From contig NZ_LIUT01000003.1 in the NCBI RefSeq assembly GCF_001277345.1, forward strand, positions 442,152 to 506,151: 64,000 nt of DNA, in the 5' to 3' direction. The notes beneath the pieces are model-generated. The model was not told the origin of the DNA and made no database searches. It saw only the letters and a program-made list of their open reading frames with translations. A program made the position numbers and the translations under genes. Shown here piece after piece: positions 1 through 64,000 of the stretch (within the stretch, counting starts at the first letter, position 1; every line of letters begins with the position of its first letter). The DNA comes from Paenibacillus solani (GTDB lineage: Bacteria; Bacillota; Bacilli; Paenibacillales; Paenibacillaceae).

Positions 1-1
1 A

Positions 2-373
2 ATTTTGAAAGAGCATTCTAGGGGGATTATCGAATATATTGTAACCTCTACAGAAATTAATGTAGAACAGGTATTGAAAGGGCCAAAAGAGGATGCTGTT
101 AATCTTAAAGTGATTGAACCTATCGGTTTAAGACAGACTTATACAGGTAAAGAAAGAATCGCAAGTGAAGGATATACCGCAATGAAAAAAGGCAGCGAAT
201 ACGTAATATTTTTAGGTAAAAACACATTTGGTCAATACAGTGTAATTAATATGCAAGCTGGAAAATTCAATCTGGATGGAACTGATCCAGATGACCTCTC
301 GGGAGAAGAGTCATTTAATAAGCAAGAAATTTTCACAGAACTTAAAACGAATTTTTCTCAGGAATTAAAATAA
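2..373 (+). CDS. Partial hypothetical protein, 3' part only
   Basis: The frame is open to the left edge, so this is probably the C-terminal part of a longer protein; the first in-window start is a TTG at position 5 with no visible ribosome site. The visible 122 residues contain a pattern VEQVLKG, then a predicted beta-rich stretch with GSEYVIFLGKN and GQYSVINMQAGKF. That pattern resembles secreted hypothetical proteins of Bacillales in which a small beta domain follows a lipoprotein signal, but I cannot name a family. No membrane segment or catalytic motif is visible. The next gene downstream is a remnant, so the locus gives no functional hint. Confidence 0.5.
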   Translation: MLKEHSRGIIEYIVTSTEINVEQVLKGPKEDAVNLKVIEPIGLRQTYTGKERIASEGYTAMKKGSEYVIFLGKNTFGQYSVINMQAGKFNLDGTDPDDLSGEESFNKQEIFTELKTNFSQELK

Positions 374-387
374 GGCGGGATTATTCT

Positions 388-753
388 GGAGAAGGCCAAG
401 GAACATCACTTCCGTCATTTCGAATCGATCACATCAAGGAACGGCTGCAGAATCTGATAGAACATCGCGAGAAGCACGCTCTCATTGAAATCGATCGCCG
501 ATACAATGCGGAATTGTCAAGGATCCTGTACGCTTTCTCCTGTTTTGACAAGACCGTCGATTATGATGAGGATTCCAGCACTTACCGCATTAAGGTCTGC
601 TATTTGGAGGATGAATGTGACTTTCTGCTCTCCCGCATTCGCTTTCTCGGACTGCGGGTGAGAGTGGTAGGAGGAAGCACGCTGCAGGCCCGCATGCAAG
701 AAACCGCAGCGATGGCGCTGGCGAGGTACGCTCAAGATGAAGATGAACGTTAG
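388..753 (+). pseudogene. C-terminal remnant of a WYL-domain transcriptional regulator
   Basis: The open frame begins after a stop at 343-345 and has no ATG/GTG/TTG with a ribosome site before the TTG at 514. From about 409 it reads FRIDHIKERLQ, then about 100 residues ending LLSRIRFLGLRVRVV and a final helix QARMQETAAMALARY. This is how the end of a WYL-domain (DeoR/PafC-like) regulator looks: the arginine-containing FRIDHI strand, then the WCX-type C-terminal extension. The helix-turn-helix and most of the WYL core are absent. I read it as a 5'-truncated relic; the WYL assignment is by eye and moderately sure. Confidence 0.45.
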
Positions 754-840
754 GACAATATGAATGGATTTCTATGAGAGCAGGAGTTAGTGCACTTATG
801 AAGTTAATATCTAACTATTCAATGCTTGAACAAAAAAACA

Positions 841-890
841 ACCCGCATAACGATACTCCCCTGGAGTAAGGTTATGCGGGTTTTTCTTAT
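841..890. terminator. Bidirectional intrinsic terminator
   Basis: ACCCGCATAAC pairs with GTTATGCGGGT across a 19-base loop and is followed by TTTTTCTT on the plus strand. On the minus strand it lies just past the tatC stop, so it can end tatAC transcription. Confidence 0.75.
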
Positions 891-932
891 CCAATCCTAT
901 TAAGCAGTGCCTATTGTAACCAGTAGCTGCGA

Positions 933-1706
933 TCAGTCCTCATCATCTACCTGCACGTACTTGCTGTCCCGTTCCATGTCCGCCACTAATTGCTTGCGGT
1001 AGATCACGGAAGACAGAAACACACTGAACTCGTAGAGCAGCAGCAGCGGAATCGTGACTAGGAAATCCGAGATGAAATCTGGCGGTGTAATGACAACCGC
1101 AATGAATACAAGCACGAAATAGGCCACTTTGCGCATCTTTCTGAGTCTCAGCGGATTCAGGATGCGAATTCTCGTTAAAAACATCACCACTAGCGGCAGC
1201 TCGAACAGCAAAGCCAGCGGCAATACAAGATTGAACATAAAATTTAAGTAATTGGTAATTCCGTAGGTCTCCTGGAGCCCCATGCCTTGCGTAATCGCCG
1301 TCGTGAATGACAGCGTCATCGGAAACACAATGTAATATCCGAACATAATCCCCACAATGAACAGAAGAAACGCATACGGCACGTAACGAATAGCTGCTTT
1401 CTGTTCTTCTTTGCGAAGCCCCGGCTTGACGAATGCCCACAGCTGATAGAAGATCAGCGGAACGGATATAACAAGCGAGAAAATGGCAGCGATCTTCATG
1501 TAGATCCCGATTCCATCCCAGAAGGAGAAGGCATGCAATTCAAAGTTCTTGGCTTGTTCGGCCGCCGTTAAATATTGATAGATCGGGTCGGCAACAAAAA
1601 GTCCTCCGATCAATCCGGCAACGAACACCACGAGCACGATAATAATTCGTTTACGCAGTTCGCCCAGGTGCTCCACGAGCGCCATATCTTTCATTTGCTC
1701 AGACAT
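933..1706 (-). CDS. tatC: Sec-independent protein translocase subunit TatC
   Basis: TatC is the polytopic receptor of the twin-arginine export pathway and binds the RR signal peptide together with TatA in the membrane. The 257-residue protein starts MSEQMKDMALVEHLGELRKRI, which carries the conserved cytoplasmic HLxELRxR motif, and has six hydrophobic segments; the FxxxxxFxKPGLRKEE stretch after the second one is also typical. I chose the ATG at 1706 over an upstream GTG at 1718 because GGGTGGT lies 8 bases before it. It is the second gene of a tatA-tatC pair, as in B. subtilis tatAY-tatCY, with 82 bases between the genes. Confidence 0.95.
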   Translation of the reverse strand: MSEQMKDMALVEHLGELRKRIIIVLVVFVAGLIGGLFVADPIYQYLTAAEQAKNFELHAFSFWDGIGIYMKIAAIFSLVISVPLIFYQLWAFVKPGLRKEEQKAAIRYVPYAFLLFIVGIMFGYYIVFPMTLSFTTAITQGMGLQETYGITNYLNFMFNLVLPLALLFELPLVVMFLTRIRILNPLRLRKMRKVAYFVLVFIAVVITPPDFISDFLVTIPLLLLYEFSVFLSSVIYRKQLVADMERDSKYVQVDDED

Positions 1707-1788
1707 GCTAATCACCACCCTATATGTGACCCTGACAAAACAAAATCCCTCCCGAAGGAAGGGATTTCAAAAATTAACTTGCATGGCT

Positions 1789-2022
1789 TTATTCGGGAAG
1801 ACGCTTGTCCTCCACCTTGCTTGGAGCAGGAGCGGCCTGCTGAGGAGTTTCCTCTTTCTTCTCCACAGGTGTATCATCCATAATCTCCCGAGCACCGTTC
1901 TTAAACTCACGGAAAGTCCGTCCCACAGCACGTCCCAATTCAGGAAGTTTGTTCGGTCCGAACAAGAGCAGCGCCAAAATGACGAGCAGAATGATGCCCG
2001 GCACTCCGATTGTAGAACCCAT
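1789..2022 (-). CDS. tatA: Twin-arginine translocase subunit TatA
   Basis: TatA forms the protein-conducting assembly of the Tat system. The 77-residue product has the family layout: a single N-terminal transmembrane helix (about residues 5-20), the FGPNKLPELGRAVG hinge and amphipathic helix, then a charged, Pro/Ala/Lys-rich tail. The F-G-P motif and the invariant Phe are present. The ATG is preceded by AAGGAGGAG. It is the first gene of the tatA-tatC transcript and has its own promoter about 130 bases upstream. In Gram-positives one TatA also serves the TatB role, which fits the absence of a tatB gene here. Confidence 0.95.
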   Translation of the reverse strand: MGSTIGVPGIILLVILALLLFGPNKLPELGRAVGRTFREFKNGAREIMDDTPVEKKEETPQQAAPAPSKVEDKRLPE

Positions 2023-2151
2023 ATCTGTTCTCCTCCTTGTCCTGCTTAATGCCTATAAAATGGACATCAGGATGAAATGAATCCAATGCCTTGCACTACA
2101 ACAGGTATTAACTAATGAACCATCCGACTACAGCAGTTGAAACAAGCTCAT

Positions 2152-2180
2152 ATTATACCGCCATCATACCATAATGTAAA
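2152..2180 (-). promoter_or_regulatory. SigA-type promoter of tatA-tatC
   Basis: On the minus strand TTTACA (2180-2175), a 17-base spacer and a perfect TATAAT (2157-2152) lie about 130 bases before the tatA start. Confidence 0.7.
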
Positions 2181-2239
2181 TCACATATACAGGCCAGAAA
2201 GTGACAGTTTTTTTACATAATTATCTAAAAGGTTGCCCT

Positions 2240-2731
2240 TTAGAGCTGCTCCCGATACTGTCCCGTTACCATAAGCAAGGCCTCCGGAAGCTGATCCATG
2301 ACAGCAGCCAAATTCTCATGCACACCTTTAGGAGAACCAGGCAGATTGAGAATCAGGGTACGGCCGCGGACGCCGCATACGCCCCGAAACAGCATTGCGC
2401 TTCGATTCTTCTGCATCACGGTAGAGCGCATCGCTTCCGCAATGCCAGGCACCTCACGTTCAACGACCCTCCTTGTCGCTTCAGGAGTCACATCCCGAAC
2501 TGCAAGCTCCGTTCCGCCTGTCGTAAGTACGAGGTCCACTTGATAATAGTCCGTAAGCTCAATCAGTGCCGCGATAATTTCATCCTGCTCATCAGGAACG
2601 ATCCGGTATTCGATAATTTCACCGTTCAGCTCTTCCTCTACCAATTCCCGGATCACTTGGGCACTCGTATCCTCACGTTCTCCCCGCGAACCTTTATCGC
2701 TCGCTGTCAGGATCGCCGTTTTCCACACCAT
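2240..2731 (-). CDS. Molybdopterin adenylyltransferase family protein (MogA/MoaB type)
   Basis: Members of this family activate molybdopterin by adenylylation before molybdate insertion. The 163-residue protein has the MoCF fold signatures: N-terminal AILTASDKGSRGEREDTS, the TTGGTE loop (residues 70-75), RDVTPEAT (79-86) and the late NLPGSPKG loop, all parts of the nucleotide/pterin pocket. The length fits a single-domain MogA/MoaB protein rather than the large MoeA. It follows moaC by 65 bases on the same strand, so both serve cofactor synthesis. I do not give a symbol because MogA and MoaB cannot be told apart safely by eye. Confidence 0.9.
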   Translation of the reverse strand: MVWKTAILTASDKGSRGEREDTSAQVIRELVEEELNGEIIEYRIVPDEQDEIIAALIELTDYYQVDLVLTTGGTELAVRDVTPEATRRVVEREVPGIAEAMRSTVMQKNRSAMLFRGVCGVRGRTLILNLPGSPKGVHENLAAVMDQLPEALLMVTGQYREQL

Positions 2732-2796
2732 CTATTCTCTCTCCTTCCCACTCGTACGTCTCTGTATCTAAGCACTTTATTTTATCTATCCACATT

Positions 2797-3273
2797 TTAT
2801 GTCGTTTCGTGTATGTAATCTCCGCTCTTGCCACCGGATTTGCTCACGAGCAGGGTCGGTCCGATGACCATGTCTTTTTGCAAGGCCTTGCACATGTCGT
2901 AAACCGTCAGTGCAGCTGCAGAAGCTGCTGTCAGAGCTTCCATTTCAACGCCTGTCTTGCCTGTCGTCTTCACCGTTGTTTCTATATATAACTCATCTTT
3001 GGCGTTATCACTGAATTCTACGTTGACCCCCGTCAGTGACAGCGGATGACACATCGGAATCCAATCCGATGTCTTCTTGGCCGCCATAATGGCCGCAACC
3101 TGTGCTACGGCAAGCACATCTCCCTTGCCGATCTTTCCCTCCTGGATACGAGTCAACGTATCGGGATGCATCCGAACTGTAGTCTTCGCTACCGCTGTCC
3201 GGGTAGTCACATCCTTATCGCTAACATCTACCATTCGCGCTCTGCCTTGGCCATTAAAATGACTCAATTCCAT
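2797..3273 (-). CDS. moaC: Cyclic pyranopterin monophosphate synthase MoaC
   Basis: MoaC converts 3',8-cyclo-7,8-dihydro-GTP, made by MoaA, to cyclic pyranopterin monophosphate, the first stable pterin of molybdenum cofactor synthesis. The 158 residues begin [18 protein letters not shown] and contain the family blocks [24 protein letters not shown] (catalytic His/Pro loop), [23 protein letters not shown] and a late SKSGGKSG. Length and motifs match the family fully. It starts 3 bases after the stop of the formyl-THF cyclo-ligase gene, so the two are translationally close, and mogA follows. In B. subtilis moaC also lies beside ydiF and tatAY-tatCY. Confidence 0.96.
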
Positions 3274-3276
3274 TAT

Positions 3277-3927
3277 TTATCCCTCCGGTGCAGATCTGGT
3301 CTTTACGAAATGTCCCCGTTCCGTAACTAAACCGTCCAATACCCTATCATGATCTTCCATGGGAACATGCTCAGCGACCTGAACCTCATAAGCAATTCCT
3401 ATCCACAGTGGCTCTCTAGTCTGATGGGTGTTATCTTGCGCTTCCGCGCCAAGCCTGTCCGACAGCCGGTCATAATAACCGCCCCCGTAACCAAGTCTGC
3501 CGCCATTCCTGTCAAACGCGAGCCCGGGTACCCAGATCACATCCGGATTACCGTTCATCCATTTGTGAGAACGAGACGGATCAGGCTCCCATATGCCATA
3601 GGCTCCCGGTACCAGCTCATTCCATGCCTTAAGCTCGTGCAACTCCATCGATCGGTCTTCCGGCATACTCCGGGGAACGATAACATGCACGCCCTGACTC
3701 CATGCCCATTCGATTAAAGGCCGAGAGTCCAGCTCGGAGCGAAACGGGACATAAATCATCATGCTCTGCAATTGCAGCCGCTTCATGATCTCTGAAGCAT
3801 ATCCGCAGGCTTGCTTCGAACGCTCGGCCCGTTCCTCCTCGGATAGCTCATCCCTGCGCGATGCCATCTCTATGCGCAAGGCCTGTTTGGCGGATAACCG
3901 CTTTATTTCTTCCCCAGACTTGGTCAA
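3277..3927 (-). CDS. 5-formyltetrahydrofolate cyclo-ligase
   Basis: The enzyme uses ATP to turn 5-formyl-THF into 5,10-methenyl-THF and so recycles folate. The family blocks are visible: an N-terminal helix with RIEMASRRDELSEEER, MIYVPFRSELDSRPLIEWAW, and the signature WVPGLAFDRNGGRLGYGGGYYDR that holds the substrate and Mg-ATP. I start it at the TTG at 3927, which has GAGAGGGA 8 bases before it. The longer frame from an ATG-like start at 3990 would place its first codon inside a good promoter. With this start it has 216 residues, slightly longer than the usual ~190. It heads an operon with moaC and mogA. Confidence 0.9.
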   Translation of the reverse strand: MTKSGEEIKRLSAKQALRIEMASRRDELSEEERAERSKQACGYASEIMKRLQLQSMMIYVPFRSELDSRPLIEWAWSQGVHVIVPRSMPEDRSMELHELKAWNELVPGAYGIWEPDPSRSHKWMNGNPDVIWVPGLAFDRNGGRLGYGGGYYDRLSDRLGAEAQDNTHQTREPLWIGIAYEVQVAEHVPMEDHDRVLDGLVTERGHFVKTRSAPEG

Positions 3928-3961
3928 CGTGATCGTCCCTCTCACGCTTTTAATTATGTTT

Positions 3962-3990
3962 AGTTTACCACTGTTCCATCCATTAGCCAA
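3962..3990 (-). promoter_or_regulatory. SigA-type promoter of the cyclo-ligase/moaC/mogA operon
   Basis: On the minus strand TTGGCT (3990-3985), a 17-base spacer and TAAACT (3967-3962). It lies inside the longest possible reading frame and supports the TTG start at 3927. Confidence 0.6.
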
Positions 3991-4089
3991 GAATATGGGA
4001 AGGTGCCATCATGGTCGATTGTTCGTCCTTTTTCATGTACACTTACTCTAAGATATCAGAACGAATCAACTTGCTAGCATGATCATCTT

Positions 4090-4497
4090 GATATCGCAAG
4101 AAGAATAGCTTCTGCAAGCGGTCTGTCTTCTAAAGAGTGTACGCCGGTAGACGTTTTTCTTAAGAGATATGAATGTATATACATCAAAGGCATCCCCTCC
4201 TTATCTCGCAAGAAAAACTTCCGCTATATGCGGTCTGTCTTCTGAGAGTGTACGTCGGTAGACGTTTTTCTTAAGAGATATGAATGTATATACATCAAAG
4301 GCATACTCTCCTTATCTCGCAAGAAAAACTTCCGCTATATGCGGTCTGTCTTCTGAGAGTGTACGCCGGTAGACGTTTTTCTTAAGAGATATGAATGTAT
4401 ATACATCAAAGGCATACCCTCCTTATCTCGCAAGAAAAACTTCCGCTATATGCGGTCTGTCTTCTGAGAGTGTACGCCGGTAGACGTTTTTCTTATA
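4090..4497. repeat. 111-bp tandem repeat array with hairpins and tiny ORFs
   Basis: Four consecutive units fill the gap between the divergent cyclo-ligase and ydiF genes. The anchor TATCTCGCAAG recurs at 4202, 4313 and 4424 (period exactly 111), with a degenerate copy near 4092. Each complete unit holds an inverted pair AAGAAAAAC / GTTTTTCTT enclosing a CCGC-TATAT-GCGG hairpin, and a perfect palindrome ATGTATATACAT. On the minus strand each of three units also has AAGGAG followed by ATG and a 26-codon frame MPLMYIHSYLLRKTSTGVHS... (ATG at 4415, 4304 and 4193); the last is changed by one extra base and runs 36 codons. Since 111 is 37 codons, all units share one frame. Function unknown. Confidence 0.8.
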
Positions 4498-4539
4498 ATG
4501 AAGAAAGAAATATATAGAATGATGGAGGTTTCACATATC

Positions 4540-6492
4540 ATGCTACTGCAAGCCAATGGCATTACGAAATTATACGGGGTTACCCCCGTGCTTGATAAGA
4601 TCAATCTGCAAGTGCTTGAACGTGAAAGAATCGGCCTCGTCGGAGTTAATGGAGCGGGCAAATCAACCCTGCTTAAAATACTGGCAGGCGAAATGTCGTA
4701 TGATGGCGGACAAATCTTCAAGGCAAAAGAAACCACTGTCGGTTATCTTGCCCAGAACAGCGGTCTTCAATCGGATTCATCGATATGGGGCGAGATGCTG
4801 GATGTCTTCTCCCCCTTGCTGGAAATGGAACGCGAGCTTCGTCAGATGGAGGAGCAGATTGCCGATCCGAAATCCAGCGATGATCCAAAGAGATATCAGG
4901 AACTCCTGGATCGTTACGCAATCCGCTCAGACTGGTTCAAGGATCAAGGTGGCTATGAAATCGAAACACGCATCCGCAGCGTACTGCATGGCATGGGATT
5001 CGGCAGCTTTTCGCCAGACACTCCCATTGCCACTCTAAGCGGCGGCCAGAAGACTAGACTAGCCCTTGCCAAAATACTGCTGCAGGCACCCGATCTGCTC
5101 ATGCTGGATGAGCCGACAAACCATCTGGATATTGCGACCCTCACCTGGCTGGAGGATTATCTGCGGGGTTATTCGGGTTCCTTGCTTGTTGTTTCCCATG
5201 ACCGTTATTTCCTGGATCGGCTTGTGACGACCATCGTCGAGATTGAACGCCGCCATTCCACCAAATATACAGGCAACTACAGCCGATACATTGAGTTGAA
5301 AGCAGCCGAGTACGAATCCCAGCTGAAGCAATACGAGAAGCAGCAAGATGAGATCTCCCGTATGGAAACCTTTATACAGCGGAACCTCGTCAGGGCATCT
5401 ACAACCAAGCGCGCGCAAAGCCGCCGCAAAGCGCTGGAGAAGATGGAACGGCTGGACAAACCGCTCGGTGATTTAAAGAAGGCGCATTTTTCTTTTGAAG
5501 GTGAATATATGTCAGGCAAGGATGTGCTTCATGTTCGTGACTTATCCCTTGCATTTGAGCAGAATAAGCTGCTGTTTCAGTATGTTTCCTTTGATCTAAG
5601 CCGTGGCGAAACCGTCGCTTTGATCGGTCCTAACGGAGTCGGCAAATCGACTCTCCTTAAATGCCTGATCGGTACCTTGAAACCTGCTGCAGGATCATTT
5701 CAGTGGGGTACCAAAGTCAAGATCGGATACTACGACCAAGAACAGTCTGAGCTGAATCCCAGCAAAACCGTTCTGGAAGAGCTGTGGGGCACCTATCCTC
5801 ATATGGAAGAAGCCCGCATCCGCACCGTTCTGGGCAACTTTCTCTTTAGCGGCGAGGATGTGCTCAAGAAGATCAGCTCCTTAAGCGGCGGGGAAAAAGC
5901 GCGTGTCTCGCTGGCCAAGCTCATGCTCCTTGAAGCCAATATGCTCATATTGGATGAGCCGACGAACCATCTTGACTTATTTGCCAAAGAGGTATTGGAA
6001 TCAGCCCTTATGGATTACGAAGGCACCTTGTTATTCATATCCCATGACCGTTACTTCCTTAATAAAATGGCAGAGCGCATCATTGAGCTCCATCCGGACG
6101 GCACTCAACATTTCCTGGGTAATTATGACGACTATACGGAGAAAAAGCAGGAAATTCTTGATATGAATGACGAACCGACCGAGCCGTTTGCCCGCCACAG
6201 CCTGAACCAGGAAGGGAAAAACGAGGCTCCCGTTGAGAAGCAAGGGGCCGTTTCCTTCGAAGCCGACAAGCAAGCCAAGCGGGAAGAACGAAACCGTCAG
6301 CGAAAGCTGGCAAGCCTGGAGGAGCAGATTCACGTTCTGGAGTCTGACATTTCCGAATTGGAGGTCCAGATGACGAACCCTGATATCTATCAGGATTATA
6401 TGGCGCTGCAAGAACGCCAGCAGGCACTGGATGAGAAAAAAAATCAGCTTGAGCAGATTTTTGCCGAATGGGAAGCATTGCTGGAATCCTAA
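4540..6492 (+). CDS. ydiF: ABC-F family ATPase, YdiF type
   Basis: ABC-F proteins have two ATPase domains and no membrane part; they act on the ribosome as translation factors or resistance proteins. The 650-residue product shows Walker A GVNGAGKS (residues 35-42), the first LSGGQ signature, LDEPTNHLD, then the linker arm rich in charged residues, a second Walker A GPNGVGKST, LSGGEKARVSLAKL and a second LDEPTNHLD. A charged coiled-coil tail (last ~80 residues) follows. I use the ATG at 4540 because GGAGG (4524-4528) precedes it; the frame is open further up into the repeat. The position next to moaC, tatAC and tsaD is that of B. subtilis ydiF. Confidence 0.9.
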   Translation: MLLQANGITKLYGVTPVLDKINLQVLERERIGLVGVNGAGKSTLLKILAGEMSYDGGQIFKAKETTVGYLAQNSGLQSDSSIWGEMLDVFSPLLEMERELRQMEEQIADPKSSDDPKRYQELLDRYAIRSDWFKDQGGYEIETRIRSVLHGMGFGSFSPDTPIATLSGGQKTRLALAKILLQAPDLLMLDEPTNHLDIATLTWLEDYLRGYSGSLLVVSHDRYFLDRLVTTIVEIERRHSTKYTGNYSRYIELKAAEYESQLKQYEKQQDEISRMETFIQRNLVRASTTKRAQSRRKALEKMERLDKPLGDLKKAHFSFEGEYMSGKDVLHVRDLSLAFEQNKLLFQYVSFDLSRGETVALIGPNGVGKSTLLKCLIGTLKPAAGSFQWGTKVKIGYYDQEQSELNPSKTVLEELWGTYPHMEEARIRTVLGNFLFSGEDVLKKISSLSGGEKARVSLAKLMLLEANMLILDEPTNHLDLFAKEVLESALMDYEGTLLFISHDRYFLNKMAERIIELHPDGTQHFLGNYDDYTEKKQEILDMNDEPTEPFARHSLNQEGKNEAPVEKQGAVSFEADKQAKREERNRQRKLASLEEQIHVLESDISELEVQMTNPDIYQDYMALQERQQALDEKKNQLEQIFAEWEALLES

Positions 6493-6530
6493 AAAAATTC
6501 ACAAAAGTGTTTCAAATCGATTTATTTTGT

Positions 6531-6789
6531 TTATACACACACTTATCCCCACAAAGAGTGCATACATTCACCTCAAAAATGACCCCAAGGGTCATTTTTT
6601 TGTTGTTATGCGCATGTTTCTTCTCCCCATCCAGCTTTATCCACGAAGTTATCCACATTATCCACAATTTTTGAGATCGTAATTGAAAATCCTGTCCGCT
6701 TTTTTCAGTGTTTTGCAAAATACCGATTTATCGATATTTTTCCGACTTGTACACAATCCGTGGAGGATATGTGGATAACTTTGTTCACA
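6531..6789. promoter_or_regulatory. DnaA-box cluster between ydiF and leuA
   Basis: Three perfect TTATCCACA boxes: 6649-6657 and 6658-6666 in direct contact, and 6770-6778 on the minus strand. TTATACACA at 6531-6539 fits the relaxed consensus TTWTNCACA. One-mismatch boxes are TTATCCCCA 6543-6551, TTATCCACG 6637-6645, TTGTACACA 6747-6755 and TTGTTCACA 6781-6789. The surrounding DNA is AT-rich and codes for nothing. From memory, B. subtilis carries one of its chromosomal DnaA-binding clusters at gcp (tsaD)/ydiF, the same neighbourhood, where it titrates DnaA. Confidence 0.8.
6574..6603. terminator. Intrinsic terminator after ydiF
   Basis: AAAAATGACCC pairs with GGGTCATTTTT around CAA, followed by a T run. 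The A-rich left arm makes it bidirectional. It lies inside the DnaA-box region. Confidence 0.75.
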
Positions 6790-6852
6790 ACTTGACAGAT
6801 TTATATGTCTTATGTACTAGATCACTATATAGGATTCACATTCTGTCAGGCT

Positions 6853-6897
6853 AAAAAAGGACGACCTTCCTCATGTAGAAACGGGAAGGTCGTCTGG
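6853..6897 (-). terminator. Intrinsic terminator after leuA
   Basis: On the minus strand ACGACCTTCC pairs with GGAAGGTCGT across a short loop and runs into CCTTTTTT. It is about 100 bases past the leuA stop; nothing coding lies between. Confidence 0.8.
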
Positions 6898-6998
6898 TTC
6901 AGAGCGTTCATGAATAGAACAGAGGCTTTCCCCCTGTTTTCGGTGCTTTCAGTTTTTTCAGTACTTCGATACTTTCGGAGCTTTCAGCGCTTCCGCAC

Positions 6999-8522
6999 CT
7001 ATACCGACATCAATGCTGAATTGCATGCAGCAACATAGCCCAGCCCCGCTGCCATGACGATGTCTTGATGAACGGCCGTTCCACGGAAGATCTTGCCGGC
7101 CTTCTCTACCGTAACGGCGGCTTCGGCGTGCGCATCTTCGCCGCTGCTTAAGGAATGGAGCTCCAGATCACCGAAGGTGATGTCGCTGCTTATGCCTTGG
7201 CTGATCGCAGAGATAACGGCTTGCACGGGGCCATCCGCTACGCTGGAGTAGGTGGCTTCCGTTTGATCATTCAGGTGGCGCAGCGTAACAGCCGCAACCC
7301 GGCTGCTGCCCGTTCCGGAAATGACCTGCGCTTCAATCAGCTCATATACCTGTGCCGGCTTTCCAAGTGTGCTGCTAACCATCTGCAGCAGTTGATCATC
7401 ACTAACCACCTTCTGACGGTCGGCCGTCTCTTTGAAAGTGTTATACAGGGTCTCCATCTCGTCTCCAACAAGCTCAACACCATAACGGGCAAGGCGATCC
7501 TTCAGAGCATGGCGACCCGAATGCTTGCCCAGCACAATCATGCTGCGCGGTATGCCCAGCTTCTCCGGGTCCATAATCTCGTAGGTGCTTCGATCCTTCA
7601 GCAAACCGTCCTGGTGGATGCCGGATTCATGCTGGAAGGCATTCCGTCCGACGACAGGCTTATTGTAGGCAATTGGAAAATGCATGGCACCGCTAACGAG
7701 TCGTGAGACTTCATACAGCTTCTCGGCTGTAATTCCCGTCTCCGCACGCAGCATGTCACCTCGGGTAGAGAGAGCCATGACAAGCTCCTCCAAAGCGCAG
7801 TTGCCTGTACGTTCGCCAACCCCGTTCACAGTCACCTCAATTTGACTGGCGCCATTCTGGATCGCGGCCAGACTATTGGCCACAGCAAGACCTAAGTCAT
7901 TATGGCAATGGGCACTATATTCAACTGTGTTTCCGCCACGGGCGCCTTCCCGCACACGCCGGAACATTTCGCCATATTCATTCGGAAGCGCATATCCAAC
8001 CGTATCCGGCAGATTGATGATCGTGGCACCCTCTTCAATGACGGCCTCCACCATCTCGATCAGATCGTCGATGCCTGTACGTGAAGCATCCATTGCCGTA
8101 AACTCCACCACATCGCTAAACTGCTTTGCATAAGCTGTCATTTCACGTGCTCTTGCTACTACTTCCGGACGGCTCATGCGCAGCTGATGACGAAGATGGA
8201 TGTCAGAAGAAGAAAGAAACAGATGGATTCGTCTTCTGGCCGCATCCTGAGTTGCCTTCACAGCAGCGTCAATGTCCCCTTTTACCGCTCGCGCGAATCC
8301 GCAAATCTCCACCTGCTGAAGCTCTCTTGAGATAGCCTGCACAGCGGCAAACTCCCCTGGGCTGGACACCGGAAAACCAGGCTCCATCACATCCACGCCC
8401 AGCTCTGCCAGTTTGCTGGCCAGTACTATTTTCTGTTCAGGCTGCAGACTTGCCCCCGGCGCTTGTTCCCCATCCCGCAGTGTTGTATCGAATATTCGGA
8501 TCGTTCTCATGGCTTCATTCAT
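6999..8522 (-). CDS. leuA: 2-isopropylmalate synthase
   Basis: LeuA condenses acetyl-CoA with 2-oxoisovalerate, the first step of leucine synthesis. The 507-residue product begins RTIRIFDTTLRDGEQAPGAS (metal site and catalytic Arg), carries EFTAMDASRT, YSAHCHNDLGLAVANSLAA (metal-binding HxH), NGVGERTGNCALEE and the HESGIHQDG loop, then the C-terminal regulatory domain (about residues 390-507) that binds leucine. The ATG at 8522 follows AAGGAGG; the frame is open upstream through the leader but only by chance. It stands alone, without leuBCD, behind two leucine T-boxes, and interrupts the ydiF-tsaD neighbourhood known from Bacillus. Confidence 0.95.
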   Translation of the reverse strand: MNEAMRTIRIFDTTLRDGEQAPGASLQPEQKIVLASKLAELGVDVMEPGFPVSSPGEFAAVQAISRELQQVEICGFARAVKGDIDAAVKATQDAARRRIHLFLSSSDIHLRHQLRMSRPEVVARAREMTAYAKQFSDVVEFTAMDASRTGIDDLIEMVEAVIEEGATIINLPDTVGYALPNEYGEMFRRVREGARGGNTVEYSAHCHNDLGLAVANSLAAIQNGASQIEVTVNGVGERTGNCALEELVMALSTRGDMLRAETGITAEKLYEVSRLVSGAMHFPIAYNKPVVGRNAFQHESGIHQDGLLKDRSTYEIMDPEKLGIPRSMIVLGKHSGRHALKDRLARYGVELVGDEMETLYNTFKETADRQKVVSDDQLLQMVSSTLGKPAQVYELIEAQVISGTGSSRVAAVTLRHLNDQTEATYSSVADGPVQAVISAISQGISSDITFGDLELHSLSSGEDAHAEAAVTVEKAGKIFRGTAVHQDIVMAAGLGYVAACNSALMSV

Positions 8523-8648
8523 CTTCGTATTTCCTCCTTGGTTACGATATAAACCCGGGTATGCCGGGAGTTCTGTCGAATTCGTTATGTTCGCTGTACG
8601 TCCGCACGTCGACTTGCGTAACGCATCCCACCCTGCTGCTGCCGGCAG

Positions 8649-9025
8649 CAAAAAAGCCCGCCATCTCTTATCATAAGAGACGACGGGCTTAGACCCTCCG
8701 TGGTACCACTCTAATTGACGCACCGTGTTCACAGCTGTTTTTGCCGCGTCACATATACGTCCACTTTAGTGTCCATAATCTCCCCATGCCGGCCGGACAT
8801 GAAGAGAATGGACATCCTGATGACGGAGGAAATTCCGTAAGAGAGTACTGCTGCATTCATGATCGTTGGTCTGTGTTGCTCCATCAACCAATGCGTGCCG
8901 TTCCCCTCTTCCGCTTCCGGGCGAGATTCGAAGGTTGCTTAGCCGCTGCGTCACACCAATTTCGCAGCTCTCTGTAGACAGCTCCCTTTTACTGCTCCCG
9001 TTCATTGCGTTTATTCAATATGTTG
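8649..9025 (-). promoter_or_regulatory. T-box leader 2 (promoter-distal copy), leucine
   Basis: Minus-strand T-box riboswitch next to leuA. The T-box sequence AGAGTGGTACCACGG lies at 8712-8698 and the terminator stem at 8689-8655 with a T run at 8655-8650. Stem I carries AGTA, AGAGAGCTGCG and, opposite, GAAT-CTC-G-CCCG; the CCCG pairs with CGGG upstream, which fixes the specifier codon as CTC (8925-8923), leucine. Uncharged tRNA-Leu would stabilise the antiterminator and allow leuA transcription. It is an independent copy, not a repeat of the first leader, since loop sequences differ. Confidence 0.88.
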
Positions 9026-9035
9026 TTATGTACAC

Positions 9036-9373
9036 AAAAAGCCTGCCATCTCTTATTCAAGAGACGACAGGCTATCCTATCGCGGTACCACTCTTGTTGA
9101 CTCCAAGCCGGATAATATCCGGACTATAAAGCCCCCTCAATCGCCAAATAACAAGTTATTTGTGCGCAGCCTGCTCACGGAGGCCATCCCGTAACAAGGT
9201 CAAACTCCGCAATCGATTCACGCTGGATCAGCGTATCATTGCATAAGGTTCCCCTGCTCCGTTCCCAGGTGAGTTCAGGTTCCTCTCGTCTGCGTTGCAC
9301 CATCCCGCAGCTCTCTTCAACCAAGGTATACCTTACTAGTCCTGTTCATCACGTTTCAATATCCTGGAATTTG
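9036..9373 (-). promoter_or_regulatory. T-box leader 1 (promoter-proximal copy), leucine
   Basis: The first of two T-boxes on the leuA transcript. T-box sequence AGAGTGGTACCGCG at 9094-9081; terminator stem at 9073-9040 with a short T run. Stem I holds AGTA, AGAGAGCTGCGGGATGG and, on the 3' side, GAA-CTC-A-CCTG; CCTG pairs with the upstream CAGG, giving the specifier CTC (9273-9271), leucine. Confidence 0.88.
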
Positions 9374-9379
9374 ATCATG

Positions 9380-9408
9380 ATTATACGTGCTGCCGAGAGC
9401 CATGTCAA
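9380..9408 (-). promoter_or_regulatory. Consensus SigA promoter of the leuA leader
   Basis: Perfect TTGACA (9408-9403), 17-base spacer and perfect TATAAT (9385-9380) on the minus strand. The -35 box overlaps the stop end of tsaD. The start of transcription would be near 9373, just before T-box leader 1. A full-strength promoter fits control by attenuation alone. Confidence 0.88.
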
Positions 9409-10463
9409 GAAATTTCTGCGTCTTCTTCAGCCCAAAGTTCCAACGACATTTGCGGATCTGCCTTCATATCCAGCGGCGTAAAGCTCCCCTGCTTCCATTT
9501 CAGATGAGCCGCGGCAGCAATCATCGCTCCGTTATCGGTACAATACTGAAATGGCGGAATCGTCAGTTTAATCCCTTCCTTCTCGCAGCGATCAGCCAAT
9601 GCTTTACGGAGTCCGCGATTAGCGGCTACACCGCCGCATAGCAGCAGCTGCTTCGCATCATATGCCCGAACCGCACGAACGGCCTTCTCCACGAGCACTT
9701 CGACAACGGATTCCTGGAATCCTCGGGCGATCGCTTCCGTCTTGACTTCCTCTCCACGCATTTTGCTCTGATTGACGACATTTAATACAGCCGATTTCAA
9801 ACCACTGAAACTAAAATCGTAGGAATCCGGCTCCAGCCATACGCGCGGAAGCTCTACCACCTCTTCAGCCTCAAGCGCCATACGATCGACATGAGGACCT
9901 CCAGGGTATGGGAAACCAAGCGCCCTGGCCACCTTGTCATAGGCTTCACCTACTGCATCATCCCGCGTTCTGCCGATCAATTCAAATCGGCCTTCCTCTT
10001 TCATGTAAACCAGCTCGGTGTGACCGCCCGATACTACGAGTGCCATACAAGGGTAAGCGATATCGCCCACAAAGCGGTTCGCATAGATATGGCCGGCAAT
10101 ATGATGTGTGCCGATCAGAGGCTTGCCGAGCGCAAACGCGAGGCTTTTGGCAGCCATAACACCAACCAGAAGCGCTCCAACCAAGCCAGGACCCTGCGTT
10201 ACGGCAATCGCCGACAAATCCTTCATTTCAATACCGGCTTCCGCCACGGCCTGCTCAATGATTAACGTGATACTCTCCACATGTTTACGGGAAGCGACCT
10301 CAGGCACCACCCCGCCAAAAGCTTTATGTGTTTCAATCTGACTAGCAATGACACTGGACAATACCTCGCAGCCATCCCTAACAACGGCAACCGAGGTTTC
10401 ATCGCAGCTCGTTTCAATCGCCAAAATGCAGCTATGCTGCCGATCTATTTTATCATCCTTCAT
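9405..10463 (-). CDS. tsaD: tRNA threonylcarbamoyladenosine transferase TsaD
   Basis: TsaD (Gcp/YgjD) moves the threonylcarbamoyl group to A37 of ANN-decoding tRNAs, working with TsaB and TsaE. The 352-residue protein has the ASKHA fold blocks: [14 protein letters not shown] at the N-terminus, the metal-binding [16 protein letters not shown], the [23 protein letters not shown] loop and [13 protein letters not shown]. The ATG at 10463 overlaps the rimI stop in an ATGA arrangement, so the two are translationally coupled. It is the last gene of tsaE-tsaB-rimI-tsaD, the same order as B. subtilis ydiB-ydiC-ydiD-ydiE. Confidence 0.97.
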
Positions 10464-10984
10464 GATAGCCTTTGACTTCCTTCCTCGCCATCGTCCTCTC
10501 GATAAGGGGGCAGATCTGCCCACATAATGAGTGCGTCTTCCTGGTTATCGGAATAATACCCCTTGCGGACACCGGCTGGTTTAAAACCTTTTTTAATATA
10601 TAAACGCTGGGCTACGAGATTGGATACACGAACTTCCAGCGTCATTTTTTCCATACCCATATAAGCAGCGGTCTTCATCAATTCCGTCAGCAGACGATCG
10701 CCCCACTTGCGTCCGCGATACTGCTCCAGCAGCGCAATATTCGTAACATGGGCTTCATCCACGATCGTCCACATGCCCGCATAGCCAATGGTCCGGCCTT
10801 CGTACTCCATGATCATGTAACGGGCAAAATGATTCAGTTTCAGTTCATTATGAAATGCTTCCTCGGTCCATGGCACGGTGAATGCTTCACGCTCCACGAC
10901 GAGAACCTCCGGAATATCATCCAGGGTCATCAGCCGGAAGGCTAATCCGTCTTCTCCATCGATCGGCTTATTCTGCTTGTCCAT
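10460..10984 (-). CDS. rimI: Ribosomal-protein-alanine N-acetyltransferase RimI (GNAT)
   Basis: A 174-residue GNAT enzyme. Family proteins acetylate the N-terminal alanine of ribosomal protein S18. Visible are the GNAT strands [19 protein letters not shown], the acetyl-CoA loop region [20 protein letters not shown], and the RimI-typical [29 protein letters not shown] with DALIMW near the end. The start MDKQNKP at 10984 is preceded by GTAGGA; the tsaB stop lies 19 bases upstream. Its place between tsaB and tsaD is conserved in Bacillales and gives the assignment extra weight. Confidence 0.92.
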
Positions 10985-11003
10985 AACGAATCCTACGCTC
11001 CTT

Positions 11004-11795
11004 TCACCGCTTGCGCAGCAGATTCGCTTCCGCTTCGGAAAGCTGTGTGTAATTGGGCACCAGTGCATGCAGATCATCTGCTTCTCCTGCCAGCAATCTG
11101 TCTGCTCCCAGATACCCTATCCAGCGTCCTTCAAACGCATAGGGATGGATGTGCAGATTGCCGCCAAACCATGTTTCCAGTCCTCGGGCTGTTTCGGCAT
11201 GGAGATCCACTTCCCCAATAAACCATAGGCTGACAGGACGCTCCCCTTCAGGCAGCTTGCTGATCCGCTCCTTCAAGAACTCCACCCAAGATTGCATCAG
11301 GCGTATACCATCCGCTTCCATACGTACCGGCGCTTCCTCTTGGTGCTCCGGATCGACAGCGAATAATGCAGTATACACTTGTCCCCGCCTTGCATCCAGA
11401 AGTGGTATAACCCAGTGGATTCCCTTCTCCGGCACGGCTTGTTTCCATCCGGACTGCAAGCCCCCCCACGCCAATGCGTGGAGGCTTGATATCCCAACAA
11501 CCGGGAGGTCATTCGCCCATGCCAGCGTTTTGGCTGCCGTTACCGCAATCCGAATCCCCGTGTAAGAACCGGGGCCTACCCCTACAGCAATGCCATCGAT
11601 CTGGTCCATGCCAAGACCGGCTTCCGCAAGCGCCTGCGCCATCACCGGATGCAGATGCACCGAGTGGTTACGATCGGCATTCGTGTTCACTTCCGACAAA
11701 AGCTTGTCCTGGTCCATCACAGATACCGCCAGCGATGCCGTAGACGTATCCAACGCCAAAAACCGCTGCCGCGGCTTCATATCATTGTTGTTCAT
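11004..11795 (-). CDS. tsaB: tRNA threonylcarbamoyladenosine biosynthesis protein TsaB
   Basis: TsaB is the inactive TsaD paralogue that forms the TsaB-TsaD heterodimer needed for t6A formation. The protein (263 residues from 11795) starts with RFLALDTSTASLAVSVMD, has HSVHLHPVMAQAL, and the characteristic VGVGPGSYTGIRIAVTAAKTLAWA followed by GISSLHALA. The C-terminal half is less conserved, as usual. The start is uncertain: ATG at 11795 lies within the end of tsaE, ATGs at 11816 and 11780 are alternatives and none has a perfect ribosome site, so coupling to tsaE translation is likely. Confidence 0.93.
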   Translation of the reverse strand: MNNNDMKPRQRFLALDTSTASLAVSVMDQDKLLSEVNTNADRNHSVHLHPVMAQALAEAGLGMDQIDGIAVGVGPGSYTGIRIAVTAAKTLAWANDLPVVGISSLHALAWGGLQSGWKQAVPEKGIHWVIPLLDARRGQVYTALFAVDPEHQEEAPVRMEADGIRLMQSWVEFLKERISKLPEGERPVSLWFIGEVDLHAETARGLETWFGGNLHIHPYAFEGRWIGYLGADRLLAGEADDLHALVPNYTQLSEAEANLLRKR

Positions 11796-12285
11796 TCCTG
11801 CTACCCCATTTTTCATTCAAATCCCGGCACCACTCGCCGTATGGTTCCCCTTGGCTTGATAGCGTGATAATCCGGTGAGATTCGCCAGTGGTCTCAAGCT
11901 GGATATGCAGATACTGCTCCGGCATAAGCTCGGTAATCAGACTGCTCCATTCCACAAGACAAACCCCTTCGCCAAAAAAGTACTCGTCCAGCCCAAGCTC
12001 ATCCGCTTCGTCTACCGACAAGCGATACACATCCATATGGTAGAGCGGCAAGCGCCCCTCATATTCTTTAATAATGGTAAATGTCGGGCTGTTCACGACC
12101 CCTTGCACACCCAGATGCTGTGCAAATTGCTTCGAGAAAGCCGTTTTTCCGGCTCCGAGATCTCCGTCCAGACCGATGACAGTCCCTGGCTCTGCTCTCA
12201 TGGCGAGCCAAGCAGCAAGCTGCCCGGTATCTTCCAGGCTGCTTGATATCATTCGAAACTGGCCCTCCGTACGGCCATTATTCAC
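11782..12285 (-). CDS. tsaE: tRNA threonylcarbamoyladenosine biosynthesis ATPase TsaE
   Basis: TsaE is the small P-loop ATPase that binds the TsaBD dimer and resets it between t6A cycles. The 167 residues include the Walker A GDLGAGKTAFSK, NSPTFTIIKEYEG and YHMDVYRL, then GVCLVEWSS, all family marks. It begins with GTG at 12285, preceded by AAAGGGTGGG. It is the first gene of the operon; its stop overlaps the likely tsaB start, and a clear promoter sits about 55 bases upstream. Confidence 0.95.
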   Translation of the reverse strand: MNNGRTEGQFRMISSSLEDTGQLAAWLAMRAEPGTVIGLDGDLGAGKTAFSKQFAQHLGVQGVVNSPTFTIIKEYEGRLPLYHMDVYRLSVDEADELGLDEYFFGEGVCLVEWSSLITELMPEQYLHIQLETTGESHRIITLSSQGEPYGEWCRDLNEKWGSRNEQQ

Positions 12286-12337
12286 TGATAACCCACCCTT
12301 TACTTATTCTGCCCATATCTCAAAATACTTGATCTTC

Positions 12338-12366
12338 ATTATATCGGTCCTCCCAATCCGCTGCAA
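12338..12366 (-). promoter_or_regulatory. SigA-type promoter of tsaE-tsaB-rimI-tsaD
   Basis: Minus strand TTGCAG (12366-12361), 17-base spacer, perfect TATAAT (12343-12338), followed by tsaE with a GTG start. Confidence 0.78.
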
Positions 12367-12536
12367 GAACAGAACATCGGCGTCGAGGATTCTCTAAGGT
12401 TCTCTCCTTCGGGGCTCGACCAGCGCCCATACAACATTATAGATGTTCAGCCCAGCCTGCCATTTCGCAGCCTTGAGATCACCCGATTTGCTGGGCGAAT
12501 TGCCCAAAAGCGAATATATTCAGTTTCAACGCCAAA

Positions 12537-12582
12537 CACACCTTATCCGGTTTCCGACAATACGGAACTGCGAATAAGGTGT
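12537..12582. terminator. Long hairpin downstream of sspH
   Basis: ACACCTTAT...CCGACAATACGG...ATAAGGTGT forms a long, slightly mismatched stem. The plus side is followed by ATTTTGTT and the minus side by only a few T. It lies about 65 bases past the sspH stop and probably ends that transcript. The rest of the 12.29-12.65 kb gap holds only the tsaE promoter and nothing else I recognise. Confidence 0.5.
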
Positions 12583-12646
12583 ATTTTGTTCACTCATATG
12601 CGTTTGTTGTTTCAGATTCCCATATCCAGTGTCCCCTTTTAGGAAA

Positions 12647-12829
12647 CTATTCGCCTTCCTTCAAGCGATCCACATTTACGGTCAGCGTATTAGTAGGACG
12701 GGAACCAACCTGAACGGTAGCCATCCCGTTCTGCTGATCCACATGCTCAATCCAAACAGACTTCCCTTCCAGATTGACCTTGTACGTATCCTTGGAATTA
12801 AAAATTTCCACCGCGCGCTGTATCTCCAT
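12647..12829 (-). CDS. sspH: H-type small acid-soluble spore protein
   Basis: Minor SASPs of this type are packed in the spore core. The 60-residue protein MEIQRAVEIFNSK...VNLEGKSVWIEHVDQQNGMATV ends with VNVDRLKE, which matches the SspH family in length and in the MxIxRAxEI start, the V-x-I-x-HVD centre and the V-x-V-x-x-LKE end. The ATG at 12829 follows GGAGG; an upstream in-frame start at 12877 is not needed. A SigG-like promoter lies upstream of the preceding gene, 16 bases away on the same strand, so both are probably made in the forespore. Confidence 0.9.
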   Translation of the reverse strand: MEIQRAVEIFNSKDTYKVNLEGKSVWIEHVDQQNGMATVQVGSRPTNTLTVNVDRLKEGE

Positions 12830-12845
12830 GCGTTTAACCTCCTCC

Positions 12846-13136
12846 TTACGGTTTTCTTGGTGATTCGTCCACAACATCCATCGTATCGGTGGTGGAAGGG
12901 CCGATCAGCCCGTTATCCAAGGTTACATTGCCTCCGCCAAGGCCTTCGTTGATCATCCGGTCAATATCGAACATCGTAGATTCCCGGGATATCTCAGTCT
13001 CCTCCGAGGTCAGGCTGTTCCAATCCACCATCTCACCATTGACCGATTGTGCAGCGGAATGGTCCGAAGCTCTGTCCTTCTGTATCTCTTCGGACTGGAT
13101 ATCTGCCGACGCTGCGGTTTCTTTAGATTCCATCAT
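12846..13136 (-). CDS. Small acidic protein of unknown function, cotranscribed with sspH
   Basis: A 96-residue, acidic, Ser/Glu/Asp-rich protein with no membrane segment, cysteine or known domain: SADIQSEEIQKDRASDHSA, then MFDIDRMINEGLGGGNVTLDNG. It looks mostly disordered. GGGAGG lies 11 bases before its ATG. It is followed by sspH after 16 bases and preceded by a SigG-like promoter, so a role in the developing spore is likely by context only. I do not recognise a family. Confidence 0.7.
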   Translation of the reverse strand: MMESKETAASADIQSEEIQKDRASDHSAAQSVNGEMVDWNSLTSEETEISRESTMFDIDRMINEGLGGGNVTLDNGLIGPSTTDTMDVVDESPRKP

Positions 13137-13174
13137 GATAATGATTACCTCCCTTTACAGGCAGAGTTCATCGT

Positions 13175-13205
13175 CAATATGCCACAAACAGGTTCTAATT
13201 ATGCA
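13175..13205 (-). promoter_or_regulatory. Candidate SigG (forespore) promoter
   Basis: Minus strand TGCATA (13205-13200), 18-base spacer, CATATTG (13181-13175), against the SigG consensus TGMATA / CATACTA. It precedes the 96-residue gene and sspH; sspH of B. subtilis is SigG-dependent. Confidence 0.55.
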
Positions 13206-13245
13206 ATACAGAGCTATAACTCATACTAGAGTCATTTTTTGGGCA

Positions 13246-13433
13246 CACTAATAGAGGAAGTTCAAAAAGTCATCTTTTGATCACGAAGTAGCGCTTGTAG
13301 CTTAATCGACATCGAATCTTGAATTCAGCCGGGCCTTCCGGTGCTCACGTAGGTTTGCCTACGCTCCGCTCCTCAGTCCCTATCTTCATCCAATCTTCTC
13401 GGTGCTGAAAACCTGACTTTTTGAACCACTAAT
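13246..13433. mobile_element. MITE-like element with terminal inverted repeats
   Basis: The 13-base ends GTTCAAAAAGTCA (13260-13272) and TGACTTTTTGAAC (13414-13426) are exact reverse complements and bound a 167-bp GC-richer body without an ORF. The heptamer CACTAAT occurs on both sides (13246-13252 and 13427-13433), as a target duplication might, though seven bases separate the left copy from the end. It lies between the sspH promoter and ku. No transposase is present, so it would be non-autonomous. Confidence 0.55.
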
Positions 13434-13508
13434 TTATTGTTGTGATTCTTTACGCTTACTACACAGTCATCCCCAAACATATCAGAACTTGATAGGAGGT
13501 TTCATAGA

Positions 13509-14438
13509 ATGCATACAGTATGGAAGGGCGCGATCAGCTTTGGTCTGGTGCACGTGCCTGTCAAGATGTTCTCAGCTACGGAAGACAAGGATATTTCGAT
13601 GCGCTACATTCACAAGGAGTGCGGAAGCCCGCTCTCTTATATCCGCAAATGTCCGGTATGCGAAGAGGAGGTTGGCTGGGAGGAAATTACGAAGGGGTAT
13701 GAGTATGAGAAGGGGAAATTCGTACTGTTCGAAAAAGAGGAACTGGAGCAGCTGGCTGAATCAAACAGCAAAAACATTACCATCCTGGACTTCGTCGATC
13801 TGACCGAAATTGACCCGATTTATTTTCAAAAAACGTACTACCTCTCGCCGGATCAAGCAGGTGCAAACGCATACCGGCTGCTGCTGGAAGCGATGAAGCA
13901 GTCCGGCAAAATCGGCATTGCCAAAATTGCCATTCGCTCCAAGAGCAGCCTGGCGGCGATTCGCGTGCTGGATGAATGCCTGTCGATCGAGACTATTTTC
14001 TACCCGGATGAGATCCGGCCAATCTCCCAGGTCCCGAATTTACCAGAAAGAACCGAGGTCAATGCCAAGGAGCTCGATATGGCCAAGCTGCTGATTGACC
14101 AGCTCTCAACTCCGTTTGACCCCGAGAAATATACGGATGATTATCGTGAACGCCTGCTGGATCTGATCAACAGCAAAGTATCCGGCGAAGAGATCAAGAT
14201 TGCCCCTGCCCGTCAGGAGACCAACGTGGTGGATCTGATGGCTGCCCTTCAGGCGAGTATCGAAGCTGTGAAGCCGATCGGAACGGACCCAGGCACTAAA
14301 CCGAAGCCGCGTAAAACGACCCACAAGACGGCTGCCAAAGAACCGGCCGCCAAGGTCAGCGGCGGAGAAGGCGAGCTTGACGCACCGAAGCCGAAGCGCC
14401 GGACAACCAAATCCAAGAAATCCGATTCGACCTCCTGA
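13509..14438 (+). CDS. ku: NHEJ DNA end-binding protein Ku
   Basis: Ku homodimers clamp double-strand ends and recruit LigD. The 309-residue protein begins MHTVWKGAISFGLVHVPVKM, the standard bacterial Ku start, and has ISMRYIHKECGSPLSYIRKCPVCEEEV (a CxxC pair), then YYLSPDQAGANAYRLLLEAM and KIGIAKIAIRSKSSLAAIR, and a Lys/Arg-rich, Pro-rich C-terminal tail from about residue 260 that binds DNA in the family. The ATG follows AGGAGG. It is the first of three consecutive NHEJ genes. In B. subtilis the ku-ligD pair works in spores, which fits the spore gene next to it. Confidence 0.96.
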   Translation: MHTVWKGAISFGLVHVPVKMFSATEDKDISMRYIHKECGSPLSYIRKCPVCEEEVGWEEITKGYEYEKGKFVLFEKEELEQLAESNSKNITILDFVDLTEIDPIYFQKTYYLSPDQAGANAYRLLLEAMKQSGKIGIAKIAIRSKSSLAAIRVLDECLSIETIFYPDEIRPISQVPNLPERTEVNAKELDMAKLLIDQLSTPFDPEKYTDDYRERLLDLINSKVSGEEIKIAPARQETNVVDLMAALQASIEAVKPIGTDPGTKPKPRKTTHKTAAKEPAAKVSGGEGELDAPKPKRRTTKSKKSDSTS

Positions 14439-14443
14439 TCCCT

Positions 14444-15349
14444 ATGGGACAATTGCAAAGTTTGCTGCCCAAAGAGCCAATGGCGCCCATCTCGACGGAT
14501 CAGATCATGACGGGTGAAGACTGGGGTTATCAGCTAAAATGGGACGGTGTGCGCATTCTGGCCGGACTGGACCAGAACCGCGTATCGCTGTACTCCCGTA
14601 AGCTGCTTGATAAAACCTCCCTGTACCCTGAAGTGGTTCAGGCATTAACCGGACTGCAAGAACGGCGTCTTCTTCTGGATGGCGAGGTTGTCTATTTTCA
14701 TCCGGAGCTGGGCCGCCCCGTATTTCAGAAGGTGCTTCAGCGGGAGCGATCGCGTGCGATCAGCGCAAACGCTCCTCTGTTTACTTATGTTCTCTTCGAC
14801 ATTCTGGTGGACGGCGAGCAAGACATGCGCAAGCTGCCCTATCTCGAACGACATCACCGGCTAAAAGAGATCGTTTCCGACACTCCGGGCCTGCTGACCG
14901 CGGATCTGTTTCTCGAAGGCGAGCACTTATGGAACTGGGCCGAAGAACGGGGATGGGAAGGCATTGTGATGAAACGCCTCTCCTCTCCTTACCGTGAAGG
15001 CAAGAGACATCGGAATTGGTATAAGAAAAAAATTGCCGTGAACATGACAGCCACTGCCGTGGCCATGATCATCCGGGAAGGGCGCGTAGCCAGCCTCGTC
15101 ATGGCGGATGACGACGGTAATTACATTGGCCGGGCTTCCCTGGGGCTTAATGAAGAGAAGAAGAGGCTGCTGCTGCAATATGCCGAAATCCATCGTGCTG
15201 AGGCGGTATGGAGAACGCTTCATACCGACCTGAAGAAAGAACAGCTGGCATGGCTCAGCCAGCCGCTTTCCGTTCAGGTTACATTTCTCGAGTGGAGTCA
15301 GGATGGCATGATGCGCCATCCCAAACTCGTATCGATTGAGGGGGTCTAA
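14444..15349 (+). CDS. ATP-dependent DNA ligase, LigD ligase domain as a separate protein
   Basis: The 301 residues form a compact ATP-dependent ligase: nucleotidyl-transfer motif I YQLKWDGVRILA with the adenylated Lys, LLDGEVVYF (motif III region), FDILVDGEQDMRKLPYLERHH, EGIVMKR (motif IV) and W-YKKK (motif V), then an OB-fold domain. LigD proteins usually join this domain to a polymerase in one chain; here the polymerase is the next gene. Only 5 bases separate it from ku and there is no clear ribosome site, so coupled translation is likely. Confidence 0.92.
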   Translation: MGQLQSLLPKEPMAPISTDQIMTGEDWGYQLKWDGVRILAGLDQNRVSLYSRKLLDKTSLYPEVVQALTGLQERRLLLDGEVVYFHPELGRPVFQKVLQRERSRAISANAPLFTYVLFDILVDGEQDMRKLPYLERHHRLKEIVSDTPGLLTADLFLEGEHLWNWAEERGWEGIVMKRLSSPYREGKRHRNWYKKKIAVNMTATAVAMIIREGRVASLVMADDDGNYIGRASLGLNEEKKRLLLQYAEIHRAEAVWRTLHTDLKKEQLAWLSQPLSVQVTFLEWSQDGMMRHPKLVSIEGV

Positions 15350-15355
15350 AACCAT

Positions 15356-16273
15356 ATGGCTCGTAGCGTCAAAGGCACCCTAATGATCGAGGGGCAGGAA
15401 ATTCAAATTACGAATCCCGACAAACCGCTATGGCCGGAAGTCGGCATTACCAAAGCGATGTATCTGCAGAAACTTGCAGCCATCTCGCCGTTTCTGCTCC
15501 GCTATTGCCGGGGCAGGCTGCTCACGACCATCCGGTATCCGCACGGAGTCGAAGGCGAATCCTTCTATCAGAAGAATGCGCCGGAGCCGCTGCCGCCTTT
15601 TGTTCAGACCCATGTGCACGAAAACATTAACTACGTGCTGCTCAACGGACTACCGGAGCTGCTCTGGCTGGGGAACCTGGCTGCGCTTGAGTTTCACCCT
15701 TCCTTACACCTCGCAGGCAGTAATCTTCCCTGCGAATGGATGATTGATCTGGACCCCACGCTGCAGGAAGAACCCCGGATCATGGAAGCGACCGCCATTG
15801 TCGGGGATATACTCAGCTCTTTGGGGCTGTCCTCCGTCCCGAAAACCTCAGGAGCAACAGGAGTGCAGATCATCGTTCCGATATCGGAAGGCATTACGTT
15901 TGATGAACTTCGGACAGTCGGCCAATTCGTAGGGCAATATGTGACAGAGAAATTCCCCAAGCTGTTCACCATTGAGCGGTTGAAGAAGAACCGCGGCGAT
16001 AAAATCTACTTCGATTATCTTCAGCACTACAGCGGCAGGACGCTCGCCGCTCCATATACCCCTCGGGCCCGGAGGCTTGGGACCGTCTCCACGCCGCTGA
16101 CATGGGATGAAGTTCGTCAGAACGTGGCTCCGACGGAGTTTCACCTGCTTAATATCGAAGAACGGTTAAGAGAAAAGGGCGATCTGCTCCAGAGCCTGCC
16201 TCCCCAGCCAATAGAGAATGTCATCCGGCATCTGAAGCCACCGGGCAAGGGATCTTCAAAAAGGAAAGGATAG
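15356..16273 (+). CDS. LigD-type NHEJ polymerase (primase-like) as a separate protein
   Basis: The 305-residue product is the polymerase/primase part of LigD, which fills in broken ends with ribonucleotides. The blocks ITNPDKPLWPEVGITKAMYL, RPHGVEGESFYQKNAP-like FYQKNAPEPLPPF, WLGNLAALEFHPSL, the metal site MIDLDPT, TSGATGVQIIVPI and DYLQHYSGRTLAAPYTPRA appear in family order. ATG at 15356 has GAGGGGG upstream and starts 6 bases after the ligase stop. Its last 18 bases overlap the end of the convergent radical SAM gene. No nuclease domain of LigD is present. Confidence 0.93.
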   Translation: MARSVKGTLMIEGQEIQITNPDKPLWPEVGITKAMYLQKLAAISPFLLRYCRGRLLTTIRYPHGVEGESFYQKNAPEPLPPFVQTHVHENINYVLLNGLPELLWLGNLAALEFHPSLHLAGSNLPCEWMIDLDPTLQEEPRIMEATAIVGDILSSLGLSSVPKTSGATGVQIIVPISEGITFDELRTVGQFVGQYVTEKFPKLFTIERLKKNRGDKIYFDYLQHYSGRTLAAPYTPRARRLGTVSTPLTWDEVRQNVAPTEFHLLNIEERLREKGDLLQSLPPQPIENVIRHLKPPGKGSSKRKG

Positions 16274-17347
16274 CTGTTCAACATCCGGCATAAGCTCCTC
16301 CCCGGAGACTGGTGCTGCTGGTTGTGGCAGCTTCTTTGACTGTGGAGAAGCAGCCAAAGTGTGCGATGCCAGATGAGGTTCACCAGCGCCTTCCACATGT
16401 GTCCTCTTCTCATGGGAAGCTCCACTTACTATCCTCTTGGACGGGCCCACGACAGGAGAAGCTACCTCTCTGGTCAGTCCATTCAGTTCATATTCCTTCA
16501 ACAGCCTGGCTGCCATCGACTTGAAGGAACGTGAGTAATGCTCTTCGGCATAAGCTCCTTGCGCATATAATTCGCGGTAAGGCTGAACCACCTCGGGGAA
16601 TTGGTGTCTCAGCGTTTCGAGGTACCATTTCTTCACGTCGCGCGACAGTCTCAGCAAGGAGATCATGGCATAAGAAACGCCTCTATCTTTTGCCTGTGAT
16701 AACAGATCCTTCAATTCATACTCCCCATCCGTCAAAAAGGGCAGCACAGGTGCCACAAACAAGCTGGTTCTTATGCCTGCAGCCGATAATCTGTGGATCG
16801 CGTCGAGCCTCCCCTCGGGATGAGGTGATGCCGGCTCCAGCTTCCGGATAATATCCCCATTCAATGTGTTAAGACTTATGTTGACGGACACATTCTCCAT
16901 TCGGGTCAATATGTCCATATCCCTAAGCACGAGCGGAGAGCGGGTCGTAATGCTCGTAGAAATACGATATTTGGCGAGCAGTTTCAAACATTCCCGCGTA
17001 ATACCTTCCTTGCCCTCAATAGACTGATAAGGATCGGTTGCGGTACCGATTGCAACCTCTCCGATCGATCTGCTCATCGCTTCAATATCGTAATCAAACT
17101 TTCTCGCAGCGCTCGACAGCTGCTTCTCAAGTGCCTCAGCCGCATTCGATTTCATAAAGATATGATGCTGAAATTCATCCTCTGCCCCCATGCCCATAAA
17201 AACCTGAAAAGCGCGGGCATAACAGAAGCTGCAGCCATGCCCGCAACCCCGGTACGGATTGATGGACCATTCGAAAGGCATCCTTTCCTCCTTCACCCGA
17301 TTGAGTGTCTGCTTGGTCGTTACCTGTTCATATATCGTTTTTGCCAC
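16256..17347 (-). CDS. Radical SAM protein of the spore photoproduct lyase-like family
   Basis: The 363 residues start NPYRGCGHGCSFCYAR with the CX3CX2C cluster that binds the 4Fe-4S centre and SAM, followed by IGTATDPYQSIEG, RECLKLLAKY, SITTRSPLVLRDMDIL and VSVNISLNTLN, typical of the SplB/Rv2578c-like group. The extra Pro/Ser-rich C-terminal tail (about residues 300-363) is variable. Family members are proposed to repair or modify nucleic acid, but the reaction is not known for this subgroup. It begins with GTG after AAGGGAAG. It converges on the NHEJ genes and a LexA-like site overlaps its promoter, which points to DNA repair. Confidence 0.85.
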   Translation of the reverse strand: MAKTIYEQVTTKQTLNRVKEERMPFEWSINPYRGCGHGCSFCYARAFQVFMGMGAEDEFQHHIFMKSNAAEALEKQLSSAARKFDYDIEAMSRSIGEVAIGTATDPYQSIEGKEGITRECLKLLAKYRISTSITTRSPLVLRDMDILTRMENVSVNISLNTLNGDIIRKLEPASPHPEGRLDAIHRLSAAGIRTSLFVAPVLPFLTDGEYELKDLLSQAKDRGVSYAMISLLRLSRDVKKWYLETLRHQFPEVVQPYRELYAQGAYAEEHYSRSFKSMAARLLKEYELNGLTREVASPVVGPSKRIVSGASHEKRTHVEGAGEPHLASHTLAASPQSKKLPQPAAPVSGEELMPDVEQLSFPF

Positions 17348-17397
17348 GGCTTCCCTTCACCTCCGAATTGGTTATTCCACAAAGTTCTAGTTATATC

Positions 17398-17426
17398 ATT
17401 ATAACAAACATACGTTCTGATTAAAG
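17398..17426 (-). promoter_or_regulatory. Candidate LexA box over the radical SAM gene promoter
   Basis: CAAAC-ATAC-GTTCT at 17405-17418 differs at one base per arm from the Gram-positive LexA consensus CGAAC-N4-GTTCG. It lies just upstream of a minus-strand TATAAT (17403-17398), inside the promoter spacer. The rest of the 420-base gap to the next gene shows no other feature. Confidence 0.4.
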
Positions 17427-17769
17427 TGTAATTATATGGATATCTTTTAAAGACTGCTTAGGATGAAAGTTTCATTTTTTACATATGCATTTACAGAAAA
17501 CGTGGCTCTTTTTCAAAAATCACTACTTCTCGACAAAAATTTTTCTGCAAATTACGACATTATATGTCACATCCAAAACTATTAAACCCGTTTATAAAGA
17601 CCTAATTCACTGTTTTGTCACGTCTGCCAACCACCCCAAATCCTATCTGAGTCGGTGGAAAAATGTAAAAATGAGAGAATTCATGGAAGATAGATCAATT
17701 CATGATCCTATGTTATGATGTGCCATGTTTTGATCAAACCTATTTTGTTAGATATTGGAGGATGCTACA

Positions 17770-18651
17770 GTGAAACGAGTTTTAGGGTTATGGCTGATCT
17801 TTATGCTCATGCTGCCTACCGTTGTCAGCGCTTCAGAAGATACGCTGAATTTTGTGGATGGTGGAGAAGGGGTAACAGTAAAAATCGGGGATGTCGGTAC
17901 GATTGATCTCGGGGAAGGCTTGTACTACCTGGATAAAAAAGACACGGAAAAAGTCTCCCTCATGGATGGCAATCTCCTCACTGGATACGAAGTGGCCAGT
18001 ATTGGATCGACAGATGAAAACCAAAACTGGTTTGTCTACTTCGACTACATAGACTCAGGACATATCAAGGATGCCAAGGATGAGAAAATTAATGCAGACA
18101 AGCTGTTAAAACAGATTAAAAAAGGCAACGAGGAAGCGAATAAAGAAAAACCGGAATCCGATCATATCTTCGCAACCGGTTGGGATATCGAGCCCTTCTA
18201 TGACAGCAAGACCCACAATCTGACATGGTCATTAATGCTCGAAGACTCGGAAAGAGAACCATTTCTTAACTATCAGGTTAAACTGCTGACACGGCATGGC
18301 TATCTTTCCATTATATTAGTTACGGACTCAGCCAGCAGGGAACAAGCGGCTTCCGTCTTATCAAATGAAATTCTCGCAAACTTCACTCCTACACCAGGAC
18401 AAGCTTATGGGGATTATGACAGCTCAACCGACAAGGCCGCCAGTTTCGGTTTAACCGGACTCATATTGGGCGGAGCCGGCGTAGCAGCAGCGAAAAAAGT
18501 CGGGCTCTTGCTTCTGCTCAAGAAATTCTGGTATATAATCGCAGCTGGAGTCGTAGGAGTTTTCAGCTTCATCCGCAATAAACTCAGAGGCAATAAGACC
18601 ACTCACACACAAGATGAATCCGAGACGACTCCTGATCAAACGATAACCTAA
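17770..18651 (+). CDS. DUF2167 membrane-anchored secreted protein
   Basis: The 293-residue product starts VKRVLGLWLIFMLMLPTVVSA, a signal peptide, followed by a soluble beta-rich domain: VKIGDVGTIDLGEGLYYLD, WFVYFDYIDSGHIKDAKDE, ATGWDIEPFYDSKTHNLTWSL and VKLLTRHGYLSIILV, the pattern of DUF2167. Near the C-terminus two glycine-rich hydrophobic stretches (about residues 218-262) anchor it, ending in a short basic then acidic tail. GTG at 17770 has TTGGAGG 8 bases before it, which I prefer to the TTG at 17755. Function of the family is unknown; no operon partner. Confidence 0.75.
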   Translation: MKRVLGLWLIFMLMLPTVVSASEDTLNFVDGGEGVTVKIGDVGTIDLGEGLYYLDKKDTEKVSLMDGNLLTGYEVASIGSTDENQNWFVYFDYIDSGHIKDAKDEKINADKLLKQIKKGNEEANKEKPESDHIFATGWDIEPFYDSKTHNLTWSLMLEDSEREPFLNYQVKLLTRHGYLSIILVTDSASREQAASVLSNEILANFTPTPGQAYGDYDSSTDKAASFGLTGLILGGAGVAAAKKVGLLLLLKKFWYIIAAGVVGVFSFIRNKLRGNKTTHTQDESETTPDQTIT

Positions 18652-18670
18652 TTGAATTTACCTTGTGAAA

Positions 18671-18722
18671 AAAAAGGATGCCTTCGGTTCGTGATACACG
18701 ACCCGAAGGCATCCTATTTATC
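18671..18722. terminator. Intrinsic terminator after the DUF2167 gene
   Basis: GGATGCCTTCGG pairs with CCGAAGGCATCC, flanked by AAAAAA on the left and TATTTAT on the right. Confidence 0.75.
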
Positions 18723-18793
18723 ATTACATCCTTTTCCCATCGTACCTGCCAGAAACAGAAGGCGCTTCGCCTACAGGCTGACACTCCTTGAAC

Positions 18794-18841
18794 CAAAAAT
18801 GCTCCACCCGCGTTTGAACAATCAACGCAGGTGGAGCATGA
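18794..18841 (-). terminator. Intrinsic terminator after the YitT-type gene
   Basis: Minus strand ATGCTCCACC-GCGTT... pairs with AACGC-GGTGGAGCAT and runs into TTTTTGG, just past the stop of the YitT-type gene. Confidence 0.8.
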
Positions 18842-18854
18842 ATGTTATGGGAAA

Positions 18855-19772
18855 CTAATGAATGGCCTTTTTCTTAAACCGGCCGCCCTTAACGTCATGG
18901 ATGTTGCCGACGGCAACGAAAGCTTGGGAATCCCAGTCTTCCACAATGGACTTGAGCTTGGCTTCCTCCAGACGGGTAATGACTACGAAAATAACCTTCT
19001 TGCTGTCCCCGGAATATGCTCCCTCTCCATCCAGATAGGTTACCCCGCGTCCCAAGCGATGGGTCAGCGCATCTCCGATTTCCTTATGCTTATCACTGAT
19101 AATCCAAACGGATTTGGATTGATCGATCCCTTCGATCGTAATATCAATCAGTTTAAACGCCAGATAATACGCAATCAGCGAATACATCGCATGATCCCAT
19201 CCAAAGATAAAGCCTGCACTGCCGAGAATGAATACGTTGATGAACATCACGATTTCACCGACAGAGAAGGGGGTTTTCTTATTGATCAATATGGCTACAA
19301 TTTCGGTGCCGTCCAAGGAGCCGCCGGAGCGGATAACGAGCCCCACTCCAATCCCGAGAAGAATGCCGCCGAACACAGCCGCCAGTAGTGGATCAATGGT
19401 GATGGGATCAATCGGATGTAAAAAATAAGTGCCGATCGACATCACCACTACGGCGAATAACGTGGATAAAGCAAACGTCTTTCCGATCTGTTTATACCCC
19501 ATAAACAAAAATGGAAGGTTAAACAAAGTCAGGAATACGCCCAGCGGAATATCGGTGACATGAGAAACCATAATGGATACTCCGGTAATTCCGCCATCTA
19601 TAATTTTGTTCGGGACCAGAAATATTTCCAGCCCGACGGCCATCAGGATGGAACCGAAAGTTAAGAACACCAGACGGCGGAGAAGCTTCAAGGCTGTTGA
19701 TCCTGCCTTGGGATTCTCCGGCTTCTGCTGCTCCGCTTTCACTTGAGCAAAAGTCTTCAGATCACTTGACAT
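18855..19772 (-). CDS. YitT family membrane protein (DUF161 plus DUF2179)
   Basis: A 305-residue membrane protein with a hydrophilic N-terminal ~30 residues, then five to six hydrophobic segments including VGLEIFLVPNKIIDGGITGVSIM and GLVIRSGGSLDGTEIVAIL, both diagnostic of the YitT family, and a soluble C-terminal domain (about residues 215-305, VWIISDKHKEIGDALTHRLGRGVTYLDGEGAYSG) of the DUF2179 type. The family is common in Firmicutes; its substrate is not established. GGGGGAG precedes the ATG. It stands alone between two terminators/gaps. Confidence 0.9.
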   Translation of the reverse strand: MSSDLKTFAQVKAEQQKPENPKAGSTALKLLRRLVFLTFGSILMAVGLEIFLVPNKIIDGGITGVSIMVSHVTDIPLGVFLTLFNLPFLFMGYKQIGKTFALSTLFAVVVMSIGTYFLHPIDPITIDPLLAAVFGGILLGIGVGLVIRSGGSLDGTEIVAILINKKTPFSVGEIVMFINVFILGSAGFIFGWDHAMYSLIAYYLAFKLIDITIEGIDQSKSVWIISDKHKEIGDALTHRLGRGVTYLDGEGAYSGDSKKVIFVVITRLEEAKLKSIVEDWDSQAFVAVGNIHDVKGGRFKKKAIH

Positions 19773-19938
19773 AAATCTCCCCCGTTCAACGTATGAAACT
19801 TAGCTAGTTACATATTTATAAATATAACTTATAAAATATTCTATCATATAAATAAAAGCAGAACACATAATTTTCAAGGTTCTTCCTGCCTTTACTTGCT
19901 TTCCCGTTAGTATTGCAACCAGATATACCCCCTCTAAA

Positions 19939-21369
19939 TCATAGCAGCGGAGACAGCATCCTGCATAAAATTTCAGCTGCCTTCTGCCATCTTCCCCGCT
20001 GACGAAAGGCTTCAGCGTCAATGAGCCTGCTATGCTTCAGATCCTCTCTAAAATCCGATACCAAACGCTCAATAGGCTGGTGATCGAACATCACGGCTGT
20101 CAGCTCGAAATTGCAAAAAAAACTCCGCATATCCATATTCGCCGTACCGACCGAACCGAGAAGCTCGTCCACAATAAGCACCTTGGCATGGATAAAACCC
20201 TTTTCATATTCATAGAATTTAACACCTGCAGCCAGCAGCTCTTCTACATAGGACAGGCTTGCCATCTTTACAAAGCGGGAATCGGCGTGATCGGGAATGA
20301 TGATCCTTACATCGACACCACTGACCGCAGCGGTTTTCAGCGCCTCATAGATTCCCTCATCAGGGATAAAATAAGGCGAGGTAATCCATATTCGTTCCTT
20401 CGCTACGGAAATCGCCCCAAAGCACATCTCCTGAATCGCATTCCAGTTCATATCCGGTCCGCTGCTCAGTATCTGCACTTGCTCCTTCCCCACGCAGTGA
20501 TGCTCCGGATACAATCCAACATCAGCAATGCGCTCTCCGGCAGCAAGCTTCCAGTCATGCAAAAACACACTCTGCAGAAAATAAACCGCATCTCCCTCTA
20601 TTTCCAGATGCGTATCCCGCCAATAGCCCATGTGGGGGTATTCGCCCAGATAATCATCCCCAACGTTGATCCCGCCAAGAAAACCGACCGTACCATCCAC
20701 CACGACGATTTTGCGGTGATTGCGGTAATTAATTCTGCGGCTGAACATCGAAACCATCGCGGGCAGGAAGAAATAAAACTCCACGCCCGATTCCTTAAAC
20801 CGCTGAATAAATGTCTTTTTAAGCTTGTAACTGCCTAGACCATCGCATATGAGGCGTACTTTGACACCTTCCTGCGCCTTTCGAATCATCACATCCTGGA
20901 ACTTTGTACCGATCCGATCATGACGAAAAATATAGAACTCAACATGGATGTGATCCTTGGCCTGCTCCATCGCGCGCAGCATCGCATCATATGTCTCTTC
21001 CCCATCTGTCAGCACCCGGGTCTGATTACAACCTGTAATCGGGCTTTCTGACAAGTGATTGAGCAAATTAAACAAGCGATCATTATGATGAAAGCTTGCA
21101 TTGTTCATATCTTCCTTGCGCCGGACAACAGCTGCCCGGTCCCACAAGTGTTCCCTGATCTCCTGAAACAGCCTGGAGCCCCGTTTACGAATCTTCAACC
21201 GCTGCTGGTAATCCTGGGCTACAAAGAAATAGAGTACGAACCCGATCAAGGGAAGGCAAAATAATATAAACAACCATGCTACGGTTTTGGATGGATTCCG
21301 AAACTCAAGCAGCAGCACTGCGGCCATCTGTAAAATAAACGCAATCAGTGCAACGAGAAGCCACAACAT
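19939..21369 (-). CDS. cls: Cardiolipin synthase (phospholipase D superfamily)
   Basis: The enzyme joins two phosphatidylglycerols to cardiolipin in the membrane. From the ATG at 21369 (AGGAGG before it) the 476 residues begin with two transmembrane helices (about 1-25 and 35-60, with RNPSKTVAWLFILFCLPLIG between), then two HKD catalytic motifs: NYRNHRKIVVVDG with GFLGGINVGDDY, and GFIHAKVLIVDELLGSVGTANMDMRSF. The length and topology are those of bacterial Cls. A longer frame from 21429 adds residues without a ribosome site. It is monocistronic. Confidence 0.95.
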   Translation of the reverse strand: MLWLLVALIAFILQMAAVLLLEFRNPSKTVAWLFILFCLPLIGFVLYFFVAQDYQQRLKIRKRGSRLFQEIREHLWDRAAVVRRKEDMNNASFHHNDRLFNLLNHLSESPITGCNQTRVLTDGEETYDAMLRAMEQAKDHIHVEFYIFRHDRIGTKFQDVMIRKAQEGVKVRLICDGLGSYKLKKTFIQRFKESGVEFYFFLPAMVSMFSRRINYRNHRKIVVVDGTVGFLGGINVGDDYLGEYPHMGYWRDTHLEIEGDAVYFLQSVFLHDWKLAAGERIADVGLYPEHHCVGKEQVQILSSGPDMNWNAIQEMCFGAISVAKERIWITSPYFIPDEGIYEALKTAAVSGVDVRIIIPDHADSRFVKMASLSYVEELLAAGVKFYEYEKGFIHAKVLIVDELLGSVGTANMDMRSFFCNFELTAVMFDHQPIERLVSDFREDLKHSRLIDAEAFRQRGRWQKAAEILCRMLSPLL

Positions 21370-21660
21370 ACCGGCAGCCTCCTCACGATAAAAATAATAG
21401 TATCTTCGTATAATGTGCATCGTGTACAAATGAAAGTCATGAGAGACAAGCGAATAACTACACTACATCATTGACCAATTTCTTATGTATTTATTCAATT
21501 ACCCAAACGGATACCACACTGAATAAATTCTCTTACTCAATCATATTTTTGACATGTTCTCCGAAAGAATAGAATACATACTAGATAAGGAGTTGACCAA
21601 GTCTAGCGGATGCCATTGTGACCCTGAATTAGAGTATGAAATGTATGGAAGGGAGATGCC

Positions 21661-22632
21661 ATGAAGACCACCAAGCGTAAACAGCGTTTGACCTTGCTGG
21701 TACTGCGGGATGCGCAGCATTCTGTCAAACAAATCCATCTGTCCAAGCCCCTGATGATTGCTGTGCCAGCCGCCGCTATTTTGTCAATTGCCGGACTGAT
21801 TGTTACTCTGCAGATCCAGTCAGCGCATTCAATCTCGGAGCTCGAACAACAGCTAACACTGAAAAGCCTGGAAGCCTTAAAGATGGAAGTCACTGTCACT
21901 GACAAAGACGAGGCTATTGAACGCCTGAATAAAGCCATTCTTCAGCTATCAGGTGAAGCAGAGCAAACAAAAGCTCAGATGGAGCGTGTTCAACAGCTGG
22001 AGCAGGAGCTTCAACAGTTTATTCAGAAGCACGGGAGCCTGTCCGGACAGACCTCCTCCATCCCGGGTGGTGCTAAAGAGCATGTCGGCGGCGAATTCAT
22101 CGCCGTTCATGAGAATGAATTGCTAGGTGTTGCCAAAGACGCCCAGGATGATTTTGAAGAGATTCAGCAGCTGATTTCACGCATGGAACGCCATATTCCC
22201 CGTACGCTGGATCAGGCCCAGGAAACCCAGGAGAAACGTGAAGGAATGCCATCCCTATGGCCGACAACCTCCAAACGGCTGACATCGAATTTCGGTTATC
22301 GGAGTGATCCCTTTACCGGACGTTCGGCCTATCATGCGGGCATCGATATTGCCGGTAAAACCGGCGACCCGGTCTATGCTGCAGGTGCCGGCGTAGTGAC
22401 AGTCGCAGAACGCAGCGGAGCCCGTGGTCTTTATATCGTGGTGCAGCATCCTAATGGTCTGGAAACCTGGTATATGCATTTGAGTAAGCTTGACGTTTTG
22501 GTAGGCGATCATGTCGGTCAGGGTGAGACCATCGGCAAGCTGGGCTCCTCGGGACGAAGTACAGGTCCCCATCTTCATTTTCAAGTCGTAAAGAACAACC
22601 AGACCATTGACCCGATGCCATATCTGAATTAA
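21661..22632 (+). CDS. M23 family metallopeptidase, membrane-anchored, with coiled coil
   Basis: The 323-residue protein has a short cytoplasmic part, a transmembrane helix (about 32-52), a coiled-coil region (55-125, Glu/Gln rich) and a C-terminal LytM/M23 domain: RLTSNFGYRSDPFTGRSAYHAGIDIAG with the zinc ligands in HxxxD, and GPHLHF near the end, both complete, so it should be active against peptidoglycan cross-bridges. The next gene is a bactofilin, 40 bases on, an arrangement seen in many bacteria where bactofilin places an M23 hydrolase. ATG at 21661 follows GGGAG. Confidence 0.92.
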   Translation: MKTTKRKQRLTLLVLRDAQHSVKQIHLSKPLMIAVPAAAILSIAGLIVTLQIQSAHSISELEQQLTLKSLEALKMEVTVTDKDEAIERLNKAILQLSGEAEQTKAQMERVQQLEQELQQFIQKHGSLSGQTSSIPGGAKEHVGGEFIAVHENELLGVAKDAQDDFEEIQQLISRMERHIPRTLDQAQETQEKREGMPSLWPTTSKRLTSNFGYRSDPFTGRSAYHAGIDIAGKTGDPVYAAGAGVVTVAERSGARGLYIVVQHPNGLETWYMHLSKLDVLVGDHVGQGETIGKLGSSGRSTGPHLHFQVVKNNQTIDPMPYLN

Positions 22633-22672
22633 GCCGTAATCATCTATATTTATGTTCAGGAGGATGGTAGTA

Positions 22673-23092
22673 ATGAAGAAGAAAAACAAACATAAACGAG
22701 CCTCACAACGGACCGATACATTGATTGGTCCAGGAAGTGAGATGGAAGGTGTGCTGCAATGCGAGGATAATTTGCGGATTGACGGCCGTTTTAACGGTTC
22801 CATCGAAAGTCAGGGCTGTGTGACGATAGGCGAAGAAGCGATTGCCCGCTCCAACATTTCAGCTAGGGAAGTCATTGTTGCCGGCAAAGTGTATGGCGAT
22901 GTTACTGCGGAGAGCAGGCTGACGATTACGCCTACAGGACAAATGTACGGAGATGTATATGCAGCTTCGCTGATCGTTATGGAGGGCGGACTTCTTAACG
23001 GTGCAAGCCGAATGGAAGAACAGAATTCCACTCAGACAACTTTGGAGTCAAAGGAAACCGCGCTGCCTGTCCAGCGTTCAGAAGCAGGTTAA
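22673..23092 (+). CDS. Bactofilin (polymer-forming cytoskeletal protein)
   Basis: Bactofilins form membrane-bound filaments that position cell-wall enzymes. The 139 residues include a basic N-terminal tail (KKKNKHKRASQR), then a right-handed beta-helix repeat domain: IGPGSEMEGVLQCEDNLRIDGRFNGSIESQGCVTIGEEAIARSNISA... and VIVAGKVYGDVTAESRLTITPTG, with the typical hydrophobic/glycine pattern, and a variable C-terminal tail after residue 110. AGGAGG is 9 bases before the ATG at 22673. It is cotranscribed with the M23 peptidase gene. Confidence 0.93.
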   Translation: MKKKNKHKRASQRTDTLIGPGSEMEGVLQCEDNLRIDGRFNGSIESQGCVTIGEEAIARSNISAREVIVAGKVYGDVTAESRLTITPTGQMYGDVYAASLIVMEGGLLNGASRMEEQNSTQTTLESKETALPVQRSEAG

Positions 23093-23165
23093 CTGATATA
23101 TGGGCGACCGTCCGAATTCGTATATGTATTATACCATCGGCCATCTGTTCAGCCGATCTATTCAA

Positions 23166-23217
23166 TGAGCTCCTTCTCTTCCCTGTTTCACACGGTAGAA
23201 GGAGCTCTTTTCTTCTA
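23166..23217 (+). terminator. Intrinsic terminator after bactofilin
   Basis: GAGCTCCTTCT pairs with AGAAGGAGCTC and is followed by TTTTCTT; convergent with the next gene. Confidence 0.8.
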
Positions 23218-23230
23218 ATGACTTATAGAG

Positions 23231-24007
23231 TTATGCTTCCACATCTCTCTTCGCAAAAACCATCCAGGAAATAAGGATGAACAGCAGGCAATAAACAACC
23301 AGGATCGTGATGGAGAAACCCAGACCCACTCCCCAGGGACCGACAGGCGATTTCAGGTAGCCGCTCAGATCGGTGTGAAGAAAGAGCAAGTATTTAGCCC
23401 ATTCAAACCGCTCCGGATTAAAGATAAAACTGAATATATCCTTAGTGAACAGGAATAACAGAGATAATCCAATAGCCAAGCCGCTGGAGCGAAATACCGT
23501 GGAGAGCATAAAGGCGATCAGCGAAATGACAAACACTTGGATCGTATCTGTCAGCAGCAGCAGAAGGGAGCTGTCCATGGAAGAACCCCCAGAGCTATTG
23601 GCAAATCCGGTATTACCGGAAAATAACAGCAGCGAGGCAGTGATGCCTGCCACAGCTGTTATAGCAGCACACAGCAGAAGGAACAAACACAGGGAAACGA
23701 ATTTGGACAGTAGAATCTTCCCTCGGCTCCATGGCCGAATCAGAAGCAGCTTGATGGTCCCCCCGGCAAATTCCCCTGCCACGATATCCGCAGCGATTAT
23801 AACCGTAAATATTGCGCTCAAGTAGATGGTGAAGCTCTCTGTCCATGTAAATACAGTCCAGACATCCATCGGAGCATTGGTCCAGTACAGCATGGCAGGC
23901 ATAGCTGCATTAAACAAGAGAAGAAGCGAGAGCATCACCCATGTTCGGACCCGATAATATACCTTCATATTCTCGTTCGCTACAAGACGGGCAAAGTTAA
24001 TCAACAA
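23231..24007 (-). CDS. ABC-2 type transporter permease
   Basis: A 258-residue integral membrane protein with about six transmembrane segments, including WVMLSLLLLFNAAMPAML, FTVIIAADIVAGEFAGGTIKLLL (with the family's EFAGGTIKLLL segment) and a last one ending YCLLFILISWMVFAKRD. It starts with TTG (24007 or 24004) after GGAGGGG and overlaps the ATPase gene by 11 bases, so the two make one exporter. Substrate unknown; the form resembles bacitracin-type or antibiotic exporters of Bacillales. Confidence 0.9.
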   Translation of the reverse strand: MLINFARLVANENMKVYYRVRTWVMLSLLLLFNAAMPAMLYWTNAPMDVWTVFTWTESFTIYLSAIFTVIIAADIVAGEFAGGTIKLLLIRPWSRGKILLSKFVSLCLFLLLCAAITAVAGITASLLLFSGNTGFANSSGGSSMDSSLLLLLTDTIQVFVISLIAFMLSTVFRSSGLAIGLSLLFLFTKDIFSFIFNPERFEWAKYLLFLHTDLSGYLKSPVGPWGVGLGFSITILVVYCLLFILISWMVFAKRDVEA

Positions 24008-24914
24008 CAGATTCCCCTCCCGTCATTTCCATGAATTGATCCTCCAGCGACCGGGTTACCGGCTGTATGGCATAAACGCGCAGGCCTGCTCCAACCAATC
24101 TCGCATTAATGTCCGCAATCATATTCTGGTCTCCTCGAACCATCAGCTGGTGATCCCGAGCTGTTGCTTGGATGTCTTCCAGGAGTGCTGCAGCAGCTTC
24201 CACATCGTTGACGGTGAATGCCGTCTCTTCGTACATCCGCTCTCCCTCAGCCGTGCGAAGCCGGCGGATATCAATCAGCTTACCGTGACGGATAACGCCG
24301 ATGGTATCACACATCTGTTCCATTTCGGACAACAAATGGCTGGATACAAAGACGGATGTCCCTTCCTCTTGTGTCAATCTGCGCAAATAATCCCGCAGCT
24401 CCCGAATACCTTGCGGATCCAAGCCATTCGTAGGCTCGTCCAGGATCAATAGCTTGGGCCTGTGCAGCAGCGCCTGCGCTACGCCGAGACGTTGACGCAT
24501 TCCCAGCGAATACGTACTCACCTTCTCATGTATCCGCTTACCAAGTCCAACGAGTTCCACCACCTCATCGATCCGCGCCTTGGTGATGCCCTTCATCATT
24601 CTCGCAAAATGTTTCAGGTTGTTATAACCCGATAAATACTTATACATTTCGGGGTTCTCAACAATGGCACCGATCTGTGTAGCGGCCTGCTCGTAATTCT
24701 TACGAATGCTATATCCTCCTATGATAATATCCCCTTGTGTAATGGACATCAGTCCCACCATCATGCGAATGGTAGTTGTCTTGCCTGCTCCGTTAGGTCC
24801 CAGAAATCCGAAGATTTGTCCAGGCATGATATCAAAGGTCACATTATCTACCAGGACTTTAGATGATATTTTCTTCGTAACACCCACTAGGCTTACCAAT
24901 GGTTCCTGCTTCAT
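23997..24914 (-). CDS. ABC transporter ATP-binding protein
   Basis: The 305-residue ATPase has Walker A GPNGAGKTTT, Q-loop, signature YSLGMRQRLGVA, Walker B LLILDEPTNGLD and the H-loop VFVSSHLLSEMEQ, followed by a ~90-residue C-terminal extension typical of CcmA/BcrA-like exporters. ATG at 24914 has GGGAGG. With the overlapping permease gene it forms a two-gene export unit. No regulator lies immediately beside it. Confidence 0.93.
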   Translation of the reverse strand: MKQEPLVSLVGVTKKISSKVLVDNVTFDIMPGQIFGFLGPNGAGKTTTIRMMVGLMSITQGDIIIGGYSIRKNYEQAATQIGAIVENPEMYKYLSGYNNLKHFARMMKGITKARIDEVVELVGLGKRIHEKVSTYSLGMRQRLGVAQALLHRPKLLILDEPTNGLDPQGIRELRDYLRRLTQEEGTSVFVSSHLLSEMEQMCDTIGVIRHGKLIDIRRLRTAEGERMYEETAFTVNDVEAAAALLEDIQATARDHQLMVRGDQNMIADINARLVGAGLRVYAIQPVTRSLEDQFMEMTGGESVVD

Positions 24915-25018
24915 TTGATCTATCCTCCCTTGCCTATGCACCATGAATATCTCCACATTATACATTATCAGGACAAGAGACAAAATATTGGGCATGCGTT
25001 AAACCTACTGCTTTTGGC

Positions 25019-25180
25019 TCAATCGGTATCCTCCTGATGTACCAAATCAGCCGATTGACACTCCTTGCAAATCCCCGCTGGAACACCGTGCTTATAAAAT
25101 CCGGTTTTAAACAAGCTGTCGCCTTGAGCAACCGGAATCAAGCGACAGCAGCCGACGCAATACATCATCACTTCTTTCAT
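25019..25180 (-). CDS. Small four-cysteine protein, likely zinc-binding
   Basis: A 53-residue protein with MYCVGCCRLIP and GICKECQSADLVH: two CxxC pairs spaced ~30 residues apart, the shape of a zinc ribbon/knuckle. I do not recognise a named family. GGGGAGGAG precedes the ATG at 25180. A near-consensus promoter (TTGACA-17-TAGAAT) lies upstream and an exact XRE operator copy sits at its transcription start, so it is probably repressed by one of the two XRE proteins nearby. Confidence 0.7.
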   Translation of the reverse strand: MKEVMMYCVGCCRLIPVAQGDSLFKTGFYKHGVPAGICKECQSADLVHQEDTD

Positions 25181-25233
25181 CCCGTCATCTCCTCCCCGGG
25201 ATTGACGCATCTATTCTATGTATTTTTTAAAAT

Positions 25234-25287
25234 GATACAAATTGTATCTATAACAGAAATTCTATATAAATTGTTGCACTTTGTCAA
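25234..25287 (-). promoter_or_regulatory. Promoter with XRE-type operator (for the 4-Cys gene)
   Basis: Minus strand TTGACA (25287-25282), 17-base spacer, TAGAAT (25264-25259), then the perfect palindrome GATACAATTTGTATC (25248-25234) starting about 10 bases after the -10 box, where a bound repressor would block initiation. Confidence 0.75.
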
Positions 25288-25377
25288 ATATTATTGTGGA
25301 TCGAAAGTAACTAATGCTCAAGGCTCAAAGGCTTAGAAGGGTTATGCTTATTTTTTTAATAAATGCTACAATATGTA

Positions 25378-25413
25378 TTGACGATAGACGAAATTTAGGA
25401 TACATTTTGTATC
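25378..25413 (+). promoter_or_regulatory. Promoter with XRE-type operator (autoregulation of the first XRE gene)
   Basis: TTGACG (25378-25383), 17-base spacer, TACATT (25401-25406); the operator GATACATTTTGTATC (25399-25413) covers the -10 box. A degenerate copy GCTACAATATGTATT lies at 25365-25379. Confidence 0.72.
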
Positions 25414-25478
25414 ATATTGATATTTCCATTTTGATGTTTAGTCTACATGAATGGATCTTTTTAGAGAGGTGAGCATGC

Positions 25479-25673
25479 ATGTCATATGGATCTCGCATTG
25501 CAAAATTGCGGGAGCAGAAAGGTTGGACTCAAGAAGAATTATCCGAGCTTATCGGTATCAGCCGTGCTTCTTTATCACATTATGAGAAAAATCGCAGAGA
25601 ACCTAATCTGGAGACTCTAACCAAATTGGCGGATGTATTTCAAACCACGATTGACCAAATTATTGGTAGATAG
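25479..25673 (+). CDS. Small XRE-family repressor
   Basis: At 64 residues the protein is little more than one helix-turn-helix: GSRIAKLREQKGWTQEELSELIGISRASLSHYEKNRREPNLETLTKLADVF, a complete HTH_3 domain, with the recognition helix ISRASLSHYEKNRRE. It is nearly identical in this helix to the second XRE protein at 27.8 kb (ITRAALSHYEKNRRK), so both should bind the same operator. Its own -10 box is covered by that operator. GAGAGGTGAG precedes the ATG. By size and sequence it resembles the Xre repressor of PBSX-like elements and short SinR-type regulators. Confidence 0.9.
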   Translation: MSYGSRIAKLREQKGWTQEELSELIGISRASLSHYEKNRREPNLETLTKLADVFQTTIDQIIGR

Positions 25674-25736
25674 CCACACTTCCCCCACTTGCGAATAACA
25701 GTACGATGCCCCTCATCCCCGTTATGTGCTCACGCC

Positions 25737-25772
25737 CAAAACCCCCTCTCTTAGAATAAAAAGGGGGGGTGG
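25737..25772 (-). terminator. Probable terminator of the LCP gene
   Basis: Minus strand CACCCCCC... pairs with AGGGGGT, loop A/T-rich, followed by TTTTGGG. Lies between convergent genes. Confidence 0.5.
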
Positions 25773-25780
25773 GTTGCAAC

Positions 25781-26707
25781 TCATTCCATATATTCTCGCA
25801 ATGTTGTGATAATGTCTTCCCTTTCCTTATCACCGACAATAAAATACCAAATTCCGTTTATTCTCTGCCCATAACCAGCAATCTCTACCTGCTCGACCTT
25901 CCCTATATGATGACGGTACTCTGTTAGAAGCTGTTTCATCTCCTCAAATGAAATATCGGTCTTTACGCTGCTTCCAATCTGATTGAGAAGGGTTTCCAGT
26001 TTAAACACAGTCGAAACTCTTAATGCTTTATCCAGAATCCCCTCCAGCACTTCTCTTTGTCTAACATTCCTTCCCAAATCGCCCTTTGGATCCTCAAACC
26101 GCATTCGTGAGAAGGCAAGTGCTTCGCTGCCATTCAGGTTCAACTGTCCCTGGTCAAAGTTATAACCACCATATTCAAACTTCATACGATTATTTACGGT
26201 AACTCCACCTAACGAATCTACAATGCTCGAGAAGCCCTCCATATCCACTTTAATGTAGTAATCGATGGGAAACTGCAGGAAATTCTCCACGGTACTGACT
26301 GACATCGGGATGCCTCCAAATGCGTAGGCGTGATTAATTTTATCCACGGTCCCATATCCGACAATATCAGTCCGTGTATCACGGGGAATATTAAACATGA
26401 GCACAGCCCCCTTCGTAGGGTTGACTGCCATGAGTATCATCACGTCGGAGCGGCCCCGATCATGGGGCCTTTGGTCTACACCCAAAACCAAAACAGTAAA
26501 TGCATCTGTATCCTTCGTAATGTTCTCTCCCGTCTTGGTGCGCTCACCGCCATAAGTGAATGTCGGGGTTACAGGCGATGGCTGCCGCTCTTCATACATT
26601 TGTTCTGCCGTTGATTTAATAGATTGATACGTATACAACAGATAAGCCGAAGGCAGCAATATAAGAATCGCCAGCGGCCACAGGACCCATTTTAATTTCA
26701 TCTTCAT
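25781..26707 (-). CDS. LCP (LytR-CpsA-Psr) family transferase
   Basis: LCP enzymes attach wall teichoic acids or other glycopolymers to peptidoglycan on the outer face of the membrane. The 308-residue protein has a short basic start, a transmembrane helix (about 5-27, WVLWPLAILILLPSAYLLY), then the LCP domain: FTVLVLGVDQRPHDRGRSDVMIL, NIPRDTRTDI, DKINHAYAFGG, YYIKVDMEGFSSIVDSLGGV and ALAFSRMRFEDPKGDLGRNVRQREVL, with the expected Arg/Asp residues. I take ATG at 26707 (GGAGG 9 bases before). The 450 bases upstream to 27158 contain nothing I can name. Confidence 0.93.
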   Translation of the reverse strand: MKMKLKWVLWPLAILILLPSAYLLYTYQSIKSTAEQMYEERQPSPVTPTFTYGGERTKTGENITKDTDAFTVLVLGVDQRPHDRGRSDVMILMAVNPTKGAVLMFNIPRDTRTDIVGYGTVDKINHAYAFGGIPMSVSTVENFLQFPIDYYIKVDMEGFSSIVDSLGGVTVNNRMKFEYGGYNFDQGQLNLNGSEALAFSRMRFEDPKGDLGRNVRQREVLEGILDKALRVSTVFKLETLLNQIGSSVKTDISFEEMKQLLTEYRHHIGKVEQVEIAGYGQRINGIWYFIVGDKEREDIITTLREYME

Positions 26708-27158
26708 CCTTAAATGCCTCCATGGCATGGACCATATTCTGTCCGATTGTAGGGATAAGCAAATTTATGAACTGGATGTAACCAGCATAATGTAAGGTTA
26801 GAAATGACTAGATCTTTACGGCGGGATCATACGGGATTGCTTTTTATTTTTGACTATAATAAATCAATGATCTGGCTGGGACTCAAGTAATCAAAGGACA
26901 GGAGAAAGGTAATTAGCAGAAATAAATATCGAGGATATAGAGTATCGTTAATTAAAATTTGTCGATAAAATTATGGGATGAGAATTCCATATTTGATGAG
27001 GATTAACCTAACTTTTCTCTCAGGTATGTCCTACATCTTCTGTATGATTTAAGGTAAAAGAACTAATGACCAAGCAACATAAATATAGTAGAATATCAAT
27101 TAAACCATTATAATGATTCAGTAAGATTACCTGTTTGGTGCAGGAAATCTATTACAAT

Positions 27159-27521
27159 TTAGTTATAAAGGCTAATTTTCTGGGAATCATTATGACCAAA
27201 CATCATGCGGTTCAGCATACCTACAATCCGAGTCTTTTTATCGCCATCTGTATGAAATTCCGTATGATACAGTTGACGGCCATAAAAGAGTCCTCTTGAT
27301 TCAATGCGTCCTGTTACCTGGATATGATCTACATTATCATCAATTTCGTATCCCAAAACAACGTTGGAATGGATCGGTATTTCCCAAGGACACAGGAATA
27401 CAAGACCACTAGGCAGCAGCTCTAGCGGCGTCACGGAATGACTTTTCCCATGAATGGTTAAATCTCCGATTTTCATGACTTTAATTCTTACCGTGATTTG
27501 ATGTTGCCGTTCTTGTAACAT
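27159..27521 (-). CDS. PilZ-like domain protein
   Basis: A 120-residue protein with beta-strand pattern and PilZ-like motifs: KVMKIGDLTIHGKSHSVTPLELLPSGLVFLCP near the start and IQVTGRIESRGLFYGRQLYHTEF later, similar to the GxVxxxxxxG-x-YGVEF end of PilZ domains. The canonical RxxxR and D/NxSxxG c-di-GMP motifs are not well preserved, so ligand binding is doubtful. Start at 27521 is uncertain; AAGGAG lies rather far (14 bases). Two copies of the XRE operator sit in and just after its promoter, so it is probably a repressor target. Confidence 0.6.
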   Translation of the reverse strand: MLQERQHQITVRIKVMKIGDLTIHGKSHSVTPLELLPSGLVFLCPWEIPIHSNVVLGYEIDDNVDHIQVTGRIESRGLFYGRQLYHTEFHTDGDKKTRIVGMLNRMMFGHNDSQKISLYN

Positions 27522-27618
27522 TTGTGGTAACCCATCCGCTCCTTGTTAGTATTTTGTGGTATGGGACAACTTCGTGCTGGATAAAATGATACCAACCGTC
27601 ACCAACCATGATTATCCA

Positions 27619-27674
27619 GATACAATATGTATCTGACTCATGTTAATAATACGATACATAGTGTATCTAGTCAA
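27619..27674 (-). promoter_or_regulatory. Double XRE-type operator in the PilZ-like gene promoter
   Basis: Minus strand TTGACT (27674-27669), 17-base spacer, TATTAT (27651-27646). The operator GATACA-CTA-TGTATC (27667-27653) fills the spacer between the two boxes, and a second, GATACA-TAT-TGTATC (27633-27619), lies just downstream near the expected transcription start. Confidence 0.78.
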
Positions 27675-27703
27675 TTAAAAAGTAGCCTTTTTATGTATAT
27701 AAT
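27675..27703 (+). promoter_or_regulatory. Candidate promoter of the second XRE gene
   Basis: TTAAAA (27675-27680), 17-base spacer, perfect TATAAT (27698-27703). The -35 box is weak. The operator at 27653-27667 lies immediately upstream, back to back with the divergent promoter. Confidence 0.5.
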
Positions 27704-27778
27704 AAATCGGCAAATTTAACTTATGGATCTATCCAATAACTTCTATAGATACAAGCCACTCGAAAGGGGGATCAATGC

Positions 27779-28147
27779 GTGAACTACGGAGAACGAATAT
27801 CAGAATTACGTGAACAGCATGGATGGACTCAGGAAGAACTCGCTACCTCTGTCGGTATTACACGTGCTGCCCTATCCCATTATGAAAAAAATCGCCGCAA
27901 GCCTGACTTCGAAACATTGACCCGCTTGGCAGATCTCTTCGATGTATCCATAGACTATCTGATCGGGAGAACGACACAGGAGAAAGTGGTGCTTGACCCG
28001 GAGGTACGGGCGTTTGTGGATGGTCTTGAGCTATCCGATGAGGATTTATTGGAGCGCTTTAACCTTACCGTGGATGGTCGTAAATTAACCGAAGATGAAG
28101 CTAAACGATTCATTGCATTTGTCCGCATGGAAAGGGCCATGAAATAA
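27779..28147 (+). CDS. XRE-family repressor with C-terminal helical domain
   Basis: The 122-residue protein has an HTH_3 domain (residues 1-64: ERISELREQHGWTQEELATSVGITRAALSHYEKNRRKPDFETLTRLADLFDVSIDYLIG) and a ~55-residue acidic helical C-terminal part (VRAFVDGLELSDEDLLERF...EDEAKRFIAFVRMERAMK) that could hold dimers or bind an antirepressor. GTG at 27779 follows AAAGGGGG with 8 bases between. Its HTH is a close copy of the 64-residue XRE at 25.5 kb, and operators of the same type flank it. It is followed by a terminator and a convergent 52-codon gene. Confidence 0.92.
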   Translation: MNYGERISELREQHGWTQEELATSVGITRAALSHYEKNRRKPDFETLTRLADLFDVSIDYLIGRTTQEKVVLDPEVRAFVDGLELSDEDLLERFNLTVDGRKLTEDEAKRFIAFVRMERAMK

Positions 28148-28170
28148 TACGTCGTAACGATTAACCACAA

Positions 28171-28219
28171 ATCCCCGACATGTGAATGTAAATTGCTGCA
28201 CTCACGTATCGGGGATTGT
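28171..28219. terminator. Intrinsic terminator after the second XRE gene
   Basis: AATCCCCGA pairs with TCGGGGATT, loop of about 30 bases with its own inverted part; followed by GTTGTCGTT on the plus strand. Confidence 0.55.
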
Positions 28220-28224
28220 TGTCG

Positions 28225-28383
28225 TTATGGTTGATTTTTATTTTTTCGCAGTGTCTCCATTTGCAGCCATTGATCAGGATGGATTCCTAATTGAGTCATA
28301 AGCTTGTTGATATCTAGGTTTGTCTTCTGTTGGTCAAGCCGATGCTCGGTGCTTCCGGAGCTTCTCTCCTTGTCCACACTCAT
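28225..28383 (-). CDS. Small ORF of 52 codons, convergent with the second XRE gene
   Basis: The frame MSVDKERSSGSTEHRLDQQK followed by a helix-like DINKLMTQLGIHPDQWLQ and a basic end starts with ATG at 28383, 10 bases after GCGAGGT, and ends TAA at 28225. It is hydrophilic, with a central amphipathic stretch. It shares an intergenic region with the XRE gene, and one may think of SinI-like antirepressors (short, helical, beside an XRE gene), but I see no convincing sequence match, so this stays a hint. It is short for automatic gene calling and may be overlooked. Confidence 0.45.
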   Translation of the reverse strand: MSVDKERSSGSTEHRLDQQKTNLDINKLMTQLGIHPDQWLQMETLRKNKNQP

Positions 28384-28599
28384 TTCTACAATTACCTCGC
28401 TTATCTATAATTTCGTCTCCATCCCAGCTCCTTACAATTGGTGTAAATATAATCTATACAGGAAACTTTTTGAACAAGTTACTTATCAATATTATAACCA
28501 ATGAATCCATACGATGCTGTCGTCTCATGGAACCATTGTCCAAAACATCCGGTTCTAATTTTGTCGAATTATATTTTGAAAGCGATACCAGAGAATCTA

Positions 28600-28642
28600 T
28601 ACAAAAAAACCACCTGGCATTCATTATAGAATACCAAGTGGT
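28600..28642 (-). terminator. Intrinsic terminator after gltB
   Basis: Minus strand AACCACTTGG-ATTC pairs with GAAT-CCAGGTGGTT and runs into TTTTTTT. Confidence 0.8.
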
Positions 28643-28665
28643 TACTGATAACCTGAGATCTGCTG

Positions 28666-31600
28666 CTAATTCCCTGTACGCGCCAATTCTTTCATATTGG
28701 CTTCAAATGCAGCGAGGAGCGCAGATTCACCCGCCAAGCCCTGGTCTTGCATCTTCTCAATATGCAGCAGCATGCGCTTATAGTCCCGGGGAATGATTCG
28801 TACAAATCGGCCAAGTGCCTGTTCCCAATTTCCTAGAATTTGTTGTGCCGGCACACTGCCGGTATAGTGCTCATGCCGCTCAATAAGCTGCTGCAGCAGT
28901 TCAGCTTCTCTTGCATCCTCTACACGTTCCAGCAGGACCATTTCCAAATTGCAGCGTTTCATAAAAGTACCTGCAGGATCATAAATGTATGCAACCCCGC
29001 CGGACATTCCGGCTGCAAAGTTTCGCCCGGTCTCCCCCAGAACGACTACACGACCGCCAGTCATATATTCGCAGCCATGATCGCCGACGCCTTCAACAAC
29101 GATGTTCGCACCTGAATTGCGTACGGCGAAACGCTCTCCGGCAATTCCTCGTACGTAAGCTTCACCGCTTGTAGCACCATAGAATGCCGTATTGCCTGCA
29201 ATGATATTCTCCTCGGCTTTAAAAGTCGCCATAGGTGAAGGCTTTACGATAATCTTCCCGCCTGAAAGTCCTTTGCCAATGTAATCATTGGCATCGCCTT
29301 CGATTCTCAGTGTCAATCCTTTTGGCACGAATGCACCAAAGCTGAGGCCTGATGAGCCCACGAAGTTAAACTGGATGGTATCTCCCGGCAGTCCGGCAGC
29401 ACCGTAATTCCGTGTCACTTCACTTCCCAAAATGGTTCCGACCGCACGATCCACGTTCGTGATAGGGAAGGTGCCTGTTACCGCAGTTCCTGACTCCAAT
29501 GCAGGTGCGGCACAGCTGAGGAGTGAACGCATATCCAGTGTTTCTTCCAAGCGATGATTCTGTCTTTGCAAGCGGTAACGTGTGCTGCCTTCCGGCAGTT
29601 CCGGCATATATAGCAATGCCGAAATATCCAGGCCTTTCTTTTTCCAATGATCATCGGCTTTAATAGCGTCAAGAACATCCGTCCGGCCAATCATCTCGCG
29701 GATGGTCCGGAATCCAAGCTCTGCCATCAGCTCACGCATATCTTGAGCGACAAAACGCATAAAGTTAGCGATATGCTCGGGATCTCCTGTAAAGTTCTTG
29801 CGCAGCTCCGGGTTCTGAGTAGCGACACCAACGGGACAGGTATCCATTTGGCAGACACGCATCATAATGCATCCGATGGCAACGAGCGGTGCTGTGGAAA
29901 AACCATATTCCTCGGCTCCAAGCATAGCGGCAATAACTACATCGCGTCCATTTAGCATTTTACCATCCGTTTCGAGCACAACGCGGTCACGCAGATTGTT
30001 CATGATAAGGGTTTGATGAGTCTCGGCTAGACCAAGCTCCCATGGCATACCCGCATGACGGATCGAGCCTTGCGGAGAAGCCCCCGTACCGCCATCGTAA
30101 CCACTGATAAGAATAATATCGGCCCGGCCCTTCGCAACGCCTGCGGCGATCGTACCCACCCCTACCTCGGATACCAGCTTCACGTTAATATCGGCTCGTG
30201 GATTCGAGCTCTTCAAGTCGTAGATAAGTTCAGCCAGATCTTCAATGGAGTAGATGTCATGGTGCGGCGGCGGCGAGATCAGACCCACGCCAGGTGTCGA
30301 ACCGCGAACTTCGGCTACCCATGGGTATACTTTACGGCCGGGCAGCTGCCCGCCTTCGCCTGGTTTCGCTCCCTGCGCCATTTTGATCTGAATTTCATCT
30401 GCATTCACCAGATAGTGGGAGGTAACACCGAATCGTCCCGAGGCCACCTGCTTGATTGCACTTCTGCGGGAGTCGCCGTTGACTTCGGGGATGTAACGAG
30501 CCGGGTCTTCTCCCCCTTCCCCTGTGTTGCTCTTACCCCCGATGCGGTTCATTCCGATTGCAATACTCTCATGCGCTTCCTTGCTGATGGAGCCAAACGA
30601 CATCGCACCCGTTTTAAAGCGGCGCATAATGGAATCTACGGGCTCCACCTCATCCAGGGGAACCGGTTCGGAGACCGGCTTGAACTTCAACAGTGCGCGC
30701 AATGTCAAGTGCTGTTCGTTCTCTCCTTGCACGAGCTCGGTATATTTCTTGTACGCTGCATAGTCATTGGTCCGGACAGCCTGCTGCAGTAAATGGATCG
30801 TTCTCGGATTGAATAAATGCTGCTCCCCTTCCGCTCTCCATTGATACTCGCCTGCCGAGTCCAGCGTCTTGTCACTACCATCCTTATCCGAAAAAGCACG
30901 TTCGTGATGGGCAAGCGTTTCTTTGGTCACTTCCGCAAGACCGATGCCTCCAATCCGGGAAGGCGTCCATGTGAAATAACGATCCACGAAATCTTCCTTC
31001 AATCCAACAGCTTCGAATATTTGAGCGCCGCGGTAAGATTGAATCGTTGAAATCCCCATCTTCGATAAAACCTTCACAACACCCTTGTTCGCCGCCTTCA
31101 TATAATTCTTAACAGCTTTCTCGTGTGAAATGCCCGGCATCATGCCTTCTTTAATCATGTCGTCCAGTGTTTCGAATGCAAGATATGGATTGATAGCACT
31201 CGCTCCGTAACCGAGCAGCAGGGCATAGTGATGGACTTCCCGTGGCTCGCCAGATTCAAGCAGGATCGCTACCTTGGTCCGGGTTTCCTGACGGATCAGA
31301 TGATGATGAAGTGATGAAACGGCAAGCAGAGAAGGAATCGCGGCATTGTCCTTATCCAGCCCACGGTCGGACAAGATCAATAAATTATGACCCTTAGCAA
31401 TGACTCGATCCGCAGCCTCACAGAGAGTGTCGATCGCTTTACGCAGTCCTTCAGCCCCCTCTGCTGCCGGGAAGAAGATCGGGATGGTCATGGACTTAAA
31501 TCCTGGACGGTGAATATGACGCAGCTTCGCAAACTCTTCATTGGACAGGACCGGCGAATCCAGACGGATATGACGGCAGCTCTCCGGTTCCGGCTTCAAC

Positions 31601-33261
31601 AGATTTCGCTCGGGACCGATCGTTGTGCCCATGGAAGTGACGAGCTCTTCCCGGATTGCGTCAATCGGCGGGTTGGTCACCTGGGCGAACATCTGCTTGA
31701 AGTAGTTGAATAATCGCTGCGGACGATCGGACAGCACCGCTAGCGGCGCGTCATATCCCATGGATGCGATGGCTTCAGCCCCTGTGAGAGCCATCGGCTC
31801 CAGCACTTTGCGCAGCTCCTCGTACGTGTAGCCGAAGGCCAACTGAAGCTGGCGCACATTCTCATGCTTCGGTTCTGGCAGTTCCGGTGCCTCAGGAAGA
31901 TCATGAAGCTCCACCAGATGCTCTTCCAGCCATTCCTCGTATGGAAGTTCAGCAGCGATGCCAGCTTTGACTTCTTCGTCAGAGATGATTCTCCCTTCCT
32001 TTGTGTCGATGAGGAGCATGCGCCCCGGGCGCAAACGGTCCTTATACAGCACATCCTCTGGCGGAACATCCAGCACACCGGCTTCGGAGGACAGGATGAT
32101 ACGATCATCCTTAGTCACATAATAACGGGATGGCCGGAGACCGTTCCGGTCCAGGATAGCTCCGATCTGAATGCCATCTGTGAACGCCATCGCTGCGGGG
32201 CCGTCCCACGGCTCCATTAACGTACTATGGTATTCATAGAAAGCCTTCTTGGTCTTATCCATGTCCTCATGGTTATTCCAAGGCTCCGGGACCATCATCA
32301 TGGCCACATGTGGCAGGGAGCGGCCACTGAGATACAGGAACTCAAACGTATTATCAAACATACCGGTATCGGAGCCATCCGGATTGATGACAGGTTTAAT
32401 CTTCTCCAGATCGCTTCCAAACCGTTCATGCTCAAGCAGCGACTGGCGGGCATGCATCCAGTTTACATTCCCGCGCAGCGTGTTGATCTCGCCATTGTGA
32501 ATCATGAAGCGGTAAGGATGCGCACGCTCCCAGCTCGGGAATGTGTTCGTACTGAAACGGGAATGGATCAGCGCGATCGCGGACTCCAGCTTCTCTTCCT
32601 GCAAATCCAGATAGAACTCCCCTACTTGCTCCGTAGTCAACATGCCCTTGTATACGATTTTCCGGCAGGATAGGCTGGATACATAGAAGCTGTCGCCTTC
32701 CGGATTTCCGCTGTAGCGAATAACCCGCTCTGCGCGGCGACGGATGACATACAGCTTGCGTTCGAACGAGAGTTCATCCAAAATGTCGCTACTTCGCTGG
32801 ATAAACACTTGGCGAACATACGGTTTAGCCGCTCTTGCGGTTTGACCCAGCATTTCATCATGGGTCGGCACATCCCGAAAACCAAGCAGGGTTTGGCCTT
32901 CTTCCGCAATGATTGAGGCCAGCTCTGCTTCATGTTCCGCCCGGGTTACAGGATCATGTGAAAGAAACAGCATGCCGACACCATAATGTCCCTCTTTCGG
33001 AAGCTCAAAGCCCTGCTTTTCCGCCTCAGCGGTGAAGAATGCATGAGGAATCTGCAGCATGATCCCGGCACCGTCGCCGGAATTCGGCTCACTGCCCTGA
33101 CCGCCACGATGCTCCATATTGGCAAGCATTCTCAAGGCACTGCTGACAATGTCATGTGATGGCTTACCCTTGATATGGGCGACAAATCCCATACCGCAAG
33201 CATCTTTTTCAAACCGCGGGTCATATAGGCCCTGTTTCTGGGGATAATCAGTATGTTTCAT
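28666..33261 (-). CDS. gltB: Glutamate synthase, large (NADPH/ferredoxin-type) subunit
   Basis: The large subunit hydrolyses glutamine and transfers the ammonia to 2-oxoglutarate. The 1531-residue product has the N-terminal Ntn glutaminase domain (mature start at Cys22: [13 protein letters not shown]), a central domain, the FMN barrel with [45 protein letters not shown], the 3Fe-4S cysteines in [20 protein letters not shown] and the C-terminal beta-helix domain ([21 protein letters not shown]). ATG at 33261 follows GAAAGG. The small subunit gltD is not beside it; 407 bases upstream and 283 downstream of the gene hold only the short ORF and terminators. Confidence 0.97.
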
Positions 33262-33598
33262 AAGATGCAACCTTTCTAACTTAGGATATAATGCGGCAGA
33301 TCAAGGAAGAACGACATAAACAAAAATCTAGTATTCGTCCTCAAGCGGCAGAAGCGAGCCATCATCTGTATGATGCGTTTTAGTGCAAGTTAATGATCGA
33401 ACATATTTTCTGTTTTTATACGGTAGGTTAATTGGTTTTTATATTTTATCACCGCCATATAAACGCATCCAATTCAAAGTTTTTATGAAATTGATAAGAA
33501 TTGTTTTTATATGTAATTTGTATAAATAAACTTCCTGTCCATATTAATTTTATGTATTATAGTACAAATAATCATACAAATAGAACATTCCGAACAAG

Positions 33599-33656
33599 AA
33601 AAAAAGGACATTCCCCGAAGATCTCATTGATCTTTGGGAGAATGTCCTTTTGCTTA
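33599..33656 (-). terminator. Intrinsic terminator after the YhgE gene
   Basis: AAAAGGACATTC...AAGATC pairs with GATCTT...GAATGTCCTTTT; the minus direction ends in CCTTTTT. The rest of the gap 33262-33598 is AT-rich with no other feature I recognise. Confidence 0.75.
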
Positions 33657-33668
33657 GCTATCCATCGT

Positions 33669-35933
33669 TTATGCAGTCACCGCTGTATCCACATCTGCTG
33701 ACTTCTTATTTTTCGTAGTCAGGAAGTATACGGCAGTCAAAGCCAGGAACACGAGGCCGAATCCTGCCAATATACCCGCACTGGACCACATGCCATCGAA
33801 GCTTCCTGTGGAGATAACGTCCTTGTAACCTTTTACGCTGTATGTCATCGGTAATAGCGGGTTCAAGGCTTTCATCCAGTTCGGAATGAGTTCGAGTGGG
33901 AACGTACCTGCGCTTGTTGTCAATTGGAAGATCAGAATAACGATCACGACGAAGCGTCCCGGCTGATCCAGCCATGTGACAAACATTTGCACCAGGAACA
34001 TAAACGACAAACTTGTGATGAAGGTGAAGAGATAGAAGAGCGGAACGCTCTGTACCTCAAGCTTCAATCCATACAACATAACCACTGCTGCCAGCAGAGA
34101 TTGAATCAATCCCATGCCTGCAAAAGAAAGCGCACGACTGACAAACCGGTTCCATCCGGATGCATTCGGTACCGATGAATTGCGGATCGGTAAAATAATC
34201 GTAGTGATTAACGCGCCTACAAACAAACCAAGTGACAGGAAGTAAGGAGCGAAGCCTGTACCGTAGTTCGGCACCTCGTTCACTTTATGTTCTTCAACCT
34301 GTACCGGACCAGCGAACATACTGACCGTCTCGTCAGTTGTCTTAATATCGCCTGTCTTGCCGGCAGCCTCATTCAGCTTGCCTGCAAGCTCCCCGCTGCC
34401 TTCTTTCAATTCGCTCATTCCGTTTACCAGTTCGCCTGCACCGGAATCCAGCTGTTTGGAACCATCAGCAAGGGTCGTTACACCGCTACCCAACTTACCT
34501 GCTCCGCCTGCAAGCTGCTGTGTGCCCTGTGAAAGGGTTGCCGCACCGCTTGCCAGCTCCTTGCCGCCAGCTGCCGCTTCGCTCAGCTTTGTACCAAACA
34601 GCTTCATGCCGTCTGCTAATTGGCTTTGTCCTGCGTTCAGCTGTTTCGCACCGGCGAGCAGCTCTTGACCGCCTCCGGCAAGCTGTTTGCCGCCTTCAGC
34701 GAGCTGGCTAGCTCCCGCGCTCAGCTTGCCAGCACCTTCCTGCAGCTGCTGTGTGCCTTGATTCAGCTGAGCCGCGCCTTGGGCCAGCTGCTGCTGGCCA
34801 GCTTTCAACTCACTTGTGCCAGAGGCCACGGATTGGCTTGCCGCCAATAGCTTCTGCAGGTCCGGACTCTGTGCAAGTTCTGGATTGCTTTCAGCCAGCT
34901 GCTTCAATCCATCGGCAACTGCTTCGGCGCCTTGCTCCAGAGACGCGGTCGCTTCCAGCGATTGATTCAGCCCGGCTTTCAGGCTGCTGCTGCCTTCATG
35001 TGCGCTTTTCGCACCTTCGGCAAGCTGGGATGCTCCTGTCTGGTTCGCTTGCAAACCTTCATTGAGAGTGGTGCTGCCCGCTACCGCAGATTCAATCCCT
35101 GCTTGCAGCTTGGCACCGCCCTTGCTTGCTTCCTCAGCTCCTGCCTGCAGCTTGCTGTGACCTGCCTTAAGCTGATCCAAACCGGAAGCAAGGGTGCTGG
35201 CACCGGTGTTCAACTTGCCGGCACCATTATTCAAGTCCTGCACCCCTTGCGTCAAAGGAGCGAGTCCATCTTGCAGTGCTTGTGTGCCGCTGACCATTTT
35301 AGCCAGATTCTCTTTCAGTTTCACTGCACCATCGTCCAATTTCACGGCTCCTTCGGATAACTTCGTGGCGCCGTCCCCCGCTTCACTTAAGCCGTCGGAC
35401 ACTTTAGCTACTTGATCAAACAACGTTTCCGTATAGGCTTCCGTCACTTTGGCGGATACCTTGGATTGAATCTCCTTCACGGCGGTTCCACCGATCTGGG
35501 CGGCCAGGAAGTTATAACCTTCATTCGGCTCAAATATAATCTGTGCCGGTGCGGGATGTTCATCCATCAAGGTTGTTGCCTGCTGCGAGAAATTCTCGGG
35601 AATGCTGATCGTCATGTAATACTCATTATCTTTCATGCCTTGCTCTGCTTCATTTCGATCAACGAATTGCCAATTAAAATCCTTCCCTTTCTTCAACTCG
35701 GCGACCAAATCCTCGCCAGCCTGAAGCGTCTTGCCTTCAAAAACAGCGCCCTGGTCGTTATTAACGACCGCTACGGGCAAATCCTGCATCTTTCCATAGG
35801 GGTCCCAAAAGGCCCCGAGGAACATACCGCTGTACATGACCGGTATGAACAGCACCGCGATGATCGGAATCAATATTTTTTTGTTCCGAACGGCAGCGCC
35901 AAGATCTTTTGTAAATACTGATAATGACTTCAT
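33669..35933 (-). CDS. YhgE/Pip family membrane protein with long coiled repeat
   Basis: A 754-residue protein: one N-terminal transmembrane helix (about 22-42), a soluble domain with DLPVAVVNNDQGAVFEGK and PENFSQQATTL, then a long repeat (about 200-545) made of units such as LxxGAxxLxxGxxxL, and five C-terminal transmembrane segments (LFVGALITTIILPIRN onward). This is the Pip/YhgE layout; related proteins serve as phage receptors and in export (ESX-like). The gene follows its TetR regulator on the same strand, 213 bases away. A candidate operator lies in that gap. Confidence 0.92.
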   Translation of the reverse strand: MKSLSVFTKDLGAAVRNKKILIPIIAVLFIPVMYSGMFLGAFWDPYGKMQDLPVAVVNNDQGAVFEGKTLQAGEDLVAELKKGKDFNWQFVDRNEAEQGMKDNEYYMTISIPENFSQQATTLMDEHPAPAQIIFEPNEGYNFLAAQIGGTAVKEIQSKVSAKVTEAYTETLFDQVAKVSDGLSEAGDGATKLSEGAVKLDDGAVKLKENLAKMVSGTQALQDGLAPLTQGVQDLNNGAGKLNTGASTLASGLDQLKAGHSKLQAGAEEASKGGAKLQAGIESAVAGSTTLNEGLQANQTGASQLAEGAKSAHEGSSSLKAGLNQSLEATASLEQGAEAVADGLKQLAESNPELAQSPDLQKLLAASQSVASGTSELKAGQQQLAQGAAQLNQGTQQLQEGAGKLSAGASQLAEGGKQLAGGGQELLAGAKQLNAGQSQLADGMKLFGTKLSEAAAGGKELASGAATLSQGTQQLAGGAGKLGSGVTTLADGSKQLDSGAGELVNGMSELKEGSGELAGKLNEAAGKTGDIKTTDETVSMFAGPVQVEEHKVNEVPNYGTGFAPYFLSLGLFVGALITTIILPIRNSSVPNASGWNRFVSRALSFAGMGLIQSLLAAVVMLYGLKLEVQSVPLFYLFTFITSLSFMFLVQMFVTWLDQPGRFVVIVILIFQLTTSAGTFPLELIPNWMKALNPLLPMTYSVKGYKDVISTGSFDGMWSSAGILAGFGLVFLALTAVYFLTTKNKKSADVDTAVTA

Positions 35934-36030
35934 CCAGTCTCTCTCCTTTTATTCTCTAGATACAGCAGCTATTTAGCCGACATGCGTCTGCAGCAAAGGC
36001 AGAACACATTTTTTCCAACACAGTACATAA

Positions 36031-36062
36031 TGACCATTCTGCTCATTCGGTCAGTTCAGACC
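36031..36062 (-). promoter_or_regulatory. Candidate TetR operator before the YhgE gene
   Basis: TGACCATTCTGCTCATTCGGTCA (23 bases, split: TGACC at 36031-36035, CATTCGGTCA at 36044-36053) followed by GGTCAGTTCAGACC. The block CATTCGGTCA recurs at 36801-36810 before the TetR gene. Confidence 0.45.
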
Positions 36063-36146
36063 AAAAAAAAGATCGCTGGCAAGGAAGACGATCCCTCAAG
36101 CCATGAGAGTACGTCTTCCTCAACACGAAGGAGGATAATGCATCAC

Positions 36147-36728
36147 TTACGAAGAGGCCTTCAACCCGTCAGCCAAGAACACCATCATGTATTCCTTGAT
36201 CTGTTCCTTGCTCAGCGGCTTGTGAAGCTGATTGAAGTCGGTCGTGAGCGCAACGTACAGCTTCAGCATCACAAATGATACCACTTGAGCGTCCAGCGGC
36301 TTGATCTCACCGGTCGATTTGGCTTGCTCCACAATTCCCTGGAGATACCCAACGATTCCGTTCTCCACTTTCGTCAATCCTTCGTGCGCCTTAGGTGTGC
36401 CAATATCCCGTACCTCCTGAGACAGCTTAATGAACAGCTCATGCTCACTACGGAATTCAAGCAGCGCGTCCAGCACCCGATAGAGATTGTCGAAGAAATC
36501 CCTGTCCGACCGGAGCTCCTGCTCCGCAAGACGCTTCATCTCCATAATGGCCGATAACAGAATCTCATCAAACAGTTCATCCTTATTGGTAAAGAACGTG
36601 TAGATCGTGCCTTTTCCAACATTCGCAATCTTCGCCACCTGTTCCATCGTCGTCGCTTTATATCCGAACAAAGCAAACGACTTGGAGGCAGCATCCAGCA
36701 CCTGCTTCCGACGGTCCACAGCTGACAT
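36147..36728 (-). CDS. TetR/AcrR family regulator
   Basis: A 193-residue repressor with a normal TetR N-terminal HTH: RRKQVLDAASKSFALFGYKATTMEQVAKIANVGKGTIYTFFTNKDELF, then an all-helical ligand/dimer domain. GGAGGGG precedes the ATG. It lies directly upstream of yhgE-type gene on the same strand, and a shared operator-like motif is found upstream of both genes, so it likely represses itself and the membrane protein. The ligand is unknown. Confidence 0.93.
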   Translation of the reverse strand: MSAVDRRKQVLDAASKSFALFGYKATTMEQVAKIANVGKGTIYTFFTNKDELFDEILLSAIMEMKRLAEQELRSDRDFFDNLYRVLDALLEFRSEHELFIKLSQEVRDIGTPKAHEGLTKVENGIVGYLQGIVEQAKSTGEIKPLDAQVVSFVMLKLYVALTTDFNQLHKPLSKEQIKEYMMVFLADGLKASS

Positions 36729-36779
36729 GCTTACCCCTCCTTCTATAATCTTCTTAAGATGGGCTATCCTTCACGAAAC

Positions 36780-36810
36780 TGACCAAAATACAATTATGGT
36801 CATTCGGTCA
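36780..36810 (-). promoter_or_regulatory. Candidate TetR operator before the TetR gene
   Basis: TGACC (36780-36784) and the direct repeat GGTCATTCGGTCA (36798-36810), the latter read TGACCGAATGACC on the minus strand. The remaining gap to 37065 holds a weak plus-strand promoter (TTGAAA...TATACT, spacer 19) for the glycosyltransferase gene. Confidence 0.45.
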
Positions 36811-37064
36811 AAAATTACTTTATCAGATTATCGAAAGCATTGCAATATTTTTCATTAAAAATTTTATATAAATTTCACTACAGGGTTCAAACGTTATGAT
36901 AACGTCTAATGTAGAAAAGAGTCCTTCGCTTTTCGTCCGTAAAATAATTGAAATGCTTTTCCCTTTCGCGCGTATACTTATGATGCAAACTCTTTTTTTC
37001 GCGCCGCTCTTCAAAAAATGATTCCTGTTTTGTAAGATAGAGGGAGAAAGAAGTAGGTGAAACC

Positions 37065-38240
37065 ATGCGATATACAAGAGTGCTCCTCTTCTCAGAGGGT
37101 TTCGGTACAGGGCATACGCAAGCAGCGTATGCCCTGGCTGAAGGTATACAGCGGATAAGTCCCGGCATCCATTGCCGCGTGATTGAGCTTGGCAATTTTT
37201 TAAACCCAACTGTGGGACCGTTAATCTTATCCGCCTATCGAAAAACCGTCAGCACCAGGCCGCGTCTTGTCGGCATGCTGTACCGTTCGCAATATAAGAA
37301 ATCGTTAAACCGTCTAACACGGCTCGCGCTGCACCGTATTTTTTATGCGCAGGCCCAGCGAGTCATCGAACAGCTTAAACCGGATCTTATCATATGTACC
37401 CATCCTTTCCCAAACGCCGTGGTCTCCCGTCTGAAGCGTCAGGGACTCAATGTTCCGCTTTATACGCTTATCACGGATTATGATGCACATGGCACCTGGG
37501 TCAATCCGGAGGTTGATGAATATCTTGTCTCCACACCTCATGTGAAGAACATGCTAATGCTGCGGGACATCCCGCCGGAGTATATCCATGTAACCGGCAT
37601 CCCGGTGCACCCTAAATTCTGGGAACGGGGCAGCCGTGAGGCGCTGCAGGCCGAGCTTCAGTTAAATAACATGCCGACGGTGCTAATCATGGGCGGCGGT
37701 TGGGGGCTCGTATTCAGTAAAGACCTGCTCAGCAAGCTGGCAGTAAGAGCCGGGGATATCCAATTGGTTTTCTGTATGGGACAGAATGAGAAGCTGGTTG
37801 CCAGCATGCGTGAAGACCCGGTCTTCCAGCATCCCAACATTCATGTTCTCGGTTATCGTGACGATATACATAAACTTATGGACGTATCGGATCTGCTCAT
37901 TACGAAGCCTGGCGGAATGACATGCACGGAAGGAGCAGCAAAGGGAATCCCCATGCTGTTCTATGAACCTATTCCGGGACAGGAAGAAGTAAATTCTCAT
38001 TTCTTTGTCAGTGAAGGTTATGCAGAAATCCTGGATTCGCCTTCCGTGATCGACAAATGGCTAAGCCTGCTGTCTGATCATTATGATCAGGTATTGAACA
38101 AGCGTGAACAACTCAGCAGCAGACGCTCCCCGCATCTGGATCCCAATCACTGTGCCAGCAAGGTGATGGAATTGCTGAGCCAAGGCCGCTTGCCTGAATA
38201 CCACGAAGACCATATCAAGATTTTAGCGGACCAGCCCTAA
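37065..38240 (+). CDS. UgtP/MGDG synthase-like glycosyltransferase (GT28)
   Basis: The 391 residues show a GT-B enzyme of the diacylglycerol glucosyltransferase group: an N-terminal LFSEGFGTGHTQAAYALAEGI, CTHPFPNAVVSRLKRQGLNVPLYTLITDYDAHGTWV (with the acceptor-side TDY-H-W), GIPVHPKFW, VLIMGGGWGLVF and the C-terminal nucleotide-sugar site LLITKPGGMTCTEGAAKGIPMLFYEPIPGQEEVN. UgtP adds glucose from UDP-Glc to diacylglycerol, giving glycolipid anchors; the exact sugar number here is not known. ATG at 37065 after GTAGGTG. Monocistronic. Confidence 0.9.
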   Translation: MRYTRVLLFSEGFGTGHTQAAYALAEGIQRISPGIHCRVIELGNFLNPTVGPLILSAYRKTVSTRPRLVGMLYRSQYKKSLNRLTRLALHRIFYAQAQRVIEQLKPDLIICTHPFPNAVVSRLKRQGLNVPLYTLITDYDAHGTWVNPEVDEYLVSTPHVKNMLMLRDIPPEYIHVTGIPVHPKFWERGSREALQAELQLNNMPTVLIMGGGWGLVFSKDLLSKLAVRAGDIQLVFCMGQNEKLVASMREDPVFQHPNIHVLGYRDDIHKLMDVSDLLITKPGGMTCTEGAAKGIPMLFYEPIPGQEEVNSHFFVSEGYAEILDSPSVIDKWLSLLSDHYDQVLNKREQLSSRRSPHLDPNHCASKVMELLSQGRLPEYHEDHIKILADQP

Positions 38241-38282
38241 TATTCATTATGCGCCCATTCTTCAGCTATTGAACTTTAACCC

Positions 38283-38323
38283 AAAAAAGCTTCCCTGTCG
38301 TTTGTAACAGGGAAGCTTTTTCT
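38283..38323. terminator. Bidirectional terminator between convergent genes
   Basis: AAAAAAGCTTCCCTGT pairs with ACAGGGAAGCTTTTT; used by both the glycosyltransferase and the UPF0173 gene. Confidence 0.85.
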
Positions 38324-38336
38324 TACCTTAAGTTCA

Positions 38337-39020
38337 CTAGATTTCCAGACTTTCTCCTGCTTTCAACGGATGGCCCTGAACACCCATCTTGGACAATTCG
38401 TCACAGAAGGCCCCAGCATCCTGTTTAATGCCCGGGAAGGTGTCATAGTGCACAGGAATGACATGTTTCGTCCGAATCCACTGTGCGGCCAGCAGGGCGT
38501 CCTGCGGGCCCATCGTTAATGCATCACCAATCGGCAGCGCAGCCACATCGATGTTGTTCATCTCTCCGATCAGGCGCATATCACCGAACAAACCTGTATC
38601 ACCTGCATGATAGAAGGTTTTGCCGCCCATTGTTAGAATGACGCCTCCAGGCTCTCCTGCGTAGATCCAAGTGTCTCCAACTGATATGGATGAGGAGTGG
38701 AACGCCGGGGTAAACTTCACCTTAAAACCATCAAACTGTGCGCTTCCCCCGATATTCATGCCATGCGATTTGACCCCTTGACTGCCGCAATAGACCGCCA
38801 GTTCATAAACCGCGATGATGGGACAATCATTCTGCCTGGCAATCTCGATGCAATCACCAAAGTGGTCGGAGTGCCCGTGCGTCAGCACCACAGCATCTAC
38901 CTTTACGTCTTTGGGATCGATGCCAGAGTCCGGGTTCCCTGATAGCAACGGATCGATAATGACGCGAACGCCGCCTTCCTCCACCAATATGCTGGAATGG
39001 CCGTAATACGTTATATTCAT
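38337..39020 (-). CDS. UPF0173 metal-dependent hydrolase (metallo-beta-lactamase fold)
   Basis: The 227-residue protein has the family order MNITYYGHSSILVEEGG, IDPLLSGNP, the metal motif LTHGHSDHFGD, AFHSSS, YHAGDTGLFGDM and VIPVHYDTFPGI, so the metallo-beta-lactamase metal site (HxHxDH, later H, D, H) is intact. B. subtilis YtkL is a member; the reaction is not established. ATG at 39020 follows TAGGAGGTG. Confidence 0.93.
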   Translation of the reverse strand: MNITYYGHSSILVEEGGVRVIIDPLLSGNPDSGIDPKDVKVDAVVLTHGHSDHFGDCIEIARQNDCPIIAVYELAVYCGSQGVKSHGMNIGGSAQFDGFKVKFTPAFHSSSISVGDTWIYAGEPGGVILTMGGKTFYHAGDTGLFGDMRLIGEMNNIDVAALPIGDALTMGPQDALLAAQWIRTKHVIPVHYDTFPGIKQDAGAFCDELSKMGVQGHPLKAGESLEI

Positions 39021-39062
39021 GGTTAAACACACCTCCTACATACTAGTTTACCCACATGGGCA

Positions 39063-39962
39063 CTACTTGTAAAAAGAGTGGTTCCCTATTTTTTTGACAA
39101 ACGTTCTGGAATGATGAACTGTCAGATCCTGCGCAAGCTTAAGAGAAAGGAAGAAGTACGTATCGTCCTTTACCTCTTTTTGGCCATGAAGTGCCGCATT
39201 CACGGACTTGATCGTCTCTTCGTTCGGCTGGACACGTTTAAGACGCCCGTTCGCTACAGGACTAAATTGGTGCTTTTGATAAATAACATCGGTAATCGTA
39301 TCGGGAAAATTAGCTGACCGTAGCCGGTTTATGACAACGTTAGCAACTGCTACTTTGCCTTCGTACGGTTCGCCTTCCGCCTCTGCCATGACAATCTTCT
39401 GGAGCAGAAGCAGCTCTTCAGCTGACAAATCATAAGTCCAGGTTGCCTTATCTTTCTGATCCTGGGTTAACGTATTTGTTCTCGTGAAGAATAGAGTTGT
39501 GGGGGGTGTTAGGCTCTTGGCCTGTGATTTTACGACATGTTTCCCCTTTTGTTTTGCCGGTTTCCCGTCTGCAGTTTGAGATTTGGCTTTTTTCTTTTTC
39601 TCTTCTGCAGCCTTCATTGTTTGCTGGGAGTATAATTTATGGGGATCAGCCAAACCGATGCCTTGATCGTTTGTGAACGCCCCATTCTTGCCGCCTGTCT
39701 TATTCCACTCCTGGAAAACAATTGAAGACAAATTGCTGACAGGTTCCCTATCCTGTGATGTACTTGCTTCTGTTTTGAACTGATCAGGAATCTGTTCAGG
39801 AGCTTGGGCAGCCATTACAAACTTCGGCATCTCCTGTTGTCCTTCTTCACCATTTGTTGTCTTTGCCTGCATCCCAAGCAAGCTTATAAGAGACAAACTC
39901 ACAAAGAGCGCACCAATAAGCAGCGCAACCCAGCGATTTTGCCGTAGCACTTTCATAACCAT
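39063..39962 (-). CDS. SleB-type cell-wall hydrolase with N-terminal anchor
   Basis: A 299-residue protein with a short N-terminal transmembrane/signal segment (about 12-32, WVALLIGALFVSLSLISLLG), a basic, low-complexity linker (Lys/Gln/Ala rich, 40-165) and a C-terminal hydrolase_2 domain: LSAEELLLLQKIVMAEAEGEPYEGKVAVANVVINRL, with the conserved catalytic Glu in AEAEGEPY, and QFSPVANG. These domains act as spore-cortex lytic transglycosylases in SleB/CwlJ. ATG at 39962 follows AGGAGG. Gene order offers no partner. Confidence 0.88.
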   Translation of the reverse strand: MVMKVLRQNRWVALLIGALFVSLSLISLLGMQAKTTNGEEGQQEMPKFVMAAQAPEQIPDQFKTEASTSQDREPVSNLSSIVFQEWNKTGGKNGAFTNDQGIGLADPHKLYSQQTMKAAEEKKKKAKSQTADGKPAKQKGKHVVKSQAKSLTPPTTLFFTRTNTLTQDQKDKATWTYDLSAEELLLLQKIVMAEAEGEPYEGKVAVANVVINRLRSANFPDTITDVIYQKHQFSPVANGRLKRVQPNEETIKSVNAALHGQKEVKDDTYFFLSLKLAQDLTVHHSRTFVKKIGNHSFYK

Positions 39963-40068
39963 ATTTTTCCTCCTATGATGTCGAAACATTCCTACACTAT
40001 GTAACCACATTTTTAGGCTTTGAAAACATGGTAATTTTATGAACATTTTATTTTTACTTTCAGAAAAT

Positions 40069-40641
40069 CTAAGAAAGCCGCGCCACACCTACTTTTTCGT
40101 ACATGGGGCTTGCATGTAAATTTGTTCGAAATAGAACAATCTCCTGCACTTTCCATTGGATAGGTTCGGGTCCACTTCCGATAACATCCAAAGAAAATTT
40201 TTGAATACCTTGAAATTTACGGCTAACGGTGATATGCGGACGATAAGGCCGCTCCTCTGGCACGAATCCGCAGGACTCCATCTTCCGGACTACCGATCGC
40301 TGAAGCTGTTCTAGTGCAGACAGTTCCCCGCCGACTCCTGCCCACAAAATTCTGGGTGAGGCCATTGCGCCGAATACACCCGCATCATGAAGACGGAGTT
40401 GGAATGGTTGATGCCTCTTCGCAACCTCCTGAAGCGCTGCTGTCAGCTCCTCTATGCGATGTGTGGGCGTATCGCCCAGAAACTGCACGGTAATATGATA
40501 ATCCTGAGGATGAACCCATTTTCTGAAAGACACTTGCTCTGCCCACGCAGCCGTCCACTCCTGAATCCGTGAAGACACGTCGGCAGGCAAATGTACGGCA
40601 ACAAATAAACGATCCATAGCTTCCTTCTCTGAAAGGCTCAC
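40069..40641 (-). CDS. thpR: 2H phosphoesterase, RNA 2',3'-cyclic phosphodiesterase (ThpR-like)
   Basis: The 190 residues hold both HxT/S-V motifs of 2H proteins: QDYHITVQFLG and YRPHITVSRK, with spacing typical of LigT/ThpR, which open 2',3'-cyclic phosphates of RNA in vitro. DRLFVAVHLP begins the fold. Starts: GTG at 40641 (GGAAG before) or ATG at 40617. The 300 bases upstream to 40941 contain a CCTGAAT-N5-ATTCAGG palindrome of unknown meaning. Confidence 0.88.
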   Translation of the reverse strand: MSLSEKEAMDRLFVAVHLPADVSSRIQEWTAAWAEQVSFRKWVHPQDYHITVQFLGDTPTHRIEELTAALQEVAKRHQPFQLRLHDAGVFGAMASPRILWAGVGGELSALEQLQRSVVRKMESCGFVPEERPYRPHITVSRKFQGIQKFSLDVIGSGPEPIQWKVQEIVLFRTNLHASPMYEKVGVARLS

Positions 40642-40941
40642 TAAGACACTTCCTTCCCTTCCTAATTACCCAAGCAGCCCATTTACGGCTCCTATAAGCA
40701 CCATGTTTTCGAGATCGTCTATAGTTTGAGCAAATTAACCTGAATTTACTATTCAGGGTGCATCTGTTCGCCTAAAAATATGATGAAGCTCCAATTTACC
40801 ATAAATCAGACAAAAAAACATGTATAATTTTACCAAATGGTCATGTCACCTGTGCGCAAAGTTTTGATTTCTGATAATATGTTTCAAGAAGAATAACGCT
40901 TTTATTATGGCTGATGATCATATTTCTTAGGAGGTAGCACC

Positions 40942-41895
40942 ATGCCGAAAATCGTTGCGATCCACGAATTAACTACCGAACAACAGCAAAAAATCAAGGA
41001 AATCGCCCCTGACTACGAGCTGTTGGTTTCAAAAGCCAAAGAGCTTACGCCCCAATCCATTCGAGAGGCCGAAATTCTGATCGGCTGGTCACGTTCCTTA
41101 CAGGAGGACGTCTTGTCCAATGACAGTCAATTAAAGTGGATTCAAGCATGGTCCGCCGGTGTGGATAAAATGCCGCTGAACGAACTTGAAAATAAGGGAA
41201 TCCAGCTTACCAACGCCAGTGGCGTACATAGCATTCCGATTACGGAGCATATTTTTGCAATGATTCTGGCCTTCACACGCAACCTGCATCTCGCCATTCG
41301 CCAGCAATCGAATAACAAATGGGATACTTCCGGTACCTTCACGGAACTGGCAGGAAAAACGATCGTCATTGTCGGCGTTGGTCAGATCGGCAGTCATGCT
41401 GTGAAGGTGGCCCAAGCATTCGGCATGCGAACCGTCGGCGCTCGCCATTCCGGTAAATCGGATCCTCATGTCGAAGTCATGTATAAAGTCGACCAGCTTG
41501 AAGAGGCCCTGTCAGAAGGCGATTATGTCGTGAACATACTACCCCTGACCAACGAGACCCGCGGCTTGTTTGACAAGGCAAAATTTGCAGCAATGAAGAA
41601 CTCTGCTTTCTTCGTTAATGTGGGTCGGGGGCCGTCTGTGGTCACGGACGATCTGATTGAAGCGCTTCAATCAGGGGCTCTGGCAGGGGCCGGAATGGAT
41701 GTGTTTGAAGAAGAACCGCTTCCATCGGACCACCCGCTATGGTCTATGGACAACGTCATCATGACCCCTCATATGGCCGGAGATACAGATCGTTACAGCG
41801 AACGTGTCATGGACATCTTCCTTGAGAATTTACAACATTATGTAAACCATGAGCCCCTGTCTCGAAATGTGATCGACTATAGTAAATCCTATTGA
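40942..41895 (+). CDS. D-2-hydroxyacid dehydrogenase (NAD-dependent, PGDH-like)
   Basis: The 317-residue enzyme has the family halves: an N-terminal catalytic domain, ITEHIFAMILAF, the nucleotide fold IVIVGVGQIGSHAVKVA (GxGxxG), VNILPLTNETRGLFDKAKF, VNVGRGPSVVTDDLIEAL with the catalytic Arg, AGMDVFEEEPLPSDHPLW with the Glu, and MTPHMAG with the His. It probably reduces 2-oxoacids, but the substrate cannot be read from sequence. AGGAGG precedes the ATG. It is followed by 300 bases that include a hairpin GGTGCTAAG...TTAACACC and a terminator. Confidence 0.88.
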   Translation: MPKIVAIHELTTEQQQKIKEIAPDYELLVSKAKELTPQSIREAEILIGWSRSLQEDVLSNDSQLKWIQAWSAGVDKMPLNELENKGIQLTNASGVHSIPITEHIFAMILAFTRNLHLAIRQQSNNKWDTSGTFTELAGKTIVIVGVGQIGSHAVKVAQAFGMRTVGARHSGKSDPHVEVMYKVDQLEEALSEGDYVVNILPLTNETRGLFDKAKFAAMKNSAFFVNVGRGPSVVTDDLIEALQSGALAGAGMDVFEEEPLPSDHPLWSMDNVIMTPHMAGDTDRYSERVMDIFLENLQHYVNHEPLSRNVIDYSKSY

Positions 41896-42117
41896 TTAAG
41901 GAGTTGGGACCTGGTGCTAAGACTAAGTGTTAACACCTTGTTTCCGGGAGTTTGCGCAAAATAATTTTCAGTAGTCCTAACAGTTTAAAAAAATATGTCT
42001 ATTGCATCGACGTACCTTATATAAGAAGAGAGACTGCAGTTAGGTGGCTGTGGCTGTCATTCACCGTATGTCGATTTCGAGGAAATCTTATGCTTGGATG
42101 TTTATATGCACTTTTAA

Positions 42118-42166
42118 AAAAAGGAACGTCCCGAGGCTTCCTGCCATCCGGGACGTTCCGATTTCT
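42118..42166 (+). terminator. Intrinsic terminator before the alkyltransferase-like gene
   Basis: GGAACGTCCCG pairs with CGGGACGTTCC, preceded by AAAAAAA and followed by GATTTCTTTATT. Confidence 0.75.
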
Positions 42167-42196
42167 TTATTAATATTGAAGGAGGTTTAGAGAGCG

Positions 42197-42508
42197 ATGC
42201 AGCCGTATACGAAACGAGTCATTGAAGTAATCCAGAGCATCCCGGAAGGATATGTAATGACGTATGGACAGGTGGCCGGATTAGCTGGCAGTCCCCGAGG
42301 TGCCCGGCAGGTGGTTAGAATACTTCACACTCTCAGTCACATTCACAAGCTGCCCTGGCACCGGGTTGTCAATGCCAAAGGAGAGATTGCCATCAAGGAT
42401 GATGAATCCCGATTTATGCAGGAGCTATACCTTCAGGACGAAGGTGTTATCGTCAATCACAAAGGCATGATCGATTTGGAGAAATATCGTTATCATCCTC
42501 CCGAATAG
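42197..42508 (+). CDS. Alkyltransferase-like protein (ATL, MGMT-fold)
   Basis: The 103 residues cover only the DNA-binding half of O6-alkylguanine alkyltransferases: VIEVIQSIPEGYVMTYGQVAGLAGSPRGARQVVRIL with the helix-turn-helix Arg finger. The active-site PCHR is replaced by PWHRVV, which marks ATLs: they bind alkylated guanine without removing the group and feed nucleotide excision repair. GAAGGAGG precedes the ATG. Confidence 0.92.
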   Translation: MQPYTKRVIEVIQSIPEGYVMTYGQVAGLAGSPRGARQVVRILHTLSHIHKLPWHRVVNAKGEIAIKDDESRFMQELYLQDEGVIVNHKGMIDLEKYRYHPPE

Positions 42509-42534
42509 AATCCGAAAGCGAATGGTTAACATAG

Positions 42535-42650
42535 CCATCGATTCATACTGCGATTAATTTATGCAGGCCATTTACTCATGTCACCATTTACTCGCGTAGT
42601 CATTTACTAACACAGCCATTCCTCGCATAGCCGTTTACTCGCACAGCCAT
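42535..42650. repeat. Short degenerate repeats (CATTTACTCGC type)
   Basis: Six or seven imperfect copies of about 16 bases around CAGCCATTTACTCGCA, e.g. CCATTTACTCATG, CCATTTACTCGCG, TCATTTACTAACA, CCATTCCTCGCA, CGTTTACTCGCA. They fill the gap behind the ATL gene and reach the end of the methyltransferase frame. Confidence 0.45.
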
Positions 42651-43615
42651 ATCTCCCTCACAAAGCTTCCCTTGCGCGTCGTTCCGTGACGAAGCAGCTT
42701 CCAGCCTGTACTCACGAGCTGCTCCCTTAATGGCTCCGTACTGACGATGACAGCACGATCTGACAGCCGGCGTAAGCTATGGAGCATCTGTGATTTTTCC
42801 TCCTCTGGGAAAACCGAACACAGATTATACGGCAGATCCAGGATTGCGGCATCATAATGCCCCTGCAATGAATTCATATCCTGGATCGCAACCAGGTTAT
42901 CATCGTATCCGTAATGTCTGAGATTCACTCTTGCCCCCCGAATGGCGAGCGGGTTAATATCCCGTCCTTCGGCCGTGATCCCCATCGACAACGCCTCAAT
43001 CAGTACATTCCCCATCCCGCAGCAGGGATCCAGAAGCGTAACTCCGTCCAGCCGTGGTACAGCCAGATTGACAAGTGCCCTGGCGACGCGGGAGCTGAGG
43101 CCTGTGGAATAATTTTGCGGTTTTTGCTTATGATCCATCCATGCCCGCTCAGGTTCATGCAGTATCCCCAGTCTCCAGATATTGCCTATGGACAGCATGC
43201 CGAGCGTGACATCCGGCGCTTTCATCTGAGCCTGTCCTGTTATGGCTTGGCCTACCATACGCTCATACCCGCGTAATTGCTCATAACTAAAACGATCCCC
43301 TGCCTTCAAACATACCACTTTGAAGGTTCTGTTCTTCAGATGAATAGAGCCTGCCTGCTCTGCCATTCGCTCTACAGATTCCCCTGTTAGCTTGACATCA
43401 AGGCAAGCCGTTAAGAATGGGCTTCGATCTGGATCAATCCAACGCTCACTCTCAAGCCAATTCTCTCCTTCAGGCTCATGACCAAACAGCTCCGTCAGCT
43501 CCATGGAGCAGAGGTCCTGCTCCGTTTCATGGCAGGCGTATGTGTACAGATAAGATGGCTTATTACTTACAAATCGCTCTCCAAATGCAATATCATATTC
43601 GTGTAAACTCATCAT
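42635..43615 (-). CDS. TRM11-type RNA methyltransferase
   Basis: The 326-residue protein carries a THUMP-like N-terminal part and a Rossmann methyltransferase: LLDPCCGMGNVLIEALSMGITAEGRDINPLAIRGARVNL (SAM site) and the catalytic DLPYN of N2-guanine methylases (IMAILDLPYNL-type, AAILDLPYN here). It should modify tRNA guanosine at N2, as Trm11/TrmG10 do. Its C-terminal end runs into the short repeats downstream. Start at 43615 is plausible but no clear ribosome site stands out. Confidence 0.85.
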   Translation of the reverse strand: MMSLHEYDIAFGERFVSNKPSYLYTYACHETEQDLCSMELTELFGHEPEGENWLESERWIDPDRSPFLTACLDVKLTGESVERMAEQAGSIHLKNRTFKVVCLKAGDRFSYEQLRGYERMVGQAITGQAQMKAPDVTLGMLSIGNIWRLGILHEPERAWMDHKQKPQNYSTGLSSRVARALVNLAVPRLDGVTLLDPCCGMGNVLIEALSMGITAEGRDINPLAIRGARVNLRHYGYDDNLVAIQDMNSLQGHYDAAILDLPYNLCSVFPEEEKSQMLHSLRRLSDRAVIVSTEPLREQLVSTGWKLLRHGTTRKGSFVREIWLCE

Positions 43616-43665
43616 TTATTTCTTCTCTCTTCTATTATATATGTGCGCAGGTACAACCCTGTTAT

Positions 43666-44895
43666 TTACTCTTGTTCCATTAACAGCCGATAGGATTCCA
43701 GCCGTGCTTGGTAATCGCTAACGGGCGTGACGATCAGAAATTCATCGCAGCCATATTGCTCTGCCAACTCCTGCAATCTGCTTCGCACGCTTGCAGGCGT
43801 ACCGACGATGAGCTTCTTGGACGGGCCTGCAGAAGTGGAAGTTGAACCAATGGAAACCTCCTTAGAATCTCTAGTTCCTTCATCAGGCACTCCTTGAGAA
43901 TGTCCATCTCCAACAGAAGTCGTGTCTTTTATGCCATTAGAGCGAGAAACATCGGAAGCCACCTGAGAACCTCGAGTTTCTTCACTAGGCTCTCTTTGAG
44001 AGTATCCGTCTCCAGCAGGAGTCGTGTCTCTTCTGCCGACAGATCGAGAAACACCGACTCTATGGACTCCTTCTTGTTCCTTAGGAACCAAGTCAAGGCT
44101 CTGGTCTTGGCCAACCGTTGTCTTGTCCATAGGTTCTGCGGCCACGGTGCGCTGCCCCGTCTGGGGAATGTCAGCAGCCAGCTTCTCCGCCTCTTCCTGC
44201 GTCATTGCACAGACCACGCTTACCGCCACCATCGCGCGCGGTTCTTGCAGATGAGCGCTTGGCTGAAAACCTTCCTTGTAAGACCGGAGAATCTCCGCAC
44301 CGTCCGCATCGCTCATGAACTGGCCGAATACATAACCCATGCCGAATTCAGAGGCGTAGCCTACACCTTTCGTATTCGTGCCCAGCATCCACATTACCGG
44401 TTGAGTTGCGGGAACCGGCTTCGCAGCGACCGGCACATCTTCATAACGATACCGATCCTCAAGCAGCTCGGTCAAAGACCTGATTCGCTGCGGCAAATCA
44501 GCCACATGGCCCAGAAAATTACCGCTGAGTGCCATGCTCGTATGGGCGGAACCTCCGGGTGCCCGTCCAATCCCAAGATCGATGCGGCCGGGGTACAGCG
44601 CCGCCAGCATGCGAAAATTCTCCGCTACCTTCAGCGGGCTGTAGTGGGGCAGCAGCACGGCGCCGGAACCAAGCCGGATGCTCGTTGTCCTGGCTCCGAT
44701 ATGGGACAGCAGAATTTCCGGCGAGGCACAGGACAAGTGTTCCAGGTCATGATGCTCCGCTACCCAATAACGCCCGTAGCCCCATGCTTCCGCATGCTGG
44801 GCCAGCGTCACCGCCTGCTGTAAGGCTTCCTCGAACGAGCTCTCTCCTAAATGCGGAACCAAATCCAGCACGCTTAGCTTCAATTGATTGTTCAT
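43666..44895 (-). CDS. LLM class flavin-dependent oxidoreductase with repeat insertion
   Basis: The 409-residue protein has the bacterial-luciferase-like barrel: LSVLDLVPHLGESSFEEALQQAVTLAQHAEAWGYGRYWVAEHHD, ASPEILLSHIGARTTSIRLGSGAVLLPHYSPLKVAENFRML, GRIDLGIGRAPGG, and the end KKLIVGTPASVRSRLQELAEQYGCDEFLIV. Between about residues 230 and 365 the usual loop is replaced by a Ser/Thr/Asp/Gly-rich insertion with a 34-residue tandem duplication (SRS.G..DTT..GDG.SQ...). GGGGGGG precedes the ATG at 44895. Enzyme substrate unknown; the insertion is outside the flavin site. Confidence 0.85.
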   Translation of the reverse strand: MNNQLKLSVLDLVPHLGESSFEEALQQAVTLAQHAEAWGYGRYWVAEHHDLEHLSCASPEILLSHIGARTTSIRLGSGAVLLPHYSPLKVAENFRMLAALYPGRIDLGIGRAPGGSAHTSMALSGNFLGHVADLPQRIRSLTELLEDRYRYEDVPVAAKPVPATQPVMWMLGTNTKGVGYASEFGMGYVFGQFMSDADGAEILRSYKEGFQPSAHLQEPRAMVAVSVVCAMTQEEAEKLAADIPQTGQRTVAAEPMDKTTVGQDQSLDLVPKEQEGVHRVGVSRSVGRRDTTPAGDGYSQREPSEETRGSQVASDVSRSNGIKDTTSVGDGHSQGVPDEGTRDSKEVSIGSTSTSAGPSKKLIVGTPASVRSRLQELAEQYGCDEFLIVTPVSDYQARLESYRLLMEQE

Positions 44896-45055
44896 GAAAT
44901 CCCCCCCTTTGACCTCCATCCCATCTTCCGATACAAGTGATATCAGGTTCAGTTGAGTCACTCTTGCTGAAGCAGCAATTGGCAATGGTTAAGTCAGTAG
45001 TAATAACAACAGCAACAACAAATACAGCCAAAATCCACAAGTTCTCTCGCTATTC

Positions 45056-46471
45056 CTAATCCAAATCGTAAATAGAGCCTACCTTTAGCCCATACAGCTC
45101 GTTATAAATTTTCTCGGCAAAAGCATCGGTCATCCCCGCGATATAATCAATCACCATATGCTCCCAAGTCCAGATCGGATGTGCCCGCTTCTGGTCTGAT
45201 TCATAGCGCTGGAGCCAATCGGACGGAATTATCGCCTTGGATGCGTCCGGATCAAGAAAAGCATCCCATAGACGCTTGATGATCCATTCACTGCGTTTTT
45301 GCAGGCGCTGCACTCTCAGGTCGCGAATCATGGTCACCCAGGCAAAACTCTTCAGGACGCTGACCGTGCGCAGCATATCCTCGTCTTCCTCGCCGTCTTT
45401 GACAAACGTTACCTTTTTCCAATTTCCGTTTGAGATTACCCCCAAGCTACCCACAAACAAGCTGACCCAGTAGGCCTTGACCTCTCGCCGGGTACGGGAA
45501 TAATCATTCTCGCAGGTCGGCATTTTTTCATTCCAGATCTTCAGGAACTCATCCAGCACCAACTCCACTTTTGGGTGAATTTGCTCCTTCGTCCAGCCTT
45601 CCCATACTTCGTCATCCAGCGTCATGATCTTCTGCACGATCAGTTTGTTAAGATGGCTGTCCCGCAGAAAATGCTCATGCACCTCGATCTTCCCGGCTTT
45701 AATGCCGTCTTCCAAATCATGCGCGGAATATGCGATGTCGTCACAGAGGTCCATAAGCTGCGCTTCCAGGGTTCTGTGCGTACCGGGAATCCCCCACTCC
45801 TTCCGAATCTGGGAGATGTAATCCCATTCATGACGGTACATTCCCTTGGGATTATCGAGGCCCGAGAATGGATATTTGTTAATGCCAAGCAGCACCGCAT
45901 CCGATAAATTCAGCCCGTTGACATTCTCTCTTTTCTCCAAAAACATAATCAGCCGAAAATTATGCGCGTTCCCTTCAAAATGCTCATATTTACGCCGCAT
46001 TGCCTGTTGTACCTTGGCCGCCTGCTCTGGTGTCGGCGTGCCCGGTTGGCGCGTCAGCTCTTCCTCGGTTTTCCGGTTTATATGCTTTTCCAAAATATCC
46101 TGCAGAACTTCTTCGCCCTTATGGCCAAATGGCGGGTGTCCAAAATCATGAGCGATCGCCGCGCACTCCACCACCTCGGGATCAATCATCAACCCTGCAT
46201 TCTCCGCCTGCTCCGGCAGCACTTCAGGATAATGACGCGGCAGGCTGCGTGCAGCCTCGCGTGCGATCTGCGCTACCTCAAGCGAATGCGTCAAACGGGT
46301 CCGGTAGTAATCTCCCGTGCCAGCACCGAACACCTGTGATTTCCCCTGCAGTCTGCGGAACGTCGGCGAATGGATCAGACGCGAATAGTCCCGTTCATAG
46401 GCCGCGCGTGAAGCATCCGACTTCGTTTGCTCCGGATATTGGCGATGCTCTCTAAGCTCCTTCAGTTTCAT
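45056..46471 (-). CDS. dgt: Deoxyguanosinetriphosphate triphosphohydrolase (dGTPase)
   Basis: HD-domain dNTPase that cleaves dGTP to deoxyguanosine and triphosphate, limiting the dNTP pool. Of 471 residues the N-terminal part has RDYSRLIHSPTFRRLQGKSQVF and RTRLTHSLEVAQIARE, then AIAHDFGHPPFGHKGEEVL, with the H...HD...D metal ligands, and DICDDIAYSAHDLEDGIKAGK. The length fits the larger dGTPase group. GGAGTGGGG precedes its ATG. The phage-tail cluster begins about 680 bases further left on the same strand. Confidence 0.94.
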   Translation of the reverse strand: MKLKELREHRQYPEQTKSDASRAAYERDYSRLIHSPTFRRLQGKSQVFGAGTGDYYRTRLTHSLEVAQIAREAARSLPRHYPEVLPEQAENAGLMIDPEVVECAAIAHDFGHPPFGHKGEEVLQDILEKHINRKTEEELTRQPGTPTPEQAAKVQQAMRRKYEHFEGNAHNFRLIMFLEKRENVNGLNLSDAVLLGINKYPFSGLDNPKGMYRHEWDYISQIRKEWGIPGTHRTLEAQLMDLCDDIAYSAHDLEDGIKAGKIEVHEHFLRDSHLNKLIVQKIMTLDDEVWEGWTKEQIHPKVELVLDEFLKIWNEKMPTCENDYSRTRREVKAYWVSLFVGSLGVISNGNWKKVTFVKDGEEDEDMLRTVSVLKSFAWVTMIRDLRVQRLQKRSEWIIKRLWDAFLDPDASKAIIPSDWLQRYESDQKRAHPIWTWEHMVIDYIAGMTDAFAEKIYNELYGLKVGSIYDLD

Positions 46472-47149
46472 TTACCCCACTCCTGTTTTATCTGTTTAGG
46501 ATCGCTTCTATTTAGTTCATTCTTTAGATTATATGCCATCCGGCATCCGAAAGAAAAATGTCATAGCAAAGTAAATCCGTTCCTTCCTTGTATACCCGCT
46601 TTGACGCTTCCGCTATCCGGTTGCACACAACTTATGTCAGAATAAAAAGGTGAGGAGTAAGGAGAACAGGATCTATCTATTGGGGAGATACATTCAATTA
46701 TCTACATGCGAGAGGACATCGTAATTAAACGATATATAATGCAGCTTTTTTGTAAGGGAATAGATTTTTGAGGGAACAGAATTGAATGGAAATAGATCTT
46801 CTTCTATGTACAAATAAATGTTATCAATTCTGAATGGATGCGATTCTCCATTCCGAACACTCATTGATTGGTGTGACGTAAATTTATCATTTGGGCGATT
46901 TCAAACCTATATATCTGTCAATAATCCCAATCTCATAACGACATTGCCGATACATAGCAATGATCAAACCATAGCAAAAACAAATAAAGCTGACCTCAGT
47001 TTGATTACCGATGCCAGCTTCCATATTGGGTATGGCTATACATGTATACTTAATCGGTTTGAACCGCTGCTTAGTTGCATTACAGCAGGATTGTCTCATT
47101 TTTACACACATAGTCCCCATATAACTTCGTAACTCTGCCTGCCCACTGT

Positions 47150-47932
47150 TCACTTATCCGCTTTAAAAAAGCCCAATCGATGCAGGACGGTCATGATTCT
47201 ATAAAAATCGTAGCTGCCTGCAGGATCGTTCAATACTTTTGCCTCCTGTGCAGCGTGTATAGCAGGTTCAGCCCAAGCTGGAACTTTAGCAGGTTTCGAC
47301 GCTTCGACAGCCGTAAGCCTAGCATTCATCTGCTTGATGGTACTGCCCTGCTCGTTTAGCAGCTTTAACGAAGAAGCATATTGCTCACTCAGCTGCCGCA
47401 TCTGCTCCTGCGTTTTTTGCAGCTCCGTGGTTAATTGTTCGATTTTCATGCGTTCCTCCTCCTTTGGATTTGGCAGATCATATTGATATAGCGAGTGCTG
47501 TTCGATTAGAGAGATGAGTTTGCTCGGATATTTGGGATCTGTTGCGTAGCCTCCCCTCCAAATCTCGTTCGCTGCCGTTTTGTAATCCGCCCAGAGCACG
47601 CCATGGTACCGCATTGGCTTGTCTCGCGTTCCGTTCAGAATGAGCTTGGTATGATCCGTAACGGATTCATGCCAGCCGTTGTATTTACGAAACTGAGCGC
47701 TAACAGTATAGGGGGTTTGCCCCCGGTACTCCGTTGTCTGCATCGTTACGCTTCCCGCTGGACCGGTGCCTTTGATGCCGAACAAATTATTCGCTTTTTG
47801 CGTTAGCCCGCTCGTTCCCCAATTGGATTCCAGAATGGCCTGGGCGAGCGTAAGCGAAGCGGGCACTCCATACTGACGCATGTCCTGGGTCGCAATCGGC
47901 GCCAGCTTGGCTATAAATTCAAAGGGTTTCAT
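47150..47932 (-). CDS. Phage endolysin: N-acetylglucosaminidase-type lysin with C-terminal coiled coil
   Basis: The 260-residue protein starts EFIAKLAPIATQDMRQYGVPASLTLAQAILESNWGTSGLTQKANNLFGIKGTG, a glucosaminidase (GH73/LytG-like) domain with catalytic Glu in AILESNWG, followed by a coiled coil (about 170-220) and a short C-terminal segment (EPAIHAAQEAKVLNDPAG..LHRLGFF) that resembles the repeated unit seen at the end of Firmicute phage lysins. ATG at 47932 follows GGGGG and overlaps the holin stop by 14 bases, so lysis genes are coupled. It is the last gene of the tail cluster. Confidence 0.87.
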   Translation of the reverse strand: MKPFEFIAKLAPIATQDMRQYGVPASLTLAQAILESNWGTSGLTQKANNLFGIKGTGPAGSVTMQTTEYRGQTPYTVSAQFRKYNGWHESVTDHTKLILNGTRDKPMRYHGVLWADYKTAANEIWRGGYATDPKYPSKLISLIEQHSLYQYDLPNPKEEERMKIEQLTTELQKTQEQMRQLSEQYASSLKLLNEQGSTIKQMNARLTAVEASKPAKVPAWAEPAIHAAQEAKVLNDPAGSYDFYRIMTVLHRLGFFKADK

Positions 47933-48368
47933 CCTTGTTTTCCCCCTTTCGTGTAGTCTGTTTAGTCTCTTCGGATTTGATCTGAAATACTTGTACCACA
48001 TTACGCAGGGATTGCGGGATCGGTACCCCCATTCGCCCGACATTCTCAATAATAGATAGCAGCTCATTCGCGAGGTAAAAGAAGATTACCGTATTCTGAA
48101 AATAATTCATCTCGCCCAGCACCCGATCCACCAGATGCATCAGCGCGATGATGAGAAAAATGGTCATTTTTCGTGCAATCCCTGTATACCCCATACGGCT
48201 GCGCAGCTCACCGTTCATCCAGGCCGCACCCCAACCGGTCAGCCAATCCACCACCACGAGCCACAACAACAGATGTAGCGGCAGCGTCCATCCACCCCAG
48301 ACGTACCCTGTCACGGCCCCCGTCCCCGCCACCAGCATCTTAAACAGCTGACCGATGTGCTCATACAT
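47919..48368 (-). CDS. Phage holin (phi LC3/TcdE-like family)
   Basis: A 149-residue membrane protein with three to four hydrophobic segments: VWGGWTLPLHLLLWLVVVDWLTGWGAAWMNG (with the typical DWLTG), IFLIIALMHLVDRVL and VIFFYLANELLSIIENVGRMGVPIPQSL, followed by a basic/acidic tail. This is the signature set of the phage holin family found beside endolysins in PBSX-like elements. It follows a terminator and opens the lysis cassette. Confidence 0.9.
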   Translation of the reverse strand: MYEHIGQLFKMLVAGTGAVTGYVWGGWTLPLHLLLWLVVVDWLTGWGAAWMNGELRSRMGYTGIARKMTIFLIIALMHLVDRVLGEMNYFQNTVIFFYLANELLSIIENVGRMGVPIPQSLRNVVQVFQIKSEETKQTTRKGENKDETL

Positions 48369-48403
48369 AATTGTTCCTCCTTTATAATGGTTTATAAGAT
48401 GTG

Positions 48404-48430
48404 AAAAAGCCCTCGGGGAGCCGAGGGCTT
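48404..48430 (-). terminator. Terminator between tail genes and lysis genes
   Basis: Minus strand AAGCCCTCGG-CTCC-CCGAGGGCTT followed by TTTC. It separates xkdX from the holin. A possible 40-codon coding stretch (48444-48566) lies upstream on the same strand. Confidence 0.7.
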
Positions 48431-48651
48431 GGGTTGCTGATATTCATAGTTGATCTAGGAAAAAATCCTTGTTAGCCTGTACGTCACTTCGCATGCGGAT
48501 CATGCTTCCGATCGCTGTTGCCCACAGATTTTCCTGAACACTTATATATAAGGTTAAAATCCGTGGTCAAAGGCGCCCGCTCCGCTTCTCCAGCATGATT
48601 CCGCCTTCTTCGTTGAAGCCTCTTAGGTTGTGAGCAGATTCAATGAAGCGT

Positions 48652-48789
48652 TTAATATGTCTCGCCAGTGATGACTTCGTATTCTTCCGAAGTGATGACG
48701 CCAAACCCAACGTATTGTCTCAATTGAGGCTTCTGCGCCCATTTCTTCTCATAGTAGTACTTCAGACGTTCAAAATCGTTCTCAAACAT
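48652..48789 (-). CDS. xkdX: XkdX family small phage protein
   Basis: The 45-residue protein (MFENDFERLKYYYEKKWAQK...LRQYVGFGVITSEEYEVITG) matches the XkdX family in its short length, aromatic/basic helix and the VxxGxITxEEYxxITG end. GGAGAGGG precedes the ATG. It lies after the fibre and W-like genes, as in PBSX. Role unknown. Confidence 0.85.
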   Translation of the reverse strand: MFENDFERLKYYYEKKWAQKPQLRQYVGFGVITSEEYEVITGETY

Positions 48790-48808
48790 CGTCACCCTCT
48801 CCTTTCGA

Positions 48809-49393
48809 TCAGTTATTTTCAAGTGACAGCAGCCGCAATTCAAGCCCTACATTTTGGGCTCCCTGCGCCTCATTCTGTTGGCGTAACTCTAGTGCCTCAA
48901 GTTCACGTGTAACCATCTCGGCACCTATACGATCCAGTTCATTGGGTTCAGCAGGTTGAGATCTTGTCAGCTCCTCGATTTCTTCAGAGGTTAACCCTTC
49001 GATCCAAAAATCCGGCATCGGAATAGATTCCAGCGCTGGCATCTCACCACGCCCAACCTCCGAAAGAGCTTGCCACTTGGAGAATGCTTCTTGATATGAG
49101 TCCTGGGCTTCGCTTACGGCGGCCCGGTATGCACTCCAAGCTGCAAGATCGAAACACGGTCGGAACAAGCCAGGAGTTACAGGGATACCGACGATATAGC
49201 CGGTAATATTGGTTTCATATTCACGTGGTGATTCATCATCTGATTGTGTACCATCTCCTATTATGGTTAAAACTACTTCCGGTTTTCCGGGTTTCGAGTC
49301 GGAATAAAAAGGGACGATACCAGAAAAGGTATCGTCCACAAGCGCGTCCTCTAAATAGAGGCCCTCTGTATTTACTTTAGGTGCGGCTTTCAT
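48809..49393 (-). CDS. Tail-fibre-associated protein in XkdW position
   Basis: A 194-residue acidic protein without a sure family hit; it shows beta-rich start, a WSAYRAAVSEAQDSYQEAFSKW helical part and an acidic C-terminal half with LTSEEIEELTRSQPAEPNELDRIGAEM. It lies between the tail fibre gene and xkdX, where PBSX has xkdW, and may assist fibre assembly. A 10-base gap to the fibre gene and GGAGG upstream of the ATG fit one operon. Naming is by position. Confidence 0.65.
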   Translation of the reverse strand: MKAAPKVNTEGLYLEDALVDDTFSGIVPFYSDSKPGKPEVVLTIIGDGTQSDDESPREYETNITGYIVGIPVTPGLFRPCFDLAAWSAYRAAVSEAQDSYQEAFSKWQALSEVGRGEMPALESIPMPDFWIEGLTSEEIEELTRSQPAEPNELDRIGAEMVTRELEALELRQQNEAQGAQNVGLELRLLSLENN

Positions 49394-49404
49394 GTGATAC
49401 CTCC

Positions 49405-52041
49405 TTATTGTTCGGCTAGGAATATAGTGTTGTCCAGACTAAGATATAAATTCCCAGGAACTTGATCGATAGTAACTATCCCACTCGGGTCTATATTGAT
49501 AGTCCCTAATTGTGTTTGAGACGTCCCGCTAGCGTAAACTGCAACCACAACTCGGCGGCTTTCTGAAGGCCTGAATCCTTTAGGTAAACGGAAAAGTTCA
49601 GTTCCGTTTGCCATTATACCTGTAGCCATCCTGCCTTTAAAATATACAAAGCCTTCCCTGTCTTTTAAATAGCCAGGAGTCTGATAATAAGTTACCCACC
49701 CATTCATTAGCGTTGGCATAATCCATCCACGTGATAGCTCCTTATCTACTTTCTTATTCATCAGAACGGAAACCGCGGACGTATTGTGTTGTACGGCATC
49801 AGTCAACTCGCTGAAAAACGCCTTTTCGTTGATCCCGTATGACCCGCTGAATGGGACAGTAGGCGACTTGTCCAGCATTAGATAAGTGACCGAATAAACT
49901 GCGGACGAGTTGTAATCTTCCCTTGCTATCTTAACTCTTTCATTCCCATAAGAATCGTTATTATTTCTTTTCCAACTCGAGAACTCTCTAGAGTTCTCAT
50001 AAACCTTGAGGATTTTCCCAATCTTATGCAGGGTTGGGTAATTAGCTGATCCTATCCACACGCCCGTTGATCCGACATATGGCTTAGAGCTATTATCCCG
50101 CAGCATAATCCCAGCACCAACCTCGATCTGATTCTCGCCTTCATGAAACGCCAGCATGCCTTCGAATACGATTGGCTCGATTGTTGGCGTTGTGAGCTGA
50201 TAGACGAGCTGGTATGGAGTATAGGTTTTTCCTTGAGCATCTGTTCCAGCAAATTCCGTTGGTAACGTTGTCGTATAGTCAATTCCGTTCGTAAGAGGAA
50301 TTGAGTCGCTTAAACGTGTAACTCGGATCCAAACTTTAGTTCCCGTTCCATTGTAGTGGTCTAATCGGGTTCCGCCGGTGATGCTCATTTTCCAGCCCAT
50401 AAAATACGCTTTAATCTCGTCGGCTGTCGGCGTGTAGTTGTCGCCCCATCCACTATCGGCATTCGGTAGAGACAGATACAAATTTCCTCCGCCAATGCCG
50501 TTGTTTTGATCGGGTCCGACTAGTTGCCCATCGTTTTTGGTTTCAAGTATAACCCCATTGTATTTTGTAATCATTGCACTACGATTCACACTATCAGACG
50601 CTAAACCAATGCAGGAAATCCCTTTATAGTTAGCAGTCGAGGAACTGGCACTGTAGCTCCAACTCAACGAACCGTCCAACACAACCTTTTTCCACTTCGC
50701 CAGCTTAAAATACTGGCCGTCCTTCTCGAACACTTCATCAGCATTCGCACCTGTCAGCGGATCGGCGTATAAGTCCGTTTGAAATGCGAGCATGGAGTCC
50801 TCGCGTGGTTTGAACGTTTTAGCCTCGGCGCTGAGCGTGAGTATAGGGTTCGTGGCGAATATATCGTAAGCAGGTAGTGAATTTCTATCTGTCCCGTCAA
50901 TTTCAGCTTGTAAATCGTAAGCGTATAAATGTATGCGAACTACCCCAGTTTGTGGCCCAGTAAATTGGACACTATAAGGGCTTTTCTCTACCGGATTCCT
51001 ATCAACTTTTACAAGGTAATTCATGCTGCTGGCGATTGTCCCACTAATATCGTGAATCGCAATGTACTTACACTTTAAAGAGTCAAATGATAATGTGTAC
51101 AAAATGCCGGACAACACAGGTATATCAATATAGACTACTTGCGCTGTAGTTGATGGACTAAACACTGTGTACGGTTCCTCGGTACGGAAAGAAAGGCGAC
51201 TAGTCCATTCATAAAAAGGCGGCAACAAGTTCTCGCCGTACCGGATCGCATATGGATTCCGCACAGGCTGGACGCTATTAACGTACGGATACTTGTCGGC
51301 AATTTGCTCAGGAGTCATCGTGTTGAGTGCGGCGTATTCGGCGGCTGAGATTTCATAAAGTCTCATCGAATCGACATTTCCTGTAATACCCGGTGTATTA
51401 GCGTCAAAACGAGCGTAAATACGAATAGCGGATAATCCTACTAAGTCAGAAGGAGATAGCTTAGCGTATCGAGTTCTAAATTTTTGATCCGTCCCAGGAG
51501 ATGATTCTGTAATCATCGTATATTCAGTTTTCGATAATCTTAATGTACATCTTGTAGCAGAGCCATTTTTCATATCTGCTAAAGCAATATAGTGTTTAAG
51601 GGGATCAATTGAAATATCTACAAATACCCCAAAAGCTAAGGTGGTGCTTGATGTCACTTTTATGCTAGTAGTCCCTGATGTACTAACCGTTGTATCGATG
51701 GTTGCAGTTGCACTCGGAGTAGTAACTCCAGAAAGAGAGTCACATGATCCAGCCCGCCCCAACAAATTAACCAACGTCCGCCCTTTTATCCCACTCAACT
51801 TAAAAGGCGCACTTCGCTCCGCATTCACAATTTGAAGCCCTGGCTGAAGCACAACTTCCTTACGTTCCACGGTATCCAGACGCTTTTCTAGTGCCCCAAT
51901 AGCATCGCTTGTTCCACCTGCAAACCGATCTACGGCATCCGCATTCTGGTCAATATATTTCTCAAGATCAAAATACGTCGTTGACGGCGAGGTTCGGTCT
52001 ATCTTATTCAACCCGAGATTCGGTGTAACCGGATTCGTCAT
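49405..52041 (-). CDS. Tail fibre / receptor-binding protein (XkdV-like position)
   Basis: An 878-residue protein that starts NPVTPNLGLNKIDRTSPSTTYFDLEKYIDQNADAVDRF, the common N-terminal attachment domain of Gram-positive tail fibres, then a coiled-coil stretch (about 35-60), several beta-rich carbohydrate-binding-like modules and a C-terminal domain with glycine/aromatic repeats. The ATG directly follows the stop of the xkdU-like gene and AGGAGGAG, so it is coupled. The C-terminal part is likely to determine target cells. Confidence 0.8.
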   Translation of the reverse strand: MTNPVTPNLGLNKIDRTSPSTTYFDLEKYIDQNADAVDRFAGGTSDAIGALEKRLDTVERKEVVLQPGLQIVNAERSAPFKLSGIKGRTLVNLLGRAGSCDSLSGVTTPSATATIDTTVSTSGTTSIKVTSSTTLAFGVFVDISIDPLKHYIALADMKNGSATRCTLRLSKTEYTMITESSPGTDQKFRTRYAKLSPSDLVGLSAIRIYARFDANTPGITGNVDSMRLYEISAAEYAALNTMTPEQIADKYPYVNSVQPVRNPYAIRYGENLLPPFYEWTSRLSFRTEEPYTVFSPSTTAQVVYIDIPVLSGILYTLSFDSLKCKYIAIHDISGTIASSMNYLVKVDRNPVEKSPYSVQFTGPQTGVVRIHLYAYDLQAEIDGTDRNSLPAYDIFATNPILTLSAEAKTFKPREDSMLAFQTDLYADPLTGANADEVFEKDGQYFKLAKWKKVVLDGSLSWSYSASSSTANYKGISCIGLASDSVNRSAMITKYNGVILETKNDGQLVGPDQNNGIGGGNLYLSLPNADSGWGDNYTPTADEIKAYFMGWKMSITGGTRLDHYNGTGTKVWIRVTRLSDSIPLTNGIDYTTTLPTEFAGTDAQGKTYTPYQLVYQLTTPTIEPIVFEGMLAFHEGENQIEVGAGIMLRDNSSKPYVGSTGVWIGSANYPTLHKIGKILKVYENSREFSSWKRNNNDSYGNERVKIAREDYNSSAVYSVTYLMLDKSPTVPFSGSYGINEKAFFSELTDAVQHNTSAVSVLMNKKVDKELSRGWIMPTLMNGWVTYYQTPGYLKDREGFVYFKGRMATGIMANGTELFRLPKGFRPSESRRVVVAVYASGTSQTQLGTINIDPSGIVTIDQVPGNLYLSLDNTIFLAEQ

Positions 52042-52587
52042 TTATGCTCCTCCTCCCAACAATCTGTCTTGTGTTGTTGCTGATATTTCATCAAACGTCA
52101 TGCCCTCCACTTCGGCTATCGTGAGATAACGAAGGGCGTAATCGATAGCTATATGCGCTGGCTTGATCTCCTCAATGGCAGATTTCAGATCCCCCAAATT
52201 CGGGGGAATACCAAACGTATCTCGAAAATGTATTGTCACTCTATACTCCGACGGCTGAACGGACACCTCAATACTGCCTCTATCGTAGGCTTGCGCTACG
52301 TTTTTGAGCATGCTGGCAGAAACTTTTCCGCTCCCCCGCATCTTCGAGATAATAACTGAGCGCCGCTGCTCGATCGGCTTGGATAGATTCACAGGAATAT
52401 TCAGGTCCTGCTCATACCGAGATAGCGTCCATGTAGCGGTTTCCGGATAATACTGATCCAATTGATCATCCAGCTCCTGCGTGAGCTTATCCAGTTCAGG
52501 CCCTTCGGCATCGGCAATAGCTTTCATTTCTCTAATATCATGATAAAAGGACGGCAGGTAACCCAGCCAAGCTTCGGCTTTACTCAT
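52042..52587 (-). CDS. xkdU: Baseplate protein, YmfQ/DUF2313 family (XkdU-like)
   Basis: The 181-residue protein has WTLSRYEQDLNIPVNLSKPIEQRRSVIISKMRGSGKVSASMLKNVAQAY and GIPPNLGDLKSAIEEIKPAHIAIDYALRYL, the marks of the DUF2313 (YmfQ/XkdU) family, corresponding to gpI of Mu-like tails. ATGA overlap with the upstream baseplate gene. It joins the J protein to the fibre. Confidence 0.9.
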   Translation of the reverse strand: MSKAEAWLGYLPSFYHDIREMKAIADAEGPELDKLTQELDDQLDQYYPETATWTLSRYEQDLNIPVNLSKPIEQRRSVIISKMRGSGKVSASMLKNVAQAYDRGSIEVSVQPSEYRVTIHFRDTFGIPPNLGDLKSAIEEIKPAHIAIDYALRYLTIAEVEGMTFDEISATTQDRLLGGGA

Positions 52588-53642
52588 CGGACCGTCACCG
52601 TCCCTAGGACAGCCACCGCTTCAGGTGCGATCGGAATGCTGTCCGTACCGCCGTTCACGGTCAGTACCTCGTAGTCGATAACTGCTGGAATATCCAAGAT
52701 CACGTTGGCAATCCGGTTATACCGGACCAATGGGTCGGACATAGCAAGGTCCCTGAGATACTGGCGAACACCTTGCTCAATGGAATTCTGTATTCCATCT
52801 ATCCCGGCTCCTTCCAGCAGTGTAACCTGTACTTCAATCTTTATAGGGACTTCAACCGCCCCCACCACGGTTACAACCGAGCCTACTGGAGCAGTTCCTT
52901 CCCCCATGCCATCCATGGTGGGATCGATATACTGCTGCACCGATTCCACTACAGAAGACGTAGGCGATCGCATCTCATTGTCAAGGAGTACGACCTTCAC
53001 TGTTCCCGGACCATCCCATAAAGGAAAAGCCTTGGCCTTACCAACCCCTGTTTTCTCCCTGGCCCACAGCTCATATTGATTTCGGTTCGCACTGGTCACG
53101 GGGCGGGAGATTTTCTCGCGATAACGCTCATATAACACTTCATCCGACTCGGTATCCTCACCAGGTACCCAGAGCTCCATTAGTTCCGCCTTAACCAACC
53201 CTTCGACGTATTCCAGCGGAAGCAGTGAACCAAATCGGCGATTGCCTTCTTTCCCGCTTGTTTCACATTCCAGAACATATTGCCCTGTATCCAGCCGGGT
53301 GATCACTTTGTAATTCAACGGATCCAATGAAAAACGGCTGCCCAATGGAACATCCACGGGAGAGCTGTTACTGCCTGAAAAATGTCCCAGAAGCTGCGCT
53401 TTTGTTGCCTTCTTTCGGATCAATCCCGACCAGGCAATACTTCGATCCAAAAATTCGCCCGTCGCCGTAGCCGCAAATTTCAGGTTCATGGAATACTCCA
53501 TTTCAACGTACATTTGGGCAAGTTCAGCTGCAGAGGGTGCCAGCGCATCATAGATAATACTGCCTTCCCTTTTATCCATGCCATCCGGTACTCTGCCCAG
53601 CATTCGATCCAGAATTAACTCATATGTTTGTTCCTCAACCAT
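52584..53642 (-). CDS. xkdT: Baseplate J protein (XkdT-like)
   Basis: A 352-residue baseplate-J family member: the fold start MLGRVPDGMDKREGSIIYDALAPSAAELAQMYVEME, the central ARxxTGVGKAKAFPLWDGPGTVKVVLLDNEM and the C-terminal half with DPLVRYNRIANVILDIPAVIDYEVLTVNG. Contractile tails use six copies as the wedge. It is homologous, but clearly divergent, to the J protein of the second cassette at 62.7-63.9 kb. Its start overlaps the preceding xkdS-like gene by 8 bases. Confidence 0.92.
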   Translation of the reverse strand: MVEEQTYELILDRMLGRVPDGMDKREGSIIYDALAPSAAELAQMYVEMEYSMNLKFAATATGEFLDRSIAWSGLIRKKATKAQLLGHFSGSNSSPVDVPLGSRFSLDPLNYKVITRLDTGQYVLECETSGKEGNRRFGSLLPLEYVEGLVKAELMELWVPGEDTESDEVLYERYREKISRPVTSANRNQYELWAREKTGVGKAKAFPLWDGPGTVKVVLLDNEMRSPTSSVVESVQQYIDPTMDGMGEGTAPVGSVVTVVGAVEVPIKIEVQVTLLEGAGIDGIQNSIEQGVRQYLRDLAMSDPLVRYNRIANVILDIPAVIDYEVLTVNGGTDSIPIAPEAVAVLGTVTVR

Positions 53643-54048
53643 CCTTCCTCACCTCCTCTGTCATATGGAAAGCCCCATATATGCTTCGAACGATATACTC
53701 GGCTAAAGCCTGTTCGCCTTTAAAAGTAATCTTCATATCATCTACCGATAAAATGCGGTCATCCTGCAGCAGTGCTTCCTTGATGTGCCGCTCAATTTCA
53801 GCGTAGGCCCATAAAGGATCACGCCCGATGACAGAATCCAGCTCTTGGCCATAGTTACTGCTGTAGATCAAATGCTCAAAACGACGAGTCTGAAGTATTT
53901 TTACAACAGCCTGTTTAACGGCCTCCAGACCATCAATGTAGCCGGCTATCGTTTTGTCTTTCAGATTTAGTTCATATGTCAAACTAGGCTGCTCCAGAGT
54001 CTCCATAATCTGACTGTCCGGTTGAAGCGTTCCACCTTGTGGGATCAT
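53635..54048 (-). CDS. xkdS: XkdS-like baseplate protein (DUF2634)
   Basis: The 137 residues include LNLKDKTIAGYIDGLEAVKQAVVKILQTRRFEHLIYSSNYGQELDSVIGRDPLWAYAEIERHIKEAL, the DUF2634 (XkdS) pattern. It corresponds to the wedge component W/gp25-like. The start overlaps the xkdR-like stop (ATGA). Confidence 0.9.
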   Translation of the reverse strand: MIPQGGTLQPDSQIMETLEQPSLTYELNLKDKTIAGYIDGLEAVKQAVVKILQTRRFEHLIYSSNYGQELDSVIGRDPLWAYAEIERHIKEALLQDDRILSVDDMKITFKGEQALAEYIVRSIYGAFHMTEEVRKDG

Positions 54049-54344
54049 GATGGCTTCACCAACCGATCCAGTATGAGATACGTCTGCCCGCCCTGGTAAC
54101 GAAGGAGCAGCACCGTATCTCCTGCCTTAAGTCCCTTTCGGATTACATACTCTACACCCTCAATGTACAGCTTGTATTCCATCAACATTTCCCCCATAAC
54201 TAAAAAATCCTCCGTAAGGCTAAAACGCTGATCTACGTTCACCTCAAGAGGATTTACAGATGTGACTGTGCCATACAGCACCGCCATGGGGTTTGTGCTT
54301 CCTACGGCGCTGAGACTGGCTTTTTTGATAATATCTAACATCAC
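54045..54344 (-). CDS. xkdR: XkdR-like protein (DUF2577)
   Basis: A 99-residue protein with VLYGTVTSVNPLEVNVDQRFSLTEDFLVMG and GLKAGDTVLLLRYQGGQTYLILDRL, an OB-fold-like pattern shared with DUF2577 proteins of PBSX-type tails. It starts 3 bases after xkdQ. Likely the spike/hub linker. Confidence 0.85.
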   Translation of the reverse strand: MMLDIIKKASLSAVGSTNPMAVLYGTVTSVNPLEVNVDQRFSLTEDFLVMGEMLMEYKLYIEGVEYVIRKGLKAGDTVLLLRYQGGQTYLILDRLVKPS

Positions 54345-54347
54345 TGC

Positions 54348-55313
54348 TCACACCACCTTCATATTCAGCGACATCGTATGCGTACCGTCCGAAAATTTAT
54401 GCGTGCACTCATCGATGAGATACGGCTTCAAGCCTTCTTCGGGAAGATTCACATAGATCGTATTTCCGGCACGAACCCGCAAATCCCCGATAGCATCTAT
54501 CGACAGTGTCCTCTGCTCCCTGTTCTTCAGCTCCAGCAAGTTCTGCGCTAATTGCTTCAATTGAGCAGGATTCATGTTCTCGTCAGCGACCTCATACAGC
54601 TGGAGGAGCCCCCATTGGGCGATGTTCTCCCCATGCTGGTATAAGTAGACATCTCTCTTCCCGGTTTCCTTGTTGTCCCGCACGACTTTGATGCGGTTGT
54701 ACGTCTCGTTGTCGATGCTTTTTTTATAAGAAAAATCCGTCATGAGGCTGTCTTCTCCTACCGCGAGCTTAAGCAGCATGTCATTAATGTTGGTTAACCT
54801 CAACTCACCGAAATGGTCATAAAACATAAAGTACTGCTTGGTCGCGATCAGCGTAGAATCTAAGGCCTTGCAAATAATATCGATCAGCTTCTTGTCTGCT
54901 TCCAGCATGGCAGGGATGGTATGGCCGGTATTGGCCAGCGTCCCGATTTTCAGATTGAAGTCCTTGGCAATCTTCTGGATGATATCCTCCACCTTGGCAT
55001 TCGTGAACCGGTAAGTATCGTTGCTGGACAAGTAGCGCAGCTGATCATAAGCCATCACCTTGACCTGGGCGTCCATGCCCCACTCCTTGGAAAAAACATA
55101 GCCGTAAAATAGGTCCTTATTATCCTTGCGAAAGCGCACAATGTCGCCATTTTCCACTTCGAATTCCTTGCTCTGCACAAGACCATCATTAACGTAGTTG
55201 ATATCCAGACTTGCCGGCTTTGCCTGACGGCTTGTTTTCCACGTGATGTCGGTTACGACCTGTCCCAGATCCCATACACTTCCGTTCTTGCGATCAATCA
55301 TCAGTTCGATCAT
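54348..55313 (-). CDS. xkdQ: XkdQ-like tail hub protein
   Basis: The 321-residue protein resembles the late control D/gp27-type hub: SLDINYVNDGLVQSKEFEVENGDIVRFRKDNKDLFYGYVF, then FTNAKVEDIIQKIAKDFNLKIG and QLAQNLLELKNREQRTLSIDAIGDLRVRAGNTIYVNLPEEGLKPYLIDECTHKFSDGTHTMSLNMKVV at the end, typical of XkdQ. It starts 12 bases after the xkdP-like gene. Confidence 0.88.
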   Translation of the reverse strand: MIELMIDRKNGSVWDLGQVVTDITWKTSRQAKPASLDINYVNDGLVQSKEFEVENGDIVRFRKDNKDLFYGYVFSKEWGMDAQVKVMAYDQLRYLSSNDTYRFTNAKVEDIIQKIAKDFNLKIGTLANTGHTIPAMLEADKKLIDIICKALDSTLIATKQYFMFYDHFGELRLTNINDMLLKLAVGEDSLMTDFSYKKSIDNETYNRIKVVRDNKETGKRDVYLYQHGENIAQWGLLQLYEVADENMNPAQLKQLAQNLLELKNREQRTLSIDAIGDLRVRAGNTIYVNLPEEGLKPYLIDECTHKFSDGTHTMSLNMKVV

Positions 55314-55325
55314 GGTTCCACCTCT

Positions 55326-56045
55326 TTAAGGAATCTTGAGAACCCGGCCGACGGCCAGCTTTCGGACCTCATGGTCCTTGATTCCATTCAGTTTTTGGAT
55401 CTCTGTATGACGCGAACCGTTTCCGAGCAGCTTTTGAGCAATGCTCCACAGGGTATCACCTTTAGCAATCGTATAGGAGGTTGGCTTTTTTCGGTCATCC
55501 GGCCTGTCTTTGGACTTTACCGCAGCAGCCTTTTCGTCCTTAACTGGCACTACCTTTCGTGCTCCGTAGAACACATAGCGTTTAAGTGTGATCGAGAACT
55601 CGATATCCTCTGGCGATCCCGGCATCGTGTTCCAGTTGAAGCTCTCAATGGAGGCCGCCATATTGATCCCAAAAGACTTCATAGCTCCTGCTCCATTTTG
55701 GCCGTCTGTACCGCTCATCGGATCGGGAACTAGCCCCGTCATCACAAAACGCACAGGTCTCCGGCTCTCCATCCAACCTTTTATGGTATTTACATAATCA
55801 ATCGGCAGCTTCAACTCCCCATCCGAGTCTAGATGAACAAAAGGATATACCCTGCCTGGAAAAAAGCTCTCAAACGAGATCTCCGTCAGCTTTGGATGCA
55901 GAATCGCATTCACTTCGCCAAGCCCCGCTACCGTATAGGATTTGCCCTCACCGCTATCCTTGACGTCAATGCGCTCAGGGTTCACTGGAAATCGAAAGAC
56001 CTCCTCCTGGTTATTGAAGCTCAGAAAAAATCCATAATCACTCAT
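55326..56045 (-). CDS. xkdP: XkdP-like tail protein with LysM domain
   Basis: The 239-residue product opens GFFLSFNNQEEVFRFPVNPERIDV, has a long insertion-tolerant middle and ends with a LysM domain (SYTIAKGDTLWSIAQKLLGNGSRHTEIQKLNG) that binds peptidoglycan. This is XkdP of PBSX. ATG at 56045 lies 2 bases after the tape-measure stop with GAGGGGG upstream; the frame also reads to 56132 without a start I trust. Confidence 0.9.
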   Translation of the reverse strand: MSDYGFFLSFNNQEEVFRFPVNPERIDVKDSGEGKSYTVAGLGEVNAILHPKLTEISFESFFPGRVYPFVHLDSDGELKLPIDYVNTIKGWMESRRPVRFVMTGLVPDPMSGTDGQNGAGAMKSFGINMAASIESFNWNTMPGSPEDIEFSITLKRYVFYGARKVVPVKDEKAAAVKSKDRPDDRKKPTSYTIAKGDTLWSIAQKLLGNGSRHTEIQKLNGIKDHEVRKLAVGRVLKIP

Positions 56046-56046
56046 G

Positions 56047-57930
56047 CTACAGATACACCCCCTCGGCACTGGACACAAACTGCTCCTCAAGCGTCCGGTT
56101 AATTCTCGACATGATCGTATCCAGATCAGCACCCGAATTAATATCTCCTGTCGTCATCTGCACGGTTGGCGTTAAAGTAATCATATTACTAATCGCATTC
56201 ACTTCCGCCAAGTCGCGCATAACCTTCAGATCCTCGCTCGCCACGTCTACCGAGTTATCCACTTTACCAATGGAATCGATGCTGCCGCCCGCAGGGGCTA
56301 CCGGAATTGGAGCTGTTGGCATTGTGGACACTGGTGGGGTTGAGGGTGTTTTTGGATAGGTAACATCGTATCCGGTTTTGCCGTTGTTAAACTCCTTCAG
56401 CAAGTCTTCGTTAGCGCTTGTGTCGATTTCGGGCATAAACTTTTTCTTCATCTCATCCATTGAAAAGTTTTCGATCGCTTCTTGGCCAACCTTCTTAGCC
56501 CCCGAATAATCGGCTTGGTACTCTATTAATGCAATCTGCTTCGCTTCAACGCCCAGGAGACCTGCAAAAAAGCCGCTGACTTTATTGATTGCATTCAATA
56601 TGCCATTAATGATATTTATGACCGTATTGACCGTATTCTGCGCCACGTCCACGATAAAGCCAAATGCATTGCTGAATGCTTGCTTCAGTCCTTGACTGGC
56701 CGACATTAAAGTTAAAATAACGGTAACAATCACAATGATCAACGAAATGATCCTCATAAACGGATTCGCATTCATCACAGCCCACAATCCTTTAAATGCT
56801 GTGGACAGGAACTGAACTCCAGCTGAGAATAGCAACGAGATCACATTCCCAATTGCAAAAATGCTGAGCAACAATAAAATGCCTCCGATTAACGGAAACA
56901 GCACAAATCCAACGGATGAAATCGCATTTTTAACAAATTCCCAAGCTGGAGGCACAATCTCTGCAATCCATAAAAATAACTGGGCTACAAAAGATAAACC
57001 CATGGTAATAATTTGAATGAACAAATCAAAGGTCCCTGTCTCAAAAGCAGAATTAAGCATATCCAGTATGGGCGTAAGTGAAGCGAGTGCTCCACTCCCC
57101 ATCTCGGCAAAAGAGCCATTAATATGTCCAATAAGCTCCTGCCATTTGTTTACCGGAGTATCCAGCATGGTGTTTAGACCTTCTTGAGTCATTCCTGACT
57201 TCTGAAGAAGCTGATCCATGGAACCCAAGAATGATTCGAAGTTGCCTTGGGATGCCTGGATTTCACTATTAAATGCATCCATTTGAATATCAGGAATATT
57301 GAAATCCTTCGCCAGGCTGTCCGTGTCACCCCTCATAGCACTCATAATGGCAGCTGTTGCATCAGAAGTGCTTTTTCCGCCCGGTGACAATTTGCTCAGG
57401 CGTGCTGCAAAGTTGTTGAGCTCCGCTATCTGATCAGAGTTTTTTGTCATTGACATAAATGTTAAAGCATTCTGCATTGTTTCTTTAACATCCATGCCCG
57501 CGTTAAGCGCGTCCTGTCTAAACTTCTCAAACATGGCGGCGCCCACCTCAGGATTGCCTACTCTAACTTTCATCAAATCTTTGAGAGATTCTTCTTCAGC
57601 TGCTGGCACAATTGTCATTTTCGCAACAAATTTTAGTGTACTTTGTATCTTCTTCAGCCCGGCAAACACTTTGCTTAAATGGTTTGCCTCCTGAGTACCT
57701 TCTTGAATGGTTTCATTCAAATTTTGCTGCTCAGCCGCAGCGTTTTGAATCTCAATACTCGTGTTATTAATATGATTCTGCATCATCACAACCTGCACGT
57801 TGACCTGGTTAAAATTATTCAAAATCTTTGTAAACCCAGATAGGGCCGGTGCTAAGTTAGGTTCAAACACTACAGGCTGAACCATAGTTTGACTTGGGAC
57901 TAGTGCTGCAGCATTTCCTATTTCCGCCAT
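56047..57930 (-). CDS. xkdO: Tail tape measure protein (short)
   Basis: The 627-residue protein is helical, with central hydrophobic segments (about 300-420, e.g. LFLWIAEIVPP, VLFPLIGGILLLLSIFAIGNV) and an N-terminal TMP-like domain (LKDLMKVRVGNPEVGAAMFEKFRQDALNAGMDVKETMQNALTFMS). It lies between the chaperone genes and xkdP, the place of xkdO. Tape length sets tail length; at about 1.5 angstrom per residue this would give a tail near 0.1 micrometre. Confidence 0.85.
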   Translation of the reverse strand: MAEIGNAAALVPSQTMVQPVVFEPNLAPALSGFTKILNNFNQVNVQVVMMQNHINNTSIEIQNAAAEQQNLNETIQEGTQEANHLSKVFAGLKKIQSTLKFVAKMTIVPAAEEESLKDLMKVRVGNPEVGAAMFEKFRQDALNAGMDVKETMQNALTFMSMTKNSDQIAELNNFAARLSKLSPGGKSTSDATAAIMSAMRGDTDSLAKDFNIPDIQMDAFNSEIQASQGNFESFLGSMDQLLQKSGMTQEGLNTMLDTPVNKWQELIGHINGSFAEMGSGALASLTPILDMLNSAFETGTFDLFIQIITMGLSFVAQLFLWIAEIVPPAWEFVKNAISSVGFVLFPLIGGILLLLSIFAIGNVISLLFSAGVQFLSTAFKGLWAVMNANPFMRIISLIIVIVTVILTLMSASQGLKQAFSNAFGFIVDVAQNTVNTVINIINGILNAINKVSGFFAGLLGVEAKQIALIEYQADYSGAKKVGQEAIENFSMDEMKKKFMPEIDTSANEDLLKEFNNGKTGYDVTYPKTPSTPPVSTMPTAPIPVAPAGGSIDSIGKVDNSVDVASEDLKVMRDLAEVNAISNMITLTPTVQMTTGDINSGADLDTIMSRINRTLEEQFVSSAEGVYL

Positions 57931-57957
57931 TCCTTCACCCCCTTCTTCTACAACCTA

Positions 57958-58547
57958 TCACCGCTTCCGTACCCGCTCACGCTTCTCCTTCTCCACCCGC
58001 ATTGAGATCATGGCATAGATGGCGGCCCGTTCCCGGGCCGACATCGCCATAAGTTGGTGAGGAAGGATGTGCAGTTCATGGAGGGCGTAGTACGCATAGT
58101 TCGCATCACCGTCGCCCTCTTTGATTAGTTTTTTACTTCATCCACCAGCTCGTTCATATCTCGGTCAAAACCGTTTAGGGCTTGTACCTGCTCGCCAAGT
58201 GCGGCGAACTCACCGGGCAGCAGCATTTTGCGGAGCAGAGATTCTGCACCGAGTACGCCGTAGGATTTTTGCAGCTCGCTATTTTTCAAATCCGGGAAGA
58301 TAACACTCGATACCATCAGCTTCGCCATATAGTCATTCGGGTCAATTTCTGGCGTGAATAAGCCATTCTTTCCCTTGACCTTGCGGGTAGCCGCTTTGCG
58401 GCACTCCTGATTCTCCTCCTCGGTGATGCTGCGCAGTTTCCAAGGCACAGGCCTTCCTTCAGCATCCTTGAAACGAACAGACACCACGAATTCCTCCGTG
58501 ATCTCCGCAGATGACTGTCCAGCAAAAAACATACTAAAATCGCTCAT
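57958..58547 (-). CDS. Tail assembly chaperone, -1 frameshift product
   Basis: If the ribosome slips by -1 at A AAA AAC (58134-58128), the XkdN-like protein loses its last residue and gains 56 more, reading LIKEGDGDANYAYYALHELH to RKR and stopping at 57958. The added part has no start codon or ribosome site of its own. The result, about 196 residues, is the GT-type chaperone of contractile and siphoviral tails, made as a minor product beside the shorter G form. Confidence 0.75.
58125..58547 (-). CDS. xkdN: Tail assembly chaperone, XkdN-like (unshifted)
   Basis: A 140-residue protein between tube and tape measure: EEFVVSVRFKDAEGRPVPWKLRSITEEENQECRKAATRKVKGKNG, an XkdN/gpG type pattern. GGAAGGA precedes the ATG at 58547. 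It ends with the codons GTA AAA AAC TAA, a perfect slip site directly before the stop. Confidence 0.88.
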   Translation of the reverse strand: MSDFSMFFAGQSSAEITEEFVVSVRFKDAEGRPVPWKLRSITEEENQECRKAATRKVKGKNGLFTPEIDPNDYMAKLMVSSVIFPDLKNSELQKSYGVLGAESLLRKMLLPGEFAALGEQVQALNGFDRDMNELVDEVKN

Positions 58548-58575
58548 ATTCCTTCCTCCTCATATATGTTCAGTA

Positions 58576-59034
58576 TTAGGCCAATGGGGTAAACGGTGTC
58601 TCAATCCGCACATTCTCAAACGTGAAGGCTACTTCTTCTTCCAGCGCCTCTGCTTCGGTGTCGAGGGAAGCCATGATTACACTATCCAGATTGACCCCTT
58701 CCAAAATCACCGTCTGACGTCCCGTGGCCGAACCCGGATCCTCATTACGCACCTCAATCATGAAGTAGACGTCTTTACCGGTCTGAATGTATTCCATCAT
58801 CAACTCTCGGAAGAGCGTGGTTACATAGTAAATGGTCATCGTGCCGCTGCCCTTCCAGCCAATGGCCTTATGCTGTACAGCGCGTTGCCCCATCGTTTTC
58901 AGCTCTGCTTTTTCTTTTTCCACCGTGGCTTCCAGTGTTTTAATGTAGAACATTTCCTCCATACGTTCGCCAATTTTGACGAATGCCTTACCCTCTTGTC
59001 CGGAAATCGTGTCATTTGCCCGCAAAAATGCCAT
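58576..59034 (-). CDS. xkdM: Tail tube protein (XkdM-like)
   Basis: The 152 residues show MAFLRANDTISGQEGKAFVKIGERMEEMFYIKTLEATVEKEKAELKTMGQRA, KGSGTMTIYYVTTLFRELMMEYIQTGKD and LEEEVAFTFENVRIETPFTP, the XkdM pattern of contractile-tail tube proteins. Starts 1 base after the sheath gene ends. Confidence 0.9.
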   Translation of the reverse strand: MAFLRANDTISGQEGKAFVKIGERMEEMFYIKTLEATVEKEKAELKTMGQRAVQHKAIGWKGSGTMTIYYVTTLFRELMMEYIQTGKDVYFMIEVRNEDPGSATGRQTVILEGVNLDSVIMASLDTEAEALEEEVAFTFENVRIETPFTPLA

Positions 59035-59035
59035 C

Positions 59036-60355
59036 TTAGACCACCTTCACTTTCATATATACTTTTTCAATTGCATCCACTGGCTGTACCTTGATATCCA
59101 CAAACAGCACATCACCTTCTGTACCCGGCGTCACCACAATATCTCCGTTCGCATCGAAGTTTTGAATCGCCCCAATATTCTGCAGAGATGCAAAATACGC
59201 CGCACACTCTGCCCAGAATAGCGTCCGGCCATCTACATTGTTATCTACCTTGCCGATATAGGACTTCTCAAAAATCAGCTTCAAATCATTAGCGATGCCA
59301 TCCAGCACGCGAACCACACGGTTTTTGGAAAAATGCCGCGCTTTGGCCGGCTCAATCGAGGTAAAGCTATTAATATCTTGCTCCACCACGGCCTTGCCTC
59401 CACTGTAGTTGAACAGAAACTCGCCTTTCGTGAGCGCCTCTTCAATCTCGGTGTGGCTCAGGCGAACATCGGTATCCACCGCTTCATCGTAAGCCGCATA
59501 CGTAAGGGATTCGTTAACAGCGGCCGCAGCCGTAGCGCCAGTTACCCAAGCAACTGCCTTCACCTTGTCCACAACGGTGCCGTCGGTGAGAACGACGCCA
59601 TTTTTCACACTAATAACTCCTTCATAATCCGCAGCGGAATAATCAGACAGCACAGCTTGTACCTTCTTACCTTCTTGCTCACGAAGGCGCTTGACGAATG
59701 CTGTATATAGGGACTTAAGCGTTGGGTCAGCCGACAACAGACCTACGGTCTGGAAATCCTGAACCTCAAGCGCAGCAAGGAAATCTACATGCTCTTGGTT
59801 CGTTACAGTGCCATTGGCACCGCCTGTCAGAGCGAATCCTGCTGTTGCTGCTAAATCACCCGTATCCGGCGCGAAGGTTACATACAAATTCGGTTCCAGT
59901 TCTGCTGCACTACCTACAAGCTGCTTGTCTACGATTTTTCCGCTCAACAGGGTGCTAACCACGAATTTACCGGGATCATCCACCGCGTTCTCAACAACGA
60001 TCTGGAGATCGTTACCACGTTCGCCGCCGTAAAGAGCAGTTACTTTCAGTCCGGCAACAGAACCTGCAGCTTGCGTGCCGCTATTTAAACGATACAGCAG
60101 TAGTGTTCCTACACGCTTAAGCACTTCTTTTACTGCGAGCAGTTTTGGCGATGTGACATCATAACCCAGCACCTCAACCAGATTGGTGCCTGGTTTGATC
60201 GTCAGAATTCTATTTGGCTCGCCCCATGAAAGAGATAAGCCCAGCGCCGCAGTCCCCCTTTCACCTACGCGCCCGATCGGCTGCTCTTGCGATGAAATTT
60301 GGGTGTATACCCCTGGTCTTACTTTATTGGGTGTTGTCCATGTTCCTCCGGCCAT
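59036..60355 (-). CDS. xkdK: Contractile tail sheath protein (XkdK-like)
   Basis: A 439-residue sheath subunit. It starts GTWTTPNKVRPGVYTQISSQEQPIGRVGERGTAALGLSLSWGEPNRIL, has a variable domain and ends RVLDGIANDLKLIFEKSYIGKVDNNVDGRTLFWAECAAYFASLQNIGAI, the conserved C-terminal half of phage sheath proteins. A sheath gene shows that the tail is of the contractile (myovirus/PBSX) kind. ATG at 60355 follows AAGGAGG, which is part of the previous gene. Confidence 0.94.
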   Translation of the reverse strand: MAGGTWTTPNKVRPGVYTQISSQEQPIGRVGERGTAALGLSLSWGEPNRILTIKPGTNLVEVLGYDVTSPKLLAVKEVLKRVGTLLLYRLNSGTQAAGSVAGLKVTALYGGERGNDLQIVVENAVDDPGKFVVSTLLSGKIVDKQLVGSAAELEPNLYVTFAPDTGDLAATAGFALTGGANGTVTNQEHVDFLAALEVQDFQTVGLLSADPTLKSLYTAFVKRLREQEGKKVQAVLSDYSAADYEGVISVKNGVVLTDGTVVDKVKAVAWVTGATAAAAVNESLTYAAYDEAVDTDVRLSHTEIEEALTKGEFLFNYSGGKAVVEQDINSFTSIEPAKARHFSKNRVVRVLDGIANDLKLIFEKSYIGKVDNNVDGRTLFWAECAAYFASLQNIGAIQNFDANGDIVVTPGTEGDVLFVDIKVQPVDAIEKVYMKVKVV

Positions 60356-60356
60356 T

Positions 60357-60530
60357 TTAGATGACCTCCTTTTTCAAAAATGTGGTGAGTTGCTCTTTCG
60401 CTTGTTGAACGGTGTACGTTTTGCCCTCTTCGAGAATGGCGCTCAGCACATCCTTCTCACGATTACTGAATTGATTGGATTGTGCCAGCTGTTGCTTGTT
60501 GAATGCCGGTGCTGTTTCTTTTTTACTCAT
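60357..60530 (-). CDS. Small phage protein between tail terminator and sheath
   Basis: A 57-residue frame MSKKETAPAFNKQQLAQSNQ followed by FSNREKDVLSAILEEGKTYT. It overlaps the upstream gene stop as ATGA and ends two bases before the sheath ATG. It resembles the tiny gene that precedes the sheath gene in PBSX (xkzA position). Hydrophilic, with an N-terminal helical part. It is too short for many gene finders. Confidence 0.7.
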   Translation of the reverse strand: MSKKETAPAFNKQQLAQSNQFSNREKDVLSAILEEGKTYTVQQAKEQLTTFLKKEVI

Positions 60531-60964
60531 TTCAATTCGCCTCCCTGTTTCAATGTCTTCATCTTCATATCTGTTTCTTCTTGATCCGTTGTCATCTGAA
60601 TGATATACTCTGCGCGAAAATATCCCTCTCCTGTTTCCCCTTCACTCCCCGTTGGCCGCTCCCACGCCACTGATGAGGCGCGGCAAGGCCGGCCATCAAC
60701 CTCTAGTGAAGTCAACGATTCAAGCATCTCGTCCATGATCGTCGCCACTGGCTTCCCCTCCACTGTCACGTAAGAGATGCGGAAACGAAAACGAGCCGCA
60801 TATCGATTGGTCGATATCGGCTCGAGTTCGGCTAGGGTTAGCTCGGTATGGAAGTATGGGGGTGGTGGTGCTGTATCATCCTTCTCTCTGGAACAGAGAA
60901 GGATGTCAGGGAAGGAACTTGTGAGCTTGGCTGTTAGAGCATAGTTAATTTGTAGGATTGTCAT
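60527..60964 (-). CDS. Tail terminator-like protein (XkdJ position)
   Basis: The 145-residue protein has TILQINYALTAKLTSSFPDILLCSREKD and FHTELTLAELEPISTNRYAARFRFRISYVTVEGK, the general shape of small tail-completion proteins of the same element class (minor tail protein/DUF6838-like). The ATG at 60964 follows AAAGGA; the open frame further up has no ribosome site. Its position just before the sheath gene is that of PBSX xkdJ. Named by position and shape. Confidence 0.65.
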   Translation of the reverse strand: MTILQINYALTAKLTSSFPDILLCSREKDDTAPPPPYFHTELTLAELEPISTNRYAARFRFRISYVTVEGKPVATIMDEMLESLTSLEVDGRPCRASSVAWERPTGSEGETGEGYFRAEYIIQMTTDQEETDMKMKTLKQGGELK

Positions 60965-61094
60965 GAGTGTTCCTTTCTGTATTTGGTAGAATCTTCCCAA
61001 AGAGAACTGTTAACGCTTTAGTGTAGATATATTGAGAGAACAGATGCTCATATTGGAGCGTAAATTGATTGCTAGTTATAAAATAAAAGTCGAC

Positions 61095-62186
61095 TTATGA
61101 ATAAACCTGACCTCCACTACTTCGAAATATTCTATTTGTGCCTGTAAGATTAGGTGAACTGTCAAATAAAATAGCCGAACTCACACTATATACAGCATAA
61201 TTTCCTGAACCCGTGCAGCTATCAGCTCTCAAGGTGCCTCCACCTCTAAGCCATATTGCATAATTACTTATATTTGAGAAGTTACAACTTGAAAGAATAA
61301 CAATAGGAGTATTATCCATCATAATACCGTAGCTTCCTCCAATGCGAGTAACATAGCTAATCCCTATATTAAAACAATTCTGTATTTCAATACCATAAAT
61401 TGCATTTGAAGAAATGCTAACTTTGTTAATACCCACATTAGATGTACAAGAACTTATATTAATGGTTGAGCTTATCGAGACATTAGTTTCGTATCCATAA
61501 ATGTATATACTTCCACCATGCTTATTTACAATTTTAAAACCTGGATAAGTCCCAGAATCAGGTTTTATTGTTACATCATACGCCCTAAATGCGGGTAAAC
61601 TATCAATAGCTGCCTGTATCGTTGGAAACATTTTTCCAGGGCCAACTGTCAATGTCCGTTCTCCACTTGTTCCATCAAAGTTGTCTGGAGGTTTAACATA
61701 GCTTCCTATATTTGAGGAAGTCACTATATTAGCTGAACCTACCTTTGGTGTACCCGAGAATACAGGTGAATTGAGATTAGCCTTGTTTATTTTCAGATTA
61801 GACAATTCCTGTTGAATTTCACTTCGTGTTGAGGCTAGTTCACTTCGCGTTGATGCTATCTCACTTCGAGTTGTTTCTATTTCACTTCGTGTTGAAGCTA
61901 TTTTTGTATCTGTATACTTTGTTGCGTCATTAACTGATTTCGGCGTTGCTGCTTCCGTTACCGAATTGCTATTTAATGCATTGGACAACTGCACGATCCC
62001 CTTTTGAGTCAATGATGCAGCGGGTATATCTACATCGATATTCTTCAGGTCCTCCCGGACCTTCCCAACAGCCTCATCAACCTTATCCCAGTTTTCATTC
62101 AGCATGGTCTCAATGTTAAAGGTCTCGTTGCCATCCACCATTGGGTCTTTCTTCAATAGTCCTAAATTCGGTGTGTTACTAGACAA
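61095..62186 (-). CDS. Tail fibre protein with coiled coil and beta-helix (second cassette)
   Basis: A 363-residue protein starts NTPNLGLLKKDPMVDGNETFNIETMLNENWDKVDEAVGKV, the fibre N-terminal domain, then four heptads of the type xTRSEI/L (about 100-132) forming a trimeric coiled coil, and a right-handed beta-helix with ISSCTSNVGINKVSISSNAIYG and GIMMDNTPIVILSSCNFSN motifs (about 225-355) like carbohydrate-active fibres. TTG at 62186 follows GGAGG; it lies 2 bases past the YmfQ stop. The heptad region is also a 21-bp DNA tandem repeat. Confidence 0.85.
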   Translation of the reverse strand: MSSNTPNLGLLKKDPMVDGNETFNIETMLNENWDKVDEAVGKVREDLKNIDVDIPAASLTQKGIVQLSNALNSNSVTEAATPKSVNDATKYTDTKIASTRSEIETTRSEIASTRSELASTRSEIQQELSNLKINKANLNSPVFSGTPKVGSANIVTSSNIGSYVKPPDNFDGTSGERTLTVGPGKMFPTIQAAIDSLPAFRAYDVTIKPDSGTYPGFKIVNKHGGSIYIYGYETNVSISSTINISSCTSNVGINKVSISSNAIYGIEIQNCFNIGISYVTRIGGSYGIMMDNTPIVILSSCNFSNISNYAIWLRGGGTLRADSCTGSGNYAVYSVSSAILFDSSPNLTGTNRIFRSSGGQVYS

Positions 62187-62187
62187 C

Positions 62188-62754
62188 TCAAACACCTCCT
62201 GCAAATTTGTTTAATGGCGTTTGGCCCATGTCTAACAGGGTCATCACGTCATGAATATCGCGTATCAACAAGTAGTTGAACGCATATGACACTACCAAAT
62301 GCGCCGGCTTGATCTCTTCGATCGCCGCCTTCAAATCCTCCAGATTCGGCGGGATGCCGAGTGTATCCACAAATTTAACGGTAAAGCCCCACTCCTCGGG
62401 CTGGAAGGATACCTCGACCTTGCCGCCGTCATAGGCTTCGGCCACATTTTTTACGAGCGCACCTGAGAAGGTTCCCGCTCCGCGTAGCTTAGACTCAAGC
62501 ACAGCCCGCCGCTGCTCGATCGGCTTGTTCCGGTCTGTCGGAATACCGAGCTCCATTTCCCAGCGTTCCAGGCCCCAGGTTGCTGTGCGGACATAGAACT
62601 GGTCTGCGGCTGAGTTCAGCGCTTGGTAGAGCGCGTCCAGCTCGCTGCCCTTGGCATCCATATCGGCTTGCATGACACGGGAGGTCTCGTAATAGGCCGG
62701 AAGATAAGAAAACAGCTCGCGACCACGCAAGCTGTTCATTCTCACATTATTCAC
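62188..62754 (-). CDS. Baseplate protein, YmfQ/DUF2313 family (second cassette)
   Basis: The 188-residue paralogue of the protein at 52.0 kb: ATWGLERWEMELGIPTDRNKPIEQRRAVLESKLRGAGTFSGALVKNVAEAYDGGKVEVSF and GIPPNLEDLKAAIEEIKPAHLVVSYAFNYLL. GTG start at 62754 overlaps the J stop. Clearly related but not a recent copy. Confidence 0.9.
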   Translation of the reverse strand: MNNVRMNSLRGRELFSYLPAYYETSRVMQADMDAKGSELDALYQALNSAADQFYVRTATWGLERWEMELGIPTDRNKPIEQRRAVLESKLRGAGTFSGALVKNVAEAYDGGKVEVSFQPEEWGFTVKFVDTLGIPPNLEDLKAAIEEIKPAHLVVSYAFNYLLIRDIHDVMTLLDMGQTPLNKFAGGV

Positions 62755-63901
62755 TTACGCTCACCGTCCCGAGCACCGCTACCTGACCGGAGCCAATTTC
62801 GATATTTTGCTGCTCGGTATGACCGTTAATCGTCAAATCCGTATAGTCGATGATAATCGGAATATCCAGCAGTACGGCGGCAATTCTCGTGTAACGAACC
62901 AAAGGATCTTTCCTATTAAAAGCAATCTGCTGTAAATAACTCCGAACGCCCTCCTCAATAAGCTTCCGAATTTCATCCATCGTTGAAGGCTGCTCCTGTG
63001 TACGCTGTACTTTGACGGAGATATTAATCGGAACTTCCAACGCGGGCATCACAGTGATAACCGGACCCGCCGGGGCAACGCCTTCACCCTGTCCATCCTG
63101 GGTTGGGTCAATATGCAACTGCACGGCATCCACGATATCCTGGCTTGCTGCACGCTTGTCCGTATCCAAAAGATACAGACCAACCGTACCGGGTCCTTGC
63201 CATAACGGTGCAACTTCCACGCCGCCAACGCCGGCGATTTCATTGGCCCACTGCCTGTACTGCGCTTTGTTGCCGCTCGTTCCCTGACTTCGAACTTTAG
63301 CGTAAAAACGCTCCAACAGCGACTGATTGCTCTCGGTATTGCTCCCGCTCCGTGTAGGCTCAGGATTCGTAACCGAGGTCACGCCGCTGATTGAAGTCAT
63401 CAAGAGCTGAATAACGTCTGCGGGAACATTGCCGCTGCTCCCGGGTACAACCGCCCGAATCGGTGCCATGCCGGTACCCAAGTCACTGAGCGTAACGCCT
63501 GAGGTGGTTACATACTCCACTGAGGACTCCCCGGAGCCCTCATCAGCTGGCGTAGCGACATAGGTTTTAGCAGGGACGATTGTCCCCGGTTTCCCTGTAA
63601 ACACTACACTGCCGGAAGAAGCGACCGCTTCCCGCCTAGTGATACCATGCTCTGCTGTCCTCAGATCGAGCTCGGCAGAGCGGATATCCGGATGATCACT
63701 TGCTACGGTACTCGCAAAGCCTCGGCGCAGTAGCTCCTGTGCCCACAATGCAGCTTCAGACAGCATAAATGCGACCGGCGCCTGCGCATCCCAAATAAAA
63801 GAGCCCTCTGACTTGTCGATGTCCGAAGGCACTTTGTTCAGCATGCGGTTCATGATGTTCTCTTCCGTCTGATCCAACAAATATAACGGCAAGTCTGCCA
63901 T
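62747..63901 (-). CDS. Baseplate J protein (second cassette)
   Basis: A 384-residue baseplate J family protein: IMNRMLNKVPSDIDKSEGSFIWDAQAPVAFMLSEAALW at the start, WANEIAGVGGVEVAPLWQGPGTVGLYLLDTDKRA in the centre and DPLVRYTRIAAVLLDIPIIIDYTDLTINGHTEQQNIEIGSGQVAVLGTVSV at the end. Compared with the 352-residue J at 52.6 kb it has an extra middle domain of about 35 residues. ATG at 63901 overlaps the upstream stop by one base. Confidence 0.92.
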   Translation of the reverse strand: MADLPLYLLDQTEENIMNRMLNKVPSDIDKSEGSFIWDAQAPVAFMLSEAALWAQELLRRGFASTVASDHPDIRSAELDLRTAEHGITRREAVASSGSVVFTGKPGTIVPAKTYVATPADEGSGESSVEYVTTSGVTLSDLGTGMAPIRAVVPGSSGNVPADVIQLLMTSISGVTSVTNPEPTRSGSNTESNQSLLERFYAKVRSQGTSGNKAQYRQWANEIAGVGGVEVAPLWQGPGTVGLYLLDTDKRAASQDIVDAVQLHIDPTQDGQGEGVAPAGPVITVMPALEVPINISVKVQRTQEQPSTMDEIRKLIEEGVRSYLQQIAFNRKDPLVRYTRIAAVLLDIPIIIDYTDLTINGHTEQQNIEIGSGQVAVLGTVSVSE

Positions 63902-64000
63902 CAGATCACCACGCTTTCTATAATTTCCGTTTCATCCCGAACGTTCGTAATGCGGCAGCTGAAACGGCAAGCTTCTCCTTCCCAGGCAAAAAGGAATTGA
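63901..64000 (-). CDS. Partial upstream gene end (probable XkdS/DUF2634-like)
   Basis: The last 32 codons of a gene that runs past the window, ending ...FAWEGEACRFSCRITNVRDE and six more residues before TGA. It stands where an XkdS-like gene would stand in front of a J gene, so it is probably the same kind of baseplate component; the visible part is too short to be sure. Confidence 0.45.
   Translation of the reverse strand, partial: QFLFAWEGEACRFSCRITNVRDETEIIESVVI

Follow-up and report, generated by a model that had tools for sequence, protein, structure and literature searches.

The window analysed here, the whole stretch of 64,000 nucleotides from Paenibacillus solani, carries a conserved module that is likely to be a matrix switch running from the sporulation regulator Spo0A through an antirepressor to the repressor XRE2, with a logic like that of SinR/SinI but with other proteins. 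As judged from the sequence, XRE2 would be encoded on the chromosome and repress a matrix regulon of the Paenibacillaceae, and would bind 15-bp operators that typically lie in pairs about 34 bp apart, with one box filling the -35/-10 spacer. It is from this arrangement that a shut-off of the target promoters by XRE2 is proposed. The predicted targets are EPS (exopolysaccharide) operons, a PilZ-domain gene, XRE1 and a 4-Cys/ABC-transporter operon, together with lasso-peptide, VanZ and pectate-lyase-like genes depending on the strain. Rising Spo0A~P would activate a small gene beside XRE2 via two conserved boxes, and the small protein would bind the C-terminal domain of XRE2, by which the regulon would be released. 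XRE1, having its own operator, would be autoregulated and act as a partner of XRE2 or compete for its sites in a Cro- or SlrR-like manner.

Operator boxes and the XRE proteins

The features of the operator region are as follows.

23231..24995, minus strand: ABC transporter genes (ATPase and ABC-2 permease; PF00005, PF12730), downstream of the 4-Cys gene
25019..25210, minus strand: small 4-Cys protein, weak DUF3973 likeness (PF13119, E 0.0028, 18.1 bits, cut-off 25)
25234..25248, no strand: operator of the 4-Cys gene, with the promoter on one side and, at 24 bp, the beginning of the ORF on the other
25365..25379, no strand: degenerate partner operator, 2 mismatches, 34 bp upstream of 25399
25399..25413, no strand: operator over the -10 of XRE1, matching the PBSX Xre consensus at every position
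25479..25673, plus strand: XRE1, 64 aa (PF01381, 6.5e-21), an HTH domain alone, lacking a C-terminal domain
27159..27521, minus strand: degenerate PilZ-domain gene divergent from XRE2, its protein in the window being without a Pfam match
27619..27633, no strand: second operator of the tandem pair, 34 bp from the 27653 box
27653..27667, no strand: operator in the promoter of the PilZ gene, within its 17-bp spacer
27779..28147, plus strand: XRE2, 122 aa (HTH_3, PF01381, 1.2e-19), with a nearly invariant C-terminal domain

The palindrome GATACA-N3-TGTATC was found exactly at all four sites reported by the first-pass annotation (25234, 25399, 27619 and 27653). The degenerate partner at 25365 and two exact boxes on contig C6 were absent from that annotation. 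At up to two mismatches the window held 8 matches against a shuffled mean of 2.21, and 8 were reached in 1 of 100 shuffles. In the 6.2-Mb genome there were 6 exact boxes compared to 0 for the pattern read backwards, and 19 compared to 4 at up to one mismatch. The 6 exact boxes comprised the four in the window and the two on C6, which precede an EPS cluster and VanZ/pectate-lyase-like genes. On the home contig, exact and one-mismatch boxes amounted to the four and C9:202879, about 264 kb away, an intergenic site with one mismatch (TATACAAATTGTATC) that may be real. Most of the remaining one-mismatch sites in the genome fall within ORFs and resemble chance matches.

The placement of the boxes relative to promoters was as first described. 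The 25399-25413 box covers the -10 of the XRE1 promoter TTGACG-17-TACATT (25378-25406), and the 27653-27667 box fills the spacer of TTGACT-17-TATTAT (27674-27646, minus strand) before the PilZ gene, with the 27619 box directly downstream of this promoter. The 25234 box, previously assigned to the start region of the 4-Cys gene, lies between TTGACA-17-TAGAAT (25287-25259) and the ORF. The proposed control by the boxes is clearer for XRE1, the PilZ gene and the 4-Cys gene than for XRE2, since the nearest promoter-like match of XRE2 (TTAAAA-17-TATAAT, 27675-27703) lies outside both boxes. The 13 promoter-like matches in the stretch were by themselves not above chance (shuffled mean 12.3), and their weight comes from conservation rather than number. 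Of the 518 oriented contexts, which came from 259 distinct sites, 79 had a box filling the promoter spacer, versus a mean of 1.35 at other offsets, and a tandem spacing of 32-36 bp was seen in 56 of 78 distinct neighbouring box pairs.

XRE1 and XRE2 share 66% identity over 65 residues. Their recognition helices, which have a common motif, are near-identical, and on this ground it is plausible that each protein acts on the sites of the other in a cross-regulated switch. The structure model of XRE2 had a pLDDT of 91. An orthologue set of 80 named Paenibacillaceae loci was kept from 250 relatives, and operators were present upstream of XRE2 in 78 of them at up to two mismatches, in 74 at up to one and in 34 exactly. 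This conservation upstream of XRE genes supports the earlier view of the boxes as common operators of XRE regulators. Across species the XRE2 module is flanked by the same two chromosomal genes, the PilZ gene and gltB; in P. ottowii a box lies between divergent XRE2 and Wzz/ATPase genes.

The small gene convergent to XRE2

28225..28383, minus strand: small ORF of 52 aa that converges on XRE2, a candidate antirepressor with a role like that of SinI
28491..28496, minus strand: TATAAT, -10 of the small ORF, with a gap of 21 bp to the proximal box
28518..28524, minus strand: proximal Spo0A-type box, GACGACA, with the distal box 43-44 bp away
28559..28568, minus strand: distal Spo0A-type box TTCGACAAAA (TTTTGTCGAA on the plus strand), the sole exact 10-mer in the window

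The 52-codon ORF proved to be a real gene: all 18 genus loci have it, each time convergent to XRE2. Of the 80 named loci, 78 had it at E<0.1 and 73 at E<0.001, and its profile had no match elsewhere in these loci. Two helices were predicted in the small protein (25-31 and 36-49).

The conserved boxes upstream of this gene are read as Spo0A-type by their likeness to the Spo0A box consensus. Two of them stood at fixed spacing to TATAAT in 53 of the 64 upstream regions examined; the proximal box was present in all 53 sequences bearing the distal 10-mer, and in each of these its gap to TATAAT measured exactly 21 bp. The exact 10-mer occurred 52 times in 18.9 kb of upstream sequence compared to 4 times in the other 754 kb of these loci, and the 7-mer was upstream of 55 of 64 small ORFs against 8.2 in shuffled sequence. 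Among the 9 SinI genes that served as positive control, only 4 were preceded by a 7-mer and none by the exact 10-mer. The small gene is probably a release factor of XRE2 that Spo0A switches on, and the antirepressor role first suggested for it stays plausible given its conservation with XRE2, its size, the two predicted helices and the Spo0A-type promoter.

It is also conceivable, but in our estimate rather unlikely, that XRE2 represses the matrix regulon while the small ORF encodes a Spo0A-controlled protein of other function, for example one acting on glutamate synthase. The gene lies between XRE2 and gltB, which would suit such a function, and the protein showed no detectable homology to SinI (hhalign probability 1.2%). 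Nor was a SinI-type homology to the repressor itself detected (hhalign 0.07% against XRE2). Profile and fold searches with the small ORF gave no named structure match, and the two matches of the fold search (E 7.7 and 9.8) were uninformative. However, the gene accompanies XRE2 in nearly all loci, a terminator-like hairpin stands at the end of gltB, and the small gene is preceded by promoter elements of its own. Moreover, its size, helices, promoter and regulon fit the role of SinI.

Proposed target genes across genomes

Among 61 genomes of the genus, 66 exact boxes were counted in the 18 XRE2-positive genomes versus 24 in the other 43. In 17 XRE2-positive genomes, 61 of the 64 exact boxes examined lay within 450 bp of the start of a marker gene, the other 3 having no marker gene nearby, and EPS genes were among the box-associated markers in 15 of the 17. 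In XRE2-negative genomes, 6 of 6 boxes examined fell inside ORFs. One genome (G055) has XRE2 and 0 exact boxes. In Paenibacillus and relatives, a conserved repressor of EPS genes probably binds at this box; that XRE2 binds it, and does so as a repressor, is what we infer.

The box before the 4-Cys gene was conserved in 11 of 17 genomes and the order of 4-Cys gene and ABC transporter was retained in 11 of 17, and the transporter genes are probably part of the same target operon. The PilZ label given to the divergent gene holds through its orthologues: PF07238 was passed by 5 of the 9 divergent orthologues scanned (best 2.9e-13), 2 were just under the cut-off and 2 had no match. A PDB profile search with the PilZ alignment gave no meaningful match.

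An alternative that we consider improbable is that the box is generic for XRE proteins with the SHYE helix and serves the adjacent XRE gene, a third regulator acting at the EPS boxes. Boxes do adjoin other, unrelated XRE genes with this helix (L204, L212, L222), so that some boxes need not belong to XRE2, and further XRE relatives are encoded in this genome on contigs C5 and C7. But the number of boxes tracks the presence of XRE2, and in several genomes one box region is common to the EPS operon and an XRE1/XRE2-type gene, which argues against this alternative.

The matrix decision of Paenibacillus, the polymyxa group included, is poorly known. In the part consulted, a paper on Paenibacillus EPS clusters treats control only by analogy to B. 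subtilis SinR (PMC7911366), and in P. polymyxa on pepper a gene annotated sinR (PPSC2_25275) was slightly down and eps up (PMC7931354). Our search of the open-licence literature on the box and on Paenibacillus SinR, XRE, EPS and biofilm found no paper on XRE2 or its regulon. Now that genes, their operator and their likely targets can be named and a candidate antirepressor is at hand, the question of matrix control becomes directly testable. If the proposed switch is true, the lasso-peptide cluster would be tied to the same switch as the matrix genes.

Comparison with known repressor systems

XRE2 resembles Xre of PBSX, the repressor of a defective prophage of B. subtilis, in its XRE type and its proposed operator. 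The suggested likeness of the boxes was borne out: the PBSX Xre consensus is GATACATTTTGTATC (PMC4243335), and the 25399 site is identical to it. Unlike PBSX Xre, XRE2 would have a chromosomal matrix regulon, with no phage genes under the box. That XRE1 and XRE2 govern the PBSX-like tail genes and are responsive to DNA damage is highly improbable. The box does match the Xre consensus, and genes for tail sheath and baseplate are found at a distance of 20-35 kb. But the genome-wide search revealed no box, exact or with one mismatch, beside the tail cluster or past it, on which the earlier link to the tail genes fails; all 418 phage records with a match to XRE2 stayed below 60% identity; and the module keeps its chromosomal neighbours and its boxes accompany EPS genes.

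The nearest full-length solved relative of XRE2 by profile is the repressor of phage Phi106 (9sf2_A, residues 2-119, E 1.3e-12), an arbitrium-phage repressor (PDB 9sf2, 9iaq) with, according to the entry titles, a small antirepressor, AimX. It was among the top Foldseek rows for XRE2, with a TM of only 0.48-0.52 and an rmsd near 10, and in a second look (VIA) 9iaq aligned with XRE2 only over residues 1-71. Profiles of the small ORF matched no AimX chain at E up to 10, a weak test with such short sequences. Unlike Phi106/AimX, the present module lies on the host chromosome and has Spo0A-type boxes instead of AimR. As a tentative and somewhat doubtful origin, a repressor of phage type, its box like that of PBSX and its C-terminal domain like that of arbitrium repressors, may have been captured along with a small antirepressor by the Paenibacillaceae chromosome and placed under Spo0A. 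It would then have become the master switch of matrix, lasso-peptide and PilZ (c-di-GMP-type) genes, inventing the SinR/SinI logic a second time and displacing SinR/SinI and TasA in some members of the family.

In B. subtilis, SinR (111 aa) targets eps and tasA through the box GTTCTYT, and the gene of its antirepressor SinI (57 aa) is under Spo0A control (PMC3163267). The present module shares with SinR/SinI/SlrR a small XRE repressor, an adjacent gene that encodes 50-odd residues and has Spo0A-type boxes in its promoter, targets among EPS genes (here by operator placement) and a second XRE protein. Both here and in Paenibacillus SinR/SinI the two genes are convergent. The operator differs, being GATACA-N3-TGTATC instead of GTTCTYT: in EPS-side upstream regions of XRE2-positive genomes, 1 GTTCTYT box was found in 1 of 9, and 5 of 10 SinR loci had a 300-bp window with at least 3. 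The loci differ as well, the XRE2 pair lying between the PilZ gene and gltB and SinR/SinI by tasA and sucA. A same-locus replacement was rejected, as SinR/SinI adjoin TasA-family genes and sucA. A signal-peptidase-like gene beside SinR/SinI was named by eye and had no Pfam match. The SinR C-terminal domain was not seen against XRE2 in the VIA list, which is no test of that domain.

The SinI-family domain PF08671 had 0 matches in the P. solani genome, XRE2 and the small ORF included, and as positive controls a SinR and a SinI of Paenibacillus both matched and B. subtilis gave a match too. SinR/SinI are absent from the XRE2-positive genomes of the genus: among the 61, PF08671 was found in 42, XRE2 in 18 and both in 0 (Fisher p 1.4e-14), with one genome (G039) having neither, and this pattern, a count per genome, may reflect a single event. 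The TasA family was found in 0 of the 18 XRE2-positive genomes. Strict exclusivity, true in the genus sample, is broken at the family level, where XRE2 and SinR/SinI occur together in 18 of 148 genomes, so that replacement of SinR/SinI by XRE2 is no rule. If the proposed switch is true, one logic, in which Spo0A acts through a small antirepressor and an XRE repressor on the matrix, would have been reached with two sets of parts.

Boxes and candidate target genes in the source genome

The first-pass annotation had placed four copies of the 15-bp palindrome GATACA-N3-TGTATC (the box) at 25234, 25399, 27619 and 27653 of the window, and all four proved exact. The genome-wide search that it proposed (6,198,757 bases, 9 contigs) returned 6 exact sites, 4 in the window and 2 on contig C6, compared with 0 for the reversed pattern; at up to one mismatch the counts were 19 and 4. 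The C6 pair lies at ~105.6-108.5 kb, with one-mismatch boxes nearby. The genes concerned are as follows (L007 is the locus extracted from C6:98000-116000).

23231..24995 (-), ABC transporter
25019..25210 (-), 4-Cys gene
25479..25673 (+), XRE1, 64 aa, HTH domain alone
27159..27521 (-), PilZ gene, divergent from XRE2
27779..28147 (+), XRE2, 122 aa
28225..28383 (-), small ORF, 52 aa, convergent to XRE2
within C6:98000-116000, exopolysaccharide (EPS) cluster with boxes in front; first gene Wzz-type (4.7e-16), further genes a BY-kinase-type ATPase, NTP transferase, sugar transferase (2.8e-71) and Wzy_C (7.5e-10)
L007:4439-7549 (C6), lasso-peptide cyclase-like gene and HprK-related kinase gene with one-mismatch boxes, adjoining the EPS cluster

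L007 also has boxes in the interval that separates a VanZ-family gene from a pectate-lyase-like one. A one-mismatch box precedes the cyclase (NF033535, E 1.8e-113, under that model's cut-off), and the kinase gene comes next, as in paeninodin-type clusters. Another intergenic one-mismatch box, at C9:202879 (L022:2080), has a regulator-like gene on one side and, on the other, two genes of unknown function that form a unit; it is a possible further target. The genome-wide search placed no box, exact or with up to one mismatch, by the tail genes, whose sheath and baseplate were recognised with Pfam, and the proposed connection of the XRE switch with the PBSX-like tail cluster was therefore abandoned. 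As read from the sequence, these boxes belong to a conserved regulon with EPS at its centre, plus related surface or secreted products; XRE2 is likely its repressor, and XRE1, without a C-terminal domain, is likely a competitor.

Distribution and design of the operator

XRE2 (called at E below 1e-50) was present in 18 of 61 genus genomes, and at least one exact box in 37. The 18 XRE2-positive genomes held 66 exact boxes vs 24 in the 43 others, and the reversed pattern occurred 8 times across all 61. The contexts of 64 of the 66 were surveyed in 17 genomes (one box each in G009 and G019 was omitted; G055 is XRE2-positive with 0 exact boxes), and 61 of the 64 lay within 450 bp of a marker-gene start. 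The 6 boxes fetched of the 24 in XRE2-negative genomes were all inside ORFs. The markers were XRE1/XRE2-type genes in 17 of the 17 genomes, EPS in 15, 4-Cys/ABC in 11, PilZ in 10, VanZ in 7, pectate-lyase-like in 5 and lasso in 4. Only exact boxes were counted, so the lasso figure omits the source genome, whose lasso box has one mismatch. An XRE1-type gene and CpsB had a box region in common in seven genomes (G004, G013, G019, G029, G042, G047 and G051).

Among the best 80 of 250 XRE2 relatives in named genomes (chiefly Paenibacillus, some Cohnella, one Thermobacillus), the 700 bp 5' of XRE2 contained a box in 78 loci at up to two mismatches, in 74 at up to one and in 34 exactly; 73 had two or more (up to two mismatches), and 63 had a divergent PilZ-like gene (E<0.001). 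The PilZ proteins of Cohnella orthologues (L158, L162, L165) retain RxxxR and [DN]xSxxG, the c-di-GMP motif, and the window clade (27159-27521) has lost it. XRE2 of the window is 97% identical to those of P. lautus NBRC 15380 and Paenibacillus sp. EZ-K15, which puts the source genome close to P. lautus. In P. ottowii a Wzz/ATPase pair is divergent from XRE2 itself, with boxes between; others precede an acyltransferase and a sulfotransferase-family gene directed at a lasso-type asparagine synthase. In P. terrigena, P. sp. NAIST15-1 and P. alvei (L204, L212, L222), an exact box also adjoins the start of a different XRE gene, one with the motif TRSAYSHYE. This suggests that the SHYE recognition helix accompanies the box more widely.

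Operator design was evaluated on 259 distinct boxes (up to one mismatch; 518 oriented contexts) from the named-genome loci. The box occupied the 17-bp -35/-10 spacer in 79 contexts, where shifts of >3 bp averaged 1.35, and the second-highest peak (26 contexts), at offset -35, was the tandem partner box. Neighbouring boxes were 32-36 bp apart in 56 of 78 distinct pairs no more than 80 bp apart. This placement and spacing is what a repressor competing with RNA polymerase requires, and we infer repression through the boxes: XRE2 bound there would keep EPS and related genes silent.

The small ORF and its upstream region

A small-ORF homologue was convergent to XRE2 in 18/18 genus loci, 16 found by BLAST or identity and two (L039, L040) by eye and then aligned. 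The profile search of the best 80 of 250 named loci recovered it in 78 at E<0.1, 73 at E<0.001 and 63 at E<1e-5; it was not found in L161 and L167, and the profile matched at no other place in these 80. The core motif is [LIV]DI-x-K-x-[LM]-x-Q-x-GI-x(4)-W, and the predicted structure has helices at 25-31 and 36-49 (mean pLDDT 73.5).

TGNCGAA, the consensus of the Spo0A box, was present 5' of the small ORF in 55/64 loci (mean 8.2 and maximum 18 in 200 mononucleotide shuffles). The exact 10-mer TTCGACAAAA occurred 52 times, in a single orientation, in 18.9 kb of small-ORF upstream sequence and 4 times in the remaining 754 kb of the loci. A distal box was present in 53/64 upstream sequences; in all 53 a CGACA box followed 43-44 bp on, with an invariant 21 bp between that box and a TATAAT-type -10. 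Spacers of such promoters can be long where Spo0A is the activator. SinI genes, used for comparison, had TGNCGAA upstream in only 4/9 and the 10-mer in 0/9, which counts against the Spo0A reading. The small ORF is likely a Spo0A-controlled antirepressor of XRE2, through which Spo0A would release the regulon.

Comparison with phage switches and SinR/SinI

The PBSX Xre consensus appears as GATACATTTTGTATC in PMC4243335. The best full-length solved relative of XRE2 is the Phi106 repressor (9sf2, E 1.3e-12, residues 2-119), solved together with the small antirepressor AimX. Foldseek ranked 9iaq and 9sf2 top (TM ~0.5, rmsd ~10), and the VIA alignment with 9iaq covered the HTH part only. XRE2 relatives occurred in 418 phage records, all below 60% identity, the full-length ones among the matches listed at ~35%. 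Given these distant relatives and the Phi106 likeness, XRE2 is possibly a domesticated phage repressor.

The SinI-family domain PF08671 was present in 42/61 genus genomes and together with XRE2 in 0 (Fisher p 1.4e-14, kinship ignored); only G039 had neither. The TasA family (PF12389) was found in 34/61, every one SinI-positive, in 0/18 XRE2-positive genomes, and was absent from G012. Among 148 genomes of the family, 100 had XRE2 (E<1e-30), 45 PF08671 and 18 both, where independence predicts ~30 (p 6e-6, kinship ignored); paralogues may account for some of these matches to XRE2, with E near 1e-43. XRE2 and SinR/SinI are therefore alternatives in this genus, not everywhere. The SinR/SinI loci read (L259-L268) have sucA as neighbour throughout, except where the locus was cut, and TasA-family genes in most. 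Their neighbours differ from those of XRE2, so a swap at a single locus was rejected. In these Paenibacillus, sinR and sinI are convergent and have TasA-family genes close by; in B. subtilis the two genes stand in tandem.

The XRE2 and SinR profiles have the HTH domain in common (97.7%, residues 2-62) with no similarity outside it in the alignment, and the small ORF compared with SinI gave an hhalign probability of 1.2%. By domain, homologous partner and operator, the XRE2 system thus falls outside SinR/SinI, while in how it is proposed to work it would be alike.
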